Origin: Flavobacterium zhairuonense
GTDB lineage: Bacteria > Bacteroidota > Bacteroidia > Flavobacteriales > Flavobacteriaceae
Direction of reading: 5' to 3'
Length of the DNA stretch: 64,000 nucleotides
NCBI RefSeq assembly: GCF_004352915.1
Contig: NZ_SJSY01000075.1
Location: 496,001-560,000 of the forward strand
Part shown: positions 1 to 64,000 of the stretch, one piece after another
Layout: the number at the start of each line of letters is the position of its first letter
Position numbering within the stretch: the first letter of the stretch is position 1
The notes under the pieces: model-generated
Told to the model about the DNA's origin: nothing
Seen by the model: only the letters and a program-made list of their open reading frames with translations
The model's database searches: none
Position numbers and translations under genes: made by a program

Positions 1-145
1 TTCATTTAAAAAGACTCATAACTATTACCTTTGCTAAGAATTGCTTATATTTACTTAATACATTTTTAAGCCCAAAGTTATATTTTCTTAAATGACTTAT
101 CATGGTTTAAAAAATTAACCATTTACCATTTACAATTAAAAAGTA

Positions 146-796
146 ATGCCTTTATTTCAGACCATACAGTTTAACGAAACGACAAAAATCTTAATTTGGG
201 AAATAACAGAATCGTTTGATGAACTGTATAGTCGTGTTACCCTTAAAGAAAAAACTCAAAAAAGATTAGAGGGAATGAAATCGCAAATGCATCAGCGTGC
301 TTTTTTGAGTGTTCGAATGCTGATTCAGGAAATGGGTTTTACCGATAAAGATTTGCATTACGACGAATTCGGGAAACCGTATTTTGATTGCCATAATTAT
401 ATCTCAATTACGCATTCCTATCACTTTGCAGCAATAATCATAAGTCATGAAACGGTAGGAATTGACATGGAATTGCAACGCGAAAAAATTCAGCGAATTG
501 CAGATAAATTTACCGATTTTGAATGCGAATATTTAAATCCATCATCTACGGAAGAATACATAAAAAAACTTACCGTGATTTGGGGAGCCAAAGAAGCAAT
601 CTTTAAAATCAGAAATGAAAAAGGTATCAGTTTTAAAGATCATATCAACGTAAATGATTTTTCTTTAGAAGAAAGCAAAACCGTTGCAAGTTTACATTTT
701 GATAATTTGACAAAGGATTTTAATGTGCATTACCAGGAAGTTCAATCAGATAATTTTGGGGGTAAATTTACGTTGGTTTATGCTTTTGAGAAGTAG
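146..796 (+). CDS. 4'-phosphopantetheinyl transferase (Sfp/HetI superfamily)
   Basis: Predicted to move the 4'-phosphopantetheine arm of coenzyme A onto a serine of a carrier protein. The 216-residue length suits the Sfp-like two-lobed form rather than the short AcpS form. Visible signatures are FGKPY near residues 75-79, ISITHS near 86-91, the Mg-binding GIDME at 105-109, and WGAKEAIFK at 146-154, the family's W-x-x-K-E-x-x-x-K block. It is a single gene on the plus strand that converges on the minus-strand globin operon. No polyketide or peptide synthetase cluster is nearby, so its carrier-protein partner cannot be read from context; it could be the housekeeping acyl-carrier-protein enzyme. 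Confidence 0.92.
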   Translation: MPLFQTIQFNETTKILIWEITESFDELYSRVTLKEKTQKRLEGMKSQMHQRAFLSVRMLIQEMGFTDKDLHYDEFGKPYFDCHNYISITHSYHFAAIIISHETVGIDMELQREKIQRIADKFTDFECEYLNPSSTEEYIKKLTVIWGAKEAIFKIRNEKGISFKDHINVNDFSLEESKTVASLHFDNLTKDFNVHYQEVQSDNFGGKFTLVYAFEK

Positions 797-819
797 CTTT
801 TAGTTAACCGTCTTCAGTT

Positions 820-1218
820 TTAAACTTCACTTTCCTTGCGTCTGTGCTGAAACATACTCATATACAAAAAAGTGCTCATTTTTCTCGCACGTCTTTTTAG
901 CGTATCAGCATTTTCGCCTTCAAAATATTCATCAATGGTTTGAAACCAATGATTCAGCCAAATGCCAAATTCGTTTGCTGTGATTTTTTCGCCAAAATGA
1001 GCATCAACTTCATTATGAACCTCATGTGGATTTCCTTTATACTTGCGAATCGCAAATAAATTTGTTTCCCAAAAATCAGTCAGTTTTTCGAGGTGCGCAT
1101 CCCAATCAGAAATCATTTCGTTAAAATAAAAGCCGATTTCCTTGTCGGCTCTTATTTTAGCATAGAATTGATGTACTAAGAAAGAAACATCAGCTCTGTT
1201 TTCTATTTGTTTTTTCAT
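820..1218 (-). CDS. Group III truncated hemoglobin
   Basis: Short globin of 132 residues matching group III truncated hemoglobins (Campylobacter Ctb type), which bind heme and are linked to NO and oxygen handling. The helical core is visible: FLVHQFYAKIRADKEIGFYF at the N-terminus, a WETNLF segment near 50, HxxxDAHFGEKIT around 67-80 with His74 as the likely proximal ligand, and the EFGIWLNHWFQTIDEYF helix. The start ATG overlaps the stop of the upstream membrane-protein gene by 4 bases, so the two are translationally coupled. They lie downstream of a Crp/Fnr gene and an FNR-like box, suggesting induction under low oxygen or nitrosative stress. Confidence 0.92.
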   Translation of the reverse strand: MKKQIENRADVSFLVHQFYAKIRADKEIGFYFNEMISDWDAHLEKLTDFWETNLFAIRKYKGNPHEVHNEVDAHFGEKITANEFGIWLNHWFQTIDEYFEGENADTLKRRARKMSTFLYMSMFQHRRKESEV

Positions 1219-1502
1219 AGAATAAAACTATTTAAAAGTATAAAGAATACGCTTAATATTCCACTTAAAAGAATAAAGTTAAAAACTGTTTTATGCTTCA
1301 TTTGTGCTAATATTGAGGTGTTTGCAAAGACACAAGCTAAAACAATAATGCCTAACTGAATCATTTGAAGAATTGAAGTTCCGTTAGCCAAAACATACAT
1401 TGCCGCAGCGCCTCCCAAACAGCTTTGTCCAATTACAGCCATTGCAGCTGAACCCATGTAATTTCTATTAAAAATGTCGAATGTTGATTGATATAGTGTC
1501 AT
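1215..1502 (-). CDS. Small membrane protein co-transcribed with truncated globin
   Basis: A 95-residue hydrophobic protein with about three membrane segments (roughly residues 15-35, 45-65 and 72-92). I know no function for it. The start is set at the ATG at 1502; a longer TTG-initiated reading would begin inside the promoter region. It overlaps the globin gene by 4 bases and lies downstream of a TAnnTTTG promoter and an FNR-like palindrome. Context suggests a role in nitric oxide or low-oxygen response, but that is inference from position only. Confidence 0.75.
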   Translation of the reverse strand: MTLYQSTFDIFNRNYMGSAAMAVIGQSCLGGAAAMYVLANGTSILQMIQLGIIVLACVFANTSILAQMKHKTVFNFILLSGILSVFFILLNSFIL

Positions 1503-1524
1503 GATATTGCGTTTTTTATACCAA

Positions 1525-1532
1525 CAAAGGTA
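1525..1532 (-). promoter_or_regulatory. -7 element of the membrane protein/globin operon
   Basis: Reads TACCTTTG on the minus strand, matching the Bacteroidota -7 consensus TAnnTTTG, 22 nt upstream of the ATG at 1502. No TTTG -33 element is present; the FNR-like palindrome occupies that position instead, as expected for an activator-dependent promoter. Confidence 0.65.
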
Positions 1533-1551
1533 CAGGCACAATACAATTGCA

Positions 1552-1573
1552 TTTTATGATTAAAATCATAAAA
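1552..1573. promoter_or_regulatory. FNR/CRP-like operator palindrome
   Basis: Perfect 10-bp arms TTTTATGATT and AATCATAAAA separated by AA. The core ATGAT-N4-ATCAT differs from the classical FNR site TTGAT-N4-ATCAA at one base per half. Its centre lies about 30 bp upstream of the near edge of the -7 element, so it falls about -41 to -44 from the expected transcription start, the class II activator position. The Crp/Fnr gene ends 12 bp away. Confidence 0.75.
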
Positions 1574-1584
1574 CAAGAACTTTT

Positions 1585-2181
1585 TTATCGATATACTTTT
1601 CGGTTTATAATTTTTAATTCGCCTTTTTTCTCCAAGTTTTTTATTGCTCTGATAACCGTTTCAACACGTAAACCGGTTAAATCGCCAATTTGCTGTCGGG
1701 TAAAATTAATAAGATAACCATTTTTATCTTTCTGAAAATTGAAATAAGCAATTCCGTGATCGATTAATTTCAAAACACGGTGTTCAGGTTCTTGTGTCGA
1801 AATCTCAGCAGCCATAACTGATTTGTAATACAAACGCTGCGCCAAGTTTTCGATTATTTTAATGCTTATTTTTGGATTCTCTTCCAGCAATTTCATAAAG
1901 TTTGATTTTGGAAGAAGAAGAATTTCGCTGTCATCAACGGCAATGGCATTTGCAGGATATTTTTGATTTAAAAATAAAGGCGGTTCGCCGAAGGATTGGT
2001 CTTTATAAAATATTCCCTGAATAAATTCGCGTCCGTCATCATTGTAGTTGCTCATTTTTATTTCTCCAGAAAGGATCTGATAATAATTTGCGGGAAAAAT
2101 TCCTTCTTCAAAAATAGTTTCATTTTTGTCGAAAGATTTTTTCAAAGCGCCATATTTTTCTAATAATTCGGGAGCAATCAT
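1585..2181 (-). CDS. Crp/Fnr family transcriptional regulator
   Basis: 198-residue regulator with an N-terminal cyclic-nucleotide-binding-like beta barrel (about residues 15-110: GIFPANYYQILSGEIKM, SFGEPPLF), a dimerisation helix, and a C-terminal winged helix-turn-helix (FTRQQIGDLTGLRVETVIRAI, about residues 150-172). No cysteine is present anywhere, so it cannot bind an iron-sulfur cluster like E. coli FNR; a heme-based or other sensing mode is more likely. The start is ATG at 2181 because the promoter at 2217-2224 puts transcription start near 2210, ruling out the longer TTG start. It probably controls the FNR-like box just downstream and the globin pair. Confidence 0.9.
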   Translation of the reverse strand: MIAPELLEKYGALKKSFDKNETIFEEGIFPANYYQILSGEIKMSNYNDDGREFIQGIFYKDQSFGEPPLFLNQKYPANAIAVDDSEILLLPKSNFMKLLEENPKISIKIIENLAQRLYYKSVMAAEISTQEPEHRVLKLIDHGIAYFNFQKDKNGYLINFTRQQIGDLTGLRVETVIRAIKNLEKKGELKIINRKVYR

Positions 2182-2216
2182 ATCGTTAATTACTTTGGTT
2201 TTCAAAAACAGCAATA

Positions 2217-2224
2217 CAAATATA
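2217..2224 (-). promoter_or_regulatory. -7 element of the Crp/Fnr gene
   Basis: Minus-strand TATATTTG, a perfect TAnnTTTG match, 35 nt upstream of the ATG at 2181. Confidence 0.6.
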
Positions 2225-2275
2225 ATTTATTCAAAATAGTTCTTCACATTAAAAACTTTTACTTTTACGGCCATT

Positions 2276-3004
2276 ATGAGGCATAAAATACTTAATATCC
2301 ATCAACAAATTTTAGAAGCTAAAAAAAGTGGTCAAAAATTGCTGGCCATTCTTTTGGATCCTGATAAAATTGTTTGGGAAAATTTAGATCATTTATTAGA
2401 TAAGATGAATCAGTCGCCCGCTACACATATTTTTGTGGGCGGAAGCATTGTTCAGGCAACAATTTTAGAAGATTTAATCGCACAGTTAAAACTAAAAACA
2501 AACCTTCCGGTAATTATATTTCCAGGAGATCCGTCGCAGATTTCTCCTCAAGCAGATGCTATTTTATTTCTGTCCTTATTATCGGGTAGAAATCCAGATT
2601 ATTTAATTGAATATCAGGTTCAAGCTGCGCCAATTCTAAAAAAAACAAATCTAGAAGTTATTTCTACAGGATATATTTTGATTGAAAGTGGCAATGAAAC
2701 TGCCGTTGCGCGCGTTAGCAAAACGAAACCGCTGAATCGTGAAAACTTTGATTTGGTTTTGGCAACTGCTCAAGCGGGAGAAATGTTAGGGAATAAATTA
2801 ATGTATTTAGAAGCCGGAAGTGGCGCTAAAAATGCAGTGCCACTGAAAATGATTGAGTTAATTGCTCAAAATATAGAAATTCCTATAATTGTTGGAGGAG
2901 GAATTGTAGATTTGCACGGAATTCAAAATGCATACAAAGCTGGCGCCGATTTAGTAGTTATTGGAACTGCTTTTGAAAACAACAGTCATTTTTTTGAATC
3001 CTAA
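2276..3004 (+). CDS. Geranylgeranylglyceryl/heptaprenylglyceryl phosphate synthase family (PcrB-like)
   Basis: A 242-residue TIM-barrel prenyltransferase of the PcrB/GGGP synthase family, which joins a polyprenyl diphosphate to sn-glycerol-1-phosphate. Visible signatures are LLDPDK near residue 27, HIFVGGS near 50, FPGDPSQISPQADAILFLSLLSGRNP near 82-108, YLEAGSGA near 181, and the phosphate-binding VGGGI and VIGTAFE near the C-terminus. Bacteroidota often carry this family; the lipid made in this group is not evident from sequence. It is divergent from the Crp/Fnr gene and 26 bp upstream of pnuC, possibly co-transcribed. Confidence 0.93.
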   Translation: MRHKILNIHQQILEAKKSGQKLLAILLDPDKIVWENLDHLLDKMNQSPATHIFVGGSIVQATILEDLIAQLKLKTNLPVIIFPGDPSQISPQADAILFLSLLSGRNPDYLIEYQVQAAPILKKTNLEVISTGYILIESGNETAVARVSKTKPLNRENFDLVLATAQAGEMLGNKLMYLEAGSGAKNAVPLKMIELIAQNIEIPIIVGGGIVDLHGIQNAYKAGADLVVIGTAFENNSHFFES

Positions 3005-3030
3005 ATCAAACCAAAAAACAGCTTGACCCA

Positions 3031-3654
3031 ATGATGGATTTTTTTCTAGACAGTTACAAAAATGCGCCGTTATGGCATATTGTTCTTGAATTTTTAGTTT
3101 TTGTCTGTGGCATTTTAAGTGTTTGGTTTGCAAAAAAAGAAAACATTTGGGTTTATCCAACGGGATTAATCGCAACAGTAATTTCAGTGTATTTGCTATA
3201 CATTGCGGGCTACATTGGTGACATGATTATCAATGGATATTTTTCAATAATGAGTATTTATGGATGGTACGTATGGGCGCGAGGAGGAACGGTTGAGGAT
3301 AATTTACCAATTACTCGTACAAATTTTAATGAAAAATTAATCGGAATCTTACTGTTTATTGTAACCGTTTTTGTAGTTTTCGGAATTTATAAATATTTTG
3401 ATTATGAAATCAAAAAAGACAATTATGTCGATATGATTTCGTCAGGAATATTTTTTGCGGGAATGTGGTATATGGCCAGGAAAAAAATCGAAAACTGGAC
3501 ACTTTGGATTATTGGTGATGTAATTGTTGTGCCTCTTTATGCTTATCGTGGCTTAGGGATGCTGTCACTTCAATATTTAATTTTTACAATTTTGGCTATT
3601 TCAGCTTATTTAGAATGGAGAAAAATCTTAGACAGCAAAAAACAACTATCATAA
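3031..3654 (+). CDS. pnuC: PnuC-family vitamin transporter (nicotinamide riboside, possibly thiamin)
   Basis: 207-residue membrane protein with about seven hydrophobic segments and the PnuC hallmark YGWYVWARGG near residues 79-88. PnuC moves nicotinamide riboside by facilitated diffusion, trapped by phosphorylation. The following gene overlaps its end by 40 bases and begins with a NadR-type kinase domain, which favours nicotinamide riboside. PnuT homologues of the same family carry thiamin and often neighbour TPP-riboswitch TonB receptors; such a receptor is 2.7 kb downstream, but this gene lies upstream of the riboswitch and is not under its control. Confidence 0.88.
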   Translation: MMDFFLDSYKNAPLWHIVLEFLVFVCGILSVWFAKKENIWVYPTGLIATVISVYLLYIAGYIGDMIINGYFSIMSIYGWYVWARGGTVEDNLPITRTNFNEKLIGILLFIVTVFVVFGIYKYFDYEIKKDNYVDMISSGIFFAGMWYMARKKIENWTLWIIGDVIVVPLYAYRGLGMLSLQYLIFTILAISAYLEWRKILDSKKQLS

Positions 3655-5729
3655 AAATTGCTTTGTTTGGTCCTGAAAGTACTGGAAAAACAACCTTAGC
3701 AAAACAGCTTGCAGAATACTACGAAACCGAATGGGTTCCAGAGTTTGCTCGTGATTATTTACAAGAAAAATGGGAAGAAAACCAGCATATTTGCGTGGCT
3801 GATGATATGATGCCTATTGCATACGGACAAACAGCATTAGAGAATGAAAAACTTTCTAAGGCAAATACTTATTTGTTCTGCGATACTAATTTGATGGTGA
3901 CCAAAGTTTTCTCTGAGATGTATTATGGTTTTTGTGATCCGCTTTTAAATGAGGCAGCGCTGGAACACGAATATGATTTGTTTTTCTTAACTGATATTGA
4001 TGTCCCTTGGGAAAAAGATGACATTAGAGATACGCCAGATGGAAGAGAAACTGTATTTTCTGTTTTCAAACAGACTTTAATAGATACTAAAAAACCTTTC
4101 ATAATTCTTTCAGGAGATAAAGAAAGCCGTTTGGCAAAAGCAACCGCAATCATTGATGCGCTTGCTATGGCCAAAGAACGTGGTTTTTCATCAGAAGATT
4201 TTGTTCAGCTATATGAGCGAGGGATACCTTTTGAGAATGTCCTTAAACAATTGAAAATTTTCAAAAAAGGAATAACAAAAACCAACTTGGTCAGTGCAGC
4301 AACAATTGATGATGGAATTTTAGCTTTTTCAGAAACGGAGTTCGAAGAAAAAGCGGCTTTTTTTGATTCGCAAGTAAAGAATCTGAAAATTAAAAAGTTT
4401 GTTCCGGCTTCTGGTGCAGCGACGAGAATGTTTAAGTTTTTAAGGGCTTTTTTGAATGAATTTGACATCGAAAAAGAAACAATAAACGCTTACATAAATA
4501 GAAAGAAAGATAAAGAATTGCCAATTTTTATTGTCGCAATGGACAAGTTTCCATTTTTTAAAGCGGTCGATAAAAAGCTTAGATCAATTTATCCTGATTT
4601 TGATGCTTTGGAGCGTGATTATAAAAATTACTATTTCATAAAAACATTGCTTTCGCAGGATTATTTTGCTTTCGCAGATAAGCCAAAAGCGGTTTTGCCT
4701 TTCCATAAATACAAAGATCACATTGCAAATCCGATTGAAGAACATTTGAACGAATGTGCTCATTATGCTTCTTCAAATAAGGTTTCAAATCTTCATTTTA
4801 CGGTAACCGAAGCGCATCAGCAATTATTTGAGAAAGAGATTGAAATACTAAAAGAGAAAGTCGAAAAGGATTCTGGAATTCAAATTAATATTGGATATTC
4901 CTATCAAAATGCAAGTACAGATTCTATTGCTGTTGACACAAAAAATAAACTGGTAAGAGATAAAAATGATGCCTTGATTTTTAGACCAGGCGGACATGGC
5001 GCTCTGATTCAGAATCTGAATGTACTTGATGCAGATGTTATTTTTATTAAAAATATCGACAATGTAATTCAAAATCATATTGATAAAATTACGTTGTATA
5101 AAAAAGCACTTGCAGGAGTATTGATTGAAGCACAGCAAAAAGTTTTTGGCTATTTAAATGCTATTGATGAGCAAAAAGTCAAAGAAACTGAATTGGAAGT
5201 GATCGTTCGTTTTTTGTCTGAAAATCTAAATGTAGAAATCTCTAGTGATTTTAAAATGTTCACTTTTGAGAATAAAATCAACAAAGTCAAAGAACTTTTA
5301 GATCGTCCAATTAGAGTTTGCGGAATGGTGAAAAATGAAGGAGAGCCTGGTGGAGGACCTTTTTGGGTAATGAGCGACAAAGGAATAAAATCACTTCAAA
5401 TTGTTGAGACATCGCAAATTGATTTATCAGATAAAAAGCAGGCTAAAATTTTGGCAGAATCGACACATTTTAATCCAGTAGATTTAGTTTGTGGAATTAA
5501 AAATTATAAAGGCCAGAAATTTGATTTGCAAAACTTTGTAGATCAAAAAACAGGCTTTATTGTTGAAAAAAGTGTTGACGGGAAAACAGTTAAAAATTAC
5601 GAATTGCCAGGATTATGGAATGGTTCAATGGCGCATTGGTTGACTATTTTTGTTGCTGTTCCATTAATTACTTTTAATCCGGTGAAAACGGTAAACGATT
5701 TGTTGAAAGCACCGCATCAGCCACAATAA
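3615..5729 (+). CDS. NadR-type ribosylnicotinamide kinase fused to DUF4301
   Basis: 704-residue two-domain protein. Residues 1-184 are a P-loop kinase like the C-terminal domain of NadR: Walker A GPESTGKT at 19-26, WVPEFARDY, and FCDTNL/DVPWEKDDIRD. From residue 185, where an in-frame ATG lies at 4167, the sequence becomes a DUF4301 protein (GFSSEDFVQLYERGIP, then PASGAATRMFKFL, FRPGGHGALI, VCGMVKNEGEPGGGPFW). DUF4301 has no function I know, though PASGAATRMFK and the GHGAL block look like nucleotide- or sugar-phosphate-binding motifs. The reading frame is uninterrupted, so this is a true fusion here or a readthrough arrangement with internal initiation at 4167. The kinase would trap the PnuC substrate as its mononucleotide. 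Confidence 0.88.
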   Translation: MEKNLRQQKTTIIKIALFGPESTGKTTLAKQLAEYYETEWVPEFARDYLQEKWEENQHICVADDMMPIAYGQTALENEKLSKANTYLFCDTNLMVTKVFSEMYYGFCDPLLNEAALEHEYDLFFLTDIDVPWEKDDIRDTPDGRETVFSVFKQTLIDTKKPFIILSGDKESRLAKATAIIDALAMAKERGFSSEDFVQLYERGIPFENVLKQLKIFKKGITKTNLVSAATIDDGILAFSETEFEEKAAFFDSQVKNLKIKKFVPASGAATRMFKFLRAFLNEFDIEKETINAYINRKKDKELPIFIVAMDKFPFFKAVDKKLRSIYPDFDALERDYKNYYFIKTLLSQDYFAFADKPKAVLPFHKYKDHIANPIEEHLNECAHYASSNKVSNLHFTVTEAHQQLFEKEIEILKEKVEKDSGIQINIGYSYQNASTDSIAVDTKNKLVRDKNDALIFRPGGHGALIQNLNVLDADVIFIKNIDNVIQNHIDKITLYKKALAGVLIEAQQKVFGYLNAIDEQKVKETELEVIVRFLSENLNVEISSDFKMFTFENKINKVKELLDRPIRVCGMVKNEGEPGGGPFWVMSDKGIKSLQIVETSQIDLSDKKQAKILAESTHFNPVDLVCGIKNYKGQKFDLQNFVDQKTGFIVEKSVDGKTVKNYELPGLWNGSMAHWLTIFVAVPLITFNPVKTVNDLLKAPHQPQ

Positions 5730-6130
5730 TGGAAACTGAAAAAATCATATCGGAATTAAGCTTCAAAGCTGTTAAAAGCAGTGGCGCGGGAGGACAAAAC
5801 GTGAACAAAGTTTCATCAAAAGTGGTTTTGTCTTTTGATTTAAATGCTTCACAAGGCTTGTCTGAAGAAGAAAAATTGCTTTTACAAACTAATATTGCAG
5901 CACGTTTAACTTCTGAAAATATTCTGATTTTAAATTGCGACGAAGATCGAAGCCAGCTTAAAAACAAAGAAATCGTCACAAAACGATTTTTGGAAATAAT
6001 CAAAAAAGGATTATTTGTTCCGAAAGTTAGAAAAGCAACTAAGGTTCCAAAATCTGTAATTAAAAAAAGAATTAAGGATAAGAAGAATATTTCTGATCTT
6101 AAACAATCTAGAAGAAAACCTGATTTTTAG
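5729..6130 (+). CDS. arfB: ArfB (YaeJ) ribosome-rescue peptidyl-tRNA hydrolase
   Basis: 133-residue class I release-factor-like protein. The catalytic GGQ is in SSGAGGQNVNKVSSK near residues 17-31, and the basic C-terminal tail (KKRIKDKKNISDLKQSRRKPDF) is the part that enters the empty mRNA channel of stalled ribosomes. It has no codon-recognition domain, unlike RF1 and RF2. Its ATG overlaps the upstream stop by one base (TAATG), so it is translationally coupled to the NadR-DUF4301 gene. Confidence 0.93.
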   Translation: METEKIISELSFKAVKSSGAGGQNVNKVSSKVVLSFDLNASQGLSEEEKLLLQTNIAARLTSENILILNCDEDRSQLKNKEIVTKRFLEIIKKGLFVPKVRKATKVPKSVIKKRIKDKKNISDLKQSRRKPDF

Positions 6131-6205
6131 TATTAAGATGCTAGAATTAAGTATTAAGACATCAAAAACTAAAAATCTTAATACTTAATACATTTTTCTT
6201 AATAC
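6131..6205. repeat. Dispersed AAGTATTAAG / CTTAATACTT inverted repeat
   Basis: The spacer between arfB and the TPP riboswitch is built from AATTAAGTATTAAG on the left and CTTAATACTTAATAC plus CTTAATACTT on the right, able to fold back on itself. A second copy with the same words lies at 19730-19812, upstream of the thiE-like gene. Confidence 0.7.
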
Positions 6206-6210
6206 TTTTC

Positions 6211-6218
6211 TATATTTG
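6211..6218 (+). promoter_or_regulatory. -7 element upstream of TPP riboswitch
   Basis: TATATTTG, a perfect TAnnTTTG match, three bases before the start of the aptamer's P1 stem. Confidence 0.65.
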
Positions 6219-6221
6219 CAC

Positions 6222-6306
6222 TGTCTCAAAGGGGTGCTCTAAATAACGAGCTGAGATCATACCCAAAGAACCTGAGCGAGTAATGTTGCTAAGGGAAAAA
6301 ACGACA
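6222..6306 (+). promoter_or_regulatory. TPP riboswitch (THI element)
   Basis: Contains the conserved THI-box blocks GGGGTGCT at 6231-6238, CTGAGATCATACCC at 6251-6264 and GAACCTGAGCGAGTAATG at 6268-6285, in canonical order and spacing. Closing helix P1 is formed by TGTC (6222-6225) with GACA (6303-6306). It precedes the TonB receptor at 6397. Confidence 0.95.
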
Positions 6307-6378
6307 CTATCGAGCGTGCACACTTTATTTTGTCGTGAAACAATTTATTAATTTAACAAAAGAATAATTCCCCCTTTT

Positions 6379-6398
6379 ATTCGTAATTTTTTACGAAT
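6379..6398 (+). promoter_or_regulatory. Hairpin covering the start codon of the TonB receptor
   Basis: ATTCGTAA (6379-6386) pairs perfectly with TTACGAAT (6391-6398) across a TTTT loop. The 3' arm includes the first two bases of the ATG at 6397. This fits a translational expression platform for the riboswitch; pairing with the aptamer was not computed. Confidence 0.5.
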
Positions 6399-8547
6399 GA
6401 AAACACTTTTTAAAGTTACAAAGTTACAAAGTTGCAAAGTTGCAAAGCTGAGTAACAAATCTATTTTCTTTACTCTATTCTCTATTTTCTTTACTCTAAT
6501 TTCTTTCGCACAGGAGCAAGATTCTACAAAAGTCAATAAGCTTGACGATGTATTGGTTTCAGCGGTTCGTGTGACTTCAAAAACTCCGGTTACGTTTAGT
6601 AATATGGATAAAAAAGAAATCAAATTCAGAAATTTGGGACAAGATATTCCTACTTTAATGAATTATCTTCCTTCAGTAGTTACAACTTCTGATGCTGGGA
6701 ACGGAATTGGTTACAGTGGCATCAGAGTCCGCGGAAGCGATGCAACTCGTGTGAATGTTACCATCAACGGAATTCCGTACAACGATGCAGAAAGCCAAGG
6801 AACTTTCTGGGTTAATATGCCAGATTTTGCTTCTTCTGTAGAAAGTCTTCAATTACAGCGCGGAGTAGGAACTTCTACAAATGGTTCTGGAGCTTTCGGT
6901 GCAAGTTTGAATATGCTGACAGATAATTACGCTTCTAAGGCAACAGGCGAAATCTCAAGCTCGTTCGGAAGTTTTAATTCCCAGAAAAATACCGTGAAAT
7001 TCAGCACAGGATTATTGAATGATCATTTTGAATTAGCTGGACGTTTGTCCAGAATTAAATCTGATGGTTATATTGACAGAGCTAGTTCTGATTTGAAATC
7101 GTATTTCCTTCAAGGAACTTATGTTGGAAAAACAACTTTAATTAAAGCTTTGGTTTTTGGCGGAACTGAAAAAACGTACCAATCTTGGAACGGAATCGAT
7201 GCTGAAACTATGAACGAAAATCGTACTTTCAACTCAGCAGGAATGTATACAGATGAATCAGGAAATGTTCGTTTTTACGACAATGAAACCGATAATTATC
7301 AGCAAGACCATTATCAATTGCACTGGAGTGAATCTTGGTCTGATAAATGGAGTTCTAATTTGGCTTTCCATTATACAAAAGGAAAAGGTTACTACGAAAA
7401 TTATAAAGAAGATGCCGATATGGCCGACTATAATTTAGATCCAGTTGGTACTGTAACAACGACAGATTTAGTACGTCAAAAATGGTTGGATAATGATTTC
7501 TACGGAACAACTTTTTCTGTAAAATATAAAGATGAAAAACTGGATGTTATTTTTGGCGGAGGCTGGAATAAATATGAAGGTGATCATTTCGGAAAAGTGA
7601 TCTGGGCGAGATATGCTTCCAATTCAGAATTGGGAGATCATTATTACGATGATTTTTCGACAAAAACAGACGGAAATATTTTCGCAAAAGCCAATTATCA
7701 GTTTACAGAAAAATTGAGTTTTTATGGCGATTTGCAATATAGAAATGTTAAGTACAAAGCGAATTCTTATGAAACCGGAGTTGTTGATGATAACTTCAAT
7801 TTCTTTAATCCAAAAGCAGGATTGAATTATGCTTTTAATGATAAAAACACTTTGTATTTTTCGTATGCACGTGCGAACCGCGAACCAAACAGAACGGATT
7901 ACGAAGGCGGAAATGTAAAACCTGAAAAATTGAATGATTTTGAATTAGGATGGAGATTTAATTCAGAGAATTTCCAATTGAATTCGAATGTTTATTACAT
8001 GGCATACAAAGATCAGCTGATTTTAACTGGAACACTTGATGACGTTGGTGCGCCAATTCGTTCTAATACAGATAAAAGTTATCGTCTAGGTTTTGAATTT
8101 GACGCTACGATCAAGCTTTCAGAACAATTTATCATTCGTCCAAACTTCACTTTAAGCAGTAATAAAAATGTTGATTTGGCTGTTGAAGGACAAAATTACG
8201 GAACAACTAAAATTGCGTATTCTCCAGAAGTCATTGCTGGAAATATAATTGTTTACAGCCCAATTCAGAATTTGCATATTTCGTTATTGCAAAAATATGT
8301 TGGAGAACAATACATGAACAATATCGAATTGCCGTCAGCAAAACTGGCGGATTATTTTGTAAACGATTTGAATGTGTCTTATGAAATCAAACCAAAATCA
8401 GTTTTCAAATCAATTATGATAACAGGAATGGTAAATAATATTTTAGATAAAAAATATGTTTCAAACGGATACATGTGGGATATATATCCTTACTATTATC
8501 CACAGGCAGGAATCAATTTCTTAGCCGGATTGACTTTGAAATTCTAA
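6397..8547 (+). CDS. TonB-dependent outer-membrane receptor, thiamin type
   Basis: 716-residue outer-membrane receptor. A basic N-terminus and hydrophobic signal stretch end in SFAQ near residue 43. The plug domain follows (TLMNYLPSVVTTSDAGNGIGYSGIRVRGSDATRVNVTINGIPYNDAESQG in pieces, about residues 85-150), then the beta barrel, with terminal phenylalanine in TLKF. The TPP riboswitch directly upstream identifies thiamin or its phosphates as the probable ligand, as known for Bacteroidota receptors under THI boxes. The only ATG before the signal peptide is at 6397. The first 20 codons contain an 8-base tandem repeat (AAAGTTAC, AAAGTTGC), making an unusually long n-region. Confidence 0.93.
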   Translation: MKTLFKVTKLQSCKVAKLSNKSIFFTLFSIFFTLISFAQEQDSTKVNKLDDVLVSAVRVTSKTPVTFSNMDKKEIKFRNLGQDIPTLMNYLPSVVTTSDAGNGIGYSGIRVRGSDATRVNVTINGIPYNDAESQGTFWVNMPDFASSVESLQLQRGVGTSTNGSGAFGASLNMLTDNYASKATGEISSSFGSFNSQKNTVKFSTGLLNDHFELAGRLSRIKSDGYIDRASSDLKSYFLQGTYVGKTTLIKALVFGGTEKTYQSWNGIDAETMNENRTFNSAGMYTDESGNVRFYDNETDNYQQDHYQLHWSESWSDKWSSNLAFHYTKGKGYYENYKEDADMADYNLDPVGTVTTTDLVRQKWLDNDFYGTTFSVKYKDEKLDVIFGGGWNKYEGDHFGKVIWARYASNSELGDHYYDDFSTKTDGNIFAKANYQFTEKLSFYGDLQYRNVKYKANSYETGVVDDNFNFFNPKAGLNYAFNDKNTLYFSYARANREPNRTDYEGGNVKPEKLNDFELGWRFNSENFQLNSNVYYMAYKDQLILTGTLDDVGAPIRSNTDKSYRLGFEFDATIKLSEQFIIRPNFTLSSNKNVDLAVEGQNYGTTKIAYSPEVIAGNIIVYSPIQNLHISLLQKYVGEQYMNNIELPSAKLADYFVNDLNVSYEIKPKSVFKSIMITGMVNNILDKKYVSNGYMWDIYPYYYPQAGINFLAGLTLKF

Positions 8548-8552
8548 AAAAC

Positions 8553-8588
8553 AAAAAAGCCTGAAAATCTTAACTTTCAGGCTTTTTT
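8553..8588. terminator. Bidirectional terminator
   Basis: AAAAAAGCCTGAAA and TTTCAGGCTTTTTT form a perfect stem around an 8-base loop between two convergent genes, with T-runs on both strands. Confidence 0.9.
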
Positions 8589-8591
8589 GTT

Positions 8592-9005
8592 TTAGTTATA
8601 TACGTGGATTACGGTTCCCGAAACTTCGACGCGATATGATTTTAACGGATATTCTTTTGAGCCAAGTCCAGTAAATAAGCTATATTGAACTTTGTCGCAA
8701 GAACAAACAGCATATATTCCATCAATTGTCATTGCTGCGCATGAATTGATTTCTTGATTTGGGCAGGCGGCATCAAAAGCATTATAACCGCTTCCAGCAT
8801 TAAAAATGATAATTCCTTTAGCTCCATAATTCGGAATGATAACGCCATTACTTGGATACTTTAGATTAGAATACAAAGGCAAATTCATATCTACAGTCAA
8901 ATTAACAGAGTAGTTTGGAATGTAAGGGTTTTTACTGTTTCGTTCACCTTCGCTACAAGCAGAAAGTACACAAACAAAGACGATTAAGAGCCAGATTTTT
9001 TTCAT
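8592..9005 (-). CDS. Lipoprotein with degenerate Rieske-like domain
   Basis: 137-residue lipoprotein: signal MKKIWLLIVFVCVLSAC with lipobox cysteine at 17. The mature part resembles Rieske domains in layout (FDAACPNQE ... GIYAVCSCDKVQYSLFTGLG ... YPLKSYRVEVSGTVIHVYN), with the closing beta-strand pattern. The two cluster-binding histidines are absent: CPH is replaced by CPN and CxxHG by CSCDK. A normal [2Fe-2S] Rieske cluster therefore cannot form, although three cysteines remain in these loops. Function unknown. It converges on the TonB receptor and shares its terminator. Confidence 0.75.
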   Translation of the reverse strand: MKKIWLLIVFVCVLSACSEGERNSKNPYIPNYSVNLTVDMNLPLYSNLKYPSNGVIIPNYGAKGIIIFNAGSGYNAFDAACPNQEINSCAAMTIDGIYAVCSCDKVQYSLFTGLGSKEYPLKSYRVEVSGTVIHVYN

Positions 9006-9097
9006 TATTTGAATTTGGATTAGTGAAACAAAAATAAATTATTTAGTTTTCATTTTTATATGATTAACATATAATTATGTACTATTAAAAATAATAG

Positions 9098-9105
9098 TAT
9101 ATTTG
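9098..9105 (+). promoter_or_regulatory. -7 element of greA
   Basis: TATATTTG, perfect TAnnTTTG match, 55 bp upstream of the greA ATG. No clear -33 element seen. Confidence 0.6.
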
Positions 9106-9111
9106 TATTAC

Positions 9112-9137
9112 AAAATCCCGTCCCGATGGGATTTTTT
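9112..9137 (+). promoter_or_regulatory. Terminator-like hairpin in the greA leader
   Basis: AAAATCCC (9112-9119) and GGGATTTT (9128-9135) flank an 8-base loop, with the T-run extending to 9137. It begins close to the expected transcription start, so most greA transcripts would meet it within 25 nt. Confidence 0.55.
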
Positions 9138-9160
9138 GTATTTATATAAACGATGAAGTT

Positions 9161-9637
9161 ATGAGTAAAGTATCTTATTATACCGCAGATGGGTTAAAAA
9201 AATTAAAAGATGAGTTGGAGCATTTAAAGAGTGTAATGCGCCCAAAAGCATCTCAAGATATAGCAGACGCAAGAGACAAAGGCGATTTATCTGAAAATGC
9301 CGAGTACGATGCTGCAAAAGAAGCGCAGGGTTTATTAGAAATGAGAATTGCGAAACTGGAAGAAGTTTATGCAAATGCTAGATTAATTGACGAATCTCAA
9401 TTGGATGTTTCTAAAGTTTTGGTTCTTTCGAATGTGAAAATCAAAAACCAAAGCAACGGAATGGAAATGAAATATACACTTGTTGCTGAAAGCGAAGCTG
9501 ACCTAAAAACTGGAAAAATCTCAGTAACGTCTCCTATTGGAAAAGGCTTGCTTGGAAAATCGGTTGGAGAAGTAGCTGAAATCACAGTTCCAAATGGTGT
9601 TTTGAAATTCGAAATCTTAGAAATTTCAAGAGACTAA
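9161..9637 (+). CDS. greA: Transcription elongation factor GreA
   Basis: 158-residue cleavage-stimulating factor for stalled RNA polymerase. The N-terminal coiled coil (DGLKKLKDELEHLKSVMRPKASQDIADARDKGDLSENAEYDAAKEAQGLLEMRIAKLE in outline, residues 9-68) carries the tip motif DKGDLSENAEYDAAKE with its acidic catalytic residues. The C-terminal FKBP-like domain ends in SPIGKGLLGKSVGEVAEITVPNG. Full family length; single gene. Confidence 0.97.
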   Translation: MSKVSYYTADGLKKLKDELEHLKSVMRPKASQDIADARDKGDLSENAEYDAAKEAQGLLEMRIAKLEEVYANARLIDESQLDVSKVLVLSNVKIKNQSNGMEMKYTLVAESEADLKTGKISVTSPIGKGLLGKSVGEVAEITVPNGVLKFEILEISRD

Positions 9638-9647
9638 ATATTTTAGT

Positions 9648-9699
9648 TTAATCGTTTAACTGTTTAATCGGTTAAACGAATAAACAGTTAAACGATTAA
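9648..9699. repeat. Perfect 19-bp inverted repeat between greA and HIT gene
   Basis: Arm TTAATCGTTTAACTGTTTA (9648-9666) is perfectly complementary to 9681-9699 around a 14-base loop. Smaller GTTTAA/TTAAAC words repeat inside. There is no T-run directly after the stem on the plus strand (ACCG follows), so this is not a standard terminator; it looks like a dispersed intergenic repeat that could also fold in the transcript. Confidence 0.8.
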
Positions 9700-9710
9700 C
9701 CGAAAAAAAA

Positions 9711-10100
9711 ATGGCATCAATATTCACAAAAATAGTAAACGGAGAAATTCCTGCATATAAAATCGCTGAAGATGAAAATTTCTTGGCTTTTTTAGATGTA
9801 AATCCAAATGCAAAAGGACACACGCTTTGTATTCCAAAACAAGAAATCGATAAGATTTTTGATATGGATGATGAACTGTATTTAGGCTTAATGAAGTTTT
9901 CTAAAAAAGTAGCAATTGCTTTAGAAAAAACAGTTCCGTGCAAAAGAGTAGGCGTTGCCGTTGTTGGATTGGAAGTTCCTCACACGCATGTGCATTTGAT
10001 TCCGTTGAATCATATGGACGAAATGCGTTTCATAGATAAAGTTTCACTTTCAAAAGAAGAGTTTGAAGCTTTGGCAAAAGATATTCAGTCAAATTTGTAA
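9711..10100 (+). CDS. HIT family nucleotide-binding hydrolase
   Basis: 129-residue histidine-triad protein of the HINT branch, hydrolysing nucleoside phosphoramidates or related adenylates. The triad HTHVHLI lies near residues 91-97, preceded by the family N-terminus ASIFTKIVNGEIPAYKIAED and LDVNPNAKGHTLCIPK. Length is normal. It follows greA after a 19-bp inverted repeat. Confidence 0.93.
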   Translation: MASIFTKIVNGEIPAYKIAEDENFLAFLDVNPNAKGHTLCIPKQEIDKIFDMDDELYLGLMKFSKKVAIALEKTVPCKRVGVAVVGLEVPHTHVHLIPLNHMDEMRFIDKVSLSKEEFEALAKDIQSNL

Positions 10101-10106
10101 ATATTT

Positions 10107-10137
10107 TAAGAGTGTCAGACTGAGCGAAGTCGAAGCC
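10107..10137. repeat. Short relic of a dispersed GACTGAGCGAAGTCGAAG repeat
   Basis: GTGTCAGACTGAGCGAAGTC followed by GAAGCC resembles the GTCATTTCGACTGAA family element seen complete at 12887-13013. Only a fragment is present. Confidence 0.4.
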
Positions 10138-10151
10138 ATCATAAAGAATAT

Positions 10152-10186
10152 AAAAAATGCAGTAAATAATTTTACTGCATTTTTTT
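10152..10186. terminator. Bidirectional terminator between HIT and histidine kinase genes
   Basis: AAAAAATGCAGTAAA and TTTACTGCATTTTTT form a perfect 15-bp stem around TAAT, with T-runs on both strands. The kinase stop codon lies inside the 3' arm. Confidence 0.9.
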
Positions 10187-11323
10187 ATTTAGAGAAATCT
10201 GAAAAGTAGTCCCTTTACCAATTTCAGAATGTAAAACCTTGATTTTGCCGTTATGATATTCTTCTACAATTCTTTTGGTTAAAGAAAGTCCCAATCCCCA
10301 TCCACGTTTTTTGGTTGTAAAACCAGTTTCAAAAATGGTTTTGAATTGTTTTTTGGGGATTCCAGTTCCAGAATCTTTTACATTTATTTTTACTTGATGA
10401 GAATCTTGTTCGATTTGCAGTTCTAAAATTCCTTTTCCTTTCATGGCATCAATCGCATTTTTTACCAAATTTTCAATTGTCCAGCTATAAAGCGTCGGAT
10501 TTATTTCAACCAAAATAGGTTCATTTGGAGTATCATAAGAAAAAGAAACTTGTTTTGAAAAACGAGATTGCAGATATTTAAACGCATTTAAAGTTTCTGA
10601 AACAATATCATGAATTTCTAAAACTGGAATAGAACCAATTTTCGAAAAACGATCTGTAATAGTTTGCAAGCGATTAATATCTTTTTCAATTTCTGAAGTG
10701 ATAGACGAATCAATATTTTCTGTTTTTAAAATTTCAATCCAACCAATTAATGATGACAAAGGCGTACCAATTTGGTGTGCGGTTTCTTTTGCCATTCCGG
10801 CCCACAACTTGTTTTGTGTAGCCATCTTGGTGCTTTTGTAGAAATTATAAATTAATGCAACACATAAAAATACAATTAAGAGCAGTGCAATTGGATAATA
10901 TTTTAATTTATTGAGTAATGCCGAATTTCCATAATAAAGAATTTGGTGTTTTCCTGGAGCATACTCAAAAGTTATGGGTTCGTTTTCACTTCTTAAATTG
11001 GTTAAAAAATGTTTTAATTTTTTTGGGTCATTTAAAATTTCGTCGGGAACATTTTTAGAACTTACTACGTTATCATACAGCATCAATACAACAGGAATTG
11101 AGGTGTTGTTGCTGAAAATCTGAAGAGGCAATTCGACATCTGTATTTTCGTCGGCATTTACAATTGTAATCTGCGCATTGGCGAAAAGCTTCATTTTCAG
11201 ACGCTCTTCATTTTTGAAAATTTGGAAGAAAGTATAAGTATTCCAAAGAATCAAAGTAATGATTAAAAAGGAAATAAGAATTATAACCCAGCGAGTTGTA
11301 TTTCTGCGTTCAGAAAAATGCAT
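10172..11323 (-). CDS. Orphan sensor histidine kinase
   Basis: 383-residue membrane kinase. Two membrane segments (about 12-34 and 143-162) enclose a roughly 105-residue periplasmic sensor region. The phosphoacceptor is His183 in AHQIGTPLSSLIGWIEIL. The ATP-binding domain has N-box NLVKNAIDAM, G1 DSGTGIPKK, and G2 GWGLGLSLTKRIVEEY. There is no HAMP domain. No response regulator is adjacent, so the partner is unknown. It is transcribed alone, toward the HIT gene. Confidence 0.93.
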   Translation of the reverse strand: MHFSERRNTTRWVIILISFLIITLILWNTYTFFQIFKNEERLKMKLFANAQITIVNADENTDVELPLQIFSNNTSIPVVLMLYDNVVSSKNVPDEILNDPKKLKHFLTNLRSENEPITFEYAPGKHQILYYGNSALLNKLKYYPIALLLIVFLCVALIYNFYKSTKMATQNKLWAGMAKETAHQIGTPLSSLIGWIEILKTENIDSSITSEIEKDINRLQTITDRFSKIGSIPVLEIHDIVSETLNAFKYLQSRFSKQVSFSYDTPNEPILVEINPTLYSWTIENLVKNAIDAMKGKGILELQIEQDSHQVKINVKDSGTGIPKKQFKTIFETGFTTKKRGWGLGLSLTKRIVEEYHNGKIKVLHSEIGKGTTFQISLNKKMQ

Positions 11324-11437
11324 AAATTAATTTTTGAGGTATAAATATAACGAAATATAGTCATTTTATATTTTGCAATTCCCGAAAGATTTTTGTTTTT
11401 ATGTCCTAAACTATTTCTTCGAATTAAACCATTTCTA

Positions 11438-11445
11438 TATTTTTG
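11438..11445 (+). promoter_or_regulatory. -7 element of the flavin reductase gene
   Basis: TATTTTTG, matching TAnnTTTG, 38 nt upstream of the ATG at 11483. It lies inside the longer possible reading frame and supports the downstream start. Confidence 0.5.
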
Positions 11446-11482
11446 CAGTTACCAAAATGAGGTTTGGTTAAAAAGAAAAACT

Positions 11483-12358
11483 ATGATTAGCATCGATCCA
11501 AAAGAGATACCAACGGCAAAATTGCATGGTTATCTGCAAAGTTCAGTAGGACCGCGTCCAATTGCGTTTGCGAGTACAATTAGTGCAAAAGGAATTCCTA
11601 ATTTATCTCCTTTCAGTTTCTTTAATGTATTTAGTGCTAATCCGCCAATTTTGGTTTTTTCACCTGCAAGACGTGTTCGTGACAATACTGTGAAACACAC
11701 TTTGATCAATGTTGAAGCCACGAAAGAAGTTGTAATAAATGTAGTTAATTTCGACATCGTACAACAGACTTCGTTGGCAAGCACAGAATATGCAGAAGGT
11801 GTAAACGAATTTATAAAAGCGGGCTTGACACAAATTCCGTCGGATATTGTAAAACCATATCGAGTAAAAGAGTCTCCGGTTCAGTTTGAATGCAAGGTTA
11901 CGCAGATTATTCCGTTAGGAACAGAAGGAGGAGCTGGAAATCTGGTTTTGTGCGAAGTAGTGAAAATGCATATTCACGAATCCATTTTAGATGAAAACGG
12001 AGCGATTGATCAACACAAAATTGATTTGGTTTCAAGATTGGGTGCAAATTGGTATTCGAGATCGAATGAAGGACTTTTTGAAGTGCCAAAACCGCTTACA
12101 ACTTTAGGAGTTGGAGTAGATGCAATTCCGAATTTTGTGAAGGAAAGCCCTGTGTTTAATGGGAATGACCTTGGAAAATTAGGAAATATTGAAGCCTTGC
12201 CTACAACGGAAGAAGTTAGTATATTTGTGAAAGAAAATTTTTCTGTAAAAGGAGTTTTAAGCTCAGATGATCAGGAAAAAATTCACTTAGAAGCCAAAAA
12301 ATATCTCAATATTGATGATGTTGCTTCAGCTTGGAAAGTGCTTTTAGCTAAAAAATAA
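11483..12358 (+). CDS. Flavin reductase-like FMN-binding protein
   Basis: 291-residue protein of the flavin reductase-like split-barrel family, which binds FMN and can reduce it with NAD(P)H. The N-terminal barrel includes LQSSVGPRPIAFASTISAKGIPNLSPFSFFNVFSANPP in outline (residues about 15-52) and the phosphate-binding RVRDNTVKHT. The C-terminal 80 residues are a less common extension of unknown role. Start at ATG 11483, chosen because the upstream 30 codons contain the promoter. Physiological substrate unknown. Confidence 0.88.
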   Translation: MISIDPKEIPTAKLHGYLQSSVGPRPIAFASTISAKGIPNLSPFSFFNVFSANPPILVFSPARRVRDNTVKHTLINVEATKEVVINVVNFDIVQQTSLASTEYAEGVNEFIKAGLTQIPSDIVKPYRVKESPVQFECKVTQIIPLGTEGGAGNLVLCEVVKMHIHESILDENGAIDQHKIDLVSRLGANWYSRSNEGLFEVPKPLTTLGVGVDAIPNFVKESPVFNGNDLGKLGNIEALPTTEEVSIFVKENFSVKGVLSSDDQEKIHLEAKKYLNIDDVASAWKVLLAKK

Positions 12359-12394
12359 AAAAAGAATAGAAACAATAATTAATTATAGACGAAG

Positions 12395-12766
12395 ATGGAA
12401 GTTATAGGAAAAGTAAAAGTGGTAAATCCTGAGCAACAAGTTAGTGCTTCATTCAAAAAAAGAGAATTAGTAGTAACTACAGATGAGCAGTATCCGCAGC
12501 ACATTTTAATCGAATTTACACAAGATAAATGCGATTTATTAAGCAACTATAAACTAGGTGAAGCAGTAAAAGTTTCTATCAATTTAAGAGGAAGAGAATG
12601 GGTTAACCCACAAGGAGAAACTAGATATTTCAATAGTATTCAAGGTTGGAGAATCGAAAGATTAGCGCCAGAAGGTCCTGCACAAGGAGCGCCAATGCCA
12701 GCTGCAGAAACTTTTGCACCAGCAACAAGCATTAACGAAGACGAACCAGACGATTTACCATTCTAA
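12395..12766 (+). CDS. DUF3127 OB-fold-like protein with SSB-like acidic tail
   Basis: 123-residue DUF3127 protein. The N-terminal 90 residues form a predicted all-beta OB-like fold (GKVKVVNPEQQVSASFKKRELVV, QHILIEFTQDKCDLL, VSINLRGREWVNPQGETRYFNSIQGWRIERL). A proline/alanine-rich linker follows, then a terminal EDEPDDLPF. That tail closely resembles the DDDIPF tip with which bacterial SSB recruits DNA-repair and replication proteins. Single-stranded nucleic acid binding is therefore likely but not proven. No standard SSB gene is in the window. Confidence 0.85.
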   Translation: MEVIGKVKVVNPEQQVSASFKKRELVVTTDEQYPQHILIEFTQDKCDLLSNYKLGEAVKVSINLRGREWVNPQGETRYFNSIQGWRIERLAPEGPAQGAPMPAAETFAPATSINEDEPDDLPF

Positions 12767-12786
12767 GAATTTAGAAATTCTGAAAT

Positions 12787-12841
12787 AAAAATTCCAAATT
12801 CCAATTCATTAACGTGAATTTGGGATTTGGAATTTTGTTTT
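12787..12841 (+). terminator. Terminator-like long hairpin after DUF3127 gene
   Basis: AAAATTCCAAATTCCAATTCA (arm at 12787-12808) and TGAATTTGGGATTTGGAATT (12815-12836) form a nearly perfect stem around TTAACG, followed by GTTTTTG. It is also built of the GGAATTT word that recurs in intergenic regions of this genome. Confidence 0.6.
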
Positions 12842-12886
12842 TGAGTTTGTTTTGTCACTTACATGATGAGGCTTTACACATTGTTC

Positions 12887-13013
12887 GTCATTTCGACTGA
12901 AAGGAGACCCGAGCGATAGCGAACTGGCGAAGCAAATCGCACAAGTAATTCCGTAAAGTAAATCGACAATCTTTGGCGATTTTCGCGTGTGATTTCTCCT
13001 CCGTCGAAATGAC
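12887..13013. repeat. MITE-like 127-bp element with GTCATTTCGAC termini
   Basis: Begins GTCATTTCGACTGAAAGGAG and ends CTCCTCCGTCGAAATGAC, giving 11-bp perfect terminal inverted repeats and extended imperfect pairing. Inner segments AAATCGCAC and GTGTGATTT are also related. No coding potential. It fills most of the 291-bp gap between the DUF3127 gene and aat. Confidence 0.7.
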
Positions 13014-13057
13014 AAGATTGCGGAATTTTGGAATTTAATTTTATTGGAATTTAAAAT

Positions 13058-13702
13058 ATGTATTATTTATTCGAAGATTTATTTTTTCCTCCTGTTTCAG
13101 AAGCCGATGAAGAAGGAATCTTGGCCGTTGGTGGCGACTTAAATCCGGACCGATTGAAGTTAGCTTATAAAAGCGGTATTTTTCCTTGGTTTAATGAAGG
13201 AGAACCGATTCTTTGGTGGGCGCCAGATCCGAGAATGGTTTTGTTTTTTGATGAATTGGTGATATCCAAAAGCATGCGAAAGATCCTGAATCAGAAAATG
13301 TTTAAGGTGACTTACAACAAAAATTTCAGAGAAGTAATTTCAAATTGCCAACAAATAAAACGTGAAGGCCAAAACGGAACTTGGATTTCGGATGAAATGA
13401 TTGATGCTTATTGCAAACTGAATGAAGAAGGATTTGCAAAATCTGTTGAGGTTTGGCAGGATGAAGTATTGGTTGGAGGTTTGTATGGAATTGATCTAGG
13501 AAATGAAAAAATTTTTTGTGGAGAAAGTATGTTTTCTAAAGTTTCAAATGCTTCAAAAACAGCGTTTATTGCTTTAGCCCTATATTTGAAAAAAGAAAAT
13601 TACAAATTATTGGATTGTCAGGTTTACAATCCGCATTTGGAGAGTTTGGGTTGCCGCGAAATTGATCGTGAAGAGTTTATGTTCCTTTTAAAAAGCAAGT
13701 AA
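13058..13702 (+). CDS. aat: Leucyl/phenylalanyl-tRNA--protein transferase
   Basis: 214-residue N-end-rule enzyme adding Leu or Phe from aminoacyl-tRNA to N-terminal Arg or Lys. Family blocks are easily seen: FPPVSEADEEGILAVGGDL near residues 9-27, FPWFNEGEPILWWAPDPRMVLF near 42-63, GTWISDEMIDAYCKLNEEGFAKSVEVWQDEVLVGGLYGI, and FCGESMFSKVSNASKTAFIAL. Length normal. Two bases separate it from the MOSC gene, so they form a pair. Confidence 0.96.
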   Translation: MYYLFEDLFFPPVSEADEEGILAVGGDLNPDRLKLAYKSGIFPWFNEGEPILWWAPDPRMVLFFDELVISKSMRKILNQKMFKVTYNKNFREVISNCQQIKREGQNGTWISDEMIDAYCKLNEEGFAKSVEVWQDEVLVGGLYGIDLGNEKIFCGESMFSKVSNASKTAFIALALYLKKENYKLLDCQVYNPHLESLGCREIDREEFMFLLKSK

Positions 13703-13704
13703 AA

Positions 13705-14499
13705 ATGAGTATAGTTTATCGTGTAACAGAAATTTATATTTACCCAATTAAAAGTTTGGCAGGAATCAGTCTTACTTCTTCAAAAGCAGAAGAAATGGGA
13801 TTTGAAAATGACAGAAGATGGATGCTTATTGATGCAGAAAATCAAATGCTGACTCAGAGAGAACATCGCATTATGAGTCAGTTTTATCCGCAGATTTTAG
13901 ATGGAAAAATTGGCATTGCTTTTCAGGATCAAAAACATGAATTTTCTGTTGATGATTCTTGGGGAAACATAATTGAAGTTAATGTTTGGGATGATAAAAG
14001 TGAAGTTGTTGAGGTAAACCAAGAAACTTCAAAATGGTTTAGTCAGCACTTAGGTTTTGAGTGTAAATTAGTCAAAATATTAAGAAACGGGGCACGTAAA
14101 CACGAAAGTTCCAGATTAAAAGAAACCTTCAATGTAAGTTTGGCCGACGGTTATCCGTATCTTTTAATTGGCTCAAAAAGCCTGGATTTTCTGAACGATA
14201 AATTGGATGAAAAAATCACAATAAAAAGGTTTCGTCCCAACATTGTAGTAAGTAGTATAAATCCTCATGAAGAAGATGATTTTGCAACTTTTACAATTGG
14301 AGAAGTTCAGTTTAAAAACATAAAACCTTGCGGAAGATGCGTTATGGTTAACAATGATCCGGAAAACGGACGTTTAAAAAAAGAACCTCTAAAAACACTG
14401 AGCAAATACAGAAATGTAGATAATTCTGTTTTATTCGGAACTAATATTGTAAGCCTGAATTCGGGAATCATCAGCGTAGGCGATGAGGTTGTTTTTTAG
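13705..14499 (+). CDS. MOSC domain-containing protein
   Basis: 264-residue protein with an N-terminal MOSC beta-barrel domain (VTEIYIYPIKSLAGISL ... MGFENDRRWMLIDAENQMLTQREH) and a C-terminal MOSC domain (FNVSLADGYPYLLIGSKSLDFLN ... RFRPNIVV ... FKNIKPCGRCVMVNNDPENG). This matches the YcbX/mARC-like group, which carries molybdenum cofactor through the cysteine in KPCGRC and reduces N-hydroxylated compounds. Its end overlaps the convergent thiF end by 4 bases. Confidence 0.9.
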   Translation: MSIVYRVTEIYIYPIKSLAGISLTSSKAEEMGFENDRRWMLIDAENQMLTQREHRIMSQFYPQILDGKIGIAFQDQKHEFSVDDSWGNIIEVNVWDDKSEVVEVNQETSKWFSQHLGFECKLVKILRNGARKHESSRLKETFNVSLADGYPYLLIGSKSLDFLNDKLDEKITIKRFRPNIVVSSINPHEEDDFATFTIGEVQFKNIKPCGRCVMVNNDPENGRLKKEPLKTLSKYRNVDNSVLFGTNIVSLNSGIISVGDEVVF

Positions 14500-15206
14500 A
14501 AATTCAGCTTTGTAAAGTTCCAATTTAACGTATTTAAAATTATAATTTCGTTTCTTAAAGTAGGCAATTCCAAAATTAATTTGAGTGTTTCGTGCGCCAT
14601 GATATTGCCGATAATTCCGGGTAAAGTTCCCAAAACACCATTCAAATTGCAGTTCGGAACATCTTTTGGATCAGGCATTTCAGGAAATAAATCGCGAAGG
14701 TTTTTGCTTCCATTGTGATTAAAAACTGCAATTTGACCTTCAAATTTCAAAATGCTTCCATAAACCAAAGGTTTCCCTAGTTTCACGCAAGTATCATTAA
14801 CCAAATAACGAGTTGAAAAATTGTCTGAGCCATCAACAACAATATCATATTGTTCAATGATTTTTGAAGCATTTTCAGCAGTTAACTTTTCATTAATTGC
14901 AGCAGTTTCAATCAGCGGATTTAATTTTGAAACTACATCTTTTGCTACAATGGCTTTGTGTTGGCCAATTTCACTTTCAGTATATAAAATCTGTCGGTGT
15001 AGATTGTGAATTTCAATAGTATCAAAATCCATAATTCCGATAAAACCCACTCCGGCAGTAGCAATATATTGTAAAATTGGACAGCCCAAACCACCGGCTC
15101 CAATTACTAAAACGCGTGCTTTTTTTAGTTTTTCCTGACCTTCATCGCCAATTTCGGGAAGTATGGTTTGTCTGTTGTAACGAAGGAATTCTTGTATAAT
15201 ACTCAT
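14496..15206 (-). CDS. thiF: ThiF: adenylyltransferase activating ThiS
   Basis: 236-residue HesA/MoeB/ThiF protein. The ATP site is ARVLVIGAGGLGCPILQYIATAGVG near residues 29-53, followed by MDFDTIEIHNLHRQILY, the adenylate-forming core, and DGSDNFSTRYLVND. It adenylates the C-terminal glycine of ThiS for sulfur transfer. The paired zinc-binding CxxC motifs of many homologues are not evident. It is the last gene of the thi operon; thiS is at the far upstream end, and this placement supports ThiF over MoeB. Confidence 0.9.
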   Translation of the reverse strand: MSIIQEFLRYNRQTILPEIGDEGQEKLKKARVLVIGAGGLGCPILQYIATAGVGFIGIMDFDTIEIHNLHRQILYTESEIGQHKAIVAKDVVSKLNPLIETAAINEKLTAENASKIIEQYDIVVDGSDNFSTRYLVNDTCVKLGKPLVYGSILKFEGQIAVFNHNGSKNLRDLFPEMPDPKDVPNCNLNGVLGTLPGIIGNIMAHETLKLILELPTLRNEIIILNTLNWNFTKLNF

Positions 15207-15212
15207 TTTTTT

Positions 15213-15298
15213 AATTTTAGATTGTTGATTTTAGATTTTAGATTGATGAATAGTAGTGCAAAAAAATCTGAAATCTAAACTCTAAAATCTGAAATAAA
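15213..15298. repeat. AGATTTTAGATT inverted repeat between thiH and thiF
   Basis: TTTTAGATTGTTGATTTTAG and TTTTAGATTGA on one side face AATCTGAAATCTAAA and CTCTAAAATCTGAAAT on the other. It belongs to the simple dispersed intergenic repeats of this genome and extends into the 3' end of thiH. Confidence 0.55.
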
Positions 15299-16402
15299 AC
15301 TTTTATCCCAATCTTTCCAAACAGGTTCGTAGCCTGCCTTTTTTATGATTTTTGAAATTTCTTCGGCAGAACGTTCATCGCTGATTTCGAATTGTTCCAA
15401 AGATTGAGGATCAACGACATAACCGCCAGGATTTGTCTTAGAGCCAGCACTCATGCTCGTTACGCCAATAGGAATGATATTGTTTCTGAATTTTTCGTTT
15501 TCTCTTGTTGAAATGGAGATTTCTAAATCTTCGTTCCATAATCGGTAAGCACAAATTAATTGTGTTAGATCTTTATCATCCATTATAAAATTCGGTTCGA
15601 TGATTCCTTCAGCAGGACGAAGACGCGGAAATGAAACTGAATATTTTGTCTGCCAATATTTTTTTTGCAGATAATCTAAATGAAGCGCATTAAAGAAGCT
15701 GTCGGTTCTCCAATCCTCCAAACCTAATAAAACACCCAAACCAATTTTATGGATTCCAGCAGTTCCAATTCGGTCTGGAGTTTCTAGTCGATAATCGAAA
15801 TTTGATTTTTTTCCTTTTGTATGATACTTTTTGTAGACTTCCTGATGATAGGTTTCCTGATAAACTAAAACCGAATATACTCCAGCATCATGCAAACGTT
15901 CATAATCTTCAGTTGAAAGAGGCTGTACTTCAACGGAAATAATCGAAAATTCTTTTTTTATTAAGTTAATTGCATTCAGAAAATAATTGATGTTTACTGT
16001 GTAATTTGCTTCGCCTGTAACTAATAAAACGTGATCAAAACCAGTTTTTTTTAAGGCTTCGACTTCGAGTTTTATTTCAGCATCGGTCAAAGTTTTTCGC
16101 TTGATTTTATTGTCTAAACTGAAACCGCAATACGTACATATGTTTTGGCATTCGTTGCTCAGATAAAGTGGCGCATACATTTGAATGGTTTTTCCGAAAC
16201 GTTTTTTGGTGATTTCATGACATTTTTGTGCCATTTGCTCCAGATAATTTTGGGCGATAGGAGAAATCAAAATCAAAAAGTCGTCGAGATTGTATTTGGT
16301 TTTAGCCAAAGTTCGCTCGACCTCTTTTGATGTGGTTTTGTATATTCTGGATTGAATTTCATTCCAGTTATATTGCTCGAATATAGATTTGAATGTTTTC
16401 AT
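15275..16402 (-). CDS. thiH: ThiH: 2-iminoacetate synthase (radical SAM)
   Basis: 375-residue radical SAM lyase that cleaves tyrosine to dehydroglycine for thiazole formation. The cluster motif CxxxCxxC is in NECQNICTYCGFSLDN near residues 107-122. Further family blocks are LLVTGEANYTVNINYF, SVEVQPLSTEDYERLHDAGVYSVLVYQETYH, LGVLLGLEDWRTDSFF, and MSAGSKTNPGGY. In this operon it supplies the glycine imine to ThiG, so no ThiO is needed. It was probably next to thiG before insertion of the GxxExxY element. Confidence 0.96.
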   Translation of the reverse strand: MKTFKSIFEQYNWNEIQSRIYKTTSKEVERTLAKTKYNLDDFLILISPIAQNYLEQMAQKCHEITKKRFGKTIQMYAPLYLSNECQNICTYCGFSLDNKIKRKTLTDAEIKLEVEALKKTGFDHVLLVTGEANYTVNINYFLNAINLIKKEFSIISVEVQPLSTEDYERLHDAGVYSVLVYQETYHQEVYKKYHTKGKKSNFDYRLETPDRIGTAGIHKIGLGVLLGLEDWRTDSFFNALHLDYLQKKYWQTKYSVSFPRLRPAEGIIEPNFIMDDKDLTQLICAYRLWNEDLEISISTRENEKFRNNIIPIGVTSMSAGSKTNPGGYVVDPQSLEQFEISDERSAEEISKIIKKAGYEPVWKDWDKSFISDFRV

Positions 16403-16414
16403 TTTTTATTTTGG

Positions 16415-17005
16415 TTTCACGCAGATTTTGCAGATTTAAGCAGATTAAAAAGGATTTATTTTAATTTCTTTGAATCTAATCTACTTGATTTTAAATTTTG
16501 TTGGCAATTCGTTTAATGTCATTTAGAATATTCAATGTGTTGAAATTAACTAGTAAGCCTAATTTTTTCTTTGTTAATCTTAAGTAAGTTGCTATTTGTT
16601 TGTAATGTATTGGAGCTAATTCTTCGACAGATTTTAGTTCAATTATCACTTTATCCTCAACTAATAAATCGATTCTAAAAGCAGGATCTAATATTATTTC
16701 TTCATAATTAATAATAATTTCAACCTGCTTTTTGACTCCTAAGCCTAGTTGTTCAAGCTCGTAAAACAATGCACTCTCATAAACAGATTCAAATAATCCC
16801 GGCCCCAAATTATTATATACTTTAAAAATTGCTCCACGTATTAAATATGATATTTCATTTTCAGTCATAATTCTTTAGTTTTAAGTTTAACTTAAAATTA
16901 AAGAATTTTCTTTCTTTTTAAGAGTCGTTTTTATAGAAAATTTCTAGAGATAAACAAAAAATTAATCTGTTTTAATCTGCTTAAATCTGTAAAATCTGCG
17001 TGAAA
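16415..17005. mobile_element. GxxExxY cassette with 36-bp terminal inverted repeats
   Basis: The left end (16415-16450) starts TTTCACGCAGATTTTGCAG; the right end (16970-17005) finishes with TGTAAAATCTGCGTGAAA. The two 36-bp ends are complementary at 35 of 36 positions. The element holds one gene of 125 codons. Removing it would leave 20 bp between thiG and thiH, the tight spacing typical of the rest of the operon. No target duplication is obvious because the flanks are AT-rich. Confidence 0.85.
16491..16868 (-). CDS. GxxExxY protein (PD-(D/E)XK nuclease-like)
   Basis: 125-residue member of the GxxExxY family. The namesake motif GLFESVY is at residues 24-30. A nuclease-like core follows: Asp67 in FRIDLLVEDKVIIELKS with Glu77 and Lys79 forming the D-(x)n-ExK pattern of the PD-(D/E)XK fold. 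A helix with HYKQIATYLRLTKKKLGLLVNFN closes the domain, and Gln is in the usual QxxxY position. Biochemical function is not known. The gene sits inside a terminal-inverted-repeat element in the thi operon, which fits a mobile cassette rather than a thiamin enzyme. Confidence 0.9.
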   Translation of the reverse strand: MTENEISYLIRGAIFKVYNNLGPGLFESVYESALFYELEQLGLGVKKQVEIIINYEEIILDPAFRIDLLVEDKVIIELKSVEELAPIHYKQIATYLRLTKKKLGLLVNFNTLNILNDIKRIANKI

Positions 17006-17013
17006 TAAAAATT

Positions 17014-17790
17014 TTATTCAAAAAGAAAAGAAGTCAACGGGCTAGAAGCAGAAGCATAATTTTGTTGATTAGCAACTTTAGCCTCAAAAGCTTTTCTTCC
17101 AGCAGTAACGGCATCCTTAAAAGCCTCAGCCATTAATTTGGGGTTTCCAGCAACGGCAATTGCCGTGTTGACCAAAACAGCATCGGCACCAATTTCCATT
17201 GCTTTTGCAGCATCAGAAGGAGCGCCAATTCCTGCATCGACAATAACCGGGACATTGCTTTGTTCAATAATGATTTCGAGAAAATCAATTGTTTTCAAAC
17301 CTTTATTACTGCCAATTGGCGAACCCAAAGGCATAACTGCTGAAGTTCCAGCGCTTTCTAAATGTTTGCACAAAACAGGATCAGCATGAATGTAAGGCAG
17401 AACAATGAAGCCTAATTTAGCTAGTTCTTCGGTAGCTTTTAAAGTTTCAATAGGATCTGGCATTAAATATTTCGGATCTGGATGAATTTCTAATTTTACC
17501 CAATTGGTTTCTAAAGCTTCACGAGCCAGTTGCGCGGCAAAAACAGCTTCTTTTGCATTTCGTGCTCCAGATGTATTTGGTAGTAAATTGATATTTGGAT
17601 GTTTTAAATGCGATAAAATAGCATCTGTATCTGTTTCTAAATCAATGCGTTTTAATGCAACTGTAACCAATTCGCTTTCTGAAGCTAAAATTGCTTCTTC
17701 CATTTCTTCATTCGAACCAAATTTTCCTGTTCCGAGAAAGAGTCTGGATTTAAAGGCTCTATCTCCTATATTAAGCAATGATGTTTGCAT
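17014..17790 (-). CDS. thiG: ThiG: thiazole synthase
   Basis: 258-residue TIM-barrel enzyme that assembles thiazole phosphate from DXP, dehydroglycine and ThiS thiocarboxylate. Blocks include [77 protein letters not shown] and [33 protein letters not shown]. The Schiff-base lysine is expected in VKLEIH. Start taken at ATG 17790; an in-frame ATG at 17802 is also possible. It overlaps the upstream thiE by about 20 bases. Confidence 0.96.
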
Positions 17791-18409
17791 ATAATTTTTC
17801 ATTTAATTGTTGAACTAATTTTTCTTTATCATCACTTTCGGTAATGATTCCAGAAACGGCAATTCCAAAAATTCCAGTTTCCATTAACGGACTTACATCG
17901 CGTAATGTGATGCCTCCAATGGCATAAACAGGAATTTCGATTTTATTTTTTTTTAGTTTCTGAAGGATTTCAAAATAGCCAGATAAACCTAAAATCGGAC
18001 TTAGTTTTTCTTTTGTAGCTGTAAATCTGAAAGGGCCTAAACCAATATAATTGCAGCCGTTTTTAACATGATTTTGAATGTCTTCAAAAGTATTGGCAGT
18101 TCCGCCAATGATTTTTGTAGAACCTAAAATCGCTCGTGCTTCGTCAATTTTTGTATCGGTTAAACCAAGATGAACTCCATCTGCAGCAATTTGTTTGGCA
18201 AGATATAGATCATCATTGACAATAAAATTGGCGAGATATTCTTCGCATAAAAGTTTTACTGCTTCTGCTAAAGTATAGGTGTTTTTGGAAGTTTGGTTTT
18301 TGAAACGCATTTGCACCCATTTGCATCCGGCGTCAAGAGCCTGATGAATATTGCGTAATTGTTCGTCGATTGTTTCGCCTTGTGAAATGTATTGCAGTTT
18401 GTTATACAT
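17771..18409 (-). CDS. thiE: ThiE: thiamine phosphate synthase
   Basis: 212-residue TIM-barrel enzyme coupling HMP-PP and thiazole phosphate. Recognisable pieces are WVQMRFKN near residue 35, [24 protein letters not shown] near 61-84, [33 protein letters not shown], and [28 protein letters not shown]. It retains the NDD diphosphate/metal motif that the second homologue upstream lacks, so this is probably the active synthase. It overlaps thiD by 8 bases. Confidence 0.94.
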
Positions 18410-19154
18410 AATGATATCCGATTAAGGTTGATGTTGAGCTCAGGTATTTTTCTATGTAGGTTTTGGCATTTTTACAAGCCACTTCTAAAGGTTGATTTAG
18501 GGCTAAATTGGAAGCAATTGCAGAAGCAAGCACACAGCCGGAACCGTGTTTTTCAGAACAGTATTTTTCTGATGGAAATAAATCGATAATTTCATTTTTC
18601 AAGAACAATTGATCTTTTCCTATTGCATTTAAATTATGGCCGCCTTTTAGTAAAATTGCTGTTGAAATTTCGTTTTCAATCCAAAGATTTTCTTTTATAA
18701 AACCGGGAAGCAATTGTTCGATTTCGATATGATTTGGCGTAATCAAATCGATTTTTGATAGAATTTTGAGCAGATCAGAATGATCTTCAATATTTAAAAA
18801 ATCAAATTCTGTAGTCGATTTTAAAACCGGATCCCAAACAATTTGAGTTGAAGGAGAAAGTAATTTTATAGTCGAAAGAATTCGGTTCAAATAATGTAAA
18901 GAAGGAACAATCCCAATTTTTACTGCGGTGATTTTATAGCTTAAAAATAGCGTTTCGATCGATCGGATAACAAAGCTTAAATTGATCCATTGAATTTCAT
19001 AAAATTTATTTTCTGTCTGAATAGTATTAGCCGTTGCAATAGCAAAGCCAGAAACTTTATGCTGTTCAAATGTTTTGATATCAGCCAAAATTCCAGCGCC
19101 TCCAGACGGATCTAAACCTGCGATTGTAAGTACGAAAGGACGATTTTCTGACAT
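18402..19154 (-). CDS. thiD: ThiD: hydroxymethylpyrimidine (phosphate) kinase
   Basis: 250-residue ribokinase-like enzyme phosphorylating HMP and HMP-P. N-terminal LTIAGLDPSGGAGILADIKTFEQHKVSGFAIATANTIQTEN holds the substrate site; ITPNHIEIEQLLPG and LLKGGHNL are also present. The C-terminal HGSGCVLASAIASNLA carries the anion hole and catalytic cysteine/glycine loop. A little shorter than E. coli ThiD but complete. It overlaps the thiE-like gene by 43 bases. Confidence 0.94.
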   Translation of the reverse strand: MSENRPFVLTIAGLDPSGGAGILADIKTFEQHKVSGFAIATANTIQTENKFYEIQWINLSFVIRSIETLFLSYKITAVKIGIVPSLHYLNRILSTIKLLSPSTQIVWDPVLKSTTEFDFLNIEDHSDLLKILSKIDLITPNHIEIEQLLPGFIKENLWIENEISTAILLKGGHNLNAIGKDQLFLKNEIIDLFPSEKYCSEKHGSGCVLASAIASNLALNQPLEVACKNAKTYIEKYLSSTSTLIGYHYV

Positions 19155-19723
19155 AATTTAAATTCGGTTAATGGTTTTTTGTTGTTCCAAATAGCTCCTA
19201 AAAGGGCAATATCATCAAAGCCATTTTTTAATGTTGTTTGAATGTTGTTTGAATCAATTCCGCCTAAAGCGACAACTTTTGTTTTATGATTTGTTCTTGA
19301 TTTTATTTCTTCAAAAAGATCAGTTTTTGGCAAATAATTTTCCTTTGAAATACTTTTGAAAACGGGACTTAGAAATGCATAATCAAAATCATTTTTTAAT
19401 GAATTAAAATCTGTAATTGAATGTGTTGATGTTGATTTATACCTACAAGATTTTGGAAGCCCTGCAGGAAAATCCGAATCGATTTTCCTTTCTTTTTCAG
19501 AAAAATGAAATCGGTTAATTCCAAAATCTTCTGCTAAAGAATGATGACTATGCAAAACCAAATTAGAACGAAATTCCAATTTTATCTGATGAATAAACTG
19601 CGCCATTTCTAATTCTAAAAAATCAGGTTTTCTGATATGAAGCAATGACAATCCTTCCTCCAATAAAAAATGAAGGATGTCAATTTCATCTTCAGCATAA
19701 AAAGGATTCGTAATCACAATCAT
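19112..19723 (-). CDS. ThiE/TenI-like protein
   Basis: 203-residue TIM-barrel protein of the thiamine phosphate synthase superfamily. It has LLHIRKPDFLELEM near residues 27-40, HSHHSLAEDFGINRFHFSEKE, FDYAFLSPVFKSISKENY, and VVALGGIDSNNIQTTLKNGFDDIALLGAIW. The NDD motif of true ThiE is replaced by HSHHSLA, so it more likely acts as a TenI-like thiazole tautomerase that aromatises the ThiG product. That assignment rests on family comparison and operon position. Confidence 0.8.
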   Translation of the reverse strand: MIVITNPFYAEDEIDILHFLLEEGLSLLHIRKPDFLELEMAQFIHQIKLEFRSNLVLHSHHSLAEDFGINRFHFSEKERKIDSDFPAGLPKSCRYKSTSTHSITDFNSLKNDFDYAFLSPVFKSISKENYLPKTDLFEEIKSRTNHKTKVVALGGIDSNNIQTTLKNGFDDIALLGAIWNNKKPLTEFKLCQKIVLSYLQSQV

Positions 19724-19729
19724 TTGAAA

Positions 19730-19812
19730 AAAGTATTAAGTATTAGGATGAAAGTATTAAGAGTTTGCAGATTTTCAATCTTAATACTTAATACTACCAT
19801 CTTAATACTTTT
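19730..19812. repeat. Dispersed AAGTATTAAG / CTTAATACTT inverted repeat, second copy
   Basis: AAGTATTAAGTATTAGGATG and AAAGTATTAAGAG face CTTAATACTTAATACTACC and CTTAATACTT. Same word content as 6131-6205. It fills the spacer between thiC and the thiE-like gene. Confidence 0.7.
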
Positions 19813-19813
19813 G

Positions 19814-21649
<1,836 letters not shown>

Positions 21650-21703
21650 TCAGGTTTCACGTTTCAAGTTGATTGTGTTTGCGTTTAATAACAGCGTTTT
21701 TCT

Positions 21704-21729
21704 GTAGAGGCGCACAGCAGTGCGTCTAC
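21704..21729. repeat. GTAGAGGCGCAC palindromic repeat, copy 1
   Basis: GTAGAGGCGCAC, AGCA, GTGCGTCTAC, a GC-rich palindrome in an AT-rich spacer between thiS and thiC. A closely related copy is at 36235-36258. Confidence 0.7.
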
Positions 21730-21762
21730 GTCTTGTATTTAATTGGAATTTGGAATTTATTT

Positions 21763-21969
21763 TTAACCTCCCTGCGTAGCAGAAATAATGAGGATTTCGT
21801 CAGTTTCTTGTATGAGGAATTCGTTCCAATTGGTTTTTGGAACAACAGTGTTGTTGACAGCAACGGCGATTCCGTTTTGTTTGTGCGGAATTTCGAGATC
21901 GAGCAATGATTGAACGCTTAGTGTTTCAGCATTGAATTGTTTGGTTTGTTGATTGATTTTTAGTTCCAT
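21763..21969 (-). CDS. thiS: ThiS: sulfur-carrier protein
   Basis: 68-residue ubiquitin-like sulfur carrier ending in the required Gly-Gly (ISATQGG). It begins with a beta strand [12 protein letters not shown] and contains [30 protein letters not shown]. ThiF adenylates the tail and ThiG uses the resulting thiocarboxylate. It is the first gene after the riboswitch, and its start codon lies within a leader hairpin. Confidence 0.95.
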
Positions 21970-22009
21970 TCCTTGTTGAGTTTAGTGTATAGATACACCT
22001 TAGGAATGG
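21966..22009 (-). promoter_or_regulatory. Hairpin covering the thiS start codon
   Basis: On the minus strand CCATTCCT (22009-22002) pairs with AGGAATGG (21973-21966), whose ATG is the thiS start. An inner stem ATACAC/GTGTAT pair (21985-21998) extends it. The hairpin follows the TPP aptamer, consistent with control of ribosome access. Confidence 0.6.
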
Positions 22010-22048
22010 CTACAATGACGCATAGAAATGCGTTCAAGAAGTCATCTT

Positions 22049-22128
22049 ACTTTTCCCTACGCTAGTATGAACTAGATCAGGTTCAGAGGGTAAAATCTCA
22101 GCCTGCGCGATGCAGACACCCCTAAAGT
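22049..22128 (-). promoter_or_regulatory. TPP riboswitch (THI element) of the thi operon
   Basis: On the minus strand: AGGGGTGTCTGC, GGCTGAGATTTTACCC, CTGAACCTGATCTAG, then TAGCGTAGGGA, all THI-box blocks in order. P1 is ACTTT paired with AAAGT at the two ends. It lies directly downstream of a TAnnTTTG promoter and upstream of thiS. Confidence 0.96.
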
Positions 22129-22134
22129 GTGAAG

Positions 22135-22142
22135 CAAATATA
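22135..22142 (-). promoter_or_regulatory. -7 element of the thi operon
   Basis: Minus-strand TATATTTG, identical to the element upstream of the other TPP riboswitch at 6211, and 6 bases from the aptamer. Confidence 0.65.
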
Positions 22143-22217
22143 TGTATTTTTTGTTTAAAAGTTTCAGGTTTCAAGTTTCAGGTTCAAAAAAAATGGAAAC
22201 TGCGACTTAAAACGGGA

Positions 22218-22790
22218 CTATTTTCCCTTTCGAATAAAGCAATCTTCCGTATGGTCATTGACCATTCCGGTGGCTTGCATGTGCGCGTAAATAACGGTTG
22301 AACCAACGAATTTAAAACCTCTTTTTTTTAAATCTTTACTGATTTCATCTGAAAGTGGAGTAGTAGCTGGAGCATCTTTTGAATTTTTCAGATTGTTTAT
22401 GATTGGTTTTCCATCGGTGTATTTCCAGATGTAATCAGAGAAAGTTCCAAATTCTTCCTGAACTTTCATAAAAGCTTGGGCATTTGTAACAGCCGCTTTA
22501 ATTTTGAGTTTGTTCCGAATAATTCCGGTGTTCTGCATCAGTTCTTCAATTTTTTCTTCAGAATATTGAGCTACTTTTTTATAATCAAAATGATTAAAAG
22601 CGTTTCTGAAATTTTCTCTTTTATTTAAAATCGTAATCCAACTCAAGCCAGCCTGAAAAGTCTCCAAAATTAAGAATTCAAAAAGAGTTGGATCATCATA
22701 AACCGGAACACCCCATTCTTCGTCATGGTATTTTTTATATAAATCACTGGAAGTACACCAGCTGCATCGAGTAACATTTTCATTTTCCAT
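22218..22790 (-). CDS. tag: DNA-3-methyladenine glycosylase I
   Basis: 190-residue Tag-family glycosylase removing 3-methyladenine. The N-terminal RCSWCTSSDLYKKYHDEEWGVPVYDD contributes a zinc ligand cysteine and the substrate pocket. LFEFLILETFQAGLSWITILNKRENFR and FVGSTVIYAHMQATGMVNDHTEDCF complete the fold, with C-terminal His and Cys zinc ligands in NDHTEDC. The start overlaps the stop of the upstream lipoprotein gene (TAATG). Confidence 0.95.
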   Translation of the reverse strand: MENENVTRCSWCTSSDLYKKYHDEEWGVPVYDDPTLFEFLILETFQAGLSWITILNKRENFRNAFNHFDYKKVAQYSEEKIEELMQNTGIIRNKLKIKAAVTNAQAFMKVQEEFGTFSDYIWKYTDGKPIINNLKNSKDAPATTPLSDEISKDLKKRGFKFVGSTVIYAHMQATGMVNDHTEDCFIRKGK

Positions 22791-23467
22791 TATCTTCCAA
22801 TTTGCCAGCTATAGCCTTTTACACTTGGTATATAAGCAGAACGCCCAACGATCACCAAATCATTATAAATTTTACGGTTGTATTTTATGCCGATAGCATT
22901 GCCAGACATATACATTTTATTGGCTTTGAATTTTACTTTCATTTTGCCGTCTTCAAGTTCGGCATCTGATACTTTTTCGACAAGCCAAGTTGACTTCCAT
23001 TTCACAGATAACTCATTTTCGGCAGTTTTAGTAACACTTTTTACCAATTTTACGGCTTCCTCAGGAATTTCAAAGTTTTGTGTAAGTTCTTTTTGTGTCA
23101 TTGTTTGTCCCATTTTGCACTTATCGAGAATCTTTCTGATATTAACAAAATTCAGCAATTTGTCGTTTGCTTCTTTTTTGATATCAATAGCAGTATTTTT
23201 TGGTTTGCTTTCAAGATCAGGAGAAGGAGTTATGGTAATGGCGTTTTTTACCGCAAAAGCAGTTTGATTTGCGGCTGTTCTTTTTGTTCCAATTTCCTTT
23301 GGCGCCTTGATGTTTTTTGATGAAATTTTCACTCCTTTTTTAACTGGCGCGGGGGTTAACATATTTACGGGTGTGATTATTTTTTTAGGTGGTTTTTTTT
23401 CATCATTTCCACAACTAAAAAAGAAACATGTTAATGCGAATAAAATAAGTAAGCTAACATTTTTCAT
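22790..23467 (-). CDS. Lipoprotein of unknown function
   Basis: 225-residue lipoprotein: signal MKNVSLLILFALTCFFFSC with lipobox cysteine at 19. A low-complexity Lys/Pro/Thr-rich linker (about residues 24-100) precedes a compact C-terminal domain of about 120 residues ending in YIPSVKGYSWQIGR. No family recognised. Its 3' end is coupled to tag, but a shared role is not apparent. Confidence 0.8.
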   Translation of the reverse strand: MKNVSLLILFALTCFFFSCGNDEKKPPKKIITPVNMLTPAPVKKGVKISSKNIKAPKEIGTKRTAANQTAFAVKNAITITPSPDLESKPKNTAIDIKKEANDKLLNFVNIRKILDKCKMGQTMTQKELTQNFEIPEEAVKLVKSVTKTAENELSVKWKSTWLVEKVSDAELEDGKMKVKFKANKMYMSGNAIGIKYNRKIYNDLVIVGRSAYIPSVKGYSWQIGR

Positions 23468-23480
23468 AACCCAGATGTTT

Positions 23481-24143
23481 TTATTCTTTATGAGTAGAAT
23501 CTTCTTCCAAATATTTTTTAATCAAATGATGCCCTGCATAAATTAAAGGCGTTAACAATATTGCAATTGACAATTTAAACGTATATCCAATCAAAGCCGA
23601 TGACAAAAAGGTGTCAAAATCAATTTTACCTGGCAACCAAAATGCAATTCCAAGAACAATAAAAGAATCAAATAATTGCGAAATTACAGTTGATCCTGTT
23701 GTTCTGAGCCAAATTTTTCTTTCGCCAGTTCGTCTTTTAAAGAACCAAAAAATCCATACATCAATTAGCTGCGATGCCATGAAAGCAATCAAGCTACCAA
23801 CAATAATCCACATACTTTGGCCAAAAACAGCTTGAAATTGGTCGTCATTTACAGGGCTTATTCCTTTTGCTGCGGGAATTATAATGGCCATAAATAAAAT
23901 TAAAAAAGCATAAGCAATTAAGCAAGCCGTAATGAATGAGAGCTTTTTCACTCCTTTTTCTCCAAAATATTCATTAATCAAATCGGTTGTTAAAAAAACC
24001 ACCGGCCAAGGCAAAATCCCAATACTCATTACAAATGGACCAATCTGGATCAGCTTGCCTCCAATTAATTCAGCTACAACAGCGTTGGTTATAAATATGC
24101 CTGCTAGAATAACAAAGACAACTTCTTTTTTGGTTTTAAACAT
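23481..24143 (-). CDS. Queuosine precursor transporter (YhhQ family)
   Basis: 220-residue membrane protein with about six segments, matching the YhhQ/vitamin uptake-like (VUT) family, which imports queuosine precursors such as preQ0 or preQ1. Family features include NAVVAELIGGKLIQIGPFVMSIGILPWPVVFLTTDLINEYFG near the N-terminus, with the conserved DLINE, and ASQLIDVWIFWFFKRRTGERKIWLRTTGSTVISQLFDS. No queuosine biosynthesis gene is nearby. Confidence 0.88.
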   Translation of the reverse strand: MFKTKKEVVFVILAGIFITNAVVAELIGGKLIQIGPFVMSIGILPWPVVFLTTDLINEYFGEKGVKKLSFITACLIAYAFLILFMAIIIPAAKGISPVNDDQFQAVFGQSMWIIVGSLIAFMASQLIDVWIFWFFKRRTGERKIWLRTTGSTVISQLFDSFIVLGIAFWLPGKIDFDTFLSSALIGYTFKLSIAILLTPLIYAGHHLIKKYLEEDSTHKE

Positions 24144-24382
24144 GTGAACTTATTAAAATCTGATTTATTCAAAGTTAATTATTTTAACTAAATTAACATT
24201 TAGCATCGATGATTATTTCTTATTCGGTTTTCCTTTTAGTTAATAATAGAACTCTTTATTTTACTTTTCATTTAATAAATGTTTTCTGATTGCGAGCGAT
24301 TGTTTGCCTGAAAAGTGAAATTGTTTTATTTGTCTCATTTTTTTAACATATTGTGATATGCTGTCGATTGGTAAATTTTAGG

Positions 24383-24390
24383 TATTTTTG
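24383..24390 (+). promoter_or_regulatory. -7 element of the M3 peptidase gene
   Basis: TATTTTTG, 42 nt upstream of the ATG at 24433. It overlaps the longer possible open frame, supporting the shorter start. Confidence 0.5.
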
Positions 24391-24432
24391 GAGAAGAACA
24401 AGTTTCTATTATTTATAATCAAATTCACGAGA

Positions 24433-26550
24433 ATGAAAAAATTAATGTCAATTTTTATCATGAGTACAACTTTTTTTGCGGCTTCCGCACAAAGCAATTC
24501 TGATAATCCGTTGCTAAAACCATGGCCAGGGCCATACGGAGGAGTTCCTGCCTTTAATGAGTACAAAGTTTCAGACTTTAAACCAGCAATTGAATTTGCA
24601 ATTCAGGAAAAATTAAATGAAGTAGATGCTATTGCAAATAATCCAAAACCAGCTACTTTCGAAAATACTATTGTTGCTATGGAGCGCTCTGGGCAAACAA
24701 TTGAAAGAATTATGACCGTTTACGGAATTTACAGGTCAAACTTAAGCAGTCCTGAGTTTAGCGCTATTGACAGAGAAATGTCTCCTAAATTTTCTGAGTT
24801 TTCAGATAAAATCAATCAAAATAAAAAATTATTTACCAGAATTGAAACGGTTTATAATTCAAAAGAAAAAAGCAAACTTACAGGTGAGCAACAACGTTTA
24901 ATTTGGTTGTACTATACTAATTTTGTGCGTCAAGGTGCGCAGCTTAACGATGCAGACAAAGCAAAAGTTGCAGGAATAAACAAAGAACTTGCAACATTAT
25001 TTACACGTTTTAGTCAAAATTTATTGGCAGAAGAACATAATCAATATGTTGCATTAAAAACAGAAAGCGATTTCGCTGGTTTGCCAGCAGAAGTTAAAAA
25101 TGCAGCAATTGCTGAAGCAAAAGAGAGAAAATTGGATGTTATGGGATGTATTGCGAATACACGTTCTTCAATTGAGCCATTCTTGACATTTTCTACTCGC
25201 AGAGATTTAAGAGAAAAAGCATTTGATATTTTTGTTAAACGTGGTGATAACGGAAACGAGAATGACAACAATGCAACACTTGTTTCTATTTTGCAGTTGC
25301 GTACGCAAAAAGCAAAATTGTTAGGTTATCCAACATTTGCTGATTGGAGCTTATCTAACAAAATGGCAAAAGATCCTAAAAAAACTTTGGCTTTAATGGA
25401 ATCTGTTTGGGAGCCAGCTGTTGAACAAGTTCATAAAGATGTTGCCGAAATGCAAAAAATCGTTGATGCTGAAGGCGGAAATTTCAAAATTCAGCCTTGG
25501 GATTACCGTTTTTATGCTGAAAAAGTTAGAAAAGCAAAATACGATTTAGATCAAAATGAAGTTAAGCCTTATCTTCAATTAGAAAAATTGCGCGAAGGAA
25601 TGTTTTGGGTTGCTGGAGAATTATTCAATTTAAGCTTCAAGCAAATTACAAATGTTCCAGTTTATCATCCAGACGTGCGTGTTTGGGAAGTAAGCAACAA
25701 AGTAACTGGAAAAGTTGTTGGTTTATGGTATTTTGATCCTTATGCGCGTGCAGGAAAACGCTCTGGCGCTTGGATGAACGCTTACCGTAATCAAGAAAAA
25801 TTAGACGGAAATGTACTTACAATTGTCTCTAACAACTGTAATTTTGTTAAAGGTGCACCAGATGAGCCAATTTTAATTTCTTGGGAAGATGCTTCAACTT
25901 TATTCCACGAATTTGGACATGCGCTTCACGGATTATGCTCAAATGTAACATATCCTAGTTTGGCAGGAACGTCTGTGGCAAGAGATTATGTTGAATTCCC
26001 ATCTCAATTATTAGAGCACTGGTTAGCAACTCCAGAAGTGTTGAATAAATTTGCTTTGCATTACAAAACAAATCAACCGTTGCCTAAAGCTTTAGTAGAA
26101 AGAATTGAAAAAGCAGCAAACTTTGGTGAAGGTTTCTCTACAGTAGAAACAATTTCAAGCTCTTTAGTGGATATGAAACTGCATTTAGCTACTGAGCCGA
26201 TTGATCCTCATAAATTTGAAAAAGAAACGTTAGATGCCTTACACATGCCATCAGAAATTGTAATGCGTCATCGTATTCCACAATTTGGCCACATTTTTTC
26301 AAGCGATGGATATGCTGCAGGATACTACAGCTATTTATGGGCAGATGTTATTAATGCTGATGCGTGGGAAGCTTTTTTAGAAGGAAAAGGTGCTTATGAT
26401 AAAGCAGTAGCAAAAAGACTTTATGATACTGTATTTAGTGTAGGAAACACTATCGATCAGGAAAAAGCTTATGAAAACTTTAGAGGGAGAGCTCCAAAAT
26501 CTGATGCGTTGATGCGCGCTAGAAACTTTCCAATTAAGAGCAAAAAATAA
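24433..26550 (+). CDS. M3 family metallopeptidase, Dcp-like peptidyl-dipeptidase
   Basis: 705-residue zinc peptidase with an export signal MKKLMSIFIMSTTFFAASAQ, so likely periplasmic. The catalytic HExxH is HEFGHALHGL in STLFHEFGHALHGLCSN, with the downstream glutamate in PSQLLEHWL. The N-terminal half is the helical M3 shell (NPLLKPWPGPYGGVPAFNEYKVSDFKPAIEFAI). Length and motifs match Dcp and oligopeptidase A. Start chosen at ATG 24433 because it opens directly on the signal peptide and lies downstream of the promoter. Confidence 0.94.
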   Translation: MKKLMSIFIMSTTFFAASAQSNSDNPLLKPWPGPYGGVPAFNEYKVSDFKPAIEFAIQEKLNEVDAIANNPKPATFENTIVAMERSGQTIERIMTVYGIYRSNLSSPEFSAIDREMSPKFSEFSDKINQNKKLFTRIETVYNSKEKSKLTGEQQRLIWLYYTNFVRQGAQLNDADKAKVAGINKELATLFTRFSQNLLAEEHNQYVALKTESDFAGLPAEVKNAAIAEAKERKLDVMGCIANTRSSIEPFLTFSTRRDLREKAFDIFVKRGDNGNENDNNATLVSILQLRTQKAKLLGYPTFADWSLSNKMAKDPKKTLALMESVWEPAVEQVHKDVAEMQKIVDAEGGNFKIQPWDYRFYAEKVRKAKYDLDQNEVKPYLQLEKLREGMFWVAGELFNLSFKQITNVPVYHPDVRVWEVSNKVTGKVVGLWYFDPYARAGKRSGAWMNAYRNQEKLDGNVLTIVSNNCNFVKGAPDEPILISWEDASTLFHEFGHALHGLCSNVTYPSLAGTSVARDYVEFPSQLLEHWLATPEVLNKFALHYKTNQPLPKALVERIEKAANFGEGFSTVETISSSLVDMKLHLATEPIDPHKFEKETLDALHMPSEIVMRHRIPQFGHIFSSDGYAAGYYSYLWADVINADAWEAFLEGKGAYDKAVAKRLYDTVFSVGNTIDQEKAYENFRGRAPKSDALMRARNFPIKSKK

Positions 26551-26573
26551 TTAAGATGAAAATCTGATTAAAG

Positions 26574-26608
26574 TCCTCGAATAATTATTTATTCGGGGAT
26601 TTTTTTTG
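26574..26608 (+). terminator. Terminator of the M3 peptidase gene
   Basis: CCTCGAATAA and TTATTCGGGG form a stem followed by ATTTTTTTT, 25 bp after the stop. Confidence 0.75.
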
Positions 26609-26768
26609 AATTGCGTTATAGTTGCGATGATGTAATTTTTTGCATTTTAATCAGGCTAAAGTTCGATCTAAACCAAGGGTTCTTTATGGTAGTTCCGAAA
26701 GGAACGAATTATATTGTAGAGCAGTCCCGAGGCTTCGGGATCAGTCCAGTTTATAGATAGAATAACAA

Positions 26769-26802
26769 AAAAAGCCCCGAATCGTAAGATTCAGGGCTTT
26801 TT
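26769..26802 (-). terminator. Terminator of the rpsB-tsf transcript
   Basis: AAAAAGCCCCGAATC and GATTCAGGGCTTTTT form a stem around GTAA, with T-runs on both strands, 20 bp beyond the tsf stop. Between here and 26608 I see only palindromic scraps (GTTCCGAAAGGAAC, CCCGAGGCTTCGGG) typical of dispersed repeats. Confidence 0.88.
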
Positions 26803-26822
26803 AATATTTGAAATAATAAATA

Positions 26823-27785
26823 TTAACCTAAAGTAACTCTTTTGAAACCAGTGATTTCAACATTGAATCCTTTTACGTAATCACCAACTTTTTTACTGTC
26901 ATCTTTGATGAAGTTTTGATCAAGTAAAGCTTTCTCTTGATCTAAAGTAGTGTTGTCAGAAATGAAACGTTGAACTTTTCCTGGAAGGATTTTGTCCCAG
27001 ATTTGCTCTGGTTTACCTTCAGCTTTTAATTCAGCTTTAGCATCTTCTTCAGCTTGTTTGATAACTTCAGGAGTTAATTGAGAGAAAGAGATGTATTTAG
27101 GAACATTTTTCAAAGTTTTTCCTAAACGTTTTGCTTCTTCATTATCTTTTTCGATTACAGCAATACGAGCAGCAAGTTCAGATTCAACGAAAGCAGGATC
27201 AAAATCTTTGTAAGATAAAGTATCAGCTCCCATAGAAGCAACTTGCATAGAGATGTCTTTTGTTAAAGCCTCAGCGTTAGCAACTGGAGCAGAAATTGCA
27301 GTTAAAGCAGCAATTTTATTAACGTGAACATAAGATCCTACGTAAGCACCTTCTAAAATTTCGAAACCACCGATTTCGATTTTTTCACCGATAACACCAG
27401 TTTGCTCGATTAATTTCTCAGCAACAGTGATTCCGTTGAAATCAGAAGCTAATAATTCTTCTTTAGAAGAGAAGTTGATAGCTCTTTCTACTAAATCTTT
27501 AGCTAAAGCAACGAAAGCTTCGTTTTTACCTACGAAGTCAGTTTCGCAGTTTAAAGTGATGATAGCTCCTTTAGTGTTGTCAGCATTGATAAAAGAAACA
27601 GCAGCTCCTTCAGCAGACTCACGGTCAGAACGGTTAGCAGCAACTTTTTGTCCTTTTTCTCTAAGGATTTGGATCGCTTTATCGAAATCTCCTTCAGCTT
27701 CAACTAAAGCTTTTTTACAGTCCATCATTCCGGCACCTGTAGATTGTCTTAATTTATTTACGTCTGCAGCAGTAATTGTTGACAT
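26823..27785 (-). CDS. tsf: Elongation factor Ts
   Basis: 320-residue guanine-nucleotide exchange factor for EF-Tu. The N-terminal module ITAADVNKLRQSTGAGMMDCKKALVEAEGDFDKAIQILREKG is diagnostic, followed by the core with NCETDFVGKNEAF. Start at ATG 27785, matching the universal MSTITAADV N-terminus; an upstream in-frame TTG is disregarded. It follows rpsB after a 140-bp AT-rich spacer of repeated GGAATTT words. Confidence 0.97.
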   Translation of the reverse strand: MSTITAADVNKLRQSTGAGMMDCKKALVEAEGDFDKAIQILREKGQKVAANRSDRESAEGAAVSFINADNTKGAIITLNCETDFVGKNEAFVALAKDLVERAINFSSKEELLASDFNGITVAEKLIEQTGVIGEKIEIGGFEILEGAYVGSYVHVNKIAALTAISAPVANAEALTKDISMQVASMGADTLSYKDFDPAFVESELAARIAVIEKDNEEAKRLGKTLKNVPKYISFSQLTPEVIKQAEEDAKAELKAEGKPEQIWDKILPGKVQRFISDNTTLDQEKALLDQNFIKDDSKKVGDYVKGFNVEITGFKRVTLG

Positions 27786-27925
27786 AATATTTTGAATTTT
27801 TAATGTTAAAAGTAAAAAATTCCAGCTTTTAAATCCCAAACTCCAATTTTAATAAATTATCAACATAACGTTTTTAATTTTGTATTTGGAATTTGGAATT
27901 TAAAATTTGGAATTTAAAATTTGAT

Positions 27926-28690
27926 TTATTCTTCAGTTGCAGGAGCAGCTTCAGCCTCAGCAGCAGGAGCTTCTTCAGCAGCTTCAACTTCTTTTTCAGC
28001 ACCTCTGTCAGAAAGACCTTCGATTACTGCAGTAGTTACTAAAGATAAAATTTTGTCAATTGATTTAGAAGCGTCATCATTTGCAGGAATCACGTAATCA
28101 ACCTCTCTTGGGTCAGAATTCGTATCAACCATTGCGAAAACTGGAATGTTTAATTTTTGAGCTTCTTTTATTGCGATGTGTTCAGCTTTGATATCTACTA
28201 CGAACAATGCTGCAGGTAGTCTAGACATATCAGCAATTGAACCTAAGTTTTTCTCTAATTTAGCACGTAGACGATCAACTTGTAAACGCTCTTTTTTAGA
28301 TAAAGTGTTGAAAGTACCATCTTTCTTCATTTTATCGATAGAAGACATTTTTTTAACTGCCTTTCTGATAGTTACGAAGTTAGTCAACATTCCACCTGGC
28401 CATCTTTCAGTGATGTAAGGCATGTTTGCAGCTTTTGCTTTATCAGCAACGATGTCTTTTGCTTGTTTTTTGGTAGCTACGAATAAGATTTTTCTACCTG
28501 ATGCAGCGATTTTTTTCAAAGCTTCGTTAGCTTCTTCAATTTTAGCTGCAGTTTTATATAGATTGATAATGTGAATACCATTACGCTCCATATAAATGTA
28601 AGGAGCCATGTTTGGATCCCATTTTCTAGTCATGTGTCCGAAGTGAACACCTGCTTCTAGTAATTCTTTTACTTCTATTTTGTTTGCCAT
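27926..28690 (-). CDS. rpsB: 30S ribosomal protein S2 (uS2)
   Basis: 254-residue uS2. LLEAGVHFGHMTRKWDPNMAPYIYMERNGIHIINLYKT opens the protein, then FVATKKQAKDIV, ERWPGGMLTNFVTIRKAVKKM, and LPAALFVVDIKAEHIAIKEAQKLNIPVFAMVDTNSDPREVDYVIPANDDASKSI. A Glu/Ala-rich tail is common in this phylum. It is followed by tsf and preceded by a structured 176-bp leader. Confidence 0.98.
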   Translation of the reverse strand: MANKIEVKELLEAGVHFGHMTRKWDPNMAPYIYMERNGIHIINLYKTAAKIEEANEALKKIAASGRKILFVATKKQAKDIVADKAKAANMPYITERWPGGMLTNFVTIRKAVKKMSSIDKMKKDGTFNTLSKKERLQVDRLRAKLEKNLGSIADMSRLPAALFVVDIKAEHIAIKEAQKLNIPVFAMVDTNSDPREVDYVIPANDDASKSIDKILSLVTTAVIEGLSDRGAEKEVEAAEEAPAAEAEAAPATEE

Positions 28691-28721
28691 TTTTGTACTA
28701 GTTTACGTTCTGTTGATTAGC

Positions 28722-28757
28722 AATGTATAAATGGCGATTTCTCTGGCTTTATACATT
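28722..28757 (-). promoter_or_regulatory. Hairpin in the rpsB leader
   Basis: AATGTATAAA (28722-28731) and TTTATACATT (28748-28757) form a perfect 10-bp stem, 32 nt upstream of the rpsB ATG. A second palindrome, CCTACCTCGATAGG, lies at about 28776-28789. Together they look like a structured leader. Confidence 0.5.
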
Positions 28758-28866
28758 TAGATGCTAAACTATATCCTACCTCGATAGGAGAGCAACAATA
28801 ACTGTGTTTTTTAATTTCAATAAATAATTGATAATGTCTTGTCCCATCTGAACAAGACAGGTAATA

Positions 28867-29253
28867 TTAACGTTTAGAGAATTGGAATCTCTTACGAGCT
28901 TTCTTCTGACCGAATTTCTTACGTTCAACCATTCTTGGGTCTCTTGTTAATAAACCTTCTGGTTTAAGGATTCCTCTGTTTTCAGCGTTAACTTCACACA
29001 TTACGCGAGCTAATGCCATTCTTACAGCTTCTGCTTGACCAGTTGTACCACCTCCGTAAACGTTTACTTTTACGTCAAAGTTGTTTTCATTTTCTGTCAT
29101 AGATAATGGTTGTAACACTTTGTAACGTAAAGTTGCAGTTGGAAAGTAAGTTGCGAATTCTTTTTTGTTTACAGTGATGTTTCCAGTTCCTTCAGAAACG
29201 TAAACACGTGCAACAGCGGTTTTTCTTCTACCGATTTTGTGAATAACTCCCAT
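28867..29253 (-). CDS. rpsI: 30S ribosomal protein S9 (uS9)
   Basis: 128-residue uS9 with the conserved start HKIGRRKTAVARVYVSEGTGNITVNKKE and the tRNA-contacting C-terminus RDPRMVERKKFGQKKARKRFQFSKR. It overlaps the rplM stop by one base (TAATG), the usual L13-S9 pairing. A 7-bp stem GTCTTGT/ACAAGAC lies just after its stop but has no T-run. Confidence 0.98.
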   Translation of the reverse strand: MGVIHKIGRRKTAVARVYVSEGTGNITVNKKEFATYFPTATLRYKVLQPLSMTENENNFDVKVNVYGGGTTGQAEAVRMALARVMCEVNAENRGILKPEGLLTRDPRMVERKKFGQKKARKRFQFSKR

Positions 29254-29708
29254 TACTTAAGATCATTTAGGTTAACAGTTCTAGGTTTTTGAGCTCCGTG
29301 TTTGTGCTCAGATCCTACAACAACATTTAGATTTCTAAAAAGTTCAGCACCTAATTTGTTTTTAGGTAACATACCTTTTACAGCTTTTTCTACTAATAAT
29401 GCAGGGTTTTTAGCTTGCAATACTTTAGCAGTTAAAGTTCTTTGTCCTCCTGGGTAACCTGTATGACGCATGTAAATTTTGTCATTCATTTTTGTACCTG
29501 TAAGGTTAATTTTTTCTGAGTTGATAACAATTACGTTATCTCCACAGTCAACGTGCGGTGTGTAACTTGGCTTGTACTTACCTCTTAAGATCATAGCAAC
29601 CTTTGAAGCAAGACGTCCTAAGTTATGACCTTCAGCGTCAACAACAATCCACTCTTTAGTTACTGTGGCTTTGTTAGCTGAAACTGTTTTGTAGCTTAAT
29701 GCGTCCAT
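29253..29708 (-). CDS. rplM: 50S ribosomal protein L13 (uL13)
   Basis: 151-residue uL13. Diagnostic blocks are EWIVVDAEGHNLGRLASKVAMILRGKYKPSYTPHVDCGDNVIVINSEKI, YMRHTGYPGG, and VKGMLPKNKLGAELFRNLNVVVGSEHKHGAQKP. First gene of the rplM-rpsI transcript, with a full consensus promoter 44 nt upstream. Confidence 0.98.
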   Translation of the reverse strand: MDALSYKTVSANKATVTKEWIVVDAEGHNLGRLASKVAMILRGKYKPSYTPHVDCGDNVIVINSEKINLTGTKMNDKIYMRHTGYPGGQRTLTAKVLQAKNPALLVEKAVKGMLPKNKLGAELFRNLNVVVGSEHKHGAQKPRTVNLNDLK

Positions 29709-29751
29709 AATATTATTTTAATTAAACATTCCATCCCCAATAAAGGGGATG

Positions 29752-29782
29752 CAAAAGTACAATTAATTATTTTAAAACCAAA
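29752..29782 (-). promoter_or_regulatory. Consensus promoter of rplM-rpsI
   Basis: On the minus strand TTTG (29782-29779), 19 nt, then TACTTTTG (29759-29752). Both elements match the Bacteroidota housekeeping consensus. A GC-rich inverted repeat (CATCCCC/GGGGATG, 29732-29751) abuts the -7 element. Confidence 0.75.
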
Positions 29783-29842
29783 TACCTGAAAAGAATATTT
29801 TATATCCTGAAAATCAGGCGCTCAGTTTTGTATTTAAAACCA

Positions 29843-29880
29843 TAAAAAAAAACCGCCTTCACAATAACGTGAGGGCGGTT
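29843..29880 (-). terminator. Terminator of the ferritin-like gene pair
   Basis: AACCGCCTTCAC and GTGAGGGCGGTT form a stem around AATAAC. On the minus strand it is followed by nine T bases. Confidence 0.9.
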
Positions 29881-29902
29881 AAATATTTGATTTATTTTTG
29901 TC

Positions 29903-30715
29903 TTAAACAATGAATAAATTGGCAATATCTACAACTTGTTGTGTAGTTAATGGCTCATCGTAAGCTTCTGATCCTGCAGCAGCACCAAAAGCCATTGCAG
30001 TATTAAAGCCAGCCTGCATTGTAACTCCTTCACCATCGTAAACAGCTTGTGTTGCAGCAGGCATACCTGCGCCTCTTTCGCTATTCGATATCCATCCCTT
30101 TAAGCCACGGAGACGTCGAACTTCAGAGGCGTGTCGAGCTTCAACAGAATGAATTTGCAAAGCTGCGGTCAATAAGTCTGGTGTTGTTATTAAATTGGCT
30201 GCCTGGCCTTTGTAGGCTCTTACACCTGTATCTTCAAAGGCTTGTGCCAATGCTAAAAAAGTTGGGTAATCATGAAAAGGATCAAATGCGCCACCTACGG
30301 TAAAGTCAAAAGTAGGTTTTGCAACAAAATTTGCACTCATTGTACCACCCAGTCCTGCGATTAGAAATTTTACATGATTTGATTCATGTGCAGCAATTTG
30401 CTGAAAAACTTTTAAATCGCGTCCGCCATTTTCAGAAGCAGGAATAACGCCAGAGTCTAACGCCATTGCGTAAAATTCATTTTCAAGATATTCCAGTGTC
30501 AAAGCAAATTGCAGAGCACCAATTGGTGTTGCGGGCGTGGCTGTAATATCTTTTGCCATTACTTTATTGGCAAAAGTCGATAATCCAAATGGAATTGCGG
30601 CATACGCCAAATTTTTCCCAATATTCCCAAACTGATTAAAACTGTCTCGTCTTGAACCAGTACTATTCATTAAATTGTCATCAGTAAAGGTTTCTATAAA
30701 TTTTAAAATATTCAT
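29903..30715 (-). CDS. Ferritin-like domain protein (Ferritin_2)
   Basis: 270-residue protein of the ferritin-like four-helix group. Metal-ligand helices are visible: LEYLENEFYAMALDSG, AAHESNHVKFLIAGLGG, ALAQAFEDTGVRAYKG and IHSVEARHASEVRRLRG, giving the Glu/ExxH pattern of a di-iron site. The N-terminus (about 60 residues, with IGKNLAYAAIPFGLSTFANKVMA) is weakly hydrophobic and may be an export or anchor segment. It follows a related lipoprotein gene by 26 bp; the two probably work together. Function unknown; stress or iron handling is inference. Confidence 0.85.
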   Translation of the reverse strand: MNILKFIETFTDDNLMNSTGSRRDSFNQFGNIGKNLAYAAIPFGLSTFANKVMAKDITATPATPIGALQFALTLEYLENEFYAMALDSGVIPASENGGRDLKVFQQIAAHESNHVKFLIAGLGGTMSANFVAKPTFDFTVGGAFDPFHDYPTFLALAQAFEDTGVRAYKGQAANLITTPDLLTAALQIHSVEARHASEVRRLRGLKGWISNSERGAGMPAATQAVYDGEGVTMQAGFNTAMAFGAAAGSEAYDEPLTTQQVVDIANLFIV

Positions 30716-30741
30716 AATTTCTAAGTTTTAGCTAGTTAATA

Positions 30742-31488
30742 TTAAGGTAAATAGTTGGCAGTAAATTTTGTAGTAATAAATCCTCCAGCAATTGGCAGAA
30801 TTTTGGAAGGATCTTTTGCGACATCTAATCCTGTTGATGTATTTACGATATCGTCGCCCGCAAAATCTTTAGAATTTGGGTTGATCAAGCTTCTTATTGC
30901 TGAAGCATGTCTGGCTTCTACCGAAACAATTTTTCCGGCCAATAATAAGTAGTCTGCGCTTTTAATTAATCTTCCGGCACCATTATAAGCAGCAACTCCT
31001 GTGTCTTCCAGTGCTTTTGCAGTTGCAAGAACTTCGTTGCGGCTGTTGAAGTTGAGCGAGCCATAATTGAATGCTAAGGAGGGAAGCAATTGAGAGCTAG
31101 GATCAGGAAGGGCTCCTGTTAAAGCGGCTTTAAAAAAATCTCTGTGAACTACTTCGTGATGATACAAGTCGGTTAAAACTTGTTTTTCTGTGTCATTAAA
31201 AACAGAATTGAAACTGGAGGAATTTACAACTTTTGTGTAAAAATCAGCTTCTAACTGTTCTAAGGCATACGCATAAGTAAGTACGCCAAAATCTCCGGAG
31301 CCTAAATCAAATACTCCATTTTTTATTCCGGGCAGGGAATTGTCCTGCATATTATCTTCATTATCATTGTCGCTGCAGCCAGCAAGAACCAAACCTGCAC
31401 TAACTAGTGTTAAACCACTGAGCTTTAGAAAGCTCCTTCTGCTATCCAGGGAAGGATTAACTTCCTGAATTTTAACTTCGTTTTTCAT
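30742..31488 (-). CDS. Ferritin-like domain lipoprotein with twin-arginine signal
   Basis: 248-residue paralogue of the next gene. The N-terminus has a Tat motif DSRRSFLKLSGLTLVSAGLVLAGC, in pieces SRRSFLK then a lipobox LAGC, so the protein is probably exported folded and lipid-anchored. Ferritin-like helices are LEQLEADFYTKVV, DLYHHEVVHRDFFKAAL, ALEDTGVAAYNGAGRL and VSVEARHASAIRSL with conserved E and ExxH ligands. Start at ATG 31488; the codon two triplets earlier is TTG. Confidence 0.87.
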   Translation of the reverse strand: MKNEVKIQEVNPSLDSRRSFLKLSGLTLVSAGLVLAGCSDNDNEDNMQDNSLPGIKNGVFDLGSGDFGVLTYAYALEQLEADFYTKVVNSSSFNSVFNDTEKQVLTDLYHHEVVHRDFFKAALTGALPDPSSQLLPSLAFNYGSLNFNSRNEVLATAKALEDTGVAAYNGAGRLIKSADYLLLAGKIVSVEARHASAIRSLINPNSKDFAGDDIVNTSTGLDVAKDPSKILPIAGGFITTKFTANYLP

Positions 31489-31651
31489 AATCAAAGGTTT
31501 TTATTAAGGTTAATAAAGCGTATATTAGAGTATTAACGAGATTTAAGGAGATGCGGTTTTAAAAATCAGTGTTATCTTGCTTTTATTTTCAAAAGACCTT
31601 ATAATTTTAATAAGTGGTAGGGCTTTTTTGTTTTATTTTAGGTAATTCTAC

Positions 31652-31659
31652 TATATTTG
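31652..31659 (+). promoter_or_regulatory. -7 element of the LacI-type regulator gene
   Basis: TATATTTG with TTTG 21 nt upstream (31627-31630), 25 nt from the ATG. Confidence 0.6.
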
Positions 31660-31684
31660 TATTAATTACATAAAATTCAATTAG

Positions 31685-32713
31685 ATGAAAGCTAAAGCAA
31701 CTCTTAAACAAATTGCGAAAGAACTAGGTGTTTCTGTGTCAACAGTGTCTAAGGCATTAAATGACAGTCCAGAAATTAGTGAGCAAACGAAGGTGAAGAT
31801 TAAGGAGTATGCCAAACTCAAAAATTATAAGCCGAATGTTATTGGTCTGAATTTGAAAAACAGAAAAACCAAAACTATCGGTGTAATTATACCTAATATA
31901 TTGAACTCTTTTTTCGCAAAAGTTTTCAGTGGTATTGAAAAAGTTGCCGATAAAAAAGGATATAATGTGATTACTTGTATTTCTAATGAATCTTTGGAAA
32001 AAGAAATTCATACGCTTGAAATGTTGAGTAACGGAACTATTGACGGTTTCATTCTTTCAGTTTCTGAGGAAGCGCAAAAACTTCAGGATTACAATCACTT
32101 TTCGGAAATTATTAATGATGGAACACCAATCGTAATGTTCGACCGTATTGCAGATGAAGTAGATTGTGATAAAGTTGTGGTTGATGATTTTGATTCGGCT
32201 TTGAACTCAACACAGCATTTGATTAATTTAGGATGTAAAAATATCGCACTAATTTCTTCTGTAGATAATTTAAGTGTTGGGAAATTAAGAGCTGATGGAT
32301 ACTTGAAAGCTTTGGCAGACAATAATATTCCGGTAAACGAGAAAATTATTCTTCGTACCGATTCTGAAGATGATATGAAAGCTAAAATCGATGGGCTTTT
32401 TGATAATAAAATTGACGGAATTTTTGCTTTAGATGAAAATGACTCAGTTGCTGCTTTAAGAGTGAGTTTGAAAAAAGGATACAGAGTTCCTGAAGATATT
32501 TCAATTATTGGTTTTGCCGATGGAATTTTAGCTTCAAGACGTTTATCTCCAAGCTTGACAACAGTAAGCCAACACGGAATCGAAATTGGAGAAGTAGCTG
32601 CAAAACGATTAATCAAAAGATTAGAAGAAAGCGAAGAAGAAACTTCGGATTATGAAACAATCGTTATTAAGACGGTTTTAAAAGAAAGAGAATCGACTAG
32701 AAAAGTTAAATAA
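31685..32713 (+). CDS. LacI family transcriptional regulator
   Basis: 342-residue repressor-type regulator. N-terminal LacI helix-turn-helix TLKQIAKELGVSVSTVSKALNDSPEISEQTKVKIKEYAKLKNYKPN is at residues 6-52. The periplasmic-binding-protein-like effector domain follows, starting TIGVIIPNILNSFFAKVFSGIE and including GFADGILASRRLSPSLTTVSQHGIEIGEVAAKRLI. No sugar-utilisation gene is adjacent, so effector and targets cannot be named. Confidence 0.93.
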   Translation: MKAKATLKQIAKELGVSVSTVSKALNDSPEISEQTKVKIKEYAKLKNYKPNVIGLNLKNRKTKTIGVIIPNILNSFFAKVFSGIEKVADKKGYNVITCISNESLEKEIHTLEMLSNGTIDGFILSVSEEAQKLQDYNHFSEIINDGTPIVMFDRIADEVDCDKVVVDDFDSALNSTQHLINLGCKNIALISSVDNLSVGKLRADGYLKALADNNIPVNEKIILRTDSEDDMKAKIDGLFDNKIDGIFALDENDSVAALRVSLKKGYRVPEDISIIGFADGILASRRLSPSLTTVSQHGIEIGEVAAKRLIKRLEESEEETSDYETIVIKTVLKERESTRKVK

Positions 32714-32714
32714 T

Positions 32715-32750
32715 AAAAAAACCACCAGAGTAAACTGGTGGTTTTTTTTT
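32715..32750 (+). terminator. Terminator of the LacI-type gene
   Basis: ACCACCAG and CTGGTGGT form a stem around AGTAAA, with A-run before and nine T bases after. Confidence 0.92.
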
Positions 32751-32761
32751 GTGATATGAAG

Positions 32762-33250
32762 TTATTGAGTTTCATCGATGACTTGAGGTGAATGTAAATT
32801 TGGTCCCGACCAATCATTATACATCTTTAAGTAATCTAAAAGAATTTTTTGATTTTTAATGTCATATCCCTTTGTGTATTCGGCTATTGAAGATATATCT
32901 TTCTCATCGTAATAAAATAGATGTTTATTGTTCTTTTCAAGAATTCCCCAATAATTATCTGCTCCAGAACCAAAAGAATAAAATCTAACAAGTAAAAAGC
33001 TTCTTTCTGGCTTACTTGAGAAAACTTCAATGCATTTAGAAATGCCAATATTATTCGAGTATTTTTTGATTAATGATTTTGCCTTTATATCATTTACCCC
33101 AAACTGATTATGATCAATCAAAAATTGAATTATTTCTTTTTGATATTTTTTTATTCTATAATCTTTATCTACTCTAAAACCTTTCTGGCTATAGAGAGCT
33201 GATGTAGAAATAGACAATAAAAAAAATAAACACAATTTAACTTTGAACAT
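32762..33250 (-). CDS. Small secreted protein of unknown function
   Basis: 162-residue protein with a signal peptide MFKVKLCLFFLLSISTSALYSQ. The mature part is basic in its first half (KDYRIKKYQKEIIQFLIDHNQFGVNDIKAKSLIKKYSNN) and ends LLDYLKMYNDWSGPNLHSPQ. No family recognised. It follows polA by 16 bp on the same strand, which may be chance. Confidence 0.7.
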   Translation of the reverse strand: MFKVKLCLFFLLSISTSALYSQKGFRVDKDYRIKKYQKEIIQFLIDHNQFGVNDIKAKSLIKKYSNNIGISKCIEVFSSKPERSFLLVRFYSFGSGADNYWGILEKNNKHLFYYDEKDISSIAEYTKGYDIKNQKILLDYLKMYNDWSGPNLHSPQVIDETQ

Positions 33251-33266
33251 AAAAAATCTAAAATTA

Positions 33267-36107
33267 TTAATGCGCTTCTAGCCAATCTTTACCCATTCCT
33301 AATTCAACTTCTAGTGGAACCGACATTTTAAATGCATTTTCCATTTCGTGTTTAATCATTGGCTGGATTTTTTCGAGTTCGTCATTGTGAACATCGAAAA
33401 CAAGCTCATCATGAACCTGAAGCAACATTTTAGATTTCCAGTTTTCGTCCTGTAATTTTTTATGAATGTTGATCATTGCAATTTTAATCACATCGGCGGC
33501 ACTTCCTTGAATTGGCGCGTTAACTGCATTTCGTTCAGCGGCACTTCTAACAACTGCATTTGCCGAATTGATATCTTTTAAATAACGGCGTCGGCCTGAA
33601 ATGGTTTGCACGTATCCTTTTTCTCTCGCAAATTCAATTTGTTCCTGAATAAATGATCTCAATCTAGGATAAGTTTTGTAGTAAGCATCAATCAAAGCGG
33701 CACTTTCGCTTCGAGATAATGAAGTCTGACTGCTTAATCCAAAAGCAGAAACACCATATATAATTCCGAAGTTTACTGTTTTGGCGTTGCTTCTTTGCTC
33801 ACGGGTCACATCTTCTAAAGCAACATCAAAAACTTTTGCGGCTGTTGATCTGTGAATATCTTCTCCATTTTGGAACGCTTTTATCATGTTTTCTTCACCA
33901 CTTAAAGCGGCGATGATTCGTAATTCAATTTGAGAATAATCGGCAGAGATTAAAGTGTAGTTTTCATCGCGAGCGACAAAAGCTTTGCGAATCTGGCGTC
34001 CTCTTTCGGTACGAATCGGAATATTTTGCAAGTTCGGATTGTTAGAGCTCAAACGTCCCGTTGCAGCAACTGTCTGCATATAATCGGTATGAACGCGTTG
34101 TGTCTTTTTGTCCACTTGCTCAGGTAAAGCCAAAATATAAGTGCTTTGTAGTTTTACCATTTGGCGCCAGTCCAGAATATCTTTTACAATTGGATTTTCG
34201 TTAGCCAAATAAGTCAAGACTTCTTCTCCAGTTGCATATTGACCGGTTTTGGTTTTCTTTTGTTTTGCGCCGCCGATCTTCATTTTTTCAAATAGAATAT
34301 CTCCTAATTGTTTTGGTGAAGCCAAATTGAATTTTTCGCCGGCAGTTTCGTATATTTTTTGTTCCAAAGATTTGATTTCGACATCCATTTCAGAAGACAT
34401 TCCTTTTAAGAAATCAACATCTAAACGAATTCCTTCAGTTTCCATAGCGGCCAAAACGCTCACTAATGGAATTTCGATTTCATCAAATAACTTCTTGGTT
34501 TCGGTTTTGTCTAGTTCTGTCGTGAAGATTTCCTTTAATTGTAAAGTAATGTCTGCATCTTCGGCGGCGTATTCTTTAATATCTTCCAAAGGAACATCGC
34601 GCATCGAAAGCTGATTTTTTCCTTTTTTGCCAATCAAATCTTCAATTGGTTTAGGAGAATATTTCAAATAGGTTTCGGCCAAAACATCCATATTATGACG
34701 CATATCAGGATTGATCAGATAATGTGCAATCATCGTATCGAAAAGTTTTCCTTTTACTGTGACGCCATAATTAGCAAGGATTTTTAGATCGTATTTTAAG
34801 TTTTGCCCAATTTTTTCAATGTTTTCATTTTCAAAAAACGGAACAAATTTGTTGATCAAAGTTTTAGCTTCTTCTTGGCTTTCTGGAAACGGAACATAAA
34901 ATGCTTTTCCTTTTTCATATGAAAAAGACATTCCGACTAATTCAGCGTGCAAAGCATCAATTCCAGTAGTTTCAGTGTCAAAACAAACTGAAGTTTGATT
35001 CTGTAAATTCTGCAATAACAATTTCACACCCAAATCTCCTTGAACACTCTGATAGGAGTGTGGTGTGTCTGATAGAGTGCTGTAGAATGAATTTTTTGGA
35101 GTTTCTGAATCTTCATCTGCGGAAGCGCTTCCAAACAGATCAAATTGATCTTCGTTTTTTGGTTGTGGCTTTTTGTACAATTTAGCATCAGAAACTTCGG
35201 GAGCTGCGGTTTGTGTTCCATCTGTTTTGAACAAATTGTCAAATTGCTCTGCCATTCTTCTGAATTCTAATTCTTGAAAAATAGCTTCGGTTTTTTCAAT
35301 ATCCGGACGCGATAATTCATAATCATTTTCGTCAAAAGTAACAGGGCAATCTAATAAAATAGTTGCCAATGTTTTAGAAAGCAAACCTTTTTCTTTGTTT
35401 GCTTCAATATTCTCTTTCATTTTGCCTTTCAGCTTGTCAGTATTTGCCAAAAGGTTTTCCATTGTGCCAAATTCTTTCAAAAGTTTTTTGGCTGTAACTT
35501 CGCCAACTCCTGGAAGTCCAGGAATATTATCGGCGGCGTCGCCCATCATTCCAAGAAAGTCAATTACTTGTTCTGGTCTTTCGATTTCAAATTTTTCTAA
35601 AACTTCAGGAACGCCCCAAATTTCGATTCCGTTACCCATTCGGGCAGGTTTGTACATGAAGATGTTTTCAGAAACTAATTGTGCAAAATCTTTATCGGGA
35701 GTTACCATAAAAACTTTGTAATTCTGTTTTTCGGCTTGCTTAGCAATAGTTCCAATTAAGTCATCGGCTTCAAAACCTTCAACTTCAATAATAGGAATAT
35801 GCATTGCTTTTAAAAGTTCGCATATATAAGGAACAGCAATTTTGATTGCTTCGGGCGTTACATCACGGTTTGCTTTATATTCAGGAAATAAATCATTTCG
35901 AAGCGTACTTCCGCCTTTATCAAAAGCGACAGCCAAATGATCTGGTTTTTCTCTTTTAATAACATCCAAAAGTGAGTTCATGAAGCCCATAATTGCAGAT
36001 GTATCCATTCCTTTTGAGTTGATTCTCGGGTTTTTTATAAAAGCATAATAACCACGAAAAATTAATGCATAAGCATCTAGAAGAAAAAGGCGTTTTTGAG
36101 TTGACAT
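33267..36107 (-). CDS. polA: DNA polymerase I
   Basis: 946-residue polymerase with all three domains. The 5'-3' exonuclease occupies about residues 1-290 (LFLLDAYALIFRGYYAF, FEADDLIGTIA, VTPDKDFAQLV, LPGVGEVTAKKLLKEFG). The 3'-5' exonuclease begins near 370 with FDTETTGIDALHAELVGMSFS, retaining catalytic DxE, so proofreading is likely. The polymerase domain contains SADYSQIELRIIAALSGE (motif A), RSNAKTVNFGIIYGVSAFGLS (motif B), and LQVHDELVFDV (motif C). Length normal. Confidence 0.98.
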   Translation of the reverse strand: MSTQKRLFLLDAYALIFRGYYAFIKNPRINSKGMDTSAIMGFMNSLLDVIKREKPDHLAVAFDKGGSTLRNDLFPEYKANRDVTPEAIKIAVPYICELLKAMHIPIIEVEGFEADDLIGTIAKQAEKQNYKVFMVTPDKDFAQLVSENIFMYKPARMGNGIEIWGVPEVLEKFEIERPEQVIDFLGMMGDAADNIPGLPGVGEVTAKKLLKEFGTMENLLANTDKLKGKMKENIEANKEKGLLSKTLATILLDCPVTFDENDYELSRPDIEKTEAIFQELEFRRMAEQFDNLFKTDGTQTAAPEVSDAKLYKKPQPKNEDQFDLFGSASADEDSETPKNSFYSTLSDTPHSYQSVQGDLGVKLLLQNLQNQTSVCFDTETTGIDALHAELVGMSFSYEKGKAFYVPFPESQEEAKTLINKFVPFFENENIEKIGQNLKYDLKILANYGVTVKGKLFDTMIAHYLINPDMRHNMDVLAETYLKYSPKPIEDLIGKKGKNQLSMRDVPLEDIKEYAAEDADITLQLKEIFTTELDKTETKKLFDEIEIPLVSVLAAMETEGIRLDVDFLKGMSSEMDVEIKSLEQKIYETAGEKFNLASPKQLGDILFEKMKIGGAKQKKTKTGQYATGEEVLTYLANENPIVKDILDWRQMVKLQSTYILALPEQVDKKTQRVHTDYMQTVAATGRLSSNNPNLQNIPIRTERGRQIRKAFVARDENYTLISADYSQIELRIIAALSGEENMIKAFQNGEDIHRSTAAKVFDVALEDVTREQRSNAKTVNFGIIYGVSAFGLSSQTSLSRSESAALIDAYYKTYPRLRSFIQEQIEFAREKGYVQTISGRRRYLKDINSANAVVRSAAERNAVNAPIQGSAADVIKIAMINIHKKLQDENWKSKMLLQVHDELVFDVHNDELEKIQPMIKHEMENAFKMSVPLEVELGMGKDWLEAH

Positions 36108-36178
36108 ATTAAAAATATTAGTCTGTAAAAATAAACAATTGGGTTCTCAAAAATTAGACTAACGAGATTTTTTTTCCA

Positions 36179-36303
36179 CCATATAAGTTATATGAGTTCA
36201 TTTTAGCAAGGTATGCACTGTAGAGACGCTCATTGTAGAGGCGCACTGCAGTGCGCCTGTTTGTATATTGTTAAATTAAATGAAACTTATATGACTTATA
36301 TGG
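36179..36303. repeat. MITE-like 125-bp inverted-repeat element
   Basis: The left end CCATATAAGTTATATGAG (36179-36203 with GTTCATT) is complementary, with few mismatches, to the right end at 36278-36303 (AAATGAAACTTATATGAC then TTATATGG). The centre carries a GTAGAGGCGCAC palindrome. It occupies much of the 328-bp gap between polA and the first small-protein gene, and has no coding potential. Confidence 0.7.
36235..36258. repeat. GTAGAGGCGCAC palindromic repeat, copy 2
   Basis: GTAGAGGCGCACTGCAGTGCGCCT, with GGCGCACTGCAGTGCGCC a perfect 18-bp palindrome. Nested inside the inverted-repeat element and related to 21704-21729. Confidence 0.7.
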
Positions 36304-36356
36304 TTCAAAAAACAGCAAAGCGTTAATGTCTCGTTAAATAATTCAGTTTGTAAGAA

Positions 36357-36378
36357 TTCTTCATTTTTTCTTCATTTT
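36357..36378 (+). promoter_or_regulatory. Tandem 11-bp direct repeat, putative OmpR-family operator 1
   Basis: TTCTTCATTTT occurs twice head-to-tail without mismatch. It ends 7 bp before the -7 element and so occupies the -35 region. The same word pair occurs at 39161-39182 before the third small-protein gene. Confidence 0.75.
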
Positions 36379-36385
36379 GCGAAAG

Positions 36386-36393
36386 TAATTTTG
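36386..36393 (+). promoter_or_regulatory. -7 element of the first small-protein operon
   Basis: TAATTTTG, matching TAnnTTTG, 42 nt upstream of the ATG at 36436. No TTTG -33 element; the direct repeats are there instead. Confidence 0.65.
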
Positions 36394-36435
36394 AAGTGTA
36401 AAATAAAAGGTATTAATTTTTAAATCTTAGAAATC

Positions 36436-36633
36436 ATGAGAAATTTATTGATGGTATTAGTGGCAGTTTTAGGTGCAAGTGCAATGGTTCATGCTTTTCC
36501 TGCGAAAAACCAACAAACAGCACCTGTGAAAGAGGTTACGGCAACAAAACACCCAAAAAACAAATCTGATAAAAAAACAAAATCAGAAAAAAGTGAAGCT
36601 CCAAAAGCTGAAACAGCAAAAGTAAAAAAGTAA
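36436..36633 (+). CDS. Small secreted Lys/Ala-rich protein, copy 1
   Basis: 65 residues. A signal peptide MRNLLMVLVAVLGASAMVHA ends in a signal-peptidase site, leaving a mature peptide of about 45 residues rich in Lys, Ala, Thr and Pro and with no cysteine. Related to the genes at 36684 and 39243 in signal peptide and tail composition (SEAPKAETAKVKK). The composition and size resemble enterobacterial Asr acid-shock protein, though no homology is claimed. Its upstream sequence CTTAGAAATC-ATGAGAAATTTATT is shared with the next gene, a tandem duplication. Confidence 0.8.
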   Translation: MRNLLMVLVAVLGASAMVHAFPAKNQQTAPVKEVTATKHPKNKSDKKTKSEKSEAPKAETAKVKK

Positions 36634-36683
36634 AATAAAAAATTTTAAAGAATAAAATCAATTAATTAAAAAACTTAGAAATC

Positions 36684-36920
36684 ATGAGAAATTTATTTAT
36701 GGCGATCGCCGCAGTTTTAGGAACAAGTGCAATGGTAACAGCAGCTCCAGCTCCAGTTAAGAAAGCTCCTGGAAAAGAAGTAAAAGCAACTCCTCAGCAA
36801 GATACAAAAGCAACACCTGCAAAAGAGGAAAAAGCAGCTAAACATTCTAAACATCATAATAAAAAAGCAAAATCAGCAAAAACTGAAGCTCCAAAAACAG
36901 AAGCTTCAACTATGAAATAA
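36684..36920 (+). CDS. Small secreted Lys/Ala-rich protein, copy 2
   Basis: 78 residues with signal peptide MRNLFMAIAAVLGTSAMVTA followed by APAPVKKAPGKEVKATP and a His/Lys stretch KHSKHHNKKAKSAKTEAPKTEA. The 50-bp spacer from copy 1 has no promoter, and the shared start region shows duplication. A terminator follows at 36999. The mature peptide is expected in the periplasm, or beyond. Confidence 0.8.
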   Translation: MRNLFMAIAAVLGTSAMVTAAPAPVKKAPGKEVKATPQQDTKATPAKEEKAAKHSKHHNKKAKSAKTEAPKTEASTMK

Positions 36921-36998
36921 CAGCATTTGTTTTTGATTTGTTTTCAGATTCATGGTTAGAAAACAAAACAGGGATAATGGTTATGGAGAATGCGGTTG

Positions 36999-37031
36999 AA
37001 AAAGCTGACGAAGAAATTTGTCGGCTTTTTT
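36999..37031 (+). terminator. Terminator of small-protein genes 1-2
   Basis: AAAAAGCTGACGAA and TTTGTCGGCTTTTT form a stem (two G-U pairs) around GAAA, then TT. The sequence resembles the terminator at 39502-39533 after copy 3. Confidence 0.75.
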
Positions 37032-37109
37032 AATCGTTAATTTTTTAATAATAGTCGTCGGGATTTTTTAAAATTGCTTAAATTTAATTGCGCTTAATAG
37101 CTACAGATT

Positions 37110-37784
37110 ATGAATATTTTAATTGTTGAAGACAATAAGGAACTTGCGGTCGAAGTTTATGATTTTTTGTGCAATGCAGGTTATGTATGTAAAATTACAC
37201 ATACTTGTGATGAAGCTCTTGAAGAAGTAGCTGGGAATGATTTTGATGCGATGCTTCTTGATTTAGGATTGCCGGATGGCGATGGTTTTGAGGTTTTGAA
37301 AGCGGTAAGAAAAACACAGTCAAAAATGGCTGTTATTGTTTTGACGGCTCGTGGTGAATTAGATGACAGAATAAATGGTCTGCATTTAGGCGCTGATGAT
37401 TATTTGACAAAACCTTTTGCATTGACTGAACTTAGTGCGAGATTGTTTGCCGTGATTCGCAGAATTCATGGTTTTACTTTGAACAATTTAAGCATTCACG
37501 GATTTTTGCTGCAGCTTCAAGATTATAAAGTCAGTTATAATGAAGTGCCGATTAGTTTAACCAAAAAAGAGTTTGATATTTTTCAATATTTAGTGCTGAA
37601 CAAAAACCGAGTTATTACAAGACTTCAATTGACAGAGCATATTTGGGGCGATATTCTAGAAGTCAATTCCGATTCTAATTTTATTGATGTTCATGTACGA
37701 AATCTTCGAAAAAAATTAGATAAACATACCACAATAGATTGGTTTGAAACGGTTAGAAATGTTGGTTATCGAATCAATGAATAA
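37110..37784 (+). CDS. OmpR-family response regulator
   Basis: 224 residues. The receiver domain has acidic pocket VEDNKEL, phosphoacceptor Asp51 in MLLDLGLPDGDGFEV, VLTARGELDDRINGLHLGADDYLTKPF with the conserved Thr and Lys. The C-terminal winged helix (about 128-222) has LTKKEFDIFQYLVLNKNRVITRLQLTEHIWGD and SNFIDVHVRNLRKKLD. This fold normally binds tandem direct repeats with 11-bp period, as found at 36357 and 39161. It is 12 bp upstream of its kinase gene. Confidence 0.95.
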   Translation: MNILIVEDNKELAVEVYDFLCNAGYVCKITHTCDEALEEVAGNDFDAMLLDLGLPDGDGFEVLKAVRKTQSKMAVIVLTARGELDDRINGLHLGADDYLTKPFALTELSARLFAVIRRIHGFTLNNLSIHGFLLQLQDYKVSYNEVPISLTKKEFDIFQYLVLNKNRVITRLQLTEHIWGDILEVNSDSNFIDVHVRNLRKKLDKHTTIDWFETVRNVGYRINE

Positions 37785-37796
37785 AAAGACAAATTT

Positions 37797-39134
37797 GTGA
37801 AGATAAAACACCAGTTGGCTATTTTTAATGCACTGACAAGATTGTTGGTGATTTTGATTTTATGGCTGATGTTGCCCATTTTGGTCGAAAATGTGGTTTA
37901 CAGGCATATCAATAACGGCTTGGTTGAAAAAAAGAAAAAATTCATTGATCATTTGAATAAAAAAGAAATAGATGATTTTATTCAGAATGCCGATGATTCA
38001 ACCGAAACCTATTCTCAATTTTCGACACTACACAGCGAATTTTTGGTTCTTTCTAAAATTCCTATAAAAGATAATGATAAAAAGACTTTTTTCAATAATG
38101 AATACCGAATTATTGAAGGAGAAGAAAATGAATATCGAATTCTGCAATATCATTTTACTTATGAAAATCAAGGTTATCAGCTGGAAATTGGTAGTAGCCT
38201 CAGCGAAGTAAATGACTTGACGTTCATTATTCGATTCTTTATTATTATTGTGTTGGTGGTTATTCTGCTCGTTACTTTTTTGGCAGATACCGTTTATATT
38301 GAATATCTTTTAAAACCTTTTTATAAAATCATTGATACAAAAATAAAGCGTGTCAACGAGCCAGAAGCTTTTGATCATACTCCGATAAAAGCAAATTCTA
38401 GAGATTTTAGAGAACTTGATTTGGTGTTAAACCAAATGATGGATCGAATTACAGAGCTTTTTAAGAAAGAAAAACAATTCATCTCAAACGTTTCTCACGA
38501 ATTGCTCACTCCAATTGCATTGCTGAAAAATAAATTCGAAAATTTATTGCAAAATGAATCTTTAGATGATAATGCGGTTGATAAAATAGTTGGATCAATG
38601 AAGACATTGGACATGCTGAAAAAAATAATCAATAATTTGTTGCTGATTTCCCGAATTGAAAACAATCAATATGAAGCAAATGAAGAGATTAATTTTTATG
38701 AAATTGTCAATGACTTACAGGAAGATTTAGAAGATCGAATTGAAGATCGAGAAATTGAGTTTGTAAATAAAATGGAGCACGATTATGTTTTTACAGGAAA
38801 CAAAACGCTGATTCATATTTTGATTTATAATTTGGTTACCAATGCCATAAAATACAATCGCCCAAACGGAAAAATTATTGCCAAAGATGGTTTTGAAAAA
38901 GGGCGTTATTTTATTTCCATAACAGATACAGGTCTTGGAATGAGTGAGGCGCATCTTGAAAAAATATTTAATCGATTTGCTAGAATCAGTTCAGATCAGG
39001 ACGGGCAGGGTTTAGGGCTCGCAATTGCCGAAAGTATTGCCTCTTTTCACCATATTGAAATCAAAGTAGAGTCAGAAATTAATGTTGGTACAATATTCAC
39101 TTTGATCGTTCCTGAGCCTCTAAAACATAATTAA
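37797..39134 (+). CDS. Sensor histidine kinase partnered with the response regulator
   Basis: 445 residues, starting with GTG at 37797. Two membrane segments (about 10-30 and 143-163) flank a periplasmic sensor of about 110 residues rich in charged residues (EKKKKFIDHLNKKEIDDFIQNADDS). His234 lies in FISNVSHELLTPIALLKN. The ATPase domain has NLVTNAIKYNRPNGKI, ITDTGLGMSEAHLEKIFNRFARI and GQGLGLAIAESIA. A HAMP-like linker around 170-220 is suggested by its length and charge. Signal unknown. Confidence 0.93.
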   Translation: MKIKHQLAIFNALTRLLVILILWLMLPILVENVVYRHINNGLVEKKKKFIDHLNKKEIDDFIQNADDSTETYSQFSTLHSEFLVLSKIPIKDNDKKTFFNNEYRIIEGEENEYRILQYHFTYENQGYQLEIGSSLSEVNDLTFIIRFFIIIVLVVILLVTFLADTVYIEYLLKPFYKIIDTKIKRVNEPEAFDHTPIKANSRDFRELDLVLNQMMDRITELFKKEKQFISNVSHELLTPIALLKNKFENLLQNESLDDNAVDKIVGSMKTLDMLKKIINNLLLISRIENNQYEANEEINFYEIVNDLQEDLEDRIEDREIEFVNKMEHDYVFTGNKTLIHILIYNLVTNAIKYNRPNGKIIAKDGFEKGRYFISITDTGLGMSEAHLEKIFNRFARISSDQDGQGLGLAIAESIASFHHIEIKVESEINVGTIFTLIVPEPLKHN

Positions 39135-39160
39135 AAGTTAATTTTTTTGAAATGGTTTAA

Positions 39161-39182
39161 TCTTCATTTTGTCTTCATTTAG
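39161..39182 (+). promoter_or_regulatory. Tandem 11-bp direct repeat, putative OmpR-family operator 2
   Basis: TCTTCATTTTG followed at once by TCTTCATTTAG, an 11-bp period. It ends 6 bp before the -7 element at 39189, the same geometry as operator 1. Confidence 0.75.
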
Positions 39183-39188
39183 TGATTC

Positions 39189-39196
39189 TATCTTTG
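39189..39196 (+). promoter_or_regulatory. -7 element of the third small-protein gene
   Basis: TATCTTTG, matching TAnnTTTG, 46 nt upstream of the ATG at 39243. Confidence 0.65.
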
Positions 39197-39242
39197 AGGT
39201 ATAATAATAGAAGTAATAAACAAATCAGTAAAATTTTTAGTT

Positions 39243-39434
39243 ATGAAAAAAATAGTAATGGTTGCAGTAGCTGTTCTAGGAACAGTAGCAATGGTAAATG
39301 CTCAAACAACTCCAGCTCAAGCTAAAGCAGCTCCAGCAAAAGAAGCTAAAGCTCCAGCAAAAGAGAAAAAAGCAGACAAAAAAGCTAAAAAAGCAGAGGC
39401 AACTAAGCCAGAAGCGGCAAAAACTCAAAAATAA
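39243..39434 (+). CDS. Small secreted Lys/Ala-rich protein, copy 3
   Basis: 63 residues. The signal peptide is MKKIVMVAVAVLGTVAMVNA; the mature peptide QTTPAQAKAAPAKEAKAPAK and on is made almost only of Ala, Lys, Pro, Glu, Thr and Gln. A paralogue of the two genes upstream of the two-component system, with the same operator-promoter geometry and a related terminator. A structural or buffering role in the envelope is possible; no function is known. Confidence 0.8.
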   Translation: MKKIVMVAVAVLGTVAMVNAQTTPAQAKAAPAKEAKAPAKEKKADKKAKKAEATKPEAAKTQK

Positions 39435-39501
39435 AAAAATAAGTTTGCCTTGGCAGCAGACTTTGTGTGGATTATAAAAGGTTTTAAAAAATTTGGTAGA
39501 G

Positions 39502-39533
39502 AAAAAGCTGGTGGAGAAATCTGCCAGCTTTTT
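39502..39533 (+). terminator. Terminator of small-protein gene 3
   Basis: AAAAAGCTGG and CCAGCTTTTT form a perfect stem around TGGAGAAATCTG. Confidence 0.85.
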
Positions 39534-39616
39534 GTTCTTTATTTTTGAGTTAAATTTTTGATAATAAAAAGCAATAAAATTTTCATTCTTTGTTACTTTG
39601 CTTAAAACTATAACTA

Positions 39617-40852
39617 ATGATCATTCGTTTTATAATTCTTTGTGCCCTTTTTCTATTTATTGAATTTTATTCCTATCAGGCCTTTCGTACTTTAATTAAA
39701 ACGAGATGGGTTTTAGTAAGTTATCAACTCATAAGTTTTCTTCTTTTAGCCTTTATCATTTATTCTTTTACTCAGTTTGACCGTTCAGTAGGGCAGACCA
39801 AGCAAACCATGTTTACAATGGGGTTAATGCTTTTGGTTTATGTTCCAAAAATCGTTCTTACATTGGTAATGTTTGGTGAAGACATTTTTAGAATTGGTGC
39901 AAGCCTTTTGAATTATTTCATGTATAATGCGCCAAGAAAAGAAATAATGCCAGACAGAAGAAAGTTCATTAGTCAAATTGCTTTAGGTTTGGCGGCTGTG
40001 CCCTTTTTGTCTTTGATTTACGGAATTTTTGAAGGAAAATATAATTTCAAAGTAATCAAGCAGACTGTCTTTTTTCCAGATTTGCCAGATGCTTTTGATG
40101 GTTTTAAAATTACACAAATTTCAGATGTTCATAGCGGCAGTTTTGATAATCCTGAAAAGATAAATTATGCCATCGATTTGATCAATGATCAAGAAGCCGA
40201 TATGATTTTGTTTACTGGCGATATCGTAAATACGCATGCAAAAGAAATGCATCCGTGGCTGGAGACTTTTAGCCGAATCAAAGATTATAAATATGGAAAA
40301 TTTTCAGTTTTAGGAAATCATGATTATGGTGAATATGTGACTTGGCCATCAGAAAAAGAAAAGGACGAAAACTTTCAAGAAATCAAAAAACTTTATGGTC
40401 AAATTGGTTTTAAACTAATGCTGAACGAACATACTTATATTCAAAAAGGCAATGATAAAATCGCTTTAATCGGAGTAGAGAACTGGGGAGTCAATTTCAA
40501 AAAGGCTGGAGATTTAAATAAAGCCTCTGAAAATGTTGCTAAAGAAGATTTTAAAGTCTTGATGAGCCACGATCCAAGTCATTGGGACGCCGAAATTAAA
40601 GATCACCCTAAAAACTTTCATTTAACATTGGCTGGGCATACGCACGGAATGCAGTTTGGAATTGAGATTCCGGGCTATTTTAAATGGAGTTTGGCGCAGT
40701 ATATTTATAAACAATGGGCTGGTTTATACGAAACTGCCGGAAGATACGTTTATGTTAACCGCGGATTTGGTTTTCACGCCTATCCAGGCCGAGTTGGCAT
40801 TATGCCAGAAATAACAGTGATTGAACTAAAAAAGGGCAAGAATGTGGCTTAA
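39617..40852 (+). CDS. Membrane-anchored metallophosphoesterase
   Basis: 411 residues. About four N-terminal membrane segments (within residues 1-145) precede a calcineurin-like phosphoesterase domain. Metal ligands are seen in QISDVHSGSFD, FTGDIVN, LGNHDYGEY, LMSHDPSHWD and LAGHTHGMQFG. This group resembles YkuE/YaeI-type phosphodiesterases that can cleave UDP-diacylglucosamine or lipid phosphates, but the substrate is not evident here. It follows the small-protein cassette after a terminator, so it is transcribed separately. Confidence 0.93.
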   Translation: MIIRFIILCALFLFIEFYSYQAFRTLIKTRWVLVSYQLISFLLLAFIIYSFTQFDRSVGQTKQTMFTMGLMLLVYVPKIVLTLVMFGEDIFRIGASLLNYFMYNAPRKEIMPDRRKFISQIALGLAAVPFLSLIYGIFEGKYNFKVIKQTVFFPDLPDAFDGFKITQISDVHSGSFDNPEKINYAIDLINDQEADMILFTGDIVNTHAKEMHPWLETFSRIKDYKYGKFSVLGNHDYGEYVTWPSEKEKDENFQEIKKLYGQIGFKLMLNEHTYIQKGNDKIALIGVENWGVNFKKAGDLNKASENVAKEDFKVLMSHDPSHWDAEIKDHPKNFHLTLAGHTHGMQFGIEIPGYFKWSLAQYIYKQWAGLYETAGRYVYVNRGFGFHAYPGRVGIMPEITVIELKKGKNVA

Positions 40853-40866
40853 TTCGTTAAAAATGC

Positions 40867-40874
40867 TACATTTG
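40867..40874 (+). promoter_or_regulatory. -7 element of the thioredoxin-fold gene
   Basis: TACATTTG, a TAnnTTTG match, 51 nt upstream of the ATG at 40926. Confidence 0.55.
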
Positions 40875-40925
40875 TAGAATATTTGCCTCTTTGTAGTAAA
40901 TTAAAAAATTTAAATTTTTGGTTTT

Positions 40926-41228
40926 ATGTCAAAATTTGGAGAACTAATAAATGCTCAAGTCCCTGTGTTGATCGACTTTTACACAGATTGGAATGAATCT
41001 TCAGTATCTATGCATCCTGTAATTAAGGACGTTGCTGCTGCGCTTGGTGATAAGGCCAAAGTAATCAAAATTGATGTAGATAAGAATCAAGAACTAGCTG
41101 AGGCTCTTCGTATTAAAGGTCTTCCGACGCTAATGATTTATAAAGAAGGACAAATGATCTGGAGGCAGTCAGGCGAGCTTGATGCAAATACAATTATAGG
41201 AATTGTTCAAGAGCAGTTCAATCAATAA
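40926..41228 (+). CDS. Thioredoxin-fold protein without cysteines
   Basis: 100 residues with the thioredoxin fold: PVLIDFYTDW near 13-22, a helix, KAKVIKIDVDKNQELAEALRIKGLPTLMIYKEG with the cis-proline at 67, and the closing helix. The active site normally reads WCGPC, but here it is DWNESSV at 21-27, and no cysteine occurs in the protein. It therefore cannot act as a disulfide reductase. A chaperone or adaptor role is possible. No signal peptide, so it is cytoplasmic. Confidence 0.9.
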   Translation: MSKFGELINAQVPVLIDFYTDWNESSVSMHPVIKDVAAALGDKAKVIKIDVDKNQELAEALRIKGLPTLMIYKEGQMIWRQSGELDANTIIGIVQEQFNQ

Positions 41229-41239
41229 TTAAATCTTTT

Positions 41240-41270
41240 TTTTGATGTTATTTAGTGAATAACATCAAAA
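41240..41270. terminator. Hairpin between convergent thioredoxin-fold and deacetylase genes
   Basis: TTTTGATGTTATT (41240-41252) and AATAACATCAAAA (41258-41270) form a perfect 13-bp stem around TAGTG. It overlaps the last codons of the deacetylase gene. No T-run follows the stem on either strand, so its terminator function is uncertain. Confidence 0.5.
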
Positions 41271-41890
41271 GCATACCCATTTTCTTTTAAAAAATGTAAT
41301 GTTTTTGGCAATGCAAATTTTAAATTTTGCGATGCTTTTATGCTGTCATGAAAAACAATTACACTTCCCGAAGTTACATTTTTAGTCACATTTTCAAGGC
41401 ATTTCTCTGGCGTGATCGATTGATCGAAATCAGCGCTTAAAACATCCCACATTACTATCTTGTAGCCTAAGCTGCGCAATATTTTGGACTGTGCTTTTTT
41501 TATTTTTCCATAAGGAGGACGAAACAGCAAACTGTTTAGTTTTTTCTCATTGGCTAAAATCGAGGCGCAATTTTTTACGTTTTCAATATAATCGTTAGTT
41601 TGGCTTTTCCATCCATTGATATGATTCATGGTGTGGTTTCCAATAGCATGTCCTTCTGCGATCAATTTTTCAAATAAGGAAGAATTTGCATTGATGTTTT
41701 TTCCAATACAGAAAAAAGTAGCTTTTGCATCGAACTTCTTTAATTCAGACAAAACCCAGTCTGTAATTTCTGGAGTTGGGCCATCATCAAAAGTGAGGTA
41801 TATTTTCTTTTCCTTGTTCGGGATATCCCAACAATACTTAGAAAACACCTTTTTTATAAATGAATTAGTTTTGACCCAATAAAAGCTCAT
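41252..41890 (-). CDS. Polysaccharide deacetylase (NodB-type)
   Basis: 212-residue carbohydrate esterase family 4 protein. Catalytic motifs are complete: YLTFDDGPTPE with Asp35-Asp36, GNHTMNH with metal-binding His86 and His90, RPPYGKIK at 124-131, WDVLSADFDQS, and the terminal SGSVIVFHDS. There is a short N-terminal region without a clear signal peptide. It would remove N-acetyl groups from a glycan such as peptidoglycan or an exopolysaccharide; the substrate cannot be told from sequence. Confidence 0.93.
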   Translation of the reverse strand: MSFYWVKTNSFIKKVFSKYCWDIPNKEKKIYLTFDDGPTPEITDWVLSELKKFDAKATFFCIGKNINANSSLFEKLIAEGHAIGNHTMNHINGWKSQTNDYIENVKNCASILANEKKLNSLLFRPPYGKIKKAQSKILRSLGYKIVMWDVLSADFDQSITPEKCLENVTKNVTSGSVIVFHDSIKASQNLKFALPKTLHFLKENGYAFDVIH

Positions 41891-41920
41891 TTTGAATGGA
41901 TTTATAGATACTGTAAAATT

Positions 41921-41962
41921 AAAAAATGCAGTGCTATTTATCTAACAGCACTGCATTTTTTT
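41921..41962. terminator. Terminator of the GT117 gene
   Basis: AAAAAATGCAGTGCT and AGCACTGCATTTTTT form a long stem around ATTTATCTAAC, with T-runs on both strands, 25 bp from the stop of the upstream minus-strand gene. Confidence 0.85.
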
Positions 41963-41986
41963 AATCAGTATATTTTTCGTATATTA

Positions 41987-44900
41987 TTATTCTTTTTCAC
42001 GTCCAAAACGTTCGAATACATTTACATATGTATTGAATGTTTTTTTGTGTTTTTCGTAGAACGCTTTGTCGTTATTGCGATCCATTACTTGCAAAAGACT
42101 TCTGTAGCGCTCAATATCAGTAATAATATCAATAGCAAGATCAGTTTGGTCTCCAGGAGGTAATGTTGCATAATAGTTCAGGTTTTCATTGTATTTTTTG
42201 ACTAATCTATTAAGCAATTCTCGTGCTTTTGCAGTTTCTCCAACTTTGTAATATCCATTTGTGAAAGGTTCCACTAGTGAATAATAGCCAAATTTGTCCA
42301 ACGGCATTTTTGTCATTGCTAAATTAATTACGTTTTTAGCTTTGTCAATTTTGCCTTCCGCAATGAGCTGATCCATTAAACGAGATAAGTTTGTGCGGTA
42401 CGTGATGCTGTTTCTTCTGGTTTCAGGATCGTGATAAATTTTATCGCTTTCGCTGTTGCCCCAATCCCATTTCATTACAATATCATACATTTTATCTGCA
42501 TCAATTTGTCCCATATCCATTGGGCCACCATCTTTTGATGGAACATTTCTGATTGGAACTAATTTATAAACCATTCCGTCTAGCTGCAGATAGTTTTTCA
42601 GCCATAAATAATCTTCGTCATCAAAAGCTCCGCCGCTAAAGTAAATTGGACGCTTCCAGTTGTTGTTAGCCAAGATATCAAGCATCATTAAGCGGTTTTT
42701 GTATATCGCGCTTCCTTTGATGTCAATATCCAAATAAGGAACAATAGAATCGTTGTATTTAGGGTTGATAACCTTGTTTTTGATGATAGCATCTTTATCA
42801 ACAGGAACTCTGATTTTGTTTGTTGGATAAAAGTGGATTGTTTGCCCGTTTTGAAGACCAACAGTCGATTTTGGGTTTTTAATAAAATCGATAAAATCAT
42901 TAATGTTCCAACGTGTGTCAATTTTTTGGATGTAAGCCACATAATCCAATTTATCTCCCACATAATCTTCATGTGTGAATGATATTGGCAATGGATTTGA
43001 TTCATAAGCTTTGGCTTTCATTTGATCAATATACCAATCTGTCATGAACAAGCTCGTATTTACGATTTTGACATCGGTTCTAAAATGCTCTATTTCTTGA
43101 GCATACCAGAGCGGAAATGTGTCGTTATCTCCAATAGTAAATAAAATAGCATCTTTGTCGCATGAGCTTAAATAAGCTTTCGCCATTGCAACTGCTGTAT
43201 ATCTTCCAGATCTGTCATGGTCATCCCAGTTTTGAGAAGCCATTAAAATTGGAGCTGCTAATAAACTTCCGGCAATAATTACTGGTCCGGCAATTTTTGG
43301 AGCAAGATATTTTTGGATGCTTTCATATAAAGAGTAAACTCCAAAACCAATCCAAATGGCAAAAACATAAAATGATCCTACAAGTGCATAATCTCTTTCA
43401 CGAGGTTCAAAAGGTCTTTCGTTCAAATAAATTTTTAGCGCGATTCCAGTAAATAAGAACAATGCTAAAAGCACATAAAAGCTCTTAAGGTCTTTATTTG
43501 CGTGGTACATTATTCCAATAAGTCCTAAGATGAAAGGAAGGAAATAATAAACATTGCGTCCTTTGTTGTTTAAAACATCTGAAGGCAAATTTTCTTGAGA
43601 GCCTAAATGCACTGAGTCAAGAGGCTTGATTCCACTGATCCAGTTTCCGTCAAGATTGTCGTATTTTCCTTGAACATCGCTTTGTCGTCCAACAAAATTC
43701 CACATTAAATATCTCCAGTACATATATCCAAATTGGTATTCGAACATGAAACTGAAATTATCAGTCGCGGTTGGTTTTTCGATAATTAAATAATCTTTAT
43801 AACTATTTAAGAACTTAACGTAGCCTTCGTTGTCGATTTGTTTTTGAGCATAAGCTTTTCTGAATTCAGAAACTGTTTTCTCAACTTCGTTTCTTAATTG
43901 AGCAGTCGCTTTGTTGTATTCATCTTCGCTTAATTGGCTTGCGTCAATTCCGTATTTTGCTAAATCTTCCTCATAATTATAATTTGGGTTGATTCTGAAT
44001 TTCGGCGGATTTGTAAAGTTGATATAGTTTTGAATATGAGCAGTTTCAGTGCTCCACATTCTTGGCAGAATCGTTTTTTGATTGTCATCAGAATTTTGAT
44101 CTGCATTTTTGTAATTGTTAGTAATGATGTATTTACCAGTTTTATAATCTCTTTCGTAGTTTGGTTTTTTGTCTAAGTATGGTGTTTTTTCGTCAAGACC
44201 TGCAAAAACTTCTGTGTATTGCGGACCATAGAATAAAGGATTTACACCATATTGCTCACGATTGTAGTAAGCTAAAACCTCAGTAGCATCAGATGGTTTA
44301 TTTTCGTTGATTACGGTATTTGCATTTGCACGAACCGGAAGCATCATCCAAGTAGAGAAACCAATCAAGATGAATAAAATACAAAGGATAATGGTATTGT
44401 AAAAAATAAGTCCTTTTCGTTTGGTGAATTTTAATCCAAAGTAGAAGAAAGCTACAAAAAGCAACGCAACAAAAATAGTTCCTGAGTTGAAAGGAAGTCC
44501 CATGTTGTTTACCATGTAAATTTCAGTTTTTCCGAAGAAAGCCATCGTTAAAGGCAAAAGCAATTTGAAGATGAACAACAAAATTCCAATTACAACTACA
44601 TTGGCAATAAGGAAATTTTTAATAGTAACTTTTTCGTAGTGTTTAAAATAGTAAAGAAAACCTATAGATGGAATTGTCAATAATGCCATAAAGTGAACAC
44701 CAAATGAAAGTCCGACAACTAATGAAATAATCAAAAGCCATTTGTTTCCTTTTGGTTTGTCCATATCTTGTTCCCAACGAAGACCAAGCCAGAAAAGCAA
44801 TGCAATTAATAAAGATGCCATTGCGTAAACTTCTGCTTCAACCGCATTGAACCAAAAGCTATCTGAAAAAGTGTAAGCAAGAGCGCCAACAAAAGAGCTT

Positions 44901-45268
44901 CCTAATATAACTATAGAATTGTTTTGGTTGATTTCTGCAAAACGAGCTACAATCTTTTTTAAGATCATAGAAGAAGACCAGAACATGAATAAAATTGTAA
45001 ATGCGCTAGAAAACACAGACATCATATTAACCATTACGGCTACATGTTGTGCATCAATAGCAAACATGGCAAAGAAAGCTCCCATCATCTGGAATAAAGG
45101 TGCTCCCGGCGGGTGGCCCACTTCAAGTTTGGCTGCAGTGGCAATATATTCGCCGCAATCCCAAAAACTCATTGTAGGTTCGACGGTTAAAGTGTAAGTA
45201 ATTAAAGCGATTGCAAATGCAAACCAACCAATAATAGTATTCCATTTATTGAAATTGAATTGTGCCAT
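41987..45268 (-). CDS. Glycosyltransferase family 117 / DUF2723 membrane protein
   Basis: 1093 residues. A hydrophobic N-terminal half with about a dozen membrane segments begins NTIIGWFAFAIALITYTLTVEPTMSFWDCGEYIATAAKLEVGHPPGAPLFQMMGAFF; the FWDCGE with HPPGAP block is the DUF2723 hallmark and suits a GT-C type lipid-linked sugar transferase. The C-terminal part is large and soluble, with helical repeats at the end (KAKNVINLAMTKMPLDKFG ... KARELLNRLVKKYN). This family is linked in Bacteroidota to protein glycosylation. Single-gene transcript. Confidence 0.92.
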   Translation of the reverse strand: MAQFNFNKWNTIIGWFAFAIALITYTLTVEPTMSFWDCGEYIATAAKLEVGHPPGAPLFQMMGAFFAMFAIDAQHVAVMVNMMSVFSSAFTILFMFWSSSMILKKIVARFAEINQNNSIVILGSSFVGALAYTFSDSFWFNAVEAEVYAMASLLIALLFWLGLRWEQDMDKPKGNKWLLIISLVVGLSFGVHFMALLTIPSIGFLYYFKHYEKVTIKNFLIANVVVIGILLFIFKLLLPLTMAFFGKTEIYMVNNMGLPFNSGTIFVALLFVAFFYFGLKFTKRKGLIFYNTIILCILFILIGFSTWMMLPVRANANTVINENKPSDATEVLAYYNREQYGVNPLFYGPQYTEVFAGLDEKTPYLDKKPNYERDYKTGKYIITNNYKNADQNSDDNQKTILPRMWSTETAHIQNYINFTNPPKFRINPNYNYEEDLAKYGIDASQLSEDEYNKATAQLRNEVEKTVSEFRKAYAQKQIDNEGYVKFLNSYKDYLIIEKPTATDNFSFMFEYQFGYMYWRYLMWNFVGRQSDVQGKYDNLDGNWISGIKPLDSVHLGSQENLPSDVLNNKGRNVYYFLPFILGLIGIMYHANKDLKSFYVLLALFLFTGIALKIYLNERPFEPRERDYALVGSFYVFAIWIGFGVYSLYESIQKYLAPKIAGPVIIAGSLLAAPILMASQNWDDHDRSGRYTAVAMAKAYLSSCDKDAILFTIGDNDTFPLWYAQEIEHFRTDVKIVNTSLFMTDWYIDQMKAKAYESNPLPISFTHEDYVGDKLDYVAYIQKIDTRWNINDFIDFIKNPKSTVGLQNGQTIHFYPTNKIRVPVDKDAIIKNKVINPKYNDSIVPYLDIDIKGSAIYKNRLMMLDILANNNWKRPIYFSGGAFDDEDYLWLKNYLQLDGMVYKLVPIRNVPSKDGGPMDMGQIDADKMYDIVMKWDWGNSESDKIYHDPETRRNSITYRTNLSRLMDQLIAEGKIDKAKNVINLAMTKMPLDKFGYYSLVEPFTNGYYKVGETAKARELLNRLVKKYNENLNYYATLPPGDQTDLAIDIITDIERYRSLLQVMDRNNDKAFYEKHKKTFNTYVNVFERFGREKE

Positions 45269-45485
45269 ATTTAGGTGTTAAAATTTTGTATGTTTTCTAT
45301 CCTACAAAGAAAATGTTTTTTTGTGTAAAGAAACGAGCATTAACAAAAAATTCTATAAAACTCTATATTAAAAGTAATATGTTGTCAATGAGATGATTCT
45401 GGAACTTGTTGAGATTTGAATGTGAAAAAAAACAAAAAAAATGATTTTTTTTGTTTAAAAAGTTTGCAAAAACTAAATAAAGCCT
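45269..45485. other. Intergenic region upstream of tRNA genes
   Basis: 217 bp, AT-rich, with divergent regulatory sequence for the GT117 gene and the first tRNA-Gln promoter. No open frame or repeat of note was seen. Confidence 0.5.
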
Positions 45486-45493
45486 TAAATTTG
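45463..45493 (+). promoter_or_regulatory. Promoter of tRNA-Gln copy 1
   Basis: TTTG (45463-45466), 19 nt, then TAAATTTG (45486-45493): a full Bacteroidota consensus promoter 20 nt before the tRNA. Confidence 0.8.
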
Positions 45494-45513
45494 CACTCGC
45501 TTTACAGCACTGC

Positions 45514-45584
45514 TGGTCTATGGTGTAATGGTAACACTACGGTTTTTGGTGCCGTCTTTCTAGGTTCGAGTCCTAGTAGACCAA
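45514..45584 (+). tRNA. tRNA-Gln (UUG), copy 1
   Basis: Acceptor stem TGGTCTA/TAGACCA, D arm with AATGGTAA loop, anticodon stem ACGGT/GCCGT with loop TTTTGGT giving anticodon TTG, and T arm CTAGGTTCGAGTCCTAG. Discriminator A at 45584; CCA is not encoded. Confidence 0.96.
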
Positions 45585-45587
45585 CAG

Positions 45588-45619
45588 AAAAGCCTCTCAG
45601 AAATGAGAGGCTTTTTTTT
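45588..45619 (+). terminator. Terminator of tRNA-Gln copy 1
   Basis: AAGCCTCTCA and TGAGAGGCTT stem with GAAA loop, followed by Ts, starting 4 bp after the tRNA. Confidence 0.93.
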
Positions 45620-45642
45620 ATGCAAAAAAGTTTCAAATAAAA

Positions 45643-45673
45643 TTTGCATAAGACAAATAAAGTTCTAATTTTG
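45643..45673 (+). promoter_or_regulatory. Promoter of tRNA-Gln copy 2
   Basis: TTTG (45643-45646), 19 nt, then TAATTTTG (45666-45673). Same spacing as copy 1 but diverged sequence. Confidence 0.8.
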
Positions 45674-45693
45674 CACCCGCTTTACAGCACTGC

Positions 45694-45764
45694 TGGTCTA
45701 TGGTGTAATGGTAACACTACGGTTTTTGGTGCCGTCTTTCTAGGTTCGAGTCCTAGTAGACCAA
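45694..45764 (+). tRNA. tRNA-Gln (UUG), copy 2
   Basis: Base-for-base identical to copy 1, 180 bp downstream, with anticodon TTG. Both are full cloverleafs with a T-loop TTCGAGT. Confidence 0.96.
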
Positions 45765-45767
45765 CAG

Positions 45768-45800
45768 AAAAGCCTCTCAGAAATGAGAGGCTTTTTTTTT
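45768..45800 (+). terminator. Terminator of tRNA-Gln copy 2
   Basis: Same GCCTCTCA/TGAGAGGC stem with GAAA loop and nine T bases. Confidence 0.93.
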
Positions 45801-45936
45801 ATGCTTTAAATTAGGATGTTTTCTAGATGTTTTTTTATCGCAAAGCACGCTAACGTATACACAAAGTGCGCTAAGTATCTTTTTAAAGAATGCTGAGTTC
45901 GCAAAGTTTTATGTGTCTTATTTTAAATATAGCCCG

Positions 45937-45960
45937 TGGTTTCAACCGCGGGAAACTTAT
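45937..45960. repeat. Dispersed CCCGTGGTTTCAACCGCGGG palindrome
   Basis: A near-perfect GC-rich palindrome in the spacer before the AraC-type gene's end. Neighbouring CGCAAAGCACGCTAACG and AAAGTGCGCTAAG words are simple repeat scraps. No gene is seen in 45801-46000. Confidence 0.5.
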
Positions 45961-46000
45961 AGGGAAAGACGTGTTTTTTGGAAGGCTTATTGCAGAAGGC

Positions 46001-46807
46001 TTATTTGTGATTTAATGAAGATGGAACGATACCGAATTTCTTTTTGAATGAAAATGAAAAATGGGATAAGTCTTCAAATCCTACGCCAATATAAACTTCT
46101 GATGGCGGATTTCCTTGGCTAATTAAATAATAAGCTTCTTGAAGTCTTTTGTTTAAGAGCCATTTTCCAGGCGCTTGTTGGAATATTTTTTGAAAATCTC
46201 TTTTAAAAGTTGCTAAACTTCTTCCAGTAAGATAGGCGAATCGGTGCATTTGTACATTGAAATGGAAATTTTTGTTCATAAATGCTTCCAGATCGATTTT
46301 TCCGGGTTCAGTAAAATCAAATAAAATGTCTTTTAATTCAGGATTTACTTTTAATAAAAGATGAATCGCTTCCTTGATTTTTAAATTAAATAAGGCTTCG
46401 TTACTTTCTTGCTCGACTTCGAGATAGGTTATCAGCGATTCCATGAAGGATTTGTAGAGCGGATTTGGAGCTAATGTGATCATGGCTTCAGAATCGACTT
46501 TTTTGCTTGTTTTGTAATTGTATTCTTTATTTACTTCGCGAAGAATTTCCTGATCTAAAAAAAGTGATATGGTTTTGAATTCCCCTCCCTCTGGTGGGAT
46601 TTTGGTGAATTTCGCCAAATGATTTCTTTTGCTGAAGCGAAAATCTCCTGGTTTTGAGTGAAAGGTGTTTTTGCTGTCTGAAGCTATCATTTCTCCGGAA
46701 ATTTGATAGCTGAAAACATGTTCTGGAATGAAATGTTCTCCTTCTCGGCTGCGTGCATAGTAGCAGGAGTAGAGTATTTTTGGTTTCGGATTTGATTTTG
46801 TCGTCAT
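46001..46807 (-). CDS. AraC family transcriptional regulator
   Basis: 268 residues. An N-terminal cupin-like sensing region (KILYSCYYARSREGEHFIPEHVFSYQISGEM ... FHSKPGDFRFSKRNHLAKFT) is followed by a C-terminal pair of helix-turn-helices (about 165-265): FAYLTGRSLATFKRDFQKIFQQAPGKWLLNKRLQEAYYLI and VYIGVGFEDLSHFSFSFKKKFGIVPSSL. It lies downstream of an aldehyde dehydrogenase gene on the same strand but is separated from it by a hairpin, so it may be its regulator. Confidence 0.92.
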   Translation of the reverse strand: MTTKSNPKPKILYSCYYARSREGEHFIPEHVFSYQISGEMIASDSKNTFHSKPGDFRFSKRNHLAKFTKIPPEGGEFKTISLFLDQEILREVNKEYNYKTSKKVDSEAMITLAPNPLYKSFMESLITYLEVEQESNEALFNLKIKEAIHLLLKVNPELKDILFDFTEPGKIDLEAFMNKNFHFNVQMHRFAYLTGRSLATFKRDFQKIFQQAPGKWLLNKRLQEAYYLISQGNPPSEVYIGVGFEDLSHFSFSFKKKFGIVPSSLNHK

Positions 46808-46821
46808 AATGGTAAAATTAC

Positions 46822-46861
46822 AAAAGATCCGGAAATTTTTTTCATGAAAACTTTCCGGATC
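46822..46861 (-). terminator. Hairpin after the aldehyde dehydrogenase gene
   Basis: GATCCGGAAA (46826-46835) and TTTCCGGATC (46852-46861) are perfectly complementary around a 16-base loop; TTTTG follows on the minus strand. It may terminate the dehydrogenase transcript or serve as an operator upstream of the AraC-type gene. Confidence 0.5.
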
Positions 46862-46869
46862 GTAAATGA

Positions 46870-48291
46870 TTATAGTGGTTTGATAAGTGCTTTTGGTTCC
46901 AAGTAAGCTTCAAGTCCAATGGTTCCAAATTCGCGGCCAATTCCTGATTGCTTAAATCCGCCAAAAGGGGCCATAGGATCGTGCCCAATTCCGTTTATTT
47001 GAACGCGTCCAGCGTTGATTTGTGAGGCAACTCGGTGTGCTCTTTTCTCGTCTGATGAGCTTACATAAGCTTGAAGTCCATAAGTGGTGTCGTTTGCGAT
47101 ATCAATAGCTTCTTCTTCGGTTTTGTATGTAATGACGGTTAAAACTGGTCCAAATATTTCTTCTCTTGCAATGCGCATTTGATTGTTTGCATTTACAAAA
47201 ACAGTCGGTTTGACAAAATTTCCTTTTTCAAGTCCATTAGGTTTTCCTAATCCTCCGGCAAGAATTTCGGCTCCCTCATTAATTCCAGTCTGAATATAAT
47301 CTTGAACGCGTTGGTATTGTTTTGTGCTTACCATTGGTCCGACTGCGGTATTGCTGTTTTTTGGGTTGCCAACAATTATGTTTTTTAGGGCTTCTTTAAG
47401 GATTGATTTGGTTTCTTCTAATTTGTTTTCTGGAATTAAAAGTCGAGTTCCAGCAATGCATGCTTGTCCGCTGTTCATAAATGCAGCGCTCAAGGCAAGT
47501 GGAATTGCTTTTGATAAATCGGCATCTTCTAAAATAATATTTGGCGATTTTCCTCCAAGTTCTAACGTAACTCGTTTCATAGTGTTGACCGCTTCTTTGG
47601 CAATAATTTTTCCAACGTTTGTTGAGCCAGTAAAAGAAATTTTTGAAATATCGGGGTTTCGACTGATTTCTGCACCGACAACTTCTCCCAATCCATTCAC
47701 GATATTTACTATTCCTTTAGGGAGTTGCGCGTCATGTAGGCATTCCATCATTAATTGCGTTTGTTGCGCGCTCATTTCGCTAGGCTTTATAACAATTGTG
47801 CATCCTGCGGTGATTGCTGTAGCTAATTTGCTAGAGATAAATCCGTTACTGGAATTCCAAGGAATTATAATCCCAACAACGCCAATTGGGGTCATTTGGA
47901 CTTCAGATTGTCCCATGGTTTTGATGAAATCGTAGCCGTTTAATAAGTTAATTGCAGAATCGAATCCCTTTAGCATGTATTCGTAACTTACTGATGCAAA
48001 TTGAAATGTTCCTCCGTATTCTTCGACCATTATGTTCACAAAATCGGTTTTTCTTTTTTCGATGGCAGTTTTGATGTTTTTCAGGTATTGAATTCTTTCT
48101 GAAGTGCTAGTTTTAGAAAAAGTTTTAAAAGCATTTTTGGCGGCTTCAATTGCGTTTTGAGTGTCTTCGGTATTTCCTAGTTGAACTTTTCCGAGCTTTT
48201 CATTTGTGGTTGGGCTTATAAGGTCGAAATATTCAGTTCCTTTAGGTGTTGTAAATTCTCCGTTAATGTAAATTTTGTCTATTGTTTTCAT
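46870..48291 (-). CDS. Aldehyde dehydrogenase family protein
   Basis: 473-residue NAD(P)-dependent dehydrogenase. Key motifs are IIPWNSSNGFISSKLATAITAGCTIVIKPSE (cofactor site), FTGSTNVGK, ELGGKSPNIILEDADL with the general-base Glu, NSGQACIAGTRLL with the catalytic Cys, and EEIFGPVLTVITY. C-terminal GGFKQSGIGREFGTIGLEAYLEPK is typical. The substrate is unknown; a downstream AraC-type regulator suggests inducible expression. Confidence 0.94.
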   Translation of the reverse strand: MKTIDKIYINGEFTTPKGTEYFDLISPTTNEKLGKVQLGNTEDTQNAIEAAKNAFKTFSKTSTSERIQYLKNIKTAIEKRKTDFVNIMVEEYGGTFQFASVSYEYMLKGFDSAINLLNGYDFIKTMGQSEVQMTPIGVVGIIIPWNSSNGFISSKLATAITAGCTIVIKPSEMSAQQTQLMMECLHDAQLPKGIVNIVNGLGEVVGAEISRNPDISKISFTGSTNVGKIIAKEAVNTMKRVTLELGGKSPNIILEDADLSKAIPLALSAAFMNSGQACIAGTRLLIPENKLEETKSILKEALKNIIVGNPKNSNTAVGPMVSTKQYQRVQDYIQTGINEGAEILAGGLGKPNGLEKGNFVKPTVFVNANNQMRIAREEIFGPVLTVITYKTEEEAIDIANDTTYGLQAYVSSSDEKRAHRVASQINAGRVQINGIGHDPMAPFGGFKQSGIGREFGTIGLEAYLEPKALIKPL

Positions 48292-48400
48292 GATGTATGA
48301 TTTAATGAATTTTTATTTGACAAATTTCCGGATAAATGTCATGTATGGCTTTGTTGTAAAGCTCAATTGAACTTTGTTGAAAAGCTCATGTTTTTTTGCA

Positions 48401-48430
48401 AAAAAAAATAGCTTCTCGATTGAGAAGCTA
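48401..48430 (-). terminator. Terminator of the universal stress gene
   Basis: TAGCTTCTC and GAGAAGCTA stem around GATT, with a run of eight or more T bases on the minus strand, 24 bp after the stop. Confidence 0.88.
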
Positions 48431-48453
48431 TTGCTGTTAAAGTGATTTTGCTT

Positions 48454-49278
48454 TTAAATCTTTAGAGTAATGACAGGTCTGACGGTGTGATTGACTAATC
48501 CTTCGCTTATACTGCCGTTGAAGAAGTGTGCAAAGCCTGTTCTTCCGTGTGTACACATCCCTATGATGTCTGCGTTTATGCTGTTTGAAAAATTGAGGAT
48601 TCCTTTTTCGATATTGGTGTCGTTGTAAATCTGAGTCGTACAGTTGGTTATGCCGAATTCTGTTACAAAATTCTTCATTGCTTTTTCCATAATATGTGTT
48701 GGCTTAAAGCTGTTTGGCGTGCAGATGGTTACCAGATGGATTTTTGCTTCAAAGAATTTGGTGAAATTCAGTAGTTTAGCGAAAGGTTTTTTGGTTTCTT
48801 CAGAAAAATCAGAAGCAAAAACAATATCGGTAACCTTGAAGTCTGAAATGTCTTTTTTGATGACCAAAACCGGGATTTCGGAGTTTCGGACAACTTTTTC
48901 TGTGTTTGAGCCAATTAAAAGTTCTTCAACTCCTGATGAGCCATGGGATCCCATTATGATTAAATCAGCTTCATAATCCTTGCTTACTTGGAGGATTCCG
49001 TGAATTGGTTTGTCCATTTTTACAATTTCAGTTACCGAGATTCCGTCCAGATATGGTCTTGAAGATACTTCATCAAGTGTTTCGTTTGCTTTTTTCATAA
49101 AAAGCATAGTTTCAGGTATGCTCGCGCCTCCGAGTATGGCATCGTTCATTTGGTGCGGCAATTCAAGCATGTGCAAAATGATAATTTCTGAATTGTTTTT
49201 TTTAGCAATTTGCGCAGCCACTTTTAACGCATCTTCAGCATGTTCTGAAAAGTCAGTAGGTACTAAAATTCGTTTCAT
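48454..49278 (-). CDS. Universal stress protein with two UspA domains
   Basis: 274 residues made of two tandem UspA domains. The first (1-145) begins MKRILVPTDFSEHAEDALKVAAQIA and has nucleotide-binding GSHGSSGVEELLIGSNTEKVVRNSEIPVLVIK. The second begins FKVTDIVFASDFSEETKKPF and ends CTHGRTGFAHFFNGSISEGLVNHTVRPVITLKI. Both keep the G-x2-G-x9-G-S loop, so ATP binding is likely. Single gene. Confidence 0.93.
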   Translation of the reverse strand: MKRILVPTDFSEHAEDALKVAAQIAKKNNSEIIILHMLELPHQMNDAILGGASIPETMLFMKKANETLDEVSSRPYLDGISVTEIVKMDKPIHGILQVSKDYEADLIIMGSHGSSGVEELLIGSNTEKVVRNSEIPVLVIKKDISDFKVTDIVFASDFSEETKKPFAKLLNFTKFFEAKIHLVTICTPNSFKPTHIMEKAMKNFVTEFGITNCTTQIYNDTNIEKGILNFSNSINADIIGMCTHGRTGFAHFFNGSISEGLVNHTVRPVITLKI

Positions 49279-49362
49279 AATTTTTTGGGTTAAATTATTA
49301 GAATAATCTGTTTTTGAATGCTCTTATAAAGATAAGAAATATTTTTAGAGCAATCAATTTAT

Positions 49363-49391
49363 TTTGATTTATAAAAAAATCACTATATTTG
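49363..49391 (+). promoter_or_regulatory. Promoter of the rimP-nusA-infB operon
   Basis: TTTG (49363-49366), 17 nt, then TATATTTG (49384-49391), a full consensus promoter 62 nt upstream of rimP. Confidence 0.75.
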
Positions 49392-49419
49392 CATCGTTAT
49401 TTATTAAAATCTAAATAAT

Positions 49420-49445
49420 GAGGGGACTAAGTGTCCCCTCTTTTT
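49420..49445 (+). promoter_or_regulatory. Terminator-like attenuator hairpin in the rimP leader
   Basis: GAGGGGAC (49420-49427) and GTCCCCTC (49433-49440) form a perfect GC-rich stem with TAAGT loop, followed by TTTTT. It lies between the promoter and rimP, so it should stop some transcripts of the operon that encodes NusA. Confidence 0.8.
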
Positions 49446-49453
49446 ATAAAATT

Positions 49454-49918
49454 ATGACATTTAAGGAAAAAGTTAACGAATTAATTACAGAAGCACTTCT
49501 GGAAAAGCCATCGATCTTTTTGATTGATCTTGCTGTTTCGGATTCTTTTAAAATTAGTGTTGGTTTAGACGGAGATAATGGAGTTGCGTTGCAGGATTGT
49601 ATTGATATCAGTCGTGCCATCGAAAACAATCTGGATCGTGAAGAGCAAGATTTTTCGCTAGAAGTAGCTTCGGTTGGAGTAGGATCTCCTTTGAAATTGA
49701 TTAGACAATACAAGAAAAATATTGGTAGAACGTTGATTGTTACTACAAATAATGAAAAAATTGAAGCAGAATTGGTAGAAGCTAACGATGTTTTCATAAT
49801 TTTGTCTTGGAAGGCAAGAGAACCGAAAAAAGTAGGAAAAGGAAAAGAAACAGTTCAAAAAGAGCAACAAATACCTTATACAGAGATAAAAGAGGCAATT
49901 GTTACAGTAACATTTTAA
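49454..49918 (+). CDS. rimP: Ribosome maturation factor RimP
   Basis: 154-residue RimP required for 30S assembly. It has [75 protein letters not shown] in outline, then an Sm-like C-terminal domain with [15 protein letters not shown] and [15 protein letters not shown]. Start at ATG 49454; an upstream ATG at 49418 would place the attenuator stem inside the coding region. It leads the rimP-nusA-infB operon. Confidence 0.93.
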
Positions 49919-49931
49919 TTAAAGAATTCGC

Positions 49932-51185
49932 ATGGAAAATTTAGCATTAATCGATTCATTCTCAGAGTTTAAAGATAATAAACTTATTGATCGTGTAACG
50001 CTTATGGCAATTTTAGAGGACGTGTTTAGAAATGCATTGAAGAAAAAATACGGTTCAGATGAAAATTTCGATATTATCATAAATCCTGATAAAGGAGATA
50101 TGGAAATATGGAGAAGAAGAGTAATTGTTGCAGATGAGGATCTTGACTTTGAAAATGAAGAAATTACATTGACTGAAGCTAGAAAAATTGAAGCGGATTT
50201 TGAAATTGGAGAAGAGGTTTCTGAGGAAGTTAAATTGATTGATTTAGGAAGAAGAGCTATTTTAGCGCTTCGTCAAAACTTAATATCTAAAATTCACGAA
50301 CACGATAATACAAATCTTTACAAACAATTTAAAGATATTATTGGTGATATATATACAGCTGAAGTGCACCATGTACGCCCAAGAGTAGTGATCTTGGTTG
50401 ATGATGAAGGAAATGAGATTGTGCTTCCAAAAGAAAAACAAATTCCATCAGATTTCTTCCGTAAAGGAGATAATGTTCGCGGAATTATTGAAAGCGTTGA
50501 ATTAAAAGGAAACAAGCCTCAAATTATTATGTCTAGAACTTCAGAGAAGTTCTTGGAAAAATTATTTGAGCAAGAAATTCCAGAAGTTTTCGACGGATTA
50601 ATTACAGTGAAAAATGTAGTTCGTATCCCGGGTGAAAAAGCAAAAGTTGCTGTTGATTCTTATGATGATAGAATTGATCCAGTTGGAGCTTGCGTTGGGA
50701 TGAAGGGTTCTCGTATTCATGGAATTGTTCGTGAGCTTGGAAATGAAAATATTGATGTTATCAATTATACAAACAATATTCAATTATTTATTACAAGAGC
50801 ATTAAGCCCTGCAAAAGTTTCTTCGATCAAAATTGATGAGGAAAGCAAAAGAGCTGAAGTTTTCTTGAAATTAGAAGAGGTTTCTAAAGCAATTGGTAGA
50901 GGAGGTCACAACATTAAATTAGCGGGTCAATTGACGGGTTATGAGTTAGATGTTATTCGCGAAGGTGATGTGGCTGGAACTGTTGCAGATGAAGACGATG
51001 TTGAATTAACAGAGTTCTCTGATGAAATCGAAGAATGGGTAATTGAAGAGTTTGCAAAAATAGGTTTGGATACTGCAAAAAGTATCTTGAAACACGACGT
51101 AGAAGATTTAGTAAGAAGAACAGATTTAGAAGAGGAAACGATTCTAGATGTTATGAAGATACTAAAAGAGGAGTTTGATAGCTAG
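49932..51185 (+). CDS. nusA: Transcription termination/antitermination factor NusA
   Basis: 417 residues. The N-terminal RNA polymerase-binding domain (1-125) includes NALKKKYGSDENFDIIINPDKGDMEIWRRRVIV. An S1 domain follows (about 135-200, GDIYTAEVHHVRPRVVILVDDEGNEIVLPKEKQIP), then two KH domains with GACVGMKGSRIHGIVRELGNENIDVI and AIGRGGHNIKLAGQLTGYELDV. The C-terminal acidic repeats of E. coli NusA are reduced. Located 13 bp after rimP. Confidence 0.97.
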   Translation: MENLALIDSFSEFKDNKLIDRVTLMAILEDVFRNALKKKYGSDENFDIIINPDKGDMEIWRRRVIVADEDLDFENEEITLTEARKIEADFEIGEEVSEEVKLIDLGRRAILALRQNLISKIHEHDNTNLYKQFKDIIGDIYTAEVHHVRPRVVILVDDEGNEIVLPKEKQIPSDFFRKGDNVRGIIESVELKGNKPQIIMSRTSEKFLEKLFEQEIPEVFDGLITVKNVVRIPGEKAKVAVDSYDDRIDPVGACVGMKGSRIHGIVRELGNENIDVINYTNNIQLFITRALSPAKVSSIKIDEESKRAEVFLKLEEVSKAIGRGGHNIKLAGQLTGYELDVIREGDVAGTVADEDDVELTEFSDEIEEWVIEEFAKIGLDTAKSILKHDVEDLVRRTDLEEETILDVMKILKEEFDS

Positions 51186-51243
51186 AAAATAGCTGATATC
51201 TGCTCTAACAACACAACTAAAAAGGTAATAATAAAAAGGTTAT

Positions 51244-54132
51244 ATGTCTGAAGAGAGAGTAATAAGAATAAACAAGGTTTTAAGGGAATTAAATATTTCG
51301 TTAGAAAGAGCTGTTGATTATCTAAAAGATAAGGGAATTGCTATTGATGCAAATCCGAACGCTAAAATTTCTGACAGTGAATTTAATATCCTACAAAGCC
51401 AATTTGCGGGCGATAAGGGGAATAAGGAAGCTTCTAAAGAGGTAGGAGAGGAGAAAAGAAAAGAAAAAGAAGCATTGCGTGTTGAGCGTGAGAAAGAAAT
51501 TGAAGACAAACGCAGACAAGAAGAGGAGCGTCAAAAACAGCAAGAAATAATTAAAGCGAGAGCCGTTGTTTCAGGACCTGTACAAGTTGGTAAAATTGAC
51601 CTAAATCCGAAAAAACCTGCAATTGCTCCTTCTGAGGAAACAGCAAAAGTTGAAGAGCCAAAAACTGTTGCTGCACCTGTGCAGCCAGAAAAACCAGTTC
51701 AGGCTGAAACTGTAAAACCTGAACCTGTTACTGCGACTCCGGTTGTGGAGGCAAAAAAGGAAGAACCTATTATTACGGAGAAAAAAGAAGTTAAAGCAGA
51801 ATCGTCTAAAGTTGCTCAGGAACCAATCGTGTCTACTGATCCGGCAACTTCAGAAGAGACTATCACTACTCAATATCAAAAGCTTTCAGGAACAACTCTT
51901 ACGGGTCAAACAATTGATTTGTCTCAGTTTAATAAACCAAAGAAAAAGAAAGAAGATCCTAAAGCGGCTCAAAATAAACCTGGGGTGCCAGGGGCGGGAG
52001 GAAACAACGCAAATAAAAATAAGCGTAAAAGAATTGCTCCTAAACCAGGAATGCCTGGTGCGCCAAAGCCACCAACAGGTAATAATAACAATGCTCCAGG
52101 AACGCCAAATCCTAATAAGATAACTCCAAATAATAACAATAGTGGAGGTGGTTTCAATGCAAATAGAAGCCAAAGACCTGGATTTGTAAAAGGAAACCGT
52201 CCTGCAATTGTGGCTAAAGTTGAGCCAACAGAAGAAGAAGTAAAAAACCAAATTAGAGAAACTCTTGAAAAACTTCAAGGTAAAGGAGGGAAATCTAAAG
52301 CGGCAAAATATAGAAGAGATAAAAGAGAAACGCACCGTCAGAAATCTGATGATGAGCAAAGAGCGCTTGACGAAGGAAGTAAAACTATTAAAGTTACCGA
52401 GTTCGTTACTGTAGGTGAAATTGCAATTATGATGGATGTGCCGATTACTAAAGTAATTGGAACTTGTATGTCTCTTGGTATCATGGTTACAATGAACCAA
52501 CGTCTAGATGCAGAAACGTTAACTATTGTGGCGGATGAATTTGGTTACGATGTTGAATTCATTACGGTAGATATTGAAGAAGCGATAGAAGTTGTAGAAG
52601 ATAGAGAGGAAGATTTAGTAACAAGAGCGCCAATTGTAACAGTAATGGGTCACGTTGACCACGGTAAAACATCTTTGCTGGATTATATTCGTAAAGAAAA
52701 TGTTATCGCTGGTGAGTCTGGAGGTATTACACAGCACATTGGGGCATATGGAGTTACGTTGGATAACGGACAAAAAATCGCATTCTTAGATACTCCGGGT
52801 CACGAGGCGTTTACCGCAATGCGTGCACGTGGAGCTCAAGTTACGGATATTGCAATTATCGTAGTAGCGGCGGATGATGATATCATGCCACAAACAAAAG
52901 AAGCAATTTCGCACGCACAGGCTGCGGGAGTACCAATTATATTTGCGATCAATAAAATTGATAAACCAAATGCGAATGTTGATAAAATTAAAGAGCGTTT
53001 GGCTGGTATGAATTTACTTGTTGAAGATTGGGGTGGAAAAATTCAGTCACATGATATTTCTGCAAAAGTCGGAACAGGAGTTAAAGAATTGCTAGAGAAA
53101 GTTTTATTAGAAGCAGAGATCTTAGATCTAAAAGCAAATCCAAATAAAGCAGCTCAAGGAACTGTTGTTGAAGCTTACTTAGATAAAGGAAAAGGATATG
53201 TTTCTACAATTTTAGTACAACAAGGTACTTTGAAAATTGGAGATTATATGCTTGCTGGTAAACATCATGGTAAAGTGAAAGCGATGCATGATGAAAGAGG
53301 GCATACGATTTTGTCAGCTGGTCCTTCAACTCCAGTATCTGTTTTAGGTTTGGATGGAGCTCCAACAGCGGGCGATAAGTTTAATGTATTCGAAGATGAA
53401 AAAGAAGCGAAACAAATTGCATCTAAACGTTCTCAATTAATGCGTGAACAATCTGTTCGTACTCAAAGACATATTACACTTGATGAAATTGGACGTCGTA
53501 TTGCTTTAGGCCAGTTTAAAGAATTAAATGTAATCCTTAAAGGAGACGTGGATGGTTCTGTTGAAGCATTATCAGACTCGTTCTCTAAGCTTTCTACAGA
53601 AGAAGTTCAAATCAATATTATTCATAAAGGTGTTGGTGCGATTACAGAAACCGATGTTAACTTAGCTTCTGCGTCAGATGCAATCATCATCGGATTTAAC
53701 GTTCGTCCTGCTGGAAATGCTAGACAGCTTGCTGATAAAGAAGAAATTGATATCCGTTACTATTCTATTATTTATGCTGCGATCGATGACTTGAAAGATG
53801 CAATGGAAGGAATGTTGGCGCCAGAAATGAAAGAAGAAGTTTTAGGTAATGCTGAAATTCGTGAGATTTTCAAAATTTCTAAAGTAGGTTCTATTGCTGG
53901 ATGTATGGTAACTGATGGTAAGATCTTGAGAACTTCTAAGATTAGAGTTATTAGAGATGGAGTTGTGGTTCATACAGGTGAATTAGTTGCCTTAAAACGT
54001 TTCAAAGACGATGTTAAAGAAGTGACTAAAGGTTACGATTGTGGTATTCAGATAAAAGGATTTAATGACATCGAAATTAATGATGTTATTGAGGCTTACC
54101 ATGAAGTGGCAATCAAAAAGAAATTGAAATAA
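51244..54132 (+). CDS. infB: Translation initiation factor IF-2
   Basis: 962 residues. An N-terminal IF2_N module ([23 protein letters not shown]) is followed by a long low-complexity Glu/Lys/Pro/Ala/Asn-rich linker (about 60-340). A second IF2_N-like segment ([39 protein letters not shown]) precedes the GTPase domain: G1 [10 protein letters not shown] near 468, G3 DTPGHEAF, G4 NKIDKP. Domains II and IV then bind initiator tRNA. Length is normal for this phylum. Confidence 0.98.
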
Positions 54133-54150
54133 TATTTAGTTAATATACAG

Positions 54151-54180
54151 AAAGCTCCAATGAAAATTGGGGCTTTTTTT
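54151..54180 (+). terminator. Terminator of the rimP-nusA-infB operon
   Basis: AAAGCTCCAA and TTGGGGCTTT stem around TGAAAA, followed by Ts, 18 bp after the infB stop. Confidence 0.85.
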
Positions 54181-54240
54181 ATGCGTTATCTTGATGAAAA
54201 ATGCTTTTATGTAAAGTTGTTCGTTTTTCTGAAATTTTGC

Positions 54241-54248
54241 TATTTTTG
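54241..54248 (+). promoter_or_regulatory. -7 element of the DUF4920 gene
   Basis: TATTTTTG with TTG 21 nt upstream (54217-54219), 17 nt before the ATG at 54266. Confidence 0.55.
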
Positions 54249-54265
54249 ATTAAAATTATTTGATT

Positions 54266-54775
54266 ATGAAACAGTTTTTATATTCAGCTTTGTTTTTTAT
54301 TGGTATTTCTACTTTGTCTTTTTCTCAAGAAGCTGTAGAGAAAAGTGCTCCACCAGCAGGAAATGCGACAGTAGGTGATTTTTATGGAGATGATGTTTCT
54401 AGTGTTTCTGTCGATAAAGCAATTTCTGTTGAAAAACTGGAAGGGGAATTTAAAGATCAAAAAAGTATAAAGAATGTTGCTGTAAAGGGAATGGTAACTG
54501 ATGTTTGCGAAAAAAGAGGATGTTGGGTGACGATTAAAACCGAAAATGGATCTTCTTTTTTTGTTAAAATGAAAGACTACGCATTTTTTGTACCGACCGC
54601 TTTAAAGGGCAAAAATGTAGTTTTGGAAGGAAATGCAGAGAAAAAAATAACTTCTGTTGATGAGTTGAAACATTATGCAAAAGATGCTAAAAAATCACCT
54701 GCTGAAATAAATGCGATTACTATGCCTAAAGAAGAAATTCGTTTTATGGCGAGTGGAATCAAAGTGGTAAATTAA
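54266..54775 (+). CDS. DUF4920 secreted protein
   Basis: 169 residues with a signal peptide MKQFLYSALFFIGISTLSFSQ. The mature domain matches DUF4920: FYGDDVSSVSVDKAISVEKLEGE, VKGMVTDVCEKRGCWVTIKTENGSSFFVKMKDYAFFVPTALKGKNVVLEGNAE. The CxxxxGCW motif could bind a metal or form a disulfide. Function unknown. Start at ATG 54266, since the more distant TTG adds two residues only. Confidence 0.87.
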   Translation: MKQFLYSALFFIGISTLSFSQEAVEKSAPPAGNATVGDFYGDDVSSVSVDKAISVEKLEGEFKDQKSIKNVAVKGMVTDVCEKRGCWVTIKTENGSSFFVKMKDYAFFVPTALKGKNVVLEGNAEKKITSVDELKHYAKDAKKSPAEINAITMPKEEIRFMASGIKVVN

Positions 54776-54790
54776 CTTGAATAACGAGAT

Positions 54791-54827
54791 AAAAAAAAGA
54801 GCGAGATTAAATCTCGCTCTTTTTTTT
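54791..54827. terminator. Bidirectional terminator
   Basis: AAAAAAAAGAGCGAGAT and ATCTCGCTCTTTTTTTT form a perfect stem around TAA between convergent genes. Confidence 0.92.
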
Positions 54828-54842
54828 GTTAGAAGTATTAGG

Positions 54843-55232
54843 CTATTTTCCTGGCTTAAGCAAAAAGACATTTTTGTATCTGTTTTTTATATCTGCCAAA
54901 TTTCGTTCAGCCTCTATTCTGGTTTTGAAATTTCCAACTATTACTTTGTAATTTGGTGTATTGAAAATTATCGTTCCGTCAATGTTGCTGTATTCTCTTT
55001 TGAAATCAGATAACGTTTTCTTCGCTTCGTCACTTTTGCCACTGAAAATTTGAATTCGGTAGGTGTCGTTTGTACTTATTGATGTGTTAATTTTGCGCTT
55101 CTCTATCAATAGTTGCTCGAATTTAGGGTCTTGATTTACTGTTAAATTTTGATCCTGAGCATGAATATTATATGCTAATGTGAATAGAGTCAGTGTGAAG
55201 AAAACTCTTTTTGAAGGGGTTAAAATTCTCAT
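54843..55232 (-). CDS. SPOR domain-containing protein
   Basis: 129 residues with a signal peptide (MRILTPSKRVFFTLTLFTLAYNIHAQ) and a C-terminal SPOR domain (about 58-125: YRIQIFSGKSDEAKKTLSDFKREYSNIDGTIIFNTPNYKVIVGNFKTRIEAERNLADIKNRYKNVFLL), which binds denuded peptidoglycan glycan strands. Start at ATG 55232, as the more distant start is TTG. Predicted periplasmic; partner unknown. Confidence 0.9.
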   Translation of the reverse strand: MRILTPSKRVFFTLTLFTLAYNIHAQDQNLTVNQDPKFEQLLIEKRKINTSISTNDTYRIQIFSGKSDEAKKTLSDFKREYSNIDGTIIFNTPNYKVIVGNFKTRIEAERNLADIKNRYKNVFLLKPGK

Positions 55233-55334
55233 AATGTGATGGTTTTTATGCAAAAATACTATTTAAAGTTTGTGTGGAAAATTTTAATATTATTTAGAAT
55301 TGATATAAATTGATATTTAAGACTATTTTAAGGT

Positions 55335-55364
55335 TTTGAGAATAGTTCATAAGTCGTATTTTTG
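55335..55364 (+). promoter_or_regulatory. Promoter of the act operon
   Basis: TTTG (55335-55338), 18 nt, then TATTTTTG (55357-55364), 86 nt upstream of the actA ATG. A long leader of about 80 nt follows with no clear structure. Confidence 0.65.
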
Positions 55365-55450
55365 TGCAAGTTTTAAAAGAGGGTATAAGTTTTTACGAAT
55401 TTATTACAGTAAAAATCATACCAAAAATTAGTAGATAATTATTATACTAT

Positions 55451-56785
55451 ATGAAAAAGGTGGGTAACCATAATTCGATCTCAAGAAAATTGCTGCTTAG
55501 CTTATCGCTAACGCTTATTTTCTCCCTAACTTCATTTGCTCAAGATCCTGCTGCAGCTCCTGCGGCGCCTGAAGCTGCTGCTCCGGCTGCGACATCTGGT
55601 GGAGATCCGGTAAAAGGGAAAGAACTTTTTAATGCAAATTGCGCTGCATGTCACAAATTAGATGCTAAATCAACAGGTCCTGCGTTAAGAGGAGTTGCTG
55701 AAAGGCATGAAATGGCTTGGATTTACAAGTGGGTGCACAACAGTTCTGATATGATTAAATCAGGCGATGCTGCTGCTGTTAAGCTTTTTGAAGAAAACAA
55801 CAAGGCAGTAATGACTTCGTTTCCTCAATTATCTGAAGGAGATATTGATAATATTATAGCTTATACTTCTGAGAAAAAACCTGAACCTGTTGCTGCGGCT
55901 GGTGGTGCTGCGACTCCTCCGGGAACTAACGTAGAAAGCGGTTCAATTTCTAATAATGTTATTTTAGGAGCTCTTGCTCTAGTAATGGCTATTTTGGTTG
56001 TTATGTTGTTCATGGTGAACAAAGTATTGACTAAAGTGGCTAATAAAAATGGTATCGAAGTAGGTCCTAAAGAAGAAAGATTGCCGATCTGGAAAGCTTT
56101 CGCTAAAAACCAATTCTTGGTGTTAGTTACTTCGATTTTCTTGCTTCTTGCTAGTGGTTATTTTGTTTATGGATATTTAATGCAAGTTGGTGTGGATCAA
56201 AACTATGAGCCAATTCAGCCAATTCACTATTCTCATAAAATTCACGCTGGAGATAACGAGATCAATTGTAAATATTGTCACTCGGCAGCTCGTGTTAGTA
56301 AAACTGCAGGTATTCCTTCTTTGAATGTTTGTATGAACTGTCACAAGAATATTTCTGAAGTTGCTGAAACAACTGCTACTCCTGAGTACAGTAAAGCTTT
56401 CTACGATGCTCAAATTCAAAAATTATACGATGCTGTTGGTTGGGATAAAACTAAACAAGCATATACTGGAAAAACACAACCTGTAAAATGGGTTCGTATT
56501 CATAATCTTCCTGATTTTGTATATTTCAACCACTCACAACACGTTTCTGTTGCGGGAATTGAGTGTCAAACTTGTCATGGTCCGGTACAAGAATTTGAAA
56601 TCATGAAGCAATATTCTAAATTAACAATGGGATGGTGTGTGGATTGCCACAGAAAAACTGATGTTAAGATGGAAGGTAATGCTTACTATGATAAAATTCA
56701 CGCTGAACTTTCTAAAAAATACGGTGTAGAGAAATTAACTGCAGCGCAAATGGGAGGTTTAGAATGCGGTAAATGCCACTATTAA
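55451..56785 (+). CDS. actA: ActA: multiheme cytochrome c subunit of alternative complex III, fused to a mono-heme cytochrome c
   Basis: 444 residues. A signal peptide ending SFAQ is followed by an Ala/Pro linker and a class I cytochrome c domain (GDPVKGKELFNANCAACHKLDAKSTGPALRG). A membrane segment (about 178-198) and a second (about 225-245) then lead to the ActA domain with five CxxCH motifs: CKYCHS, CMNCHK, CQTCHG, CVDCHR and CGKCHY. Six hemes in total. It belongs to the complex that passes electrons from quinol to an oxidase. The N-terminal cytochrome fusion is known in Bacteroidota. First gene of the operon. Confidence 0.93.
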   Translation: MKKVGNHNSISRKLLLSLSLTLIFSLTSFAQDPAAAPAAPEAAAPAATSGGDPVKGKELFNANCAACHKLDAKSTGPALRGVAERHEMAWIYKWVHNSSDMIKSGDAAAVKLFEENNKAVMTSFPQLSEGDIDNIIAYTSEKKPEPVAAAGGAATPPGTNVESGSISNNVILGALALVMAILVVMLFMVNKVLTKVANKNGIEVGPKEERLPIWKAFAKNQFLVLVTSIFLLLASGYFVYGYLMQVGVDQNYEPIQPIHYSHKIHAGDNEINCKYCHSAARVSKTAGIPSLNVCMNCHKNISEVAETTATPEYSKAFYDAQIQKLYDAVGWDKTKQAYTGKTQPVKWVRIHNLPDFVYFNHSQHVSVAGIECQTCHGPVQEFEIMKQYSKLTMGWCVDCHRKTDVKMEGNAYYDKIHAELSKKYGVEKLTAAQMGGLECGKCHY

Positions 56786-56817
56786 TCGAATTATTAAGAT
56801 TTTAATATTTATATACA

Positions 56818-59800
56818 ATGTCATCAAACAAAAAATACTGGAAAAGTGTTGAAGAACTAGAGAATGGTTCTATTGTTGAGGCGCTTAGAAATAACGAATT
56901 TGTTGAAGAGATTCCTACAGATGAATTCTTAGGAAATGCTGAAGCTTTGGCTACATCAGGAACTTCACGTCGTGACTTTTTAAAGTACGTAGGATTTAGT
57001 ACTGCAGCTGTTACACTTGCTGCTTGTGAAGGTCCTGTGCACAAGTCTATCCCTTATGTTTTACAACCAGAACAAATCATTCCTGGTGTTGCTGATTACT
57101 ATGCAACTACAGTTTTTGATGGTTTTGATTTTGCAAATCTTTTGATTAAAACTCGCGAGGGTCGTCCAATCAAAGTTGAAAACAACACTATTGAAGGTGC
57201 TAAATTTGCAGCTAATGCTAGAATTCACGCATCAATCTTAGGATTATACGATAGTGCTCGTTTGAGTGAGCCAAAATTAAAAGGGCAAAAAAGCAGCTGG
57301 TCTGCTGTTGATTTGCAAATCAAATCAAGCCTTGCTAAAGCAAAAGCAAAAGGAGGACAAGTGGTATTGTTGACAAATACATTAGCAAGTCCATCTACTG
57401 AGAAATTGATAGGTGAGTTCATTGCTAAAAATCCTAATGCAAAACACGTTGTTTATGACGCGGTTTCTTCTTCAGAAGCTTTAGATGCATTTGAGGCAGT
57501 GTATGGAGAAAGAGCCTTGGTTGATTACGATTTTTCAAAAGCTTCTTTAATTGTATCTGTTGGTGCTGACTTCTTAGGAGATTGGCAAGGTGGAGGATAT
57601 GATTCTGGATATGCAAAAGGTAGAATTCCTTCTGGAGCTGAAGGCGCTAAAGTAATGTCTCGCCATATTCAGTTTGAATCAAATATGACTTTATCTGGAG
57701 CAGCAGCTGATAAGCGTGTTCCAATGACTACAGCTGATCAAAAACAAGCTTTAGTTCAAATATATAATATTATAGTAGGTGCTTCTGTGCCTGTTGCTTT
57801 AGTAGGTAAGCTTAAAGATGAAGCAGTTAAAACTGCTCAACAATTAAAGCTTGCTGGTGCTAATGGAGTTTTGGTTTCTGGAATTGAAGATAAAAACGCT
57901 CAGTTATTAGTGTTGGCAATCAACCAGAAATTGGCTAGTGAGTCTTTCAGTACTGCTGGAACAAGACAAATTAGAAAAGGTTCTAATGCTGCTGTAGCTC
58001 AATTGTTAAAAGATATGAATGCAGGAAGTGTTCATACTTTGATTATGAGTGGAATCAATCCTGCTTACACATTGGCTGATTCAGCTTCTTTTGTTTCTGG
58101 ATTGAAAAAAGTGGATACATCAGTTGCTTTTTCTTTGAAAGAAGATGAAACTGCTTCTATCACTACTATAGCTGCTCCAGCGCCTCATTATTTAGAGTCT
58201 TGGGGTGATGTAATGATTACTAAAGGGACTTATGCTTTGACACAGCCAACTATTCGTCCAATCTTTAATACAAAACAATTTCAAGATGTTTTATTGTCTT
58301 TAAATGGTGTTGGTGGAACTTTCTACGATTACCTTAAAGCTAATTCAGCTAGTTTAATTGCTGGTTCTTCTTGGAATAAAGTATTACATGATGGTGTTTT
58401 AGTAACGGGTTCTGCGGCTTTAGCTGGTGGATCTTATGATTTTGCTGGTGCTGCAAGTGCTCTTGCTAGTGCTAAATCTGCTGGTGGATTAGAATTAGTA
58501 TTGTATACTAAAACAGGTATGGGTGACGGTCAACATGCAAACAATCCTTGGTTGCAAGAGTTTCCAGATCCAATCACAAGAGTTTCTTGGGATAACTATG
58601 TTACTGTTTCTAATGCAGATGCTAAGAAATACGATTTATCAAATGAGATCGTTGCTAATGGTGGTTTAAACGGAAGTTATGCTACAATTACAACAGCTGA
58701 TGGTGTAAAGATTGAAAATGTTCCGGTTATTGTTCAACCAGGACAAGCTGTTGGAACTATCGGTTTGGCAGTTGGATACGGTCGTAAAGCATCTTTGAAA
58801 GAAGAAATGCAAGTAGGTGTTAATGCTTACGCTTTATATAAAAACTTCAATAATGTTCAATCTGTTACTTTAGCAAAGGCTAATGGTGTTCATGAGTTTG
58901 CTTGTGTACAAGGACAAAAAACATTAATGGGTAGAGGGGATATCATTAAAGAAACTACCCTAAAAATATTCAATTCTGAAGATGCAGAACATTGGAATGA
59001 AAAACCAATGGTATCTTTAGATCACCAAGAGGTTGAAGCTACAACTGTAGATCTTTGGGAATCATTTGATCGTACAACTGGTCATCATTTCAATCTTTCA
59101 ATTGACTTAAATGCTTGTACTGGATGTGGGGCTTGCGTTATTGCTTGTCATGCTGAAAACAACGTTCCTGTTGTAGGTAAAGCAGAGGTAAGAAGAAGCC
59201 GTGATATGCACTGGTTACGTATCGATAGATATTATTCTTCTGAAAGCACTTTTGAAGGTGATAACAAGAGAAAAGAAGGTATTGCTGGTCTATCTAGTTC
59301 ATTGTCTACATTCAATGAAATGGAGAAAGCAGGTGAAAATCCTCAAGTTGCATTCCAGCCTGTAATGTGTCAACACTGTAACCATGCACCATGTGAAACA
59401 GTTTGTCCAGTTGCTGCAACTTCTCACGGCCGTGAAGGTCAAAACCATATGGCTTACAACAGATGTGTTGGTACTCGTTACTGTGCTAACAACTGTCCAT
59501 ATAAAGTACGTCGTTTTAACTGGTTCTTATACAACAAAAACAGCGAGTTCGATTATCACATGAACAATGATTTAGGCCGTATGGTATTAAATCCTGATGT
59601 TAACGTTCGTTCTCGTGGTGTTATGGAGAAATGTTCTATGTGTATCCAAATGACACAAGCTACTAAATTAAAAGCTAAAAACGAAGGTCGTCCTGTAAGA
59701 GATGGCGAATTCCAAACAGCTTGTTCAAGTGCTTGTTCTTCTGGAGCGATGATATTTGGTGATGTAAATGATAAAGAAAGTAAAGTTGCAGAATTGGCAG

Positions 59801-59883
59801 CTGATGCAAGATCTTACCACTTATTGGAGCATGTAGGAACAAAACCTAATGTGGTTTACCATGTTAAAGTTAGAAATACTTAG
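56818..59883 (+). CDS. actB: ActB: molybdopterin-oxidoreductase-like iron-sulfur subunit
   Basis: 1021 residues. A Tat motif RRDFLKYVGFSTAAVTLAAC lies near residue 45, followed by a large N-terminal region homologous to molybdopterin oxidoreductases but used structurally. The C-terminal part (about 760-1010) is ferredoxin-like: LNACTGCGACVIACHAENNVP, CQHCNHAPCETVCPVAATSHG, CVGTRYCANNCPYKVRRFNW and MEKCSMCIQM with CSSACSSGAM. These bind [4Fe-4S] and [3Fe-4S] clusters between quinol and the heme subunits. Exported folded by Tat. Confidence 0.95.
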   Translation: MSSNKKYWKSVEELENGSIVEALRNNEFVEEIPTDEFLGNAEALATSGTSRRDFLKYVGFSTAAVTLAACEGPVHKSIPYVLQPEQIIPGVADYYATTVFDGFDFANLLIKTREGRPIKVENNTIEGAKFAANARIHASILGLYDSARLSEPKLKGQKSSWSAVDLQIKSSLAKAKAKGGQVVLLTNTLASPSTEKLIGEFIAKNPNAKHVVYDAVSSSEALDAFEAVYGERALVDYDFSKASLIVSVGADFLGDWQGGGYDSGYAKGRIPSGAEGAKVMSRHIQFESNMTLSGAAADKRVPMTTADQKQALVQIYNIIVGASVPVALVGKLKDEAVKTAQQLKLAGANGVLVSGIEDKNAQLLVLAINQKLASESFSTAGTRQIRKGSNAAVAQLLKDMNAGSVHTLIMSGINPAYTLADSASFVSGLKKVDTSVAFSLKEDETASITTIAAPAPHYLESWGDVMITKGTYALTQPTIRPIFNTKQFQDVLLSLNGVGGTFYDYLKANSASLIAGSSWNKVLHDGVLVTGSAALAGGSYDFAGAASALASAKSAGGLELVLYTKTGMGDGQHANNPWLQEFPDPITRVSWDNYVTVSNADAKKYDLSNEIVANGGLNGSYATITTADGVKIENVPVIVQPGQAVGTIGLAVGYGRKASLKEEMQVGVNAYALYKNFNNVQSVTLAKANGVHEFACVQGQKTLMGRGDIIKETTLKIFNSEDAEHWNEKPMVSLDHQEVEATTVDLWESFDRTTGHHFNLSIDLNACTGCGACVIACHAENNVPVVGKAEVRRSRDMHWLRIDRYYSSESTFEGDNKRKEGIAGLSSSLSTFNEMEKAGENPQVAFQPVMCQHCNHAPCETVCPVAATSHGREGQNHMAYNRCVGTRYCANNCPYKVRRFNWFLYNKNSEFDYHMNNDLGRMVLNPDVNVRSRGVMEKCSMCIQMTQATKLKAKNEGRPVRDGEFQTACSSACSSGAMIFGDVNDKESKVAELAADARSYHLLEHVGTKPNVVYHVKVRNT

Positions 59884-59916
59884 TAAATTATTAATTAAGA
59901 AACAATATAAAGGATT

Positions 59917-61320
59917 ATGTCGTCTCACTACGAAGCACCCATTAGAAAACCTTTAGTTATAGGTGATAAATCTTATCACGATGTAACTGTAGATGTGGCA
60001 GCGCCTGTTGAAGGACCTGCAAATAAACAATGGTGGATTGTATTTTCAATCGCATTAACAGCCTTCCTTTGGGGATTAGGTTGTATAATTTACACTGTAT
60101 CTACCGGTATTGGAACATGGGGATTAAATAAAACAGTTGGTTGGGCTTGGGATATTACGAACTTCGTTTGGTGGGTTGGTATTGGTCACGCCGGAACATT
60201 AATTTCTGCAGTACTATTACTTTTCCGTCAACGTTGGAGAATGGCTATTAACCGTTCTGCTGAAGCAATGACTATTTTCTCAGTAGTTCAAGCAGGTTTA
60301 TTCCCAATTATTCACATGGGTCGTCCATGGTTAGCATACTGGGTATTACCAATTCCAAATCAATTTGGATCTTTATGGGTAAACTTTAACTCACCATTAC
60401 TTTGGGACGTATTTGCGATTTCAACGTATCTTTCAGTATCATTAGTATTCTGGTGGACTGGTTTATTACCTGACTTTGCAATGCTTCGTGATAGAGCTAT
60501 TACTCCATTCAATAAAAGAGTTTATTCTATCCTAAGTTTCGGATGGAGTGGACGTGCAAAAGACTGGCAACGTTTTGAAGAAGTATCTTTGGTATTAGCT
60601 GGTTTAGCAACTCCTCTTGTACTTTCTGTGCATACAATTGTATCTATGGACTTTGCTACTTCTGTAATTCCTGGATGGCATACAACAATTTTCCCTCCAT
60701 ACTTCGTTGCTGGAGCGGTTTTCTCTGGATTCGCGATGGTAAATACATTGTTGATCGTTATGAGAAAAGTTTCTAATCTTGAAGCATACATCACATTACA
60801 GCATATCGAGTTGATGAATATCATTATCATGATTACTGGATCTATCGTTGGTGTTGCATATATCACTGAGTTATTCGTAGCTTGGTATTCAGGAGTAGAG
60901 TACGAGCAATATGCATTCTTAAACAGAGCTACTGGACCTTACTGGTGGGCATATTGGTCGATGATGACTTGTAACGTTTTCTCTCCACAATTTATGTGGT
61001 TCAAGAAACTTAGAACAAGTATCATGTTCTCATTTATTATTTCGATTGTAGTAAACATCGGAATGTGGTTTGAAAGATTTGTAATCATTGTTACTTCTTT
61101 ACATAGAGATTACCTTCCATCTTCTTGGACAATGTTTTCACCAACGTTTGTTGATATTGGAATTTTCATTGGAACAATTGGTTTCTTTTTCGTATTGTTT
61201 TTATTATACTCTAGAACATTCCCTGTAATTGCTCAGGCAGAGGTTAAAACAATTTTGAAAGGAACAGGAGATAATTACATAAGAGAAAGAGCAAATAGTA
61301 AAGATTCACATCATGAGTAA
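59917..61320 (+). CDS. actC: ActC: NrfD/PsrC-family quinol-binding membrane subunit
   Basis: 467 residues with about ten membrane segments. NrfD/PsrC pattern includes WWVGIGHAGTLISAVLLLFRQRWRMAINRSAEAMTIF, SIGLVPDFAMLRD-like LLPDFAMLRDRAIT, and VSMDFATSVIPGWHTTIFPPYFVAGAVFSGFAMV. It is expected to carry the quinol site and contribute to proton translocation. The gene overlaps actD by 8 bases. Confidence 0.95.
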   Translation: MSSHYEAPIRKPLVIGDKSYHDVTVDVAAPVEGPANKQWWIVFSIALTAFLWGLGCIIYTVSTGIGTWGLNKTVGWAWDITNFVWWVGIGHAGTLISAVLLLFRQRWRMAINRSAEAMTIFSVVQAGLFPIIHMGRPWLAYWVLPIPNQFGSLWVNFNSPLLWDVFAISTYLSVSLVFWWTGLLPDFAMLRDRAITPFNKRVYSILSFGWSGRAKDWQRFEEVSLVLAGLATPLVLSVHTIVSMDFATSVIPGWHTTIFPPYFVAGAVFSGFAMVNTLLIVMRKVSNLEAYITLQHIELMNIIIMITGSIVGVAYITELFVAWYSGVEYEQYAFLNRATGPYWWAYWSMMTCNVFSPQFMWFKKLRTSIMFSFIISIVVNIGMWFERFVIIVTSLHRDYLPSSWTMFSPTFVDIGIFIGTIGFFFVLFLLYSRTFPVIAQAEVKTILKGTGDNYIRERANSKDSHHE

Positions 61321-61837
61321 TAAAGTAATATACGCCATTTATAATGACGACGATATTTTGATGGATGCAGTTAAAAAAACTAGAGCTGCTCACCATCATA
61401 TTGAAGAGGTTTTTACTCCATTTCCTGTTCACGGATTGGATAAAGCCATGGGCTTAGCGCCAACAAGATTAGCAATCTGTTCTTTCTTATATGGATGTGT
61501 TGGTATTTCTGTTGCCACTACAATGATGGGTTATATCATGATTCATGACTGGCCACAAGATATTGGAGGAAAGCCAAGTTTTAGTTTCATTCAAAATATG
61601 CCATCTTTTGTGCCTATTATGTTTGAAATGACAGTATTTTTTGCTGCGCACTTAATGGTAATCACTTTTTATATGAGAAGTAGATTATGGCCATTTAAAG
61701 AAGCTGAAAATCCGGATGTAAGAACAACAGATGATCACTTCTTGATGGAAGTAGCAGTAAATGATAACGAATCAGAATTGGTTTCTTTCTTTGAAGGGAC
61801 TGGTGCTGTTGAAGTTAAAGTAATAGAAAAGAATTAA
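61313..61837 (+). CDS. actD: ActD: DUF3341 membrane subunit
   Basis: 174 residues with two membrane segments (about 52-78 and 100-122) and N-terminal VIYAIYNDDDILMDAVKKTRAAHHHIEEVFTPFPVHGLDKAMGL, the DUF3341 signature. Known as ActD of alternative complex III. Between actC and actE in the usual order. Confidence 0.93.
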   Translation: MSNKVIYAIYNDDDILMDAVKKTRAAHHHIEEVFTPFPVHGLDKAMGLAPTRLAICSFLYGCVGISVATTMMGYIMIHDWPQDIGGKPSFSFIQNMPSFVPIMFEMTVFFAAHLMVITFYMRSRLWPFKEAENPDVRTTDDHFLMEVAVNDNESELVSFFEGTGAVEVKVIEKN

Positions 61838-61845
61838 TTGTAGCT

Positions 61846-62391
61846 ATGAAAAGGATATATAAAATAACACTTTTAGTTGGTATAACTATTTTAGTTTCAT
61901 CTTGCCACAATAATTCGGCACCGAACTATCAGTATTTCCCAAATATGTATGAGTCTGTTGCTTACGAGCCATATTCAGAAGCAAATATATTTAAAGGTGG
62001 AAAAGAAGGACAGCTTCCTGTTGCAGGAACTATTAATAGAGGTTTTGAGCCTTATGAATATGAAAATTCGACTGCTGGTTATGAGTTAGCAAAAGCGAAT
62101 TTAAAATCTCCTTTAACTGAAGAAGAAAGAAATTCTGGTAAAGGAAAAGAGCTTTTCGAAATTTATTGTATCAGTTGCCATGGTGCTGCTGGTAACGGTA
62201 AAGGTAAATTGGTTGAAAGAGAAAAATTTCTTGGGGTACCTAGCTATAAAGACAGGGTAATCACTGAAGGAAGTGTATTCCATGTTGAGACTTATGGTTT
62301 AAATGCAATGGGTTCACACGCAAATCAATTAAGCGCCCACGAACGTTGGTTAGTTGCTGACTATGTTCTAAAACTAAAAAGCCAATTATAA
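61846..62391 (+). CDS. actE: ActE: mono-heme cytochrome c lipoprotein
   Basis: 181 residues. The signal peptide ends in a lipobox LVSSC (Cys at about residue 20), so it is membrane-anchored on the periplasmic side. It has a C-terminal cytochrome c domain with CISCHGAAGNGKGKL and an axial methionine candidate in GLNAMGSH. It is the ActE subunit, which passes electrons to the oxidase. Confidence 0.93.
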   Translation: MKRIYKITLLVGITILVSSCHNNSAPNYQYFPNMYESVAYEPYSEANIFKGGKEGQLPVAGTINRGFEPYEYENSTAGYELAKANLKSPLTEEERNSGKGKELFEIYCISCHGAAGNGKGKLVEREKFLGVPSYKDRVITEGSVFHVETYGLNAMGSHANQLSAHERWLVADYVLKLKSQL

Positions 62392-62418
62392 TTGTTGAAC
62401 AAACTGATCGTAATAGAT

Positions 62419-63813
62419 ATGTATACATTTTCAAGTAAATTAAAAACTTTTTCTATCATCTTAATGGTTCTTGGACTATTAGGAATTGGGTATGGTTTTT
62501 TAAGTGCACCTAAAGATATTCAAGAAGTTGAAAAAATACTAGCTGCGGATGCTCACGGTTCGCATGGGGCTGCACATGAAGAGGCTGCTGAGGCTTCTCA
62601 TAAAGATGCTGCGCATCATGAAGCTGCTGAAGCTTCACATGAATCACACAAAGGTGGTGAGCATGAAAAAGTTGGAGCAGCTGATGAACATACTGAACAT
62701 TTAACTCATGTATTGCACCAATTGCAAAATAAGCCATGGTCTGCATTATATGTTGCTTCTATTTTCTTTTTACTGCTTTCTATGGGAGTTTTAGCGTTTT
62801 ACGCTATTCAACAAGTGGCTCAGGCAGGTTGGTCTCCAGTTTTATTTAGAGTTATGCAGGGTATCACGGCTTATTTGCCAGCTGGTTCAATCATTTTCTT
62901 TATTATATTAGTTTTATGTGGATTGCATTTTAACCATATTTTTGTATGGTTAGGTGAAGGAGTTACTGATCCAAAAAGTCCAAATTATGACGCTATTATT
63001 GCTGGAAAATCAGGATATTTAAATTTCCCATTTTGGATTGCAAGAGCATTTGTCTTTTTATTAGGATGGAATATTTACCGTCATTTTTCAAGAAAGAACT
63101 GTTTAGCACAAGACGAAGCTAATGATGATCTTTACTACAAAAAGAACTTCAAAGCTTCTGCTGGATTCCTAGTTTTCTTCATTGTTTCTGAGTCTATTAT
63201 GTCTTGGGATTGGATTATGTCATTTGATCCACACTGGTTCAGTACTTTGTTTGGATGGTATGTATTTGCCTCTTTCTTTGTAAGTGGTATTACATCTATT
63301 GCTTTAGTGACAATTTACTTAAAATCAAAAGGTTATTTGGAGTATGTAAATACAAGCCATATTCACGATTTAGCTAAATTTATGTTTGGTATTAGTGTTT
63401 TCTGGACTTATTTATGGTTCTCTCAATTCATGTTAATCTGGTATGCTAATATTCCAGAGGAGGTTACTTATTTTGTAACAAGAATTCAATTATATAACTT
63501 GCCATTCTTTGGTGCTGTAGTTATGAACTTTGTTTTCCCATTATTGATATTGATCAACACAGACTTCAAACGTCTTAATTGGGTTATTGTAATGGCTGGT
63601 ATTGTTATCTTATTGGGTCACTATGTTGATTTCTTTAATATGATTATGCCTGGTACAGTTGGAGACAAATGGTTTATTGGTGTTCCTGAAATTGCATCTA
63701 TTCTTTTCTTCTTAGGTTTATTTATTTTTGTTGTATTTACTGCATTAACTAAAGCTCCTTTGTTAGCAAAAAGAAATCCTTTCATCGAAGAAAGTAAACA
63801 TTTTCATTATTAA
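62419..63813 (+). CDS. actF: ActF: quinol:cytochrome c oxidoreductase membrane subunit with His-rich insert
   Basis: 464 residues, about ten membrane segments of the NrfD type. Start at ATG 62419, though TTG at 62392, overlapping nothing, is also open. After the first membrane segment (10-30) lies a His/Ala/Glu/Lys-rich stretch at residues 44-100 with 13 histidines and the repeated word AAEASH. The rest resembles ActC: GLHFNHIFVWLGEG, SESIMSWDWIMSFDPHWFSTLFGWYVFASFFVSGITSIALV. Confidence 0.94.
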   Translation: MYTFSSKLKTFSIILMVLGLLGIGYGFLSAPKDIQEVEKILAADAHGSHGAAHEEAAEASHKDAAHHEAAEASHESHKGGEHEKVGAADEHTEHLTHVLHQLQNKPWSALYVASIFFLLLSMGVLAFYAIQQVAQAGWSPVLFRVMQGITAYLPAGSIIFFIILVLCGLHFNHIFVWLGEGVTDPKSPNYDAIIAGKSGYLNFPFWIARAFVFLLGWNIYRHFSRKNCLAQDEANDDLYYKKNFKASAGFLVFFIVSESIMSWDWIMSFDPHWFSTLFGWYVFASFFVSGITSIALVTIYLKSKGYLEYVNTSHIHDLAKFMFGISVFWTYLWFSQFMLIWYANIPEEVTYFVTRIQLYNLPFFGAVVMNFVFPLLILINTDFKRLNWVIVMAGIVILLGHYVDFFNMIMPGTVGDKWFIGVPEIASILFFLGLFIFVVFTALTKAPLLAKRNPFIEESKHFHY

Positions 63814-63832
63814 TATTTAAAGAAGTAAACAG

Positions 63833-64000
63833 ATGACAAGTTTGTTGGTAATTATAGTTGTAGTTTTATTAGCAGTTGCATTATGGCAATTGACGAAGAT
63901 ATTTGATCTTACTCAGGTAGGTTCTTCTTCGGACGATTCTCAGGTTGCATCGGATAATGATAATAATGTTCAAGGATATATTATGTTTGGCTTTTTAGCT
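63833..64000 (+). CDS. coxB: Cytochrome c oxidase subunit II, 5' end only
   Basis: 56 codons are visible before the window ends; no stop. The start MTSLLVIIVVVLLAVALWQLTKIFDLTQ, in pieces, is a membrane anchor typical of Flavobacteria subunit II, and the position downstream of actF matches the act-cox arrangement of this group. The CuA region lies beyond the window. Confidence 0.75.
   Translation, partial: MTSLLVIIVVVLLAVALWQLTKIFDLTQVGSSSDDSQVASDNDNNVQGYIMFGFLA

Follow-up and report, generated by a model that had tools for sequence, protein, structure and literature searches.

The described systems closest to the locus studied here are PmrA/PmrB (BasRS), the PorY-type kinases, which belong to the type IX secretion regulon, enterobacterial Asr and PepSY-like periplasmic genes located beside regulators. 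It has been reported that the PmrA box consists of CTTAAT-type half-sites separated by 5 bp (PMC3973317), that RstA binds the asr promoter (PMC11135836) and that Asr is an intrinsically disordered chaperone (PMC10746267). In this study, we analysed a locus within a 64,000-nucleotide stretch of Flavobacterium zhairuonense DNA (the window), for which it had been predicted that a two-component system is flanked by genes for three secreted basic mini-proteins and activates them through matched tandem operators (Table 1). Judged from its sequence, the kinase–regulator pair together with the flanking mini-protein genes looks like a self-contained envelope-protection switch. A literature search for this cassette yielded no describing paper that we recognised, which leaves its absence from print unproven. 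In F. johnsoniae coevolution mutants, an OmpR family response regulator carries mutations (PMC10197871), but its locus tag could not be matched to the cassette regulator.

Table 1. Features of the cassette, numbered by position in the window
Feature	Position	Strand	Remark
GTTAA-N6-GTTAA, 11-bp tandem, 5' of the first small-gene promoter	36322..36337	+	window sequence
Tandem operator CTTCAT-N5-CTTCAT, upstream small genes	36359..36375	+	exact in 87/93 orthologous promoters
TAATTTTG, -7 type promoter element (TAnnTTTG)	36386..36393	+	10 bp 3' of upstream operator
Small secreted-looking basic protein 1, 65 aa	36436..36633	+	net charge +8 after residue 20
Small secreted-looking basic protein 2, 78 aa	36684..36920	+	net charge +9 after residue 20
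Intrinsic terminator-like GAAA-loop hairpin, 5' of the regulator gene	36998..37031	+	z -7.0
OmpR/PhoB-type response regulator, 224 aa, nearest PmrA	37110..37784	+	profile matches
Membrane histidine kinase, 445 aa, GTG start, nearest PorY-type kinases	37797..39134	+	profile matches
Upstream element AATTAAAAGTTAA, 5' of the downstream small-gene promoter	39129..39141	+	window sequence
Tandem operator CTTCAT-N5-CTTCAT, downstream small gene	39162..39178	+	exact in 106/109 orthologous promoters
TATCTTTG, -7 type promoter element	39189..39196	+	10 bp 3' of downstream operator
Small secreted-looking basic protein 3, 63 aa	39243..39434	+	net charge +8 after residue 20
Intrinsic terminator-like GAAA-loop hairpin, related to that at 36998..37031	39502..39533	+	z -6.2

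Regulator, kinase and small exported-looking proteins

The regulator combines a receiver and a Trans_reg_C winged-helix domain, as expected of the OmpR/PhoB type, and both domains score above their curated cut-offs (PF00072, 88.9 against 30.2; PF00486, 78.9 against 26.2). Its match to the PmrA model (NCBIfam NF007928) reaches 179.3 bits, which is under the equivalog cut-off of 330, and the best model for the kinase is PorY (NF052314) with 258 bits, under the subfamily cut-off of 350. The periplasmic domain of the kinase, delimited by eye to about residues 34–141, has a net negative charge in 28 of 31 sequences. A structure model for the kinase sensor (pLDDT 77), compared with solved structures in view of a Cache/PDC-type fold, retrieved nothing with Foldseek at E<=0.001, the best-ranked entry being DcrB (E 0.0044). 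Its VIA-align matches were weak, from the top row, an integrative WalK–YycH model (Z 9.5, rmsd 5.1, 160 aligned), to KinD 4jgo_A (Z 6.8, rmsd 4.4, 130 aligned), WalK 4ywz_B (Z 6.6, rmsd 3.7, 107 aligned) and CusS 5ku5_A (Z 6.5, rmsd 3.1, 102 aligned).

The translations bear out the predicted sizes of the three small open reading frames, and the terminators are related as proposed, both being strong hairpins with a GAAA loop. Third codon positions are the most variable in the mini-protein genes, which is a coding signature. The second gene has no operator of its own and starts 50 bp 3' of the first, so that two operator-bearing promoters serve three genes; genes 1 and 2 probably share one operon. 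With N termini that are signal-peptide-like by eye and by composition, the proteins look exported, disordered and positively charged. Our sample of the family holds 236 distinct sequences with a net charge after residue 20 of +4 to +14. The mean K/A/E/P/T share of the mature proteins is 74% for the upstream and 83% for the downstream genes, aromatics are nearly absent, cysteine is found in none of 240, and a K-E-V-K type motif sits after the putative signal peptide.

The resemblance to Asr that had been noted stands as far as traits are concerned, the mini-proteins being small, basic, of low complexity and apparently exported, but does not extend to family membership. Against the Asr model (NF033636) the 63-aa protein obtained 13 bits, with an equivalog cut-off of 50, and neither the 65-aa nor the 78-aa protein matched it at E<=1; homology to Asr in this sense was rejected. 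Among 35 scanned relatives the model was listed for 5 at E<=1 (best E 0.0039), and membership of a known family, Asr included, was apparent for none of the 35. A profile scan of leaders and terminators for RNA families never attained a gathering score; the weak sub-threshold matches were an L20-leader behind protein 3 and two CsrC on the terminators in the window, and seven, including CsrC, L20 leader, STnc240 and AaHKsRNA41, in L200, L204 and L089.

Operator and promoter architecture

The repeats at 36357–36378 and 39161–39182 agree letter for letter with the original prediction and share the register CTTCAT-N5-CTTCAT, exactly 10 bp past which the expected TAnnTTTG is present at both promoters. 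This element is the promoter consensus described in PMC7366714; the cassette promoters carry a Bacteroidota primary-sigma type element, assigned to -7 by its sequence. Under a first-order Markov model, the operator followed by TAnnTTTG is expected at about 0.001 sites per 5.25 Mb, and the F. zhairuonense genome contains two such sites, one on either side of the two-component genes. With the looser TAnnTTT (expectation 0.005), a third site appears 5' of a PepSY-like gene on contig C48. As a control, the reversed patterns were searched for; the longer one, even with a mismatch tolerated, occurred in 0 of 299 genus-level genomes and the shorter exact one in 1 of 299, and the family-level control gave 1 in 299 genomes. 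A chance origin of the repeats is ruled out by this expectation together with these controls.

We retained 115 distinct cassettes from 143 loci, dropping those without both regulator and kinase or with a repeated kinase stretch. Since 35 of them came from stretches fetched through a motif or regulator match and 80 were found via kinase similarity only, counts for the whole set are partly motif-selected. With promoters chosen by gene position, the exact operator is present in 106/109 downstream and 87/93 upstream promoters of all cassettes. Within the kinase-similarity set, exact operator and spacing are found in 75/77 downstream and the exact operator in 59/63 upstream promoters; the corresponding counts for the exact operator in the other 35 are 31/32 and 28/30. 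A filter for small proteins detected no upstream gene in 22 of the 115 cassettes and no downstream gene in L166, L206, L215, L069, L089 and L111, all of which were excluded from the promoter counts; L069, L089 and L111 have an operator 3' of the kinase, so that the filter probably missed a small gene there, and an upstream match of 50 aa in L195 is apparently spurious. Six upstream promoters lack an exact operator: two have one substitution each (L174, L089), one has two (L105), one is truncated at a contig end (L151), and in two the scored gene is seemingly not the first (L154, L187).

Where the operator is exact, TAnnTTTG follows at the fixed 10-bp spacing in all 106 downstream promoters and in 80 of the 87 upstream ones, the remaining 7 being near-variants. 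CTTCAT was the most frequent tandem hexamer at period 11 and was not outstanding at six other periods tried. In this comparison AGTTAA also recurs at period 11 in 36/93 upstream and AATAAT in 23/109 downstream promoters, and TTATAT at period 9 in 31/93 upstream promoters.

Two features had been overlooked in the original prediction. One is a second conserved element, GTTAA, often an 11-bp tandem. Among the 87 upstream promoters whose operator is exact, 85 have it at -25 to -27 and 78 at -36 to -38; of 106 downstream promoters, 93 have it at -25. The other is a short non-coding stretch driven by the operator at five loci.

PepSY-like genes in some cassettes had likewise escaped notice. Pairings of PepSY-like periplasmic genes with regulators are common elsewhere, whereas most cassettes show polycationic genes alone. 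Such a gene lies immediately 5' of the cassette regulator in three genomes, and accessory secreted genes score 17.4, 26.9 and 16.6 bits against PepSY_like (PF11396), short of the gathering cut-off of 28.3. A search of 73 genomes (60 of the 81 bearing the regulator plus 13 others) gave a match in 50, and the promoters of 30 orthologues were inspected; the operator is exact in 4, has one mismatch in 10 and two or more in 16. There is at most a slight suggestion that the PepSY-like gene is a general regulon member. PepSY-like genes in Bacteroidetes are treated in PMC10434189, from which no direct link to the cassette emerged.

Co-occurrence of regulator and operator, and models of the circuit

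According to complete per-genome tables for 299 Flavobacterium-level genomes, the operator with TAnnTTT occurs in 81 and a regulator orthologue (E<=1e-80) in the identical 81, and the other 218 have neither. In the family-level set (n=299), operator or kinase is found exclusively in the F. zhairuonense genome. The search suggested with the original prediction, for the repeat plus TAnnTTTG in other Flavobacterium genomes, located the pattern, in its looser TAnnTTT form, in 81/299, upstream of orthologous small genes near the kinase, where the repeats are conserved. Control of both promoters by the regulator at 37110 was also proposed; the conservation of the repeats and the co-occurrence (81/81 versus 0/218) speak for it, and binding itself is predicted.

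We consider it likely that the cassette is a dedicated Flavobacterium two-component switch, the main targets of which are its own flanking genes for envelope-protective small polycations. According to this model, the kinase would sense an envelope signal via its small periplasmic domain and phosphorylate the PmrA-like regulator, a dimer of which would occupy CTTCAT-N5-CTTCAT head to tail, directly 5' of TAnnTTTG. The regulator-bound operator would take the role of a -33 element and the promoters would be activated rather than repressed, and the exported polycations may then coat, stabilise or chaperone periplasmic material. The recognition-helix stretch of the regulator, NSDSNFIDVHVRNLRKKLD, is near-invariant, which counts for the switch model. 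A Pedobacter homologue with a nearly identical recognition helix, yet without operator or small genes, counts against it, as does the finding that an exact operator lies within 200 bp of the regulator gene in just 5 of 115 cassettes. The GTTAA element also counts against it, as it hints at an additional factor acting at the promoters, which may thus be bound by several factors. The operators might even be occupied by a different regulator, such as PhoB or one of the LytTR type, the adjacent pair being just a neighbour. This would be consistent with the PepSY-like promoters, in which operator-like sites adjoin a LytTR-type-looking regulator gene (named by eye), and with genome G060, which is without the cassette regulator and has a one-mismatch operator at its PepSY-like/LytTR-type site. 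We nevertheless regard this explanation as improbable, as the exact operator with TAnnTTT is present in 0/218 genus genomes without the cassette regulator and the operator with TAnnTTTG in 0/298 remaining family-level genomes, even though 8 to 58 first-look candidate regulators of such type were present in those listed genomes that gave no match. Much of the co-occurrence could reflect inheritance as a single block; polA lies upstream in 104/114 and a metallophosphoesterase-like gene downstream in 106/114, and linkage is strong because the genomic site is mostly one and the same. That the repeats hitchhike with the cassette, devoid of any regulatory function, is, however, very unlikely, since in promoters picked by position the hexamers and the 10-bp spacing are constant while neighbouring spacer positions vary, since upstream and downstream promoters have little else in common, and since operator-bearing small genes are still at the polA site in genome G234, where kinase and regulator lie on a different contig.

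With regard to output, the same circuit may respond to cationic peptides or metals in the manner of PmrAB instead of giving an Asr-like acid/chaperone response, and we take this to be a serious alternative, if somewhat below an even chance. PmrA is the nearest regulator model, the operator resembles the PmrA box, the sensor domain is mostly net negative (28/31), and one genome has an exact operator 5' of an MprF-like lysyl-phosphatidylglycerol synthase gene; against this, the MprF-like link comes from that single genome and, by eye, no lipid A modification gene lies between the cassette genes in the window. Small, cationic proteins with a signal-peptide-like N terminus might also be secreted antimicrobial peptides, but most membrane-active peptides differ from a composition so rich in K/A/E/P/T with few aromatics and no cysteine, and the small-gene operons of the window contain no spare candidate immunity gene, which makes this hardly credible. 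A further reading, which we think unlikely, is a closed envelope circuit, in which the secreted polycations would be both its near-sole output and the feedback ligand of the kinase. They would bind, or be titrated off, the mostly acidic periplasmic domain via their shared K-E-V-K motif, and the cell would thereby gauge free envelope negative charge, as altered by acid, cationic peptides, metals or surface damage, and produce its own polycation buffer until the signal vanishes; the GTTAA repeats and, in some species, the operator-driven short RNA 5' of the regulator would be extra feedback layers.

The switch model amounts to an unusually sharp regulator–operator assignment in Bacteroidota from sequence alone, in which a promoter architecture of 35 bp serves to predict regulation in 81 genomes. 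It also draws attention to a large uncharacterised family of exported-looking polycations that bear Asr-like protective hallmarks but show no detectable kinship to Asr; if protective, this family would have solved the problem of envelope stress independently. As genetically tractable Flavobacterium strains exist, the circuit is directly testable.

Comparison with PmrA/PmrB, PorY and Asr

The cassette shares its regulator family with PmrA/PmrB, and both the PmrA box and the cassette operator are built of 11-bp head-to-tail half-sites 5 bp apart. They differ in the half-site, CTTAAT in the former and CTTCAT in the latter, and the cassette regulator stays below the cut-off of the PmrA model (179 of 330 bits); in addition, the main targets of the cassette appear to be flanking genes for small exported proteins, and its -7 element is of the Bacteroidota type. 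The model that fits the kinase best is that of the PorY type, from the type IX secretion regulon, with 258 bits against a cut-off of 350 bits, but the partner of the cassette kinase would be the adjacent OmpR/PhoB-type regulator rather than PorX. Like enterobacterial Asr under RstAB, the mini-proteins represent small, basic, low-complexity and apparently exported proteins under a putative OmpR-type regulator; unlike Asr, they have a K-E-V-K type motif after the presumed signal peptide, and their genes adjoin their own regulator, with several paralogues per locus.

Layout of the cassette in the source genome

In the 5.25 Mb source genome, the cassette lies between a polA-like gene and a metallophosphoesterase-like gene (both named by eye), and all of its genes, two small genes followed by a response regulator gene, a histidine kinase gene that starts at GTG and a third small gene, are on the plus strand. 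Receiver and winged-helix domains both score above cut-off in the regulator, and the kinase has HisKA and HATPase_c domains; the closest curated models are PmrA and PorY, respectively, with both scores below cut-off. The predicted structure of the kinase sensor domain is of middling confidence and gives tied matches to the KinD, WalK and CusS sensors, which only suggest a Cache-like fold.

The tandem repeats of the original prediction are present where it had placed them, and share the core CTTCAT-N5-CTTCAT (the operator), followed after exactly 10 bp by TAnnTTTG. The full architecture is expected about 0.001 times per genome of 5.25 Mb under a first-order Markov model. The operator with TAnnTTTG occurs twice in the window on the plus strand and not on the minus strand, and a whole-genome search revealed no further copy in the source genome; relaxing the element to TAnnTTT added a third operator site, on contig C48.

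Coordinates of the cassette, its borders and the operator-bearing sites in the source genome
Feature	Position	Strand	Remark
polA-like gene	33267-36107	minus	upstream border
GTTAA element	36322-36337		upstream copy
Operator	36359-36375	plus	before upstream small genes
Small gene	36436-36633	plus	65 aa
Small gene	36684-36920	plus	78 aa
Response regulator	37110-37784	plus	OmpR/PhoB-type
Histidine kinase	37797-39134	plus
GTTAA element	39129-39141		downstream copy
Operator	39162-39178	plus	before downstream small gene
Small gene	39243-39434	plus	63 aa
Metallophosphoesterase-like gene	39617-40852		downstream border
Operator site outside the window (L123)	G000:C48:123857-123890		before PepSY-like gene

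Conservation of the operators and the small genes

The original prediction had proposed a search of other Flavobacterium genomes for the repeat-plus-TAnnTTTG pattern. Allowing up to one mismatch, 79 of 299 genus-level genomes carry it, usually in pairs separated by about 2 to 3.3 kb, while a reversed-pattern control at the same tolerance gave no match in these 299 genomes. The shorter exact pattern CTTCAT-N5-CTTCAT-N10-TAnnTTT matched in 81 of the 299 (reversed control, one match), a regulator orthologue (E<=1e-80) was likewise present in 81, and the operator-bearing and regulator-bearing genome sets are identical (Fisher P ~3e-75, relatedness and linkage being ignored). Kinase orthologues with 66-100% identity were detected in 14 of 61 genomes searched, source genome counted. 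In a family-level sample, the operator and the kinase (E<=1e-60) were each found in 1 of 299 genomes, in both cases the source genome. Among the best 80 kinase-alignment loci listed, one belongs by name to a distant genus: in Pedobacter sp. BMA the kinase shows 43% and the regulator 59% identity, and neither small genes nor operators were found beside this pair. The recognition helix of the Pedobacter regulator is nearly identical although these partners are missing.

Conservation was also assessed in 115 distinct cassettes, 80 found by kinase similarity and 35 from regions retrieved because of a motif or regulator match, in which small genes were picked by position and composition and the repeats sought only afterwards. 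The repeats proved to be conserved before the orthologous small genes, as had been anticipated, with an exact operator in 106/109 downstream and 87/93 upstream promoters; the remaining three downstream promoters carry one substitution. TAnnTTTG follows at exactly 10 bp in all 106 of these downstream promoters and in 80 of the 87 upstream ones, the other seven having near-variants. For the 80 kinase-found cassettes alone, the exact operator was present in 75/77 downstream and 59/63 upstream promoters; with one mismatch allowed, 67 of these loci have two operators, nine have one, two have three and two have none, with zero on the opposite strand. CTTCAT and its overlapping shifts are the commonest tandem hexamers of period 11, followed by AGTTAA (36/93 upstream) and AATAAT (23/109 downstream), and six other periods yielded a notable repeat only at period 9 (TTATAT, 31/93 upstream regions).

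The site of the cassette is mostly fixed, with polA upstream in 104/114 and the metallophosphoesterase-like gene downstream in 106/114. When 21 of 218 regulator-less genomes were chosen for comparison, in 13 of them polA and the metallophosphoesterase-like gene were neighbours, separated by 110 to 1174 bp without any member of the small-gene family, and the other eight had no polA within the 1.5 kb examined; one unrelated small frame, at the regulator-less locus L253, passed the loose filter.

The 240 small genes encode 236 distinct proteins of 50-96 aa with a signal-peptide-like N terminus, in which V-x-A occupies residues 18-20 in 210 cases. Past residue 20 the net charge is +4 to +14, K/A/E/P/T make up on average 74% of the upstream and 83% of the downstream proteins, aromatic residues are almost absent and no cysteine occurs in any of the 240; a K-E-[VAI]-[KT] motif follows the signal peptide in 125/128 and 104/112 proteins. 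Base differences are concentrated at third codon positions (2635 versus 1297 and 1135 for upstream genes, 2000 versus 868 and 612 for downstream genes, the pairs not being independent), which shows that the small genes are real. When 35 of the proteins were compared with Pfam and NCBIfam, no match resembling true kinship was obtained: the models hit most often, one of conotoxins by 12 proteins (best E 0.00091) and one of type VII secretion by 13 (best E 0.0078), are those that signal peptide and composition would lead one to expect. The model of Asr, to which the proteins had been likened, was matched by five of the 35, and all matches of the three window proteins fall below cut-off.

Regulation of the cassette and sites beyond it

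Genome G234 has its regulator and kinase genes on contig C19, directly after a polysaccharide deacetylase-like frame (by eye), and the polA/metallophosphoesterase site on C33 retains two small genes, both preceded by an operator of their own; a further tagged frame with a small-gene-like part adjoins a transposase-like frame on C10 (loci L128, L075 and L076). Retention of the operators without the adjacent pair favours action in trans.

The regulator gene itself usually has no operator. The last upstream small gene ends 180-199 bp before it in 75/93 cassettes and a terminator-like hairpin precedes it in 87/93, and it may be transcribed from its own weak promoter or through read-through. In 5/115 loci (L200, L201, L204, L089 and L093) an exact operator within 200 bp of the regulator is followed by a short stretch, apparently non-coding, whose terminator lies immediately ahead of the gene. 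Folding of two of these stretches gave z −5.5 and −3.7, better than shuffled sequences in both cases, much of the signal coming from the terminator hairpin; a small RNA, a leader and a remnant of a lost small gene are candidates.

A conserved GTTAA element upstream of the operators had been missed in the original prediction. It is located at −25 to −27 in 85/87 upstream and at −25 in 93/106 downstream promoters, and in 78/87 upstream promoters a second copy precedes it by about 11 bp (−36 to −38). Often in the form GTTAA-N6-GTTAA with a period of 11 bp, the element stands 25-38 bp ahead of the operators. In 84/114 cassettes, versus 73/2280 random stretches, a GTTAA-TTTT motif occurs no more than 110 bp from the start of the regulator gene. 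The element may be a second regulator site, the site of another factor or an UP-like element.

Operator sites not at small genes are few, at least seven with the exact pattern in the 299 genus-level genomes plus the C48 site, and five of these eight precede a PepSY-like gene. On C48 the exact operator begins 65 bp before the start codon of this gene, and in most relatives inspected the operator at the PepSY-like gene is weaker or lost. A PepSY-like secreted gene directly precedes the regulator in three genomes (G111, G065 and G225), with an exact operator ahead of it in the first two. In a single genome (G094, L070 on C57), an MprF-like lysyl-phosphatidylglycerol synthase gene has an exact operator that begins about 67 bp ahead of it. 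Exact operators with TAnnTTT also precede genes for similar hydrophobic proteins of about 100 aa at L135 (G175:C5) and L136 (G284:C1).

Comparison with known promoters and regulators

For a case built on sequence, there is strong support for the proposal that the adjacent regulator governs the operator-bearing small-gene promoters, and the regulon is apparently private to the cassette. A protective role is a candidate function of the small proteins. According to PMC7366714, the primary sigma factor of Bacteroidota has TAnnTTTG as its −7 element, which was confirmed in F. johnsoniae, and no −33 motif was found in the promoters of that species. The operator is positioned where a −33 element would sit, which would suit an activator making up for the missing −33 contact. 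The recognition-helix stretch of the regulator is near-invariant among cassettes. As described in PMC3973317, the PmrA box consists of CTTAAT-type half-sites, head to tail and five bases apart; its geometry is identical to that of the cassette operator, whose half-site differs from CTTAAT at one base. The regulator type and the style of operator are known; the operator sequence and the target family are new.
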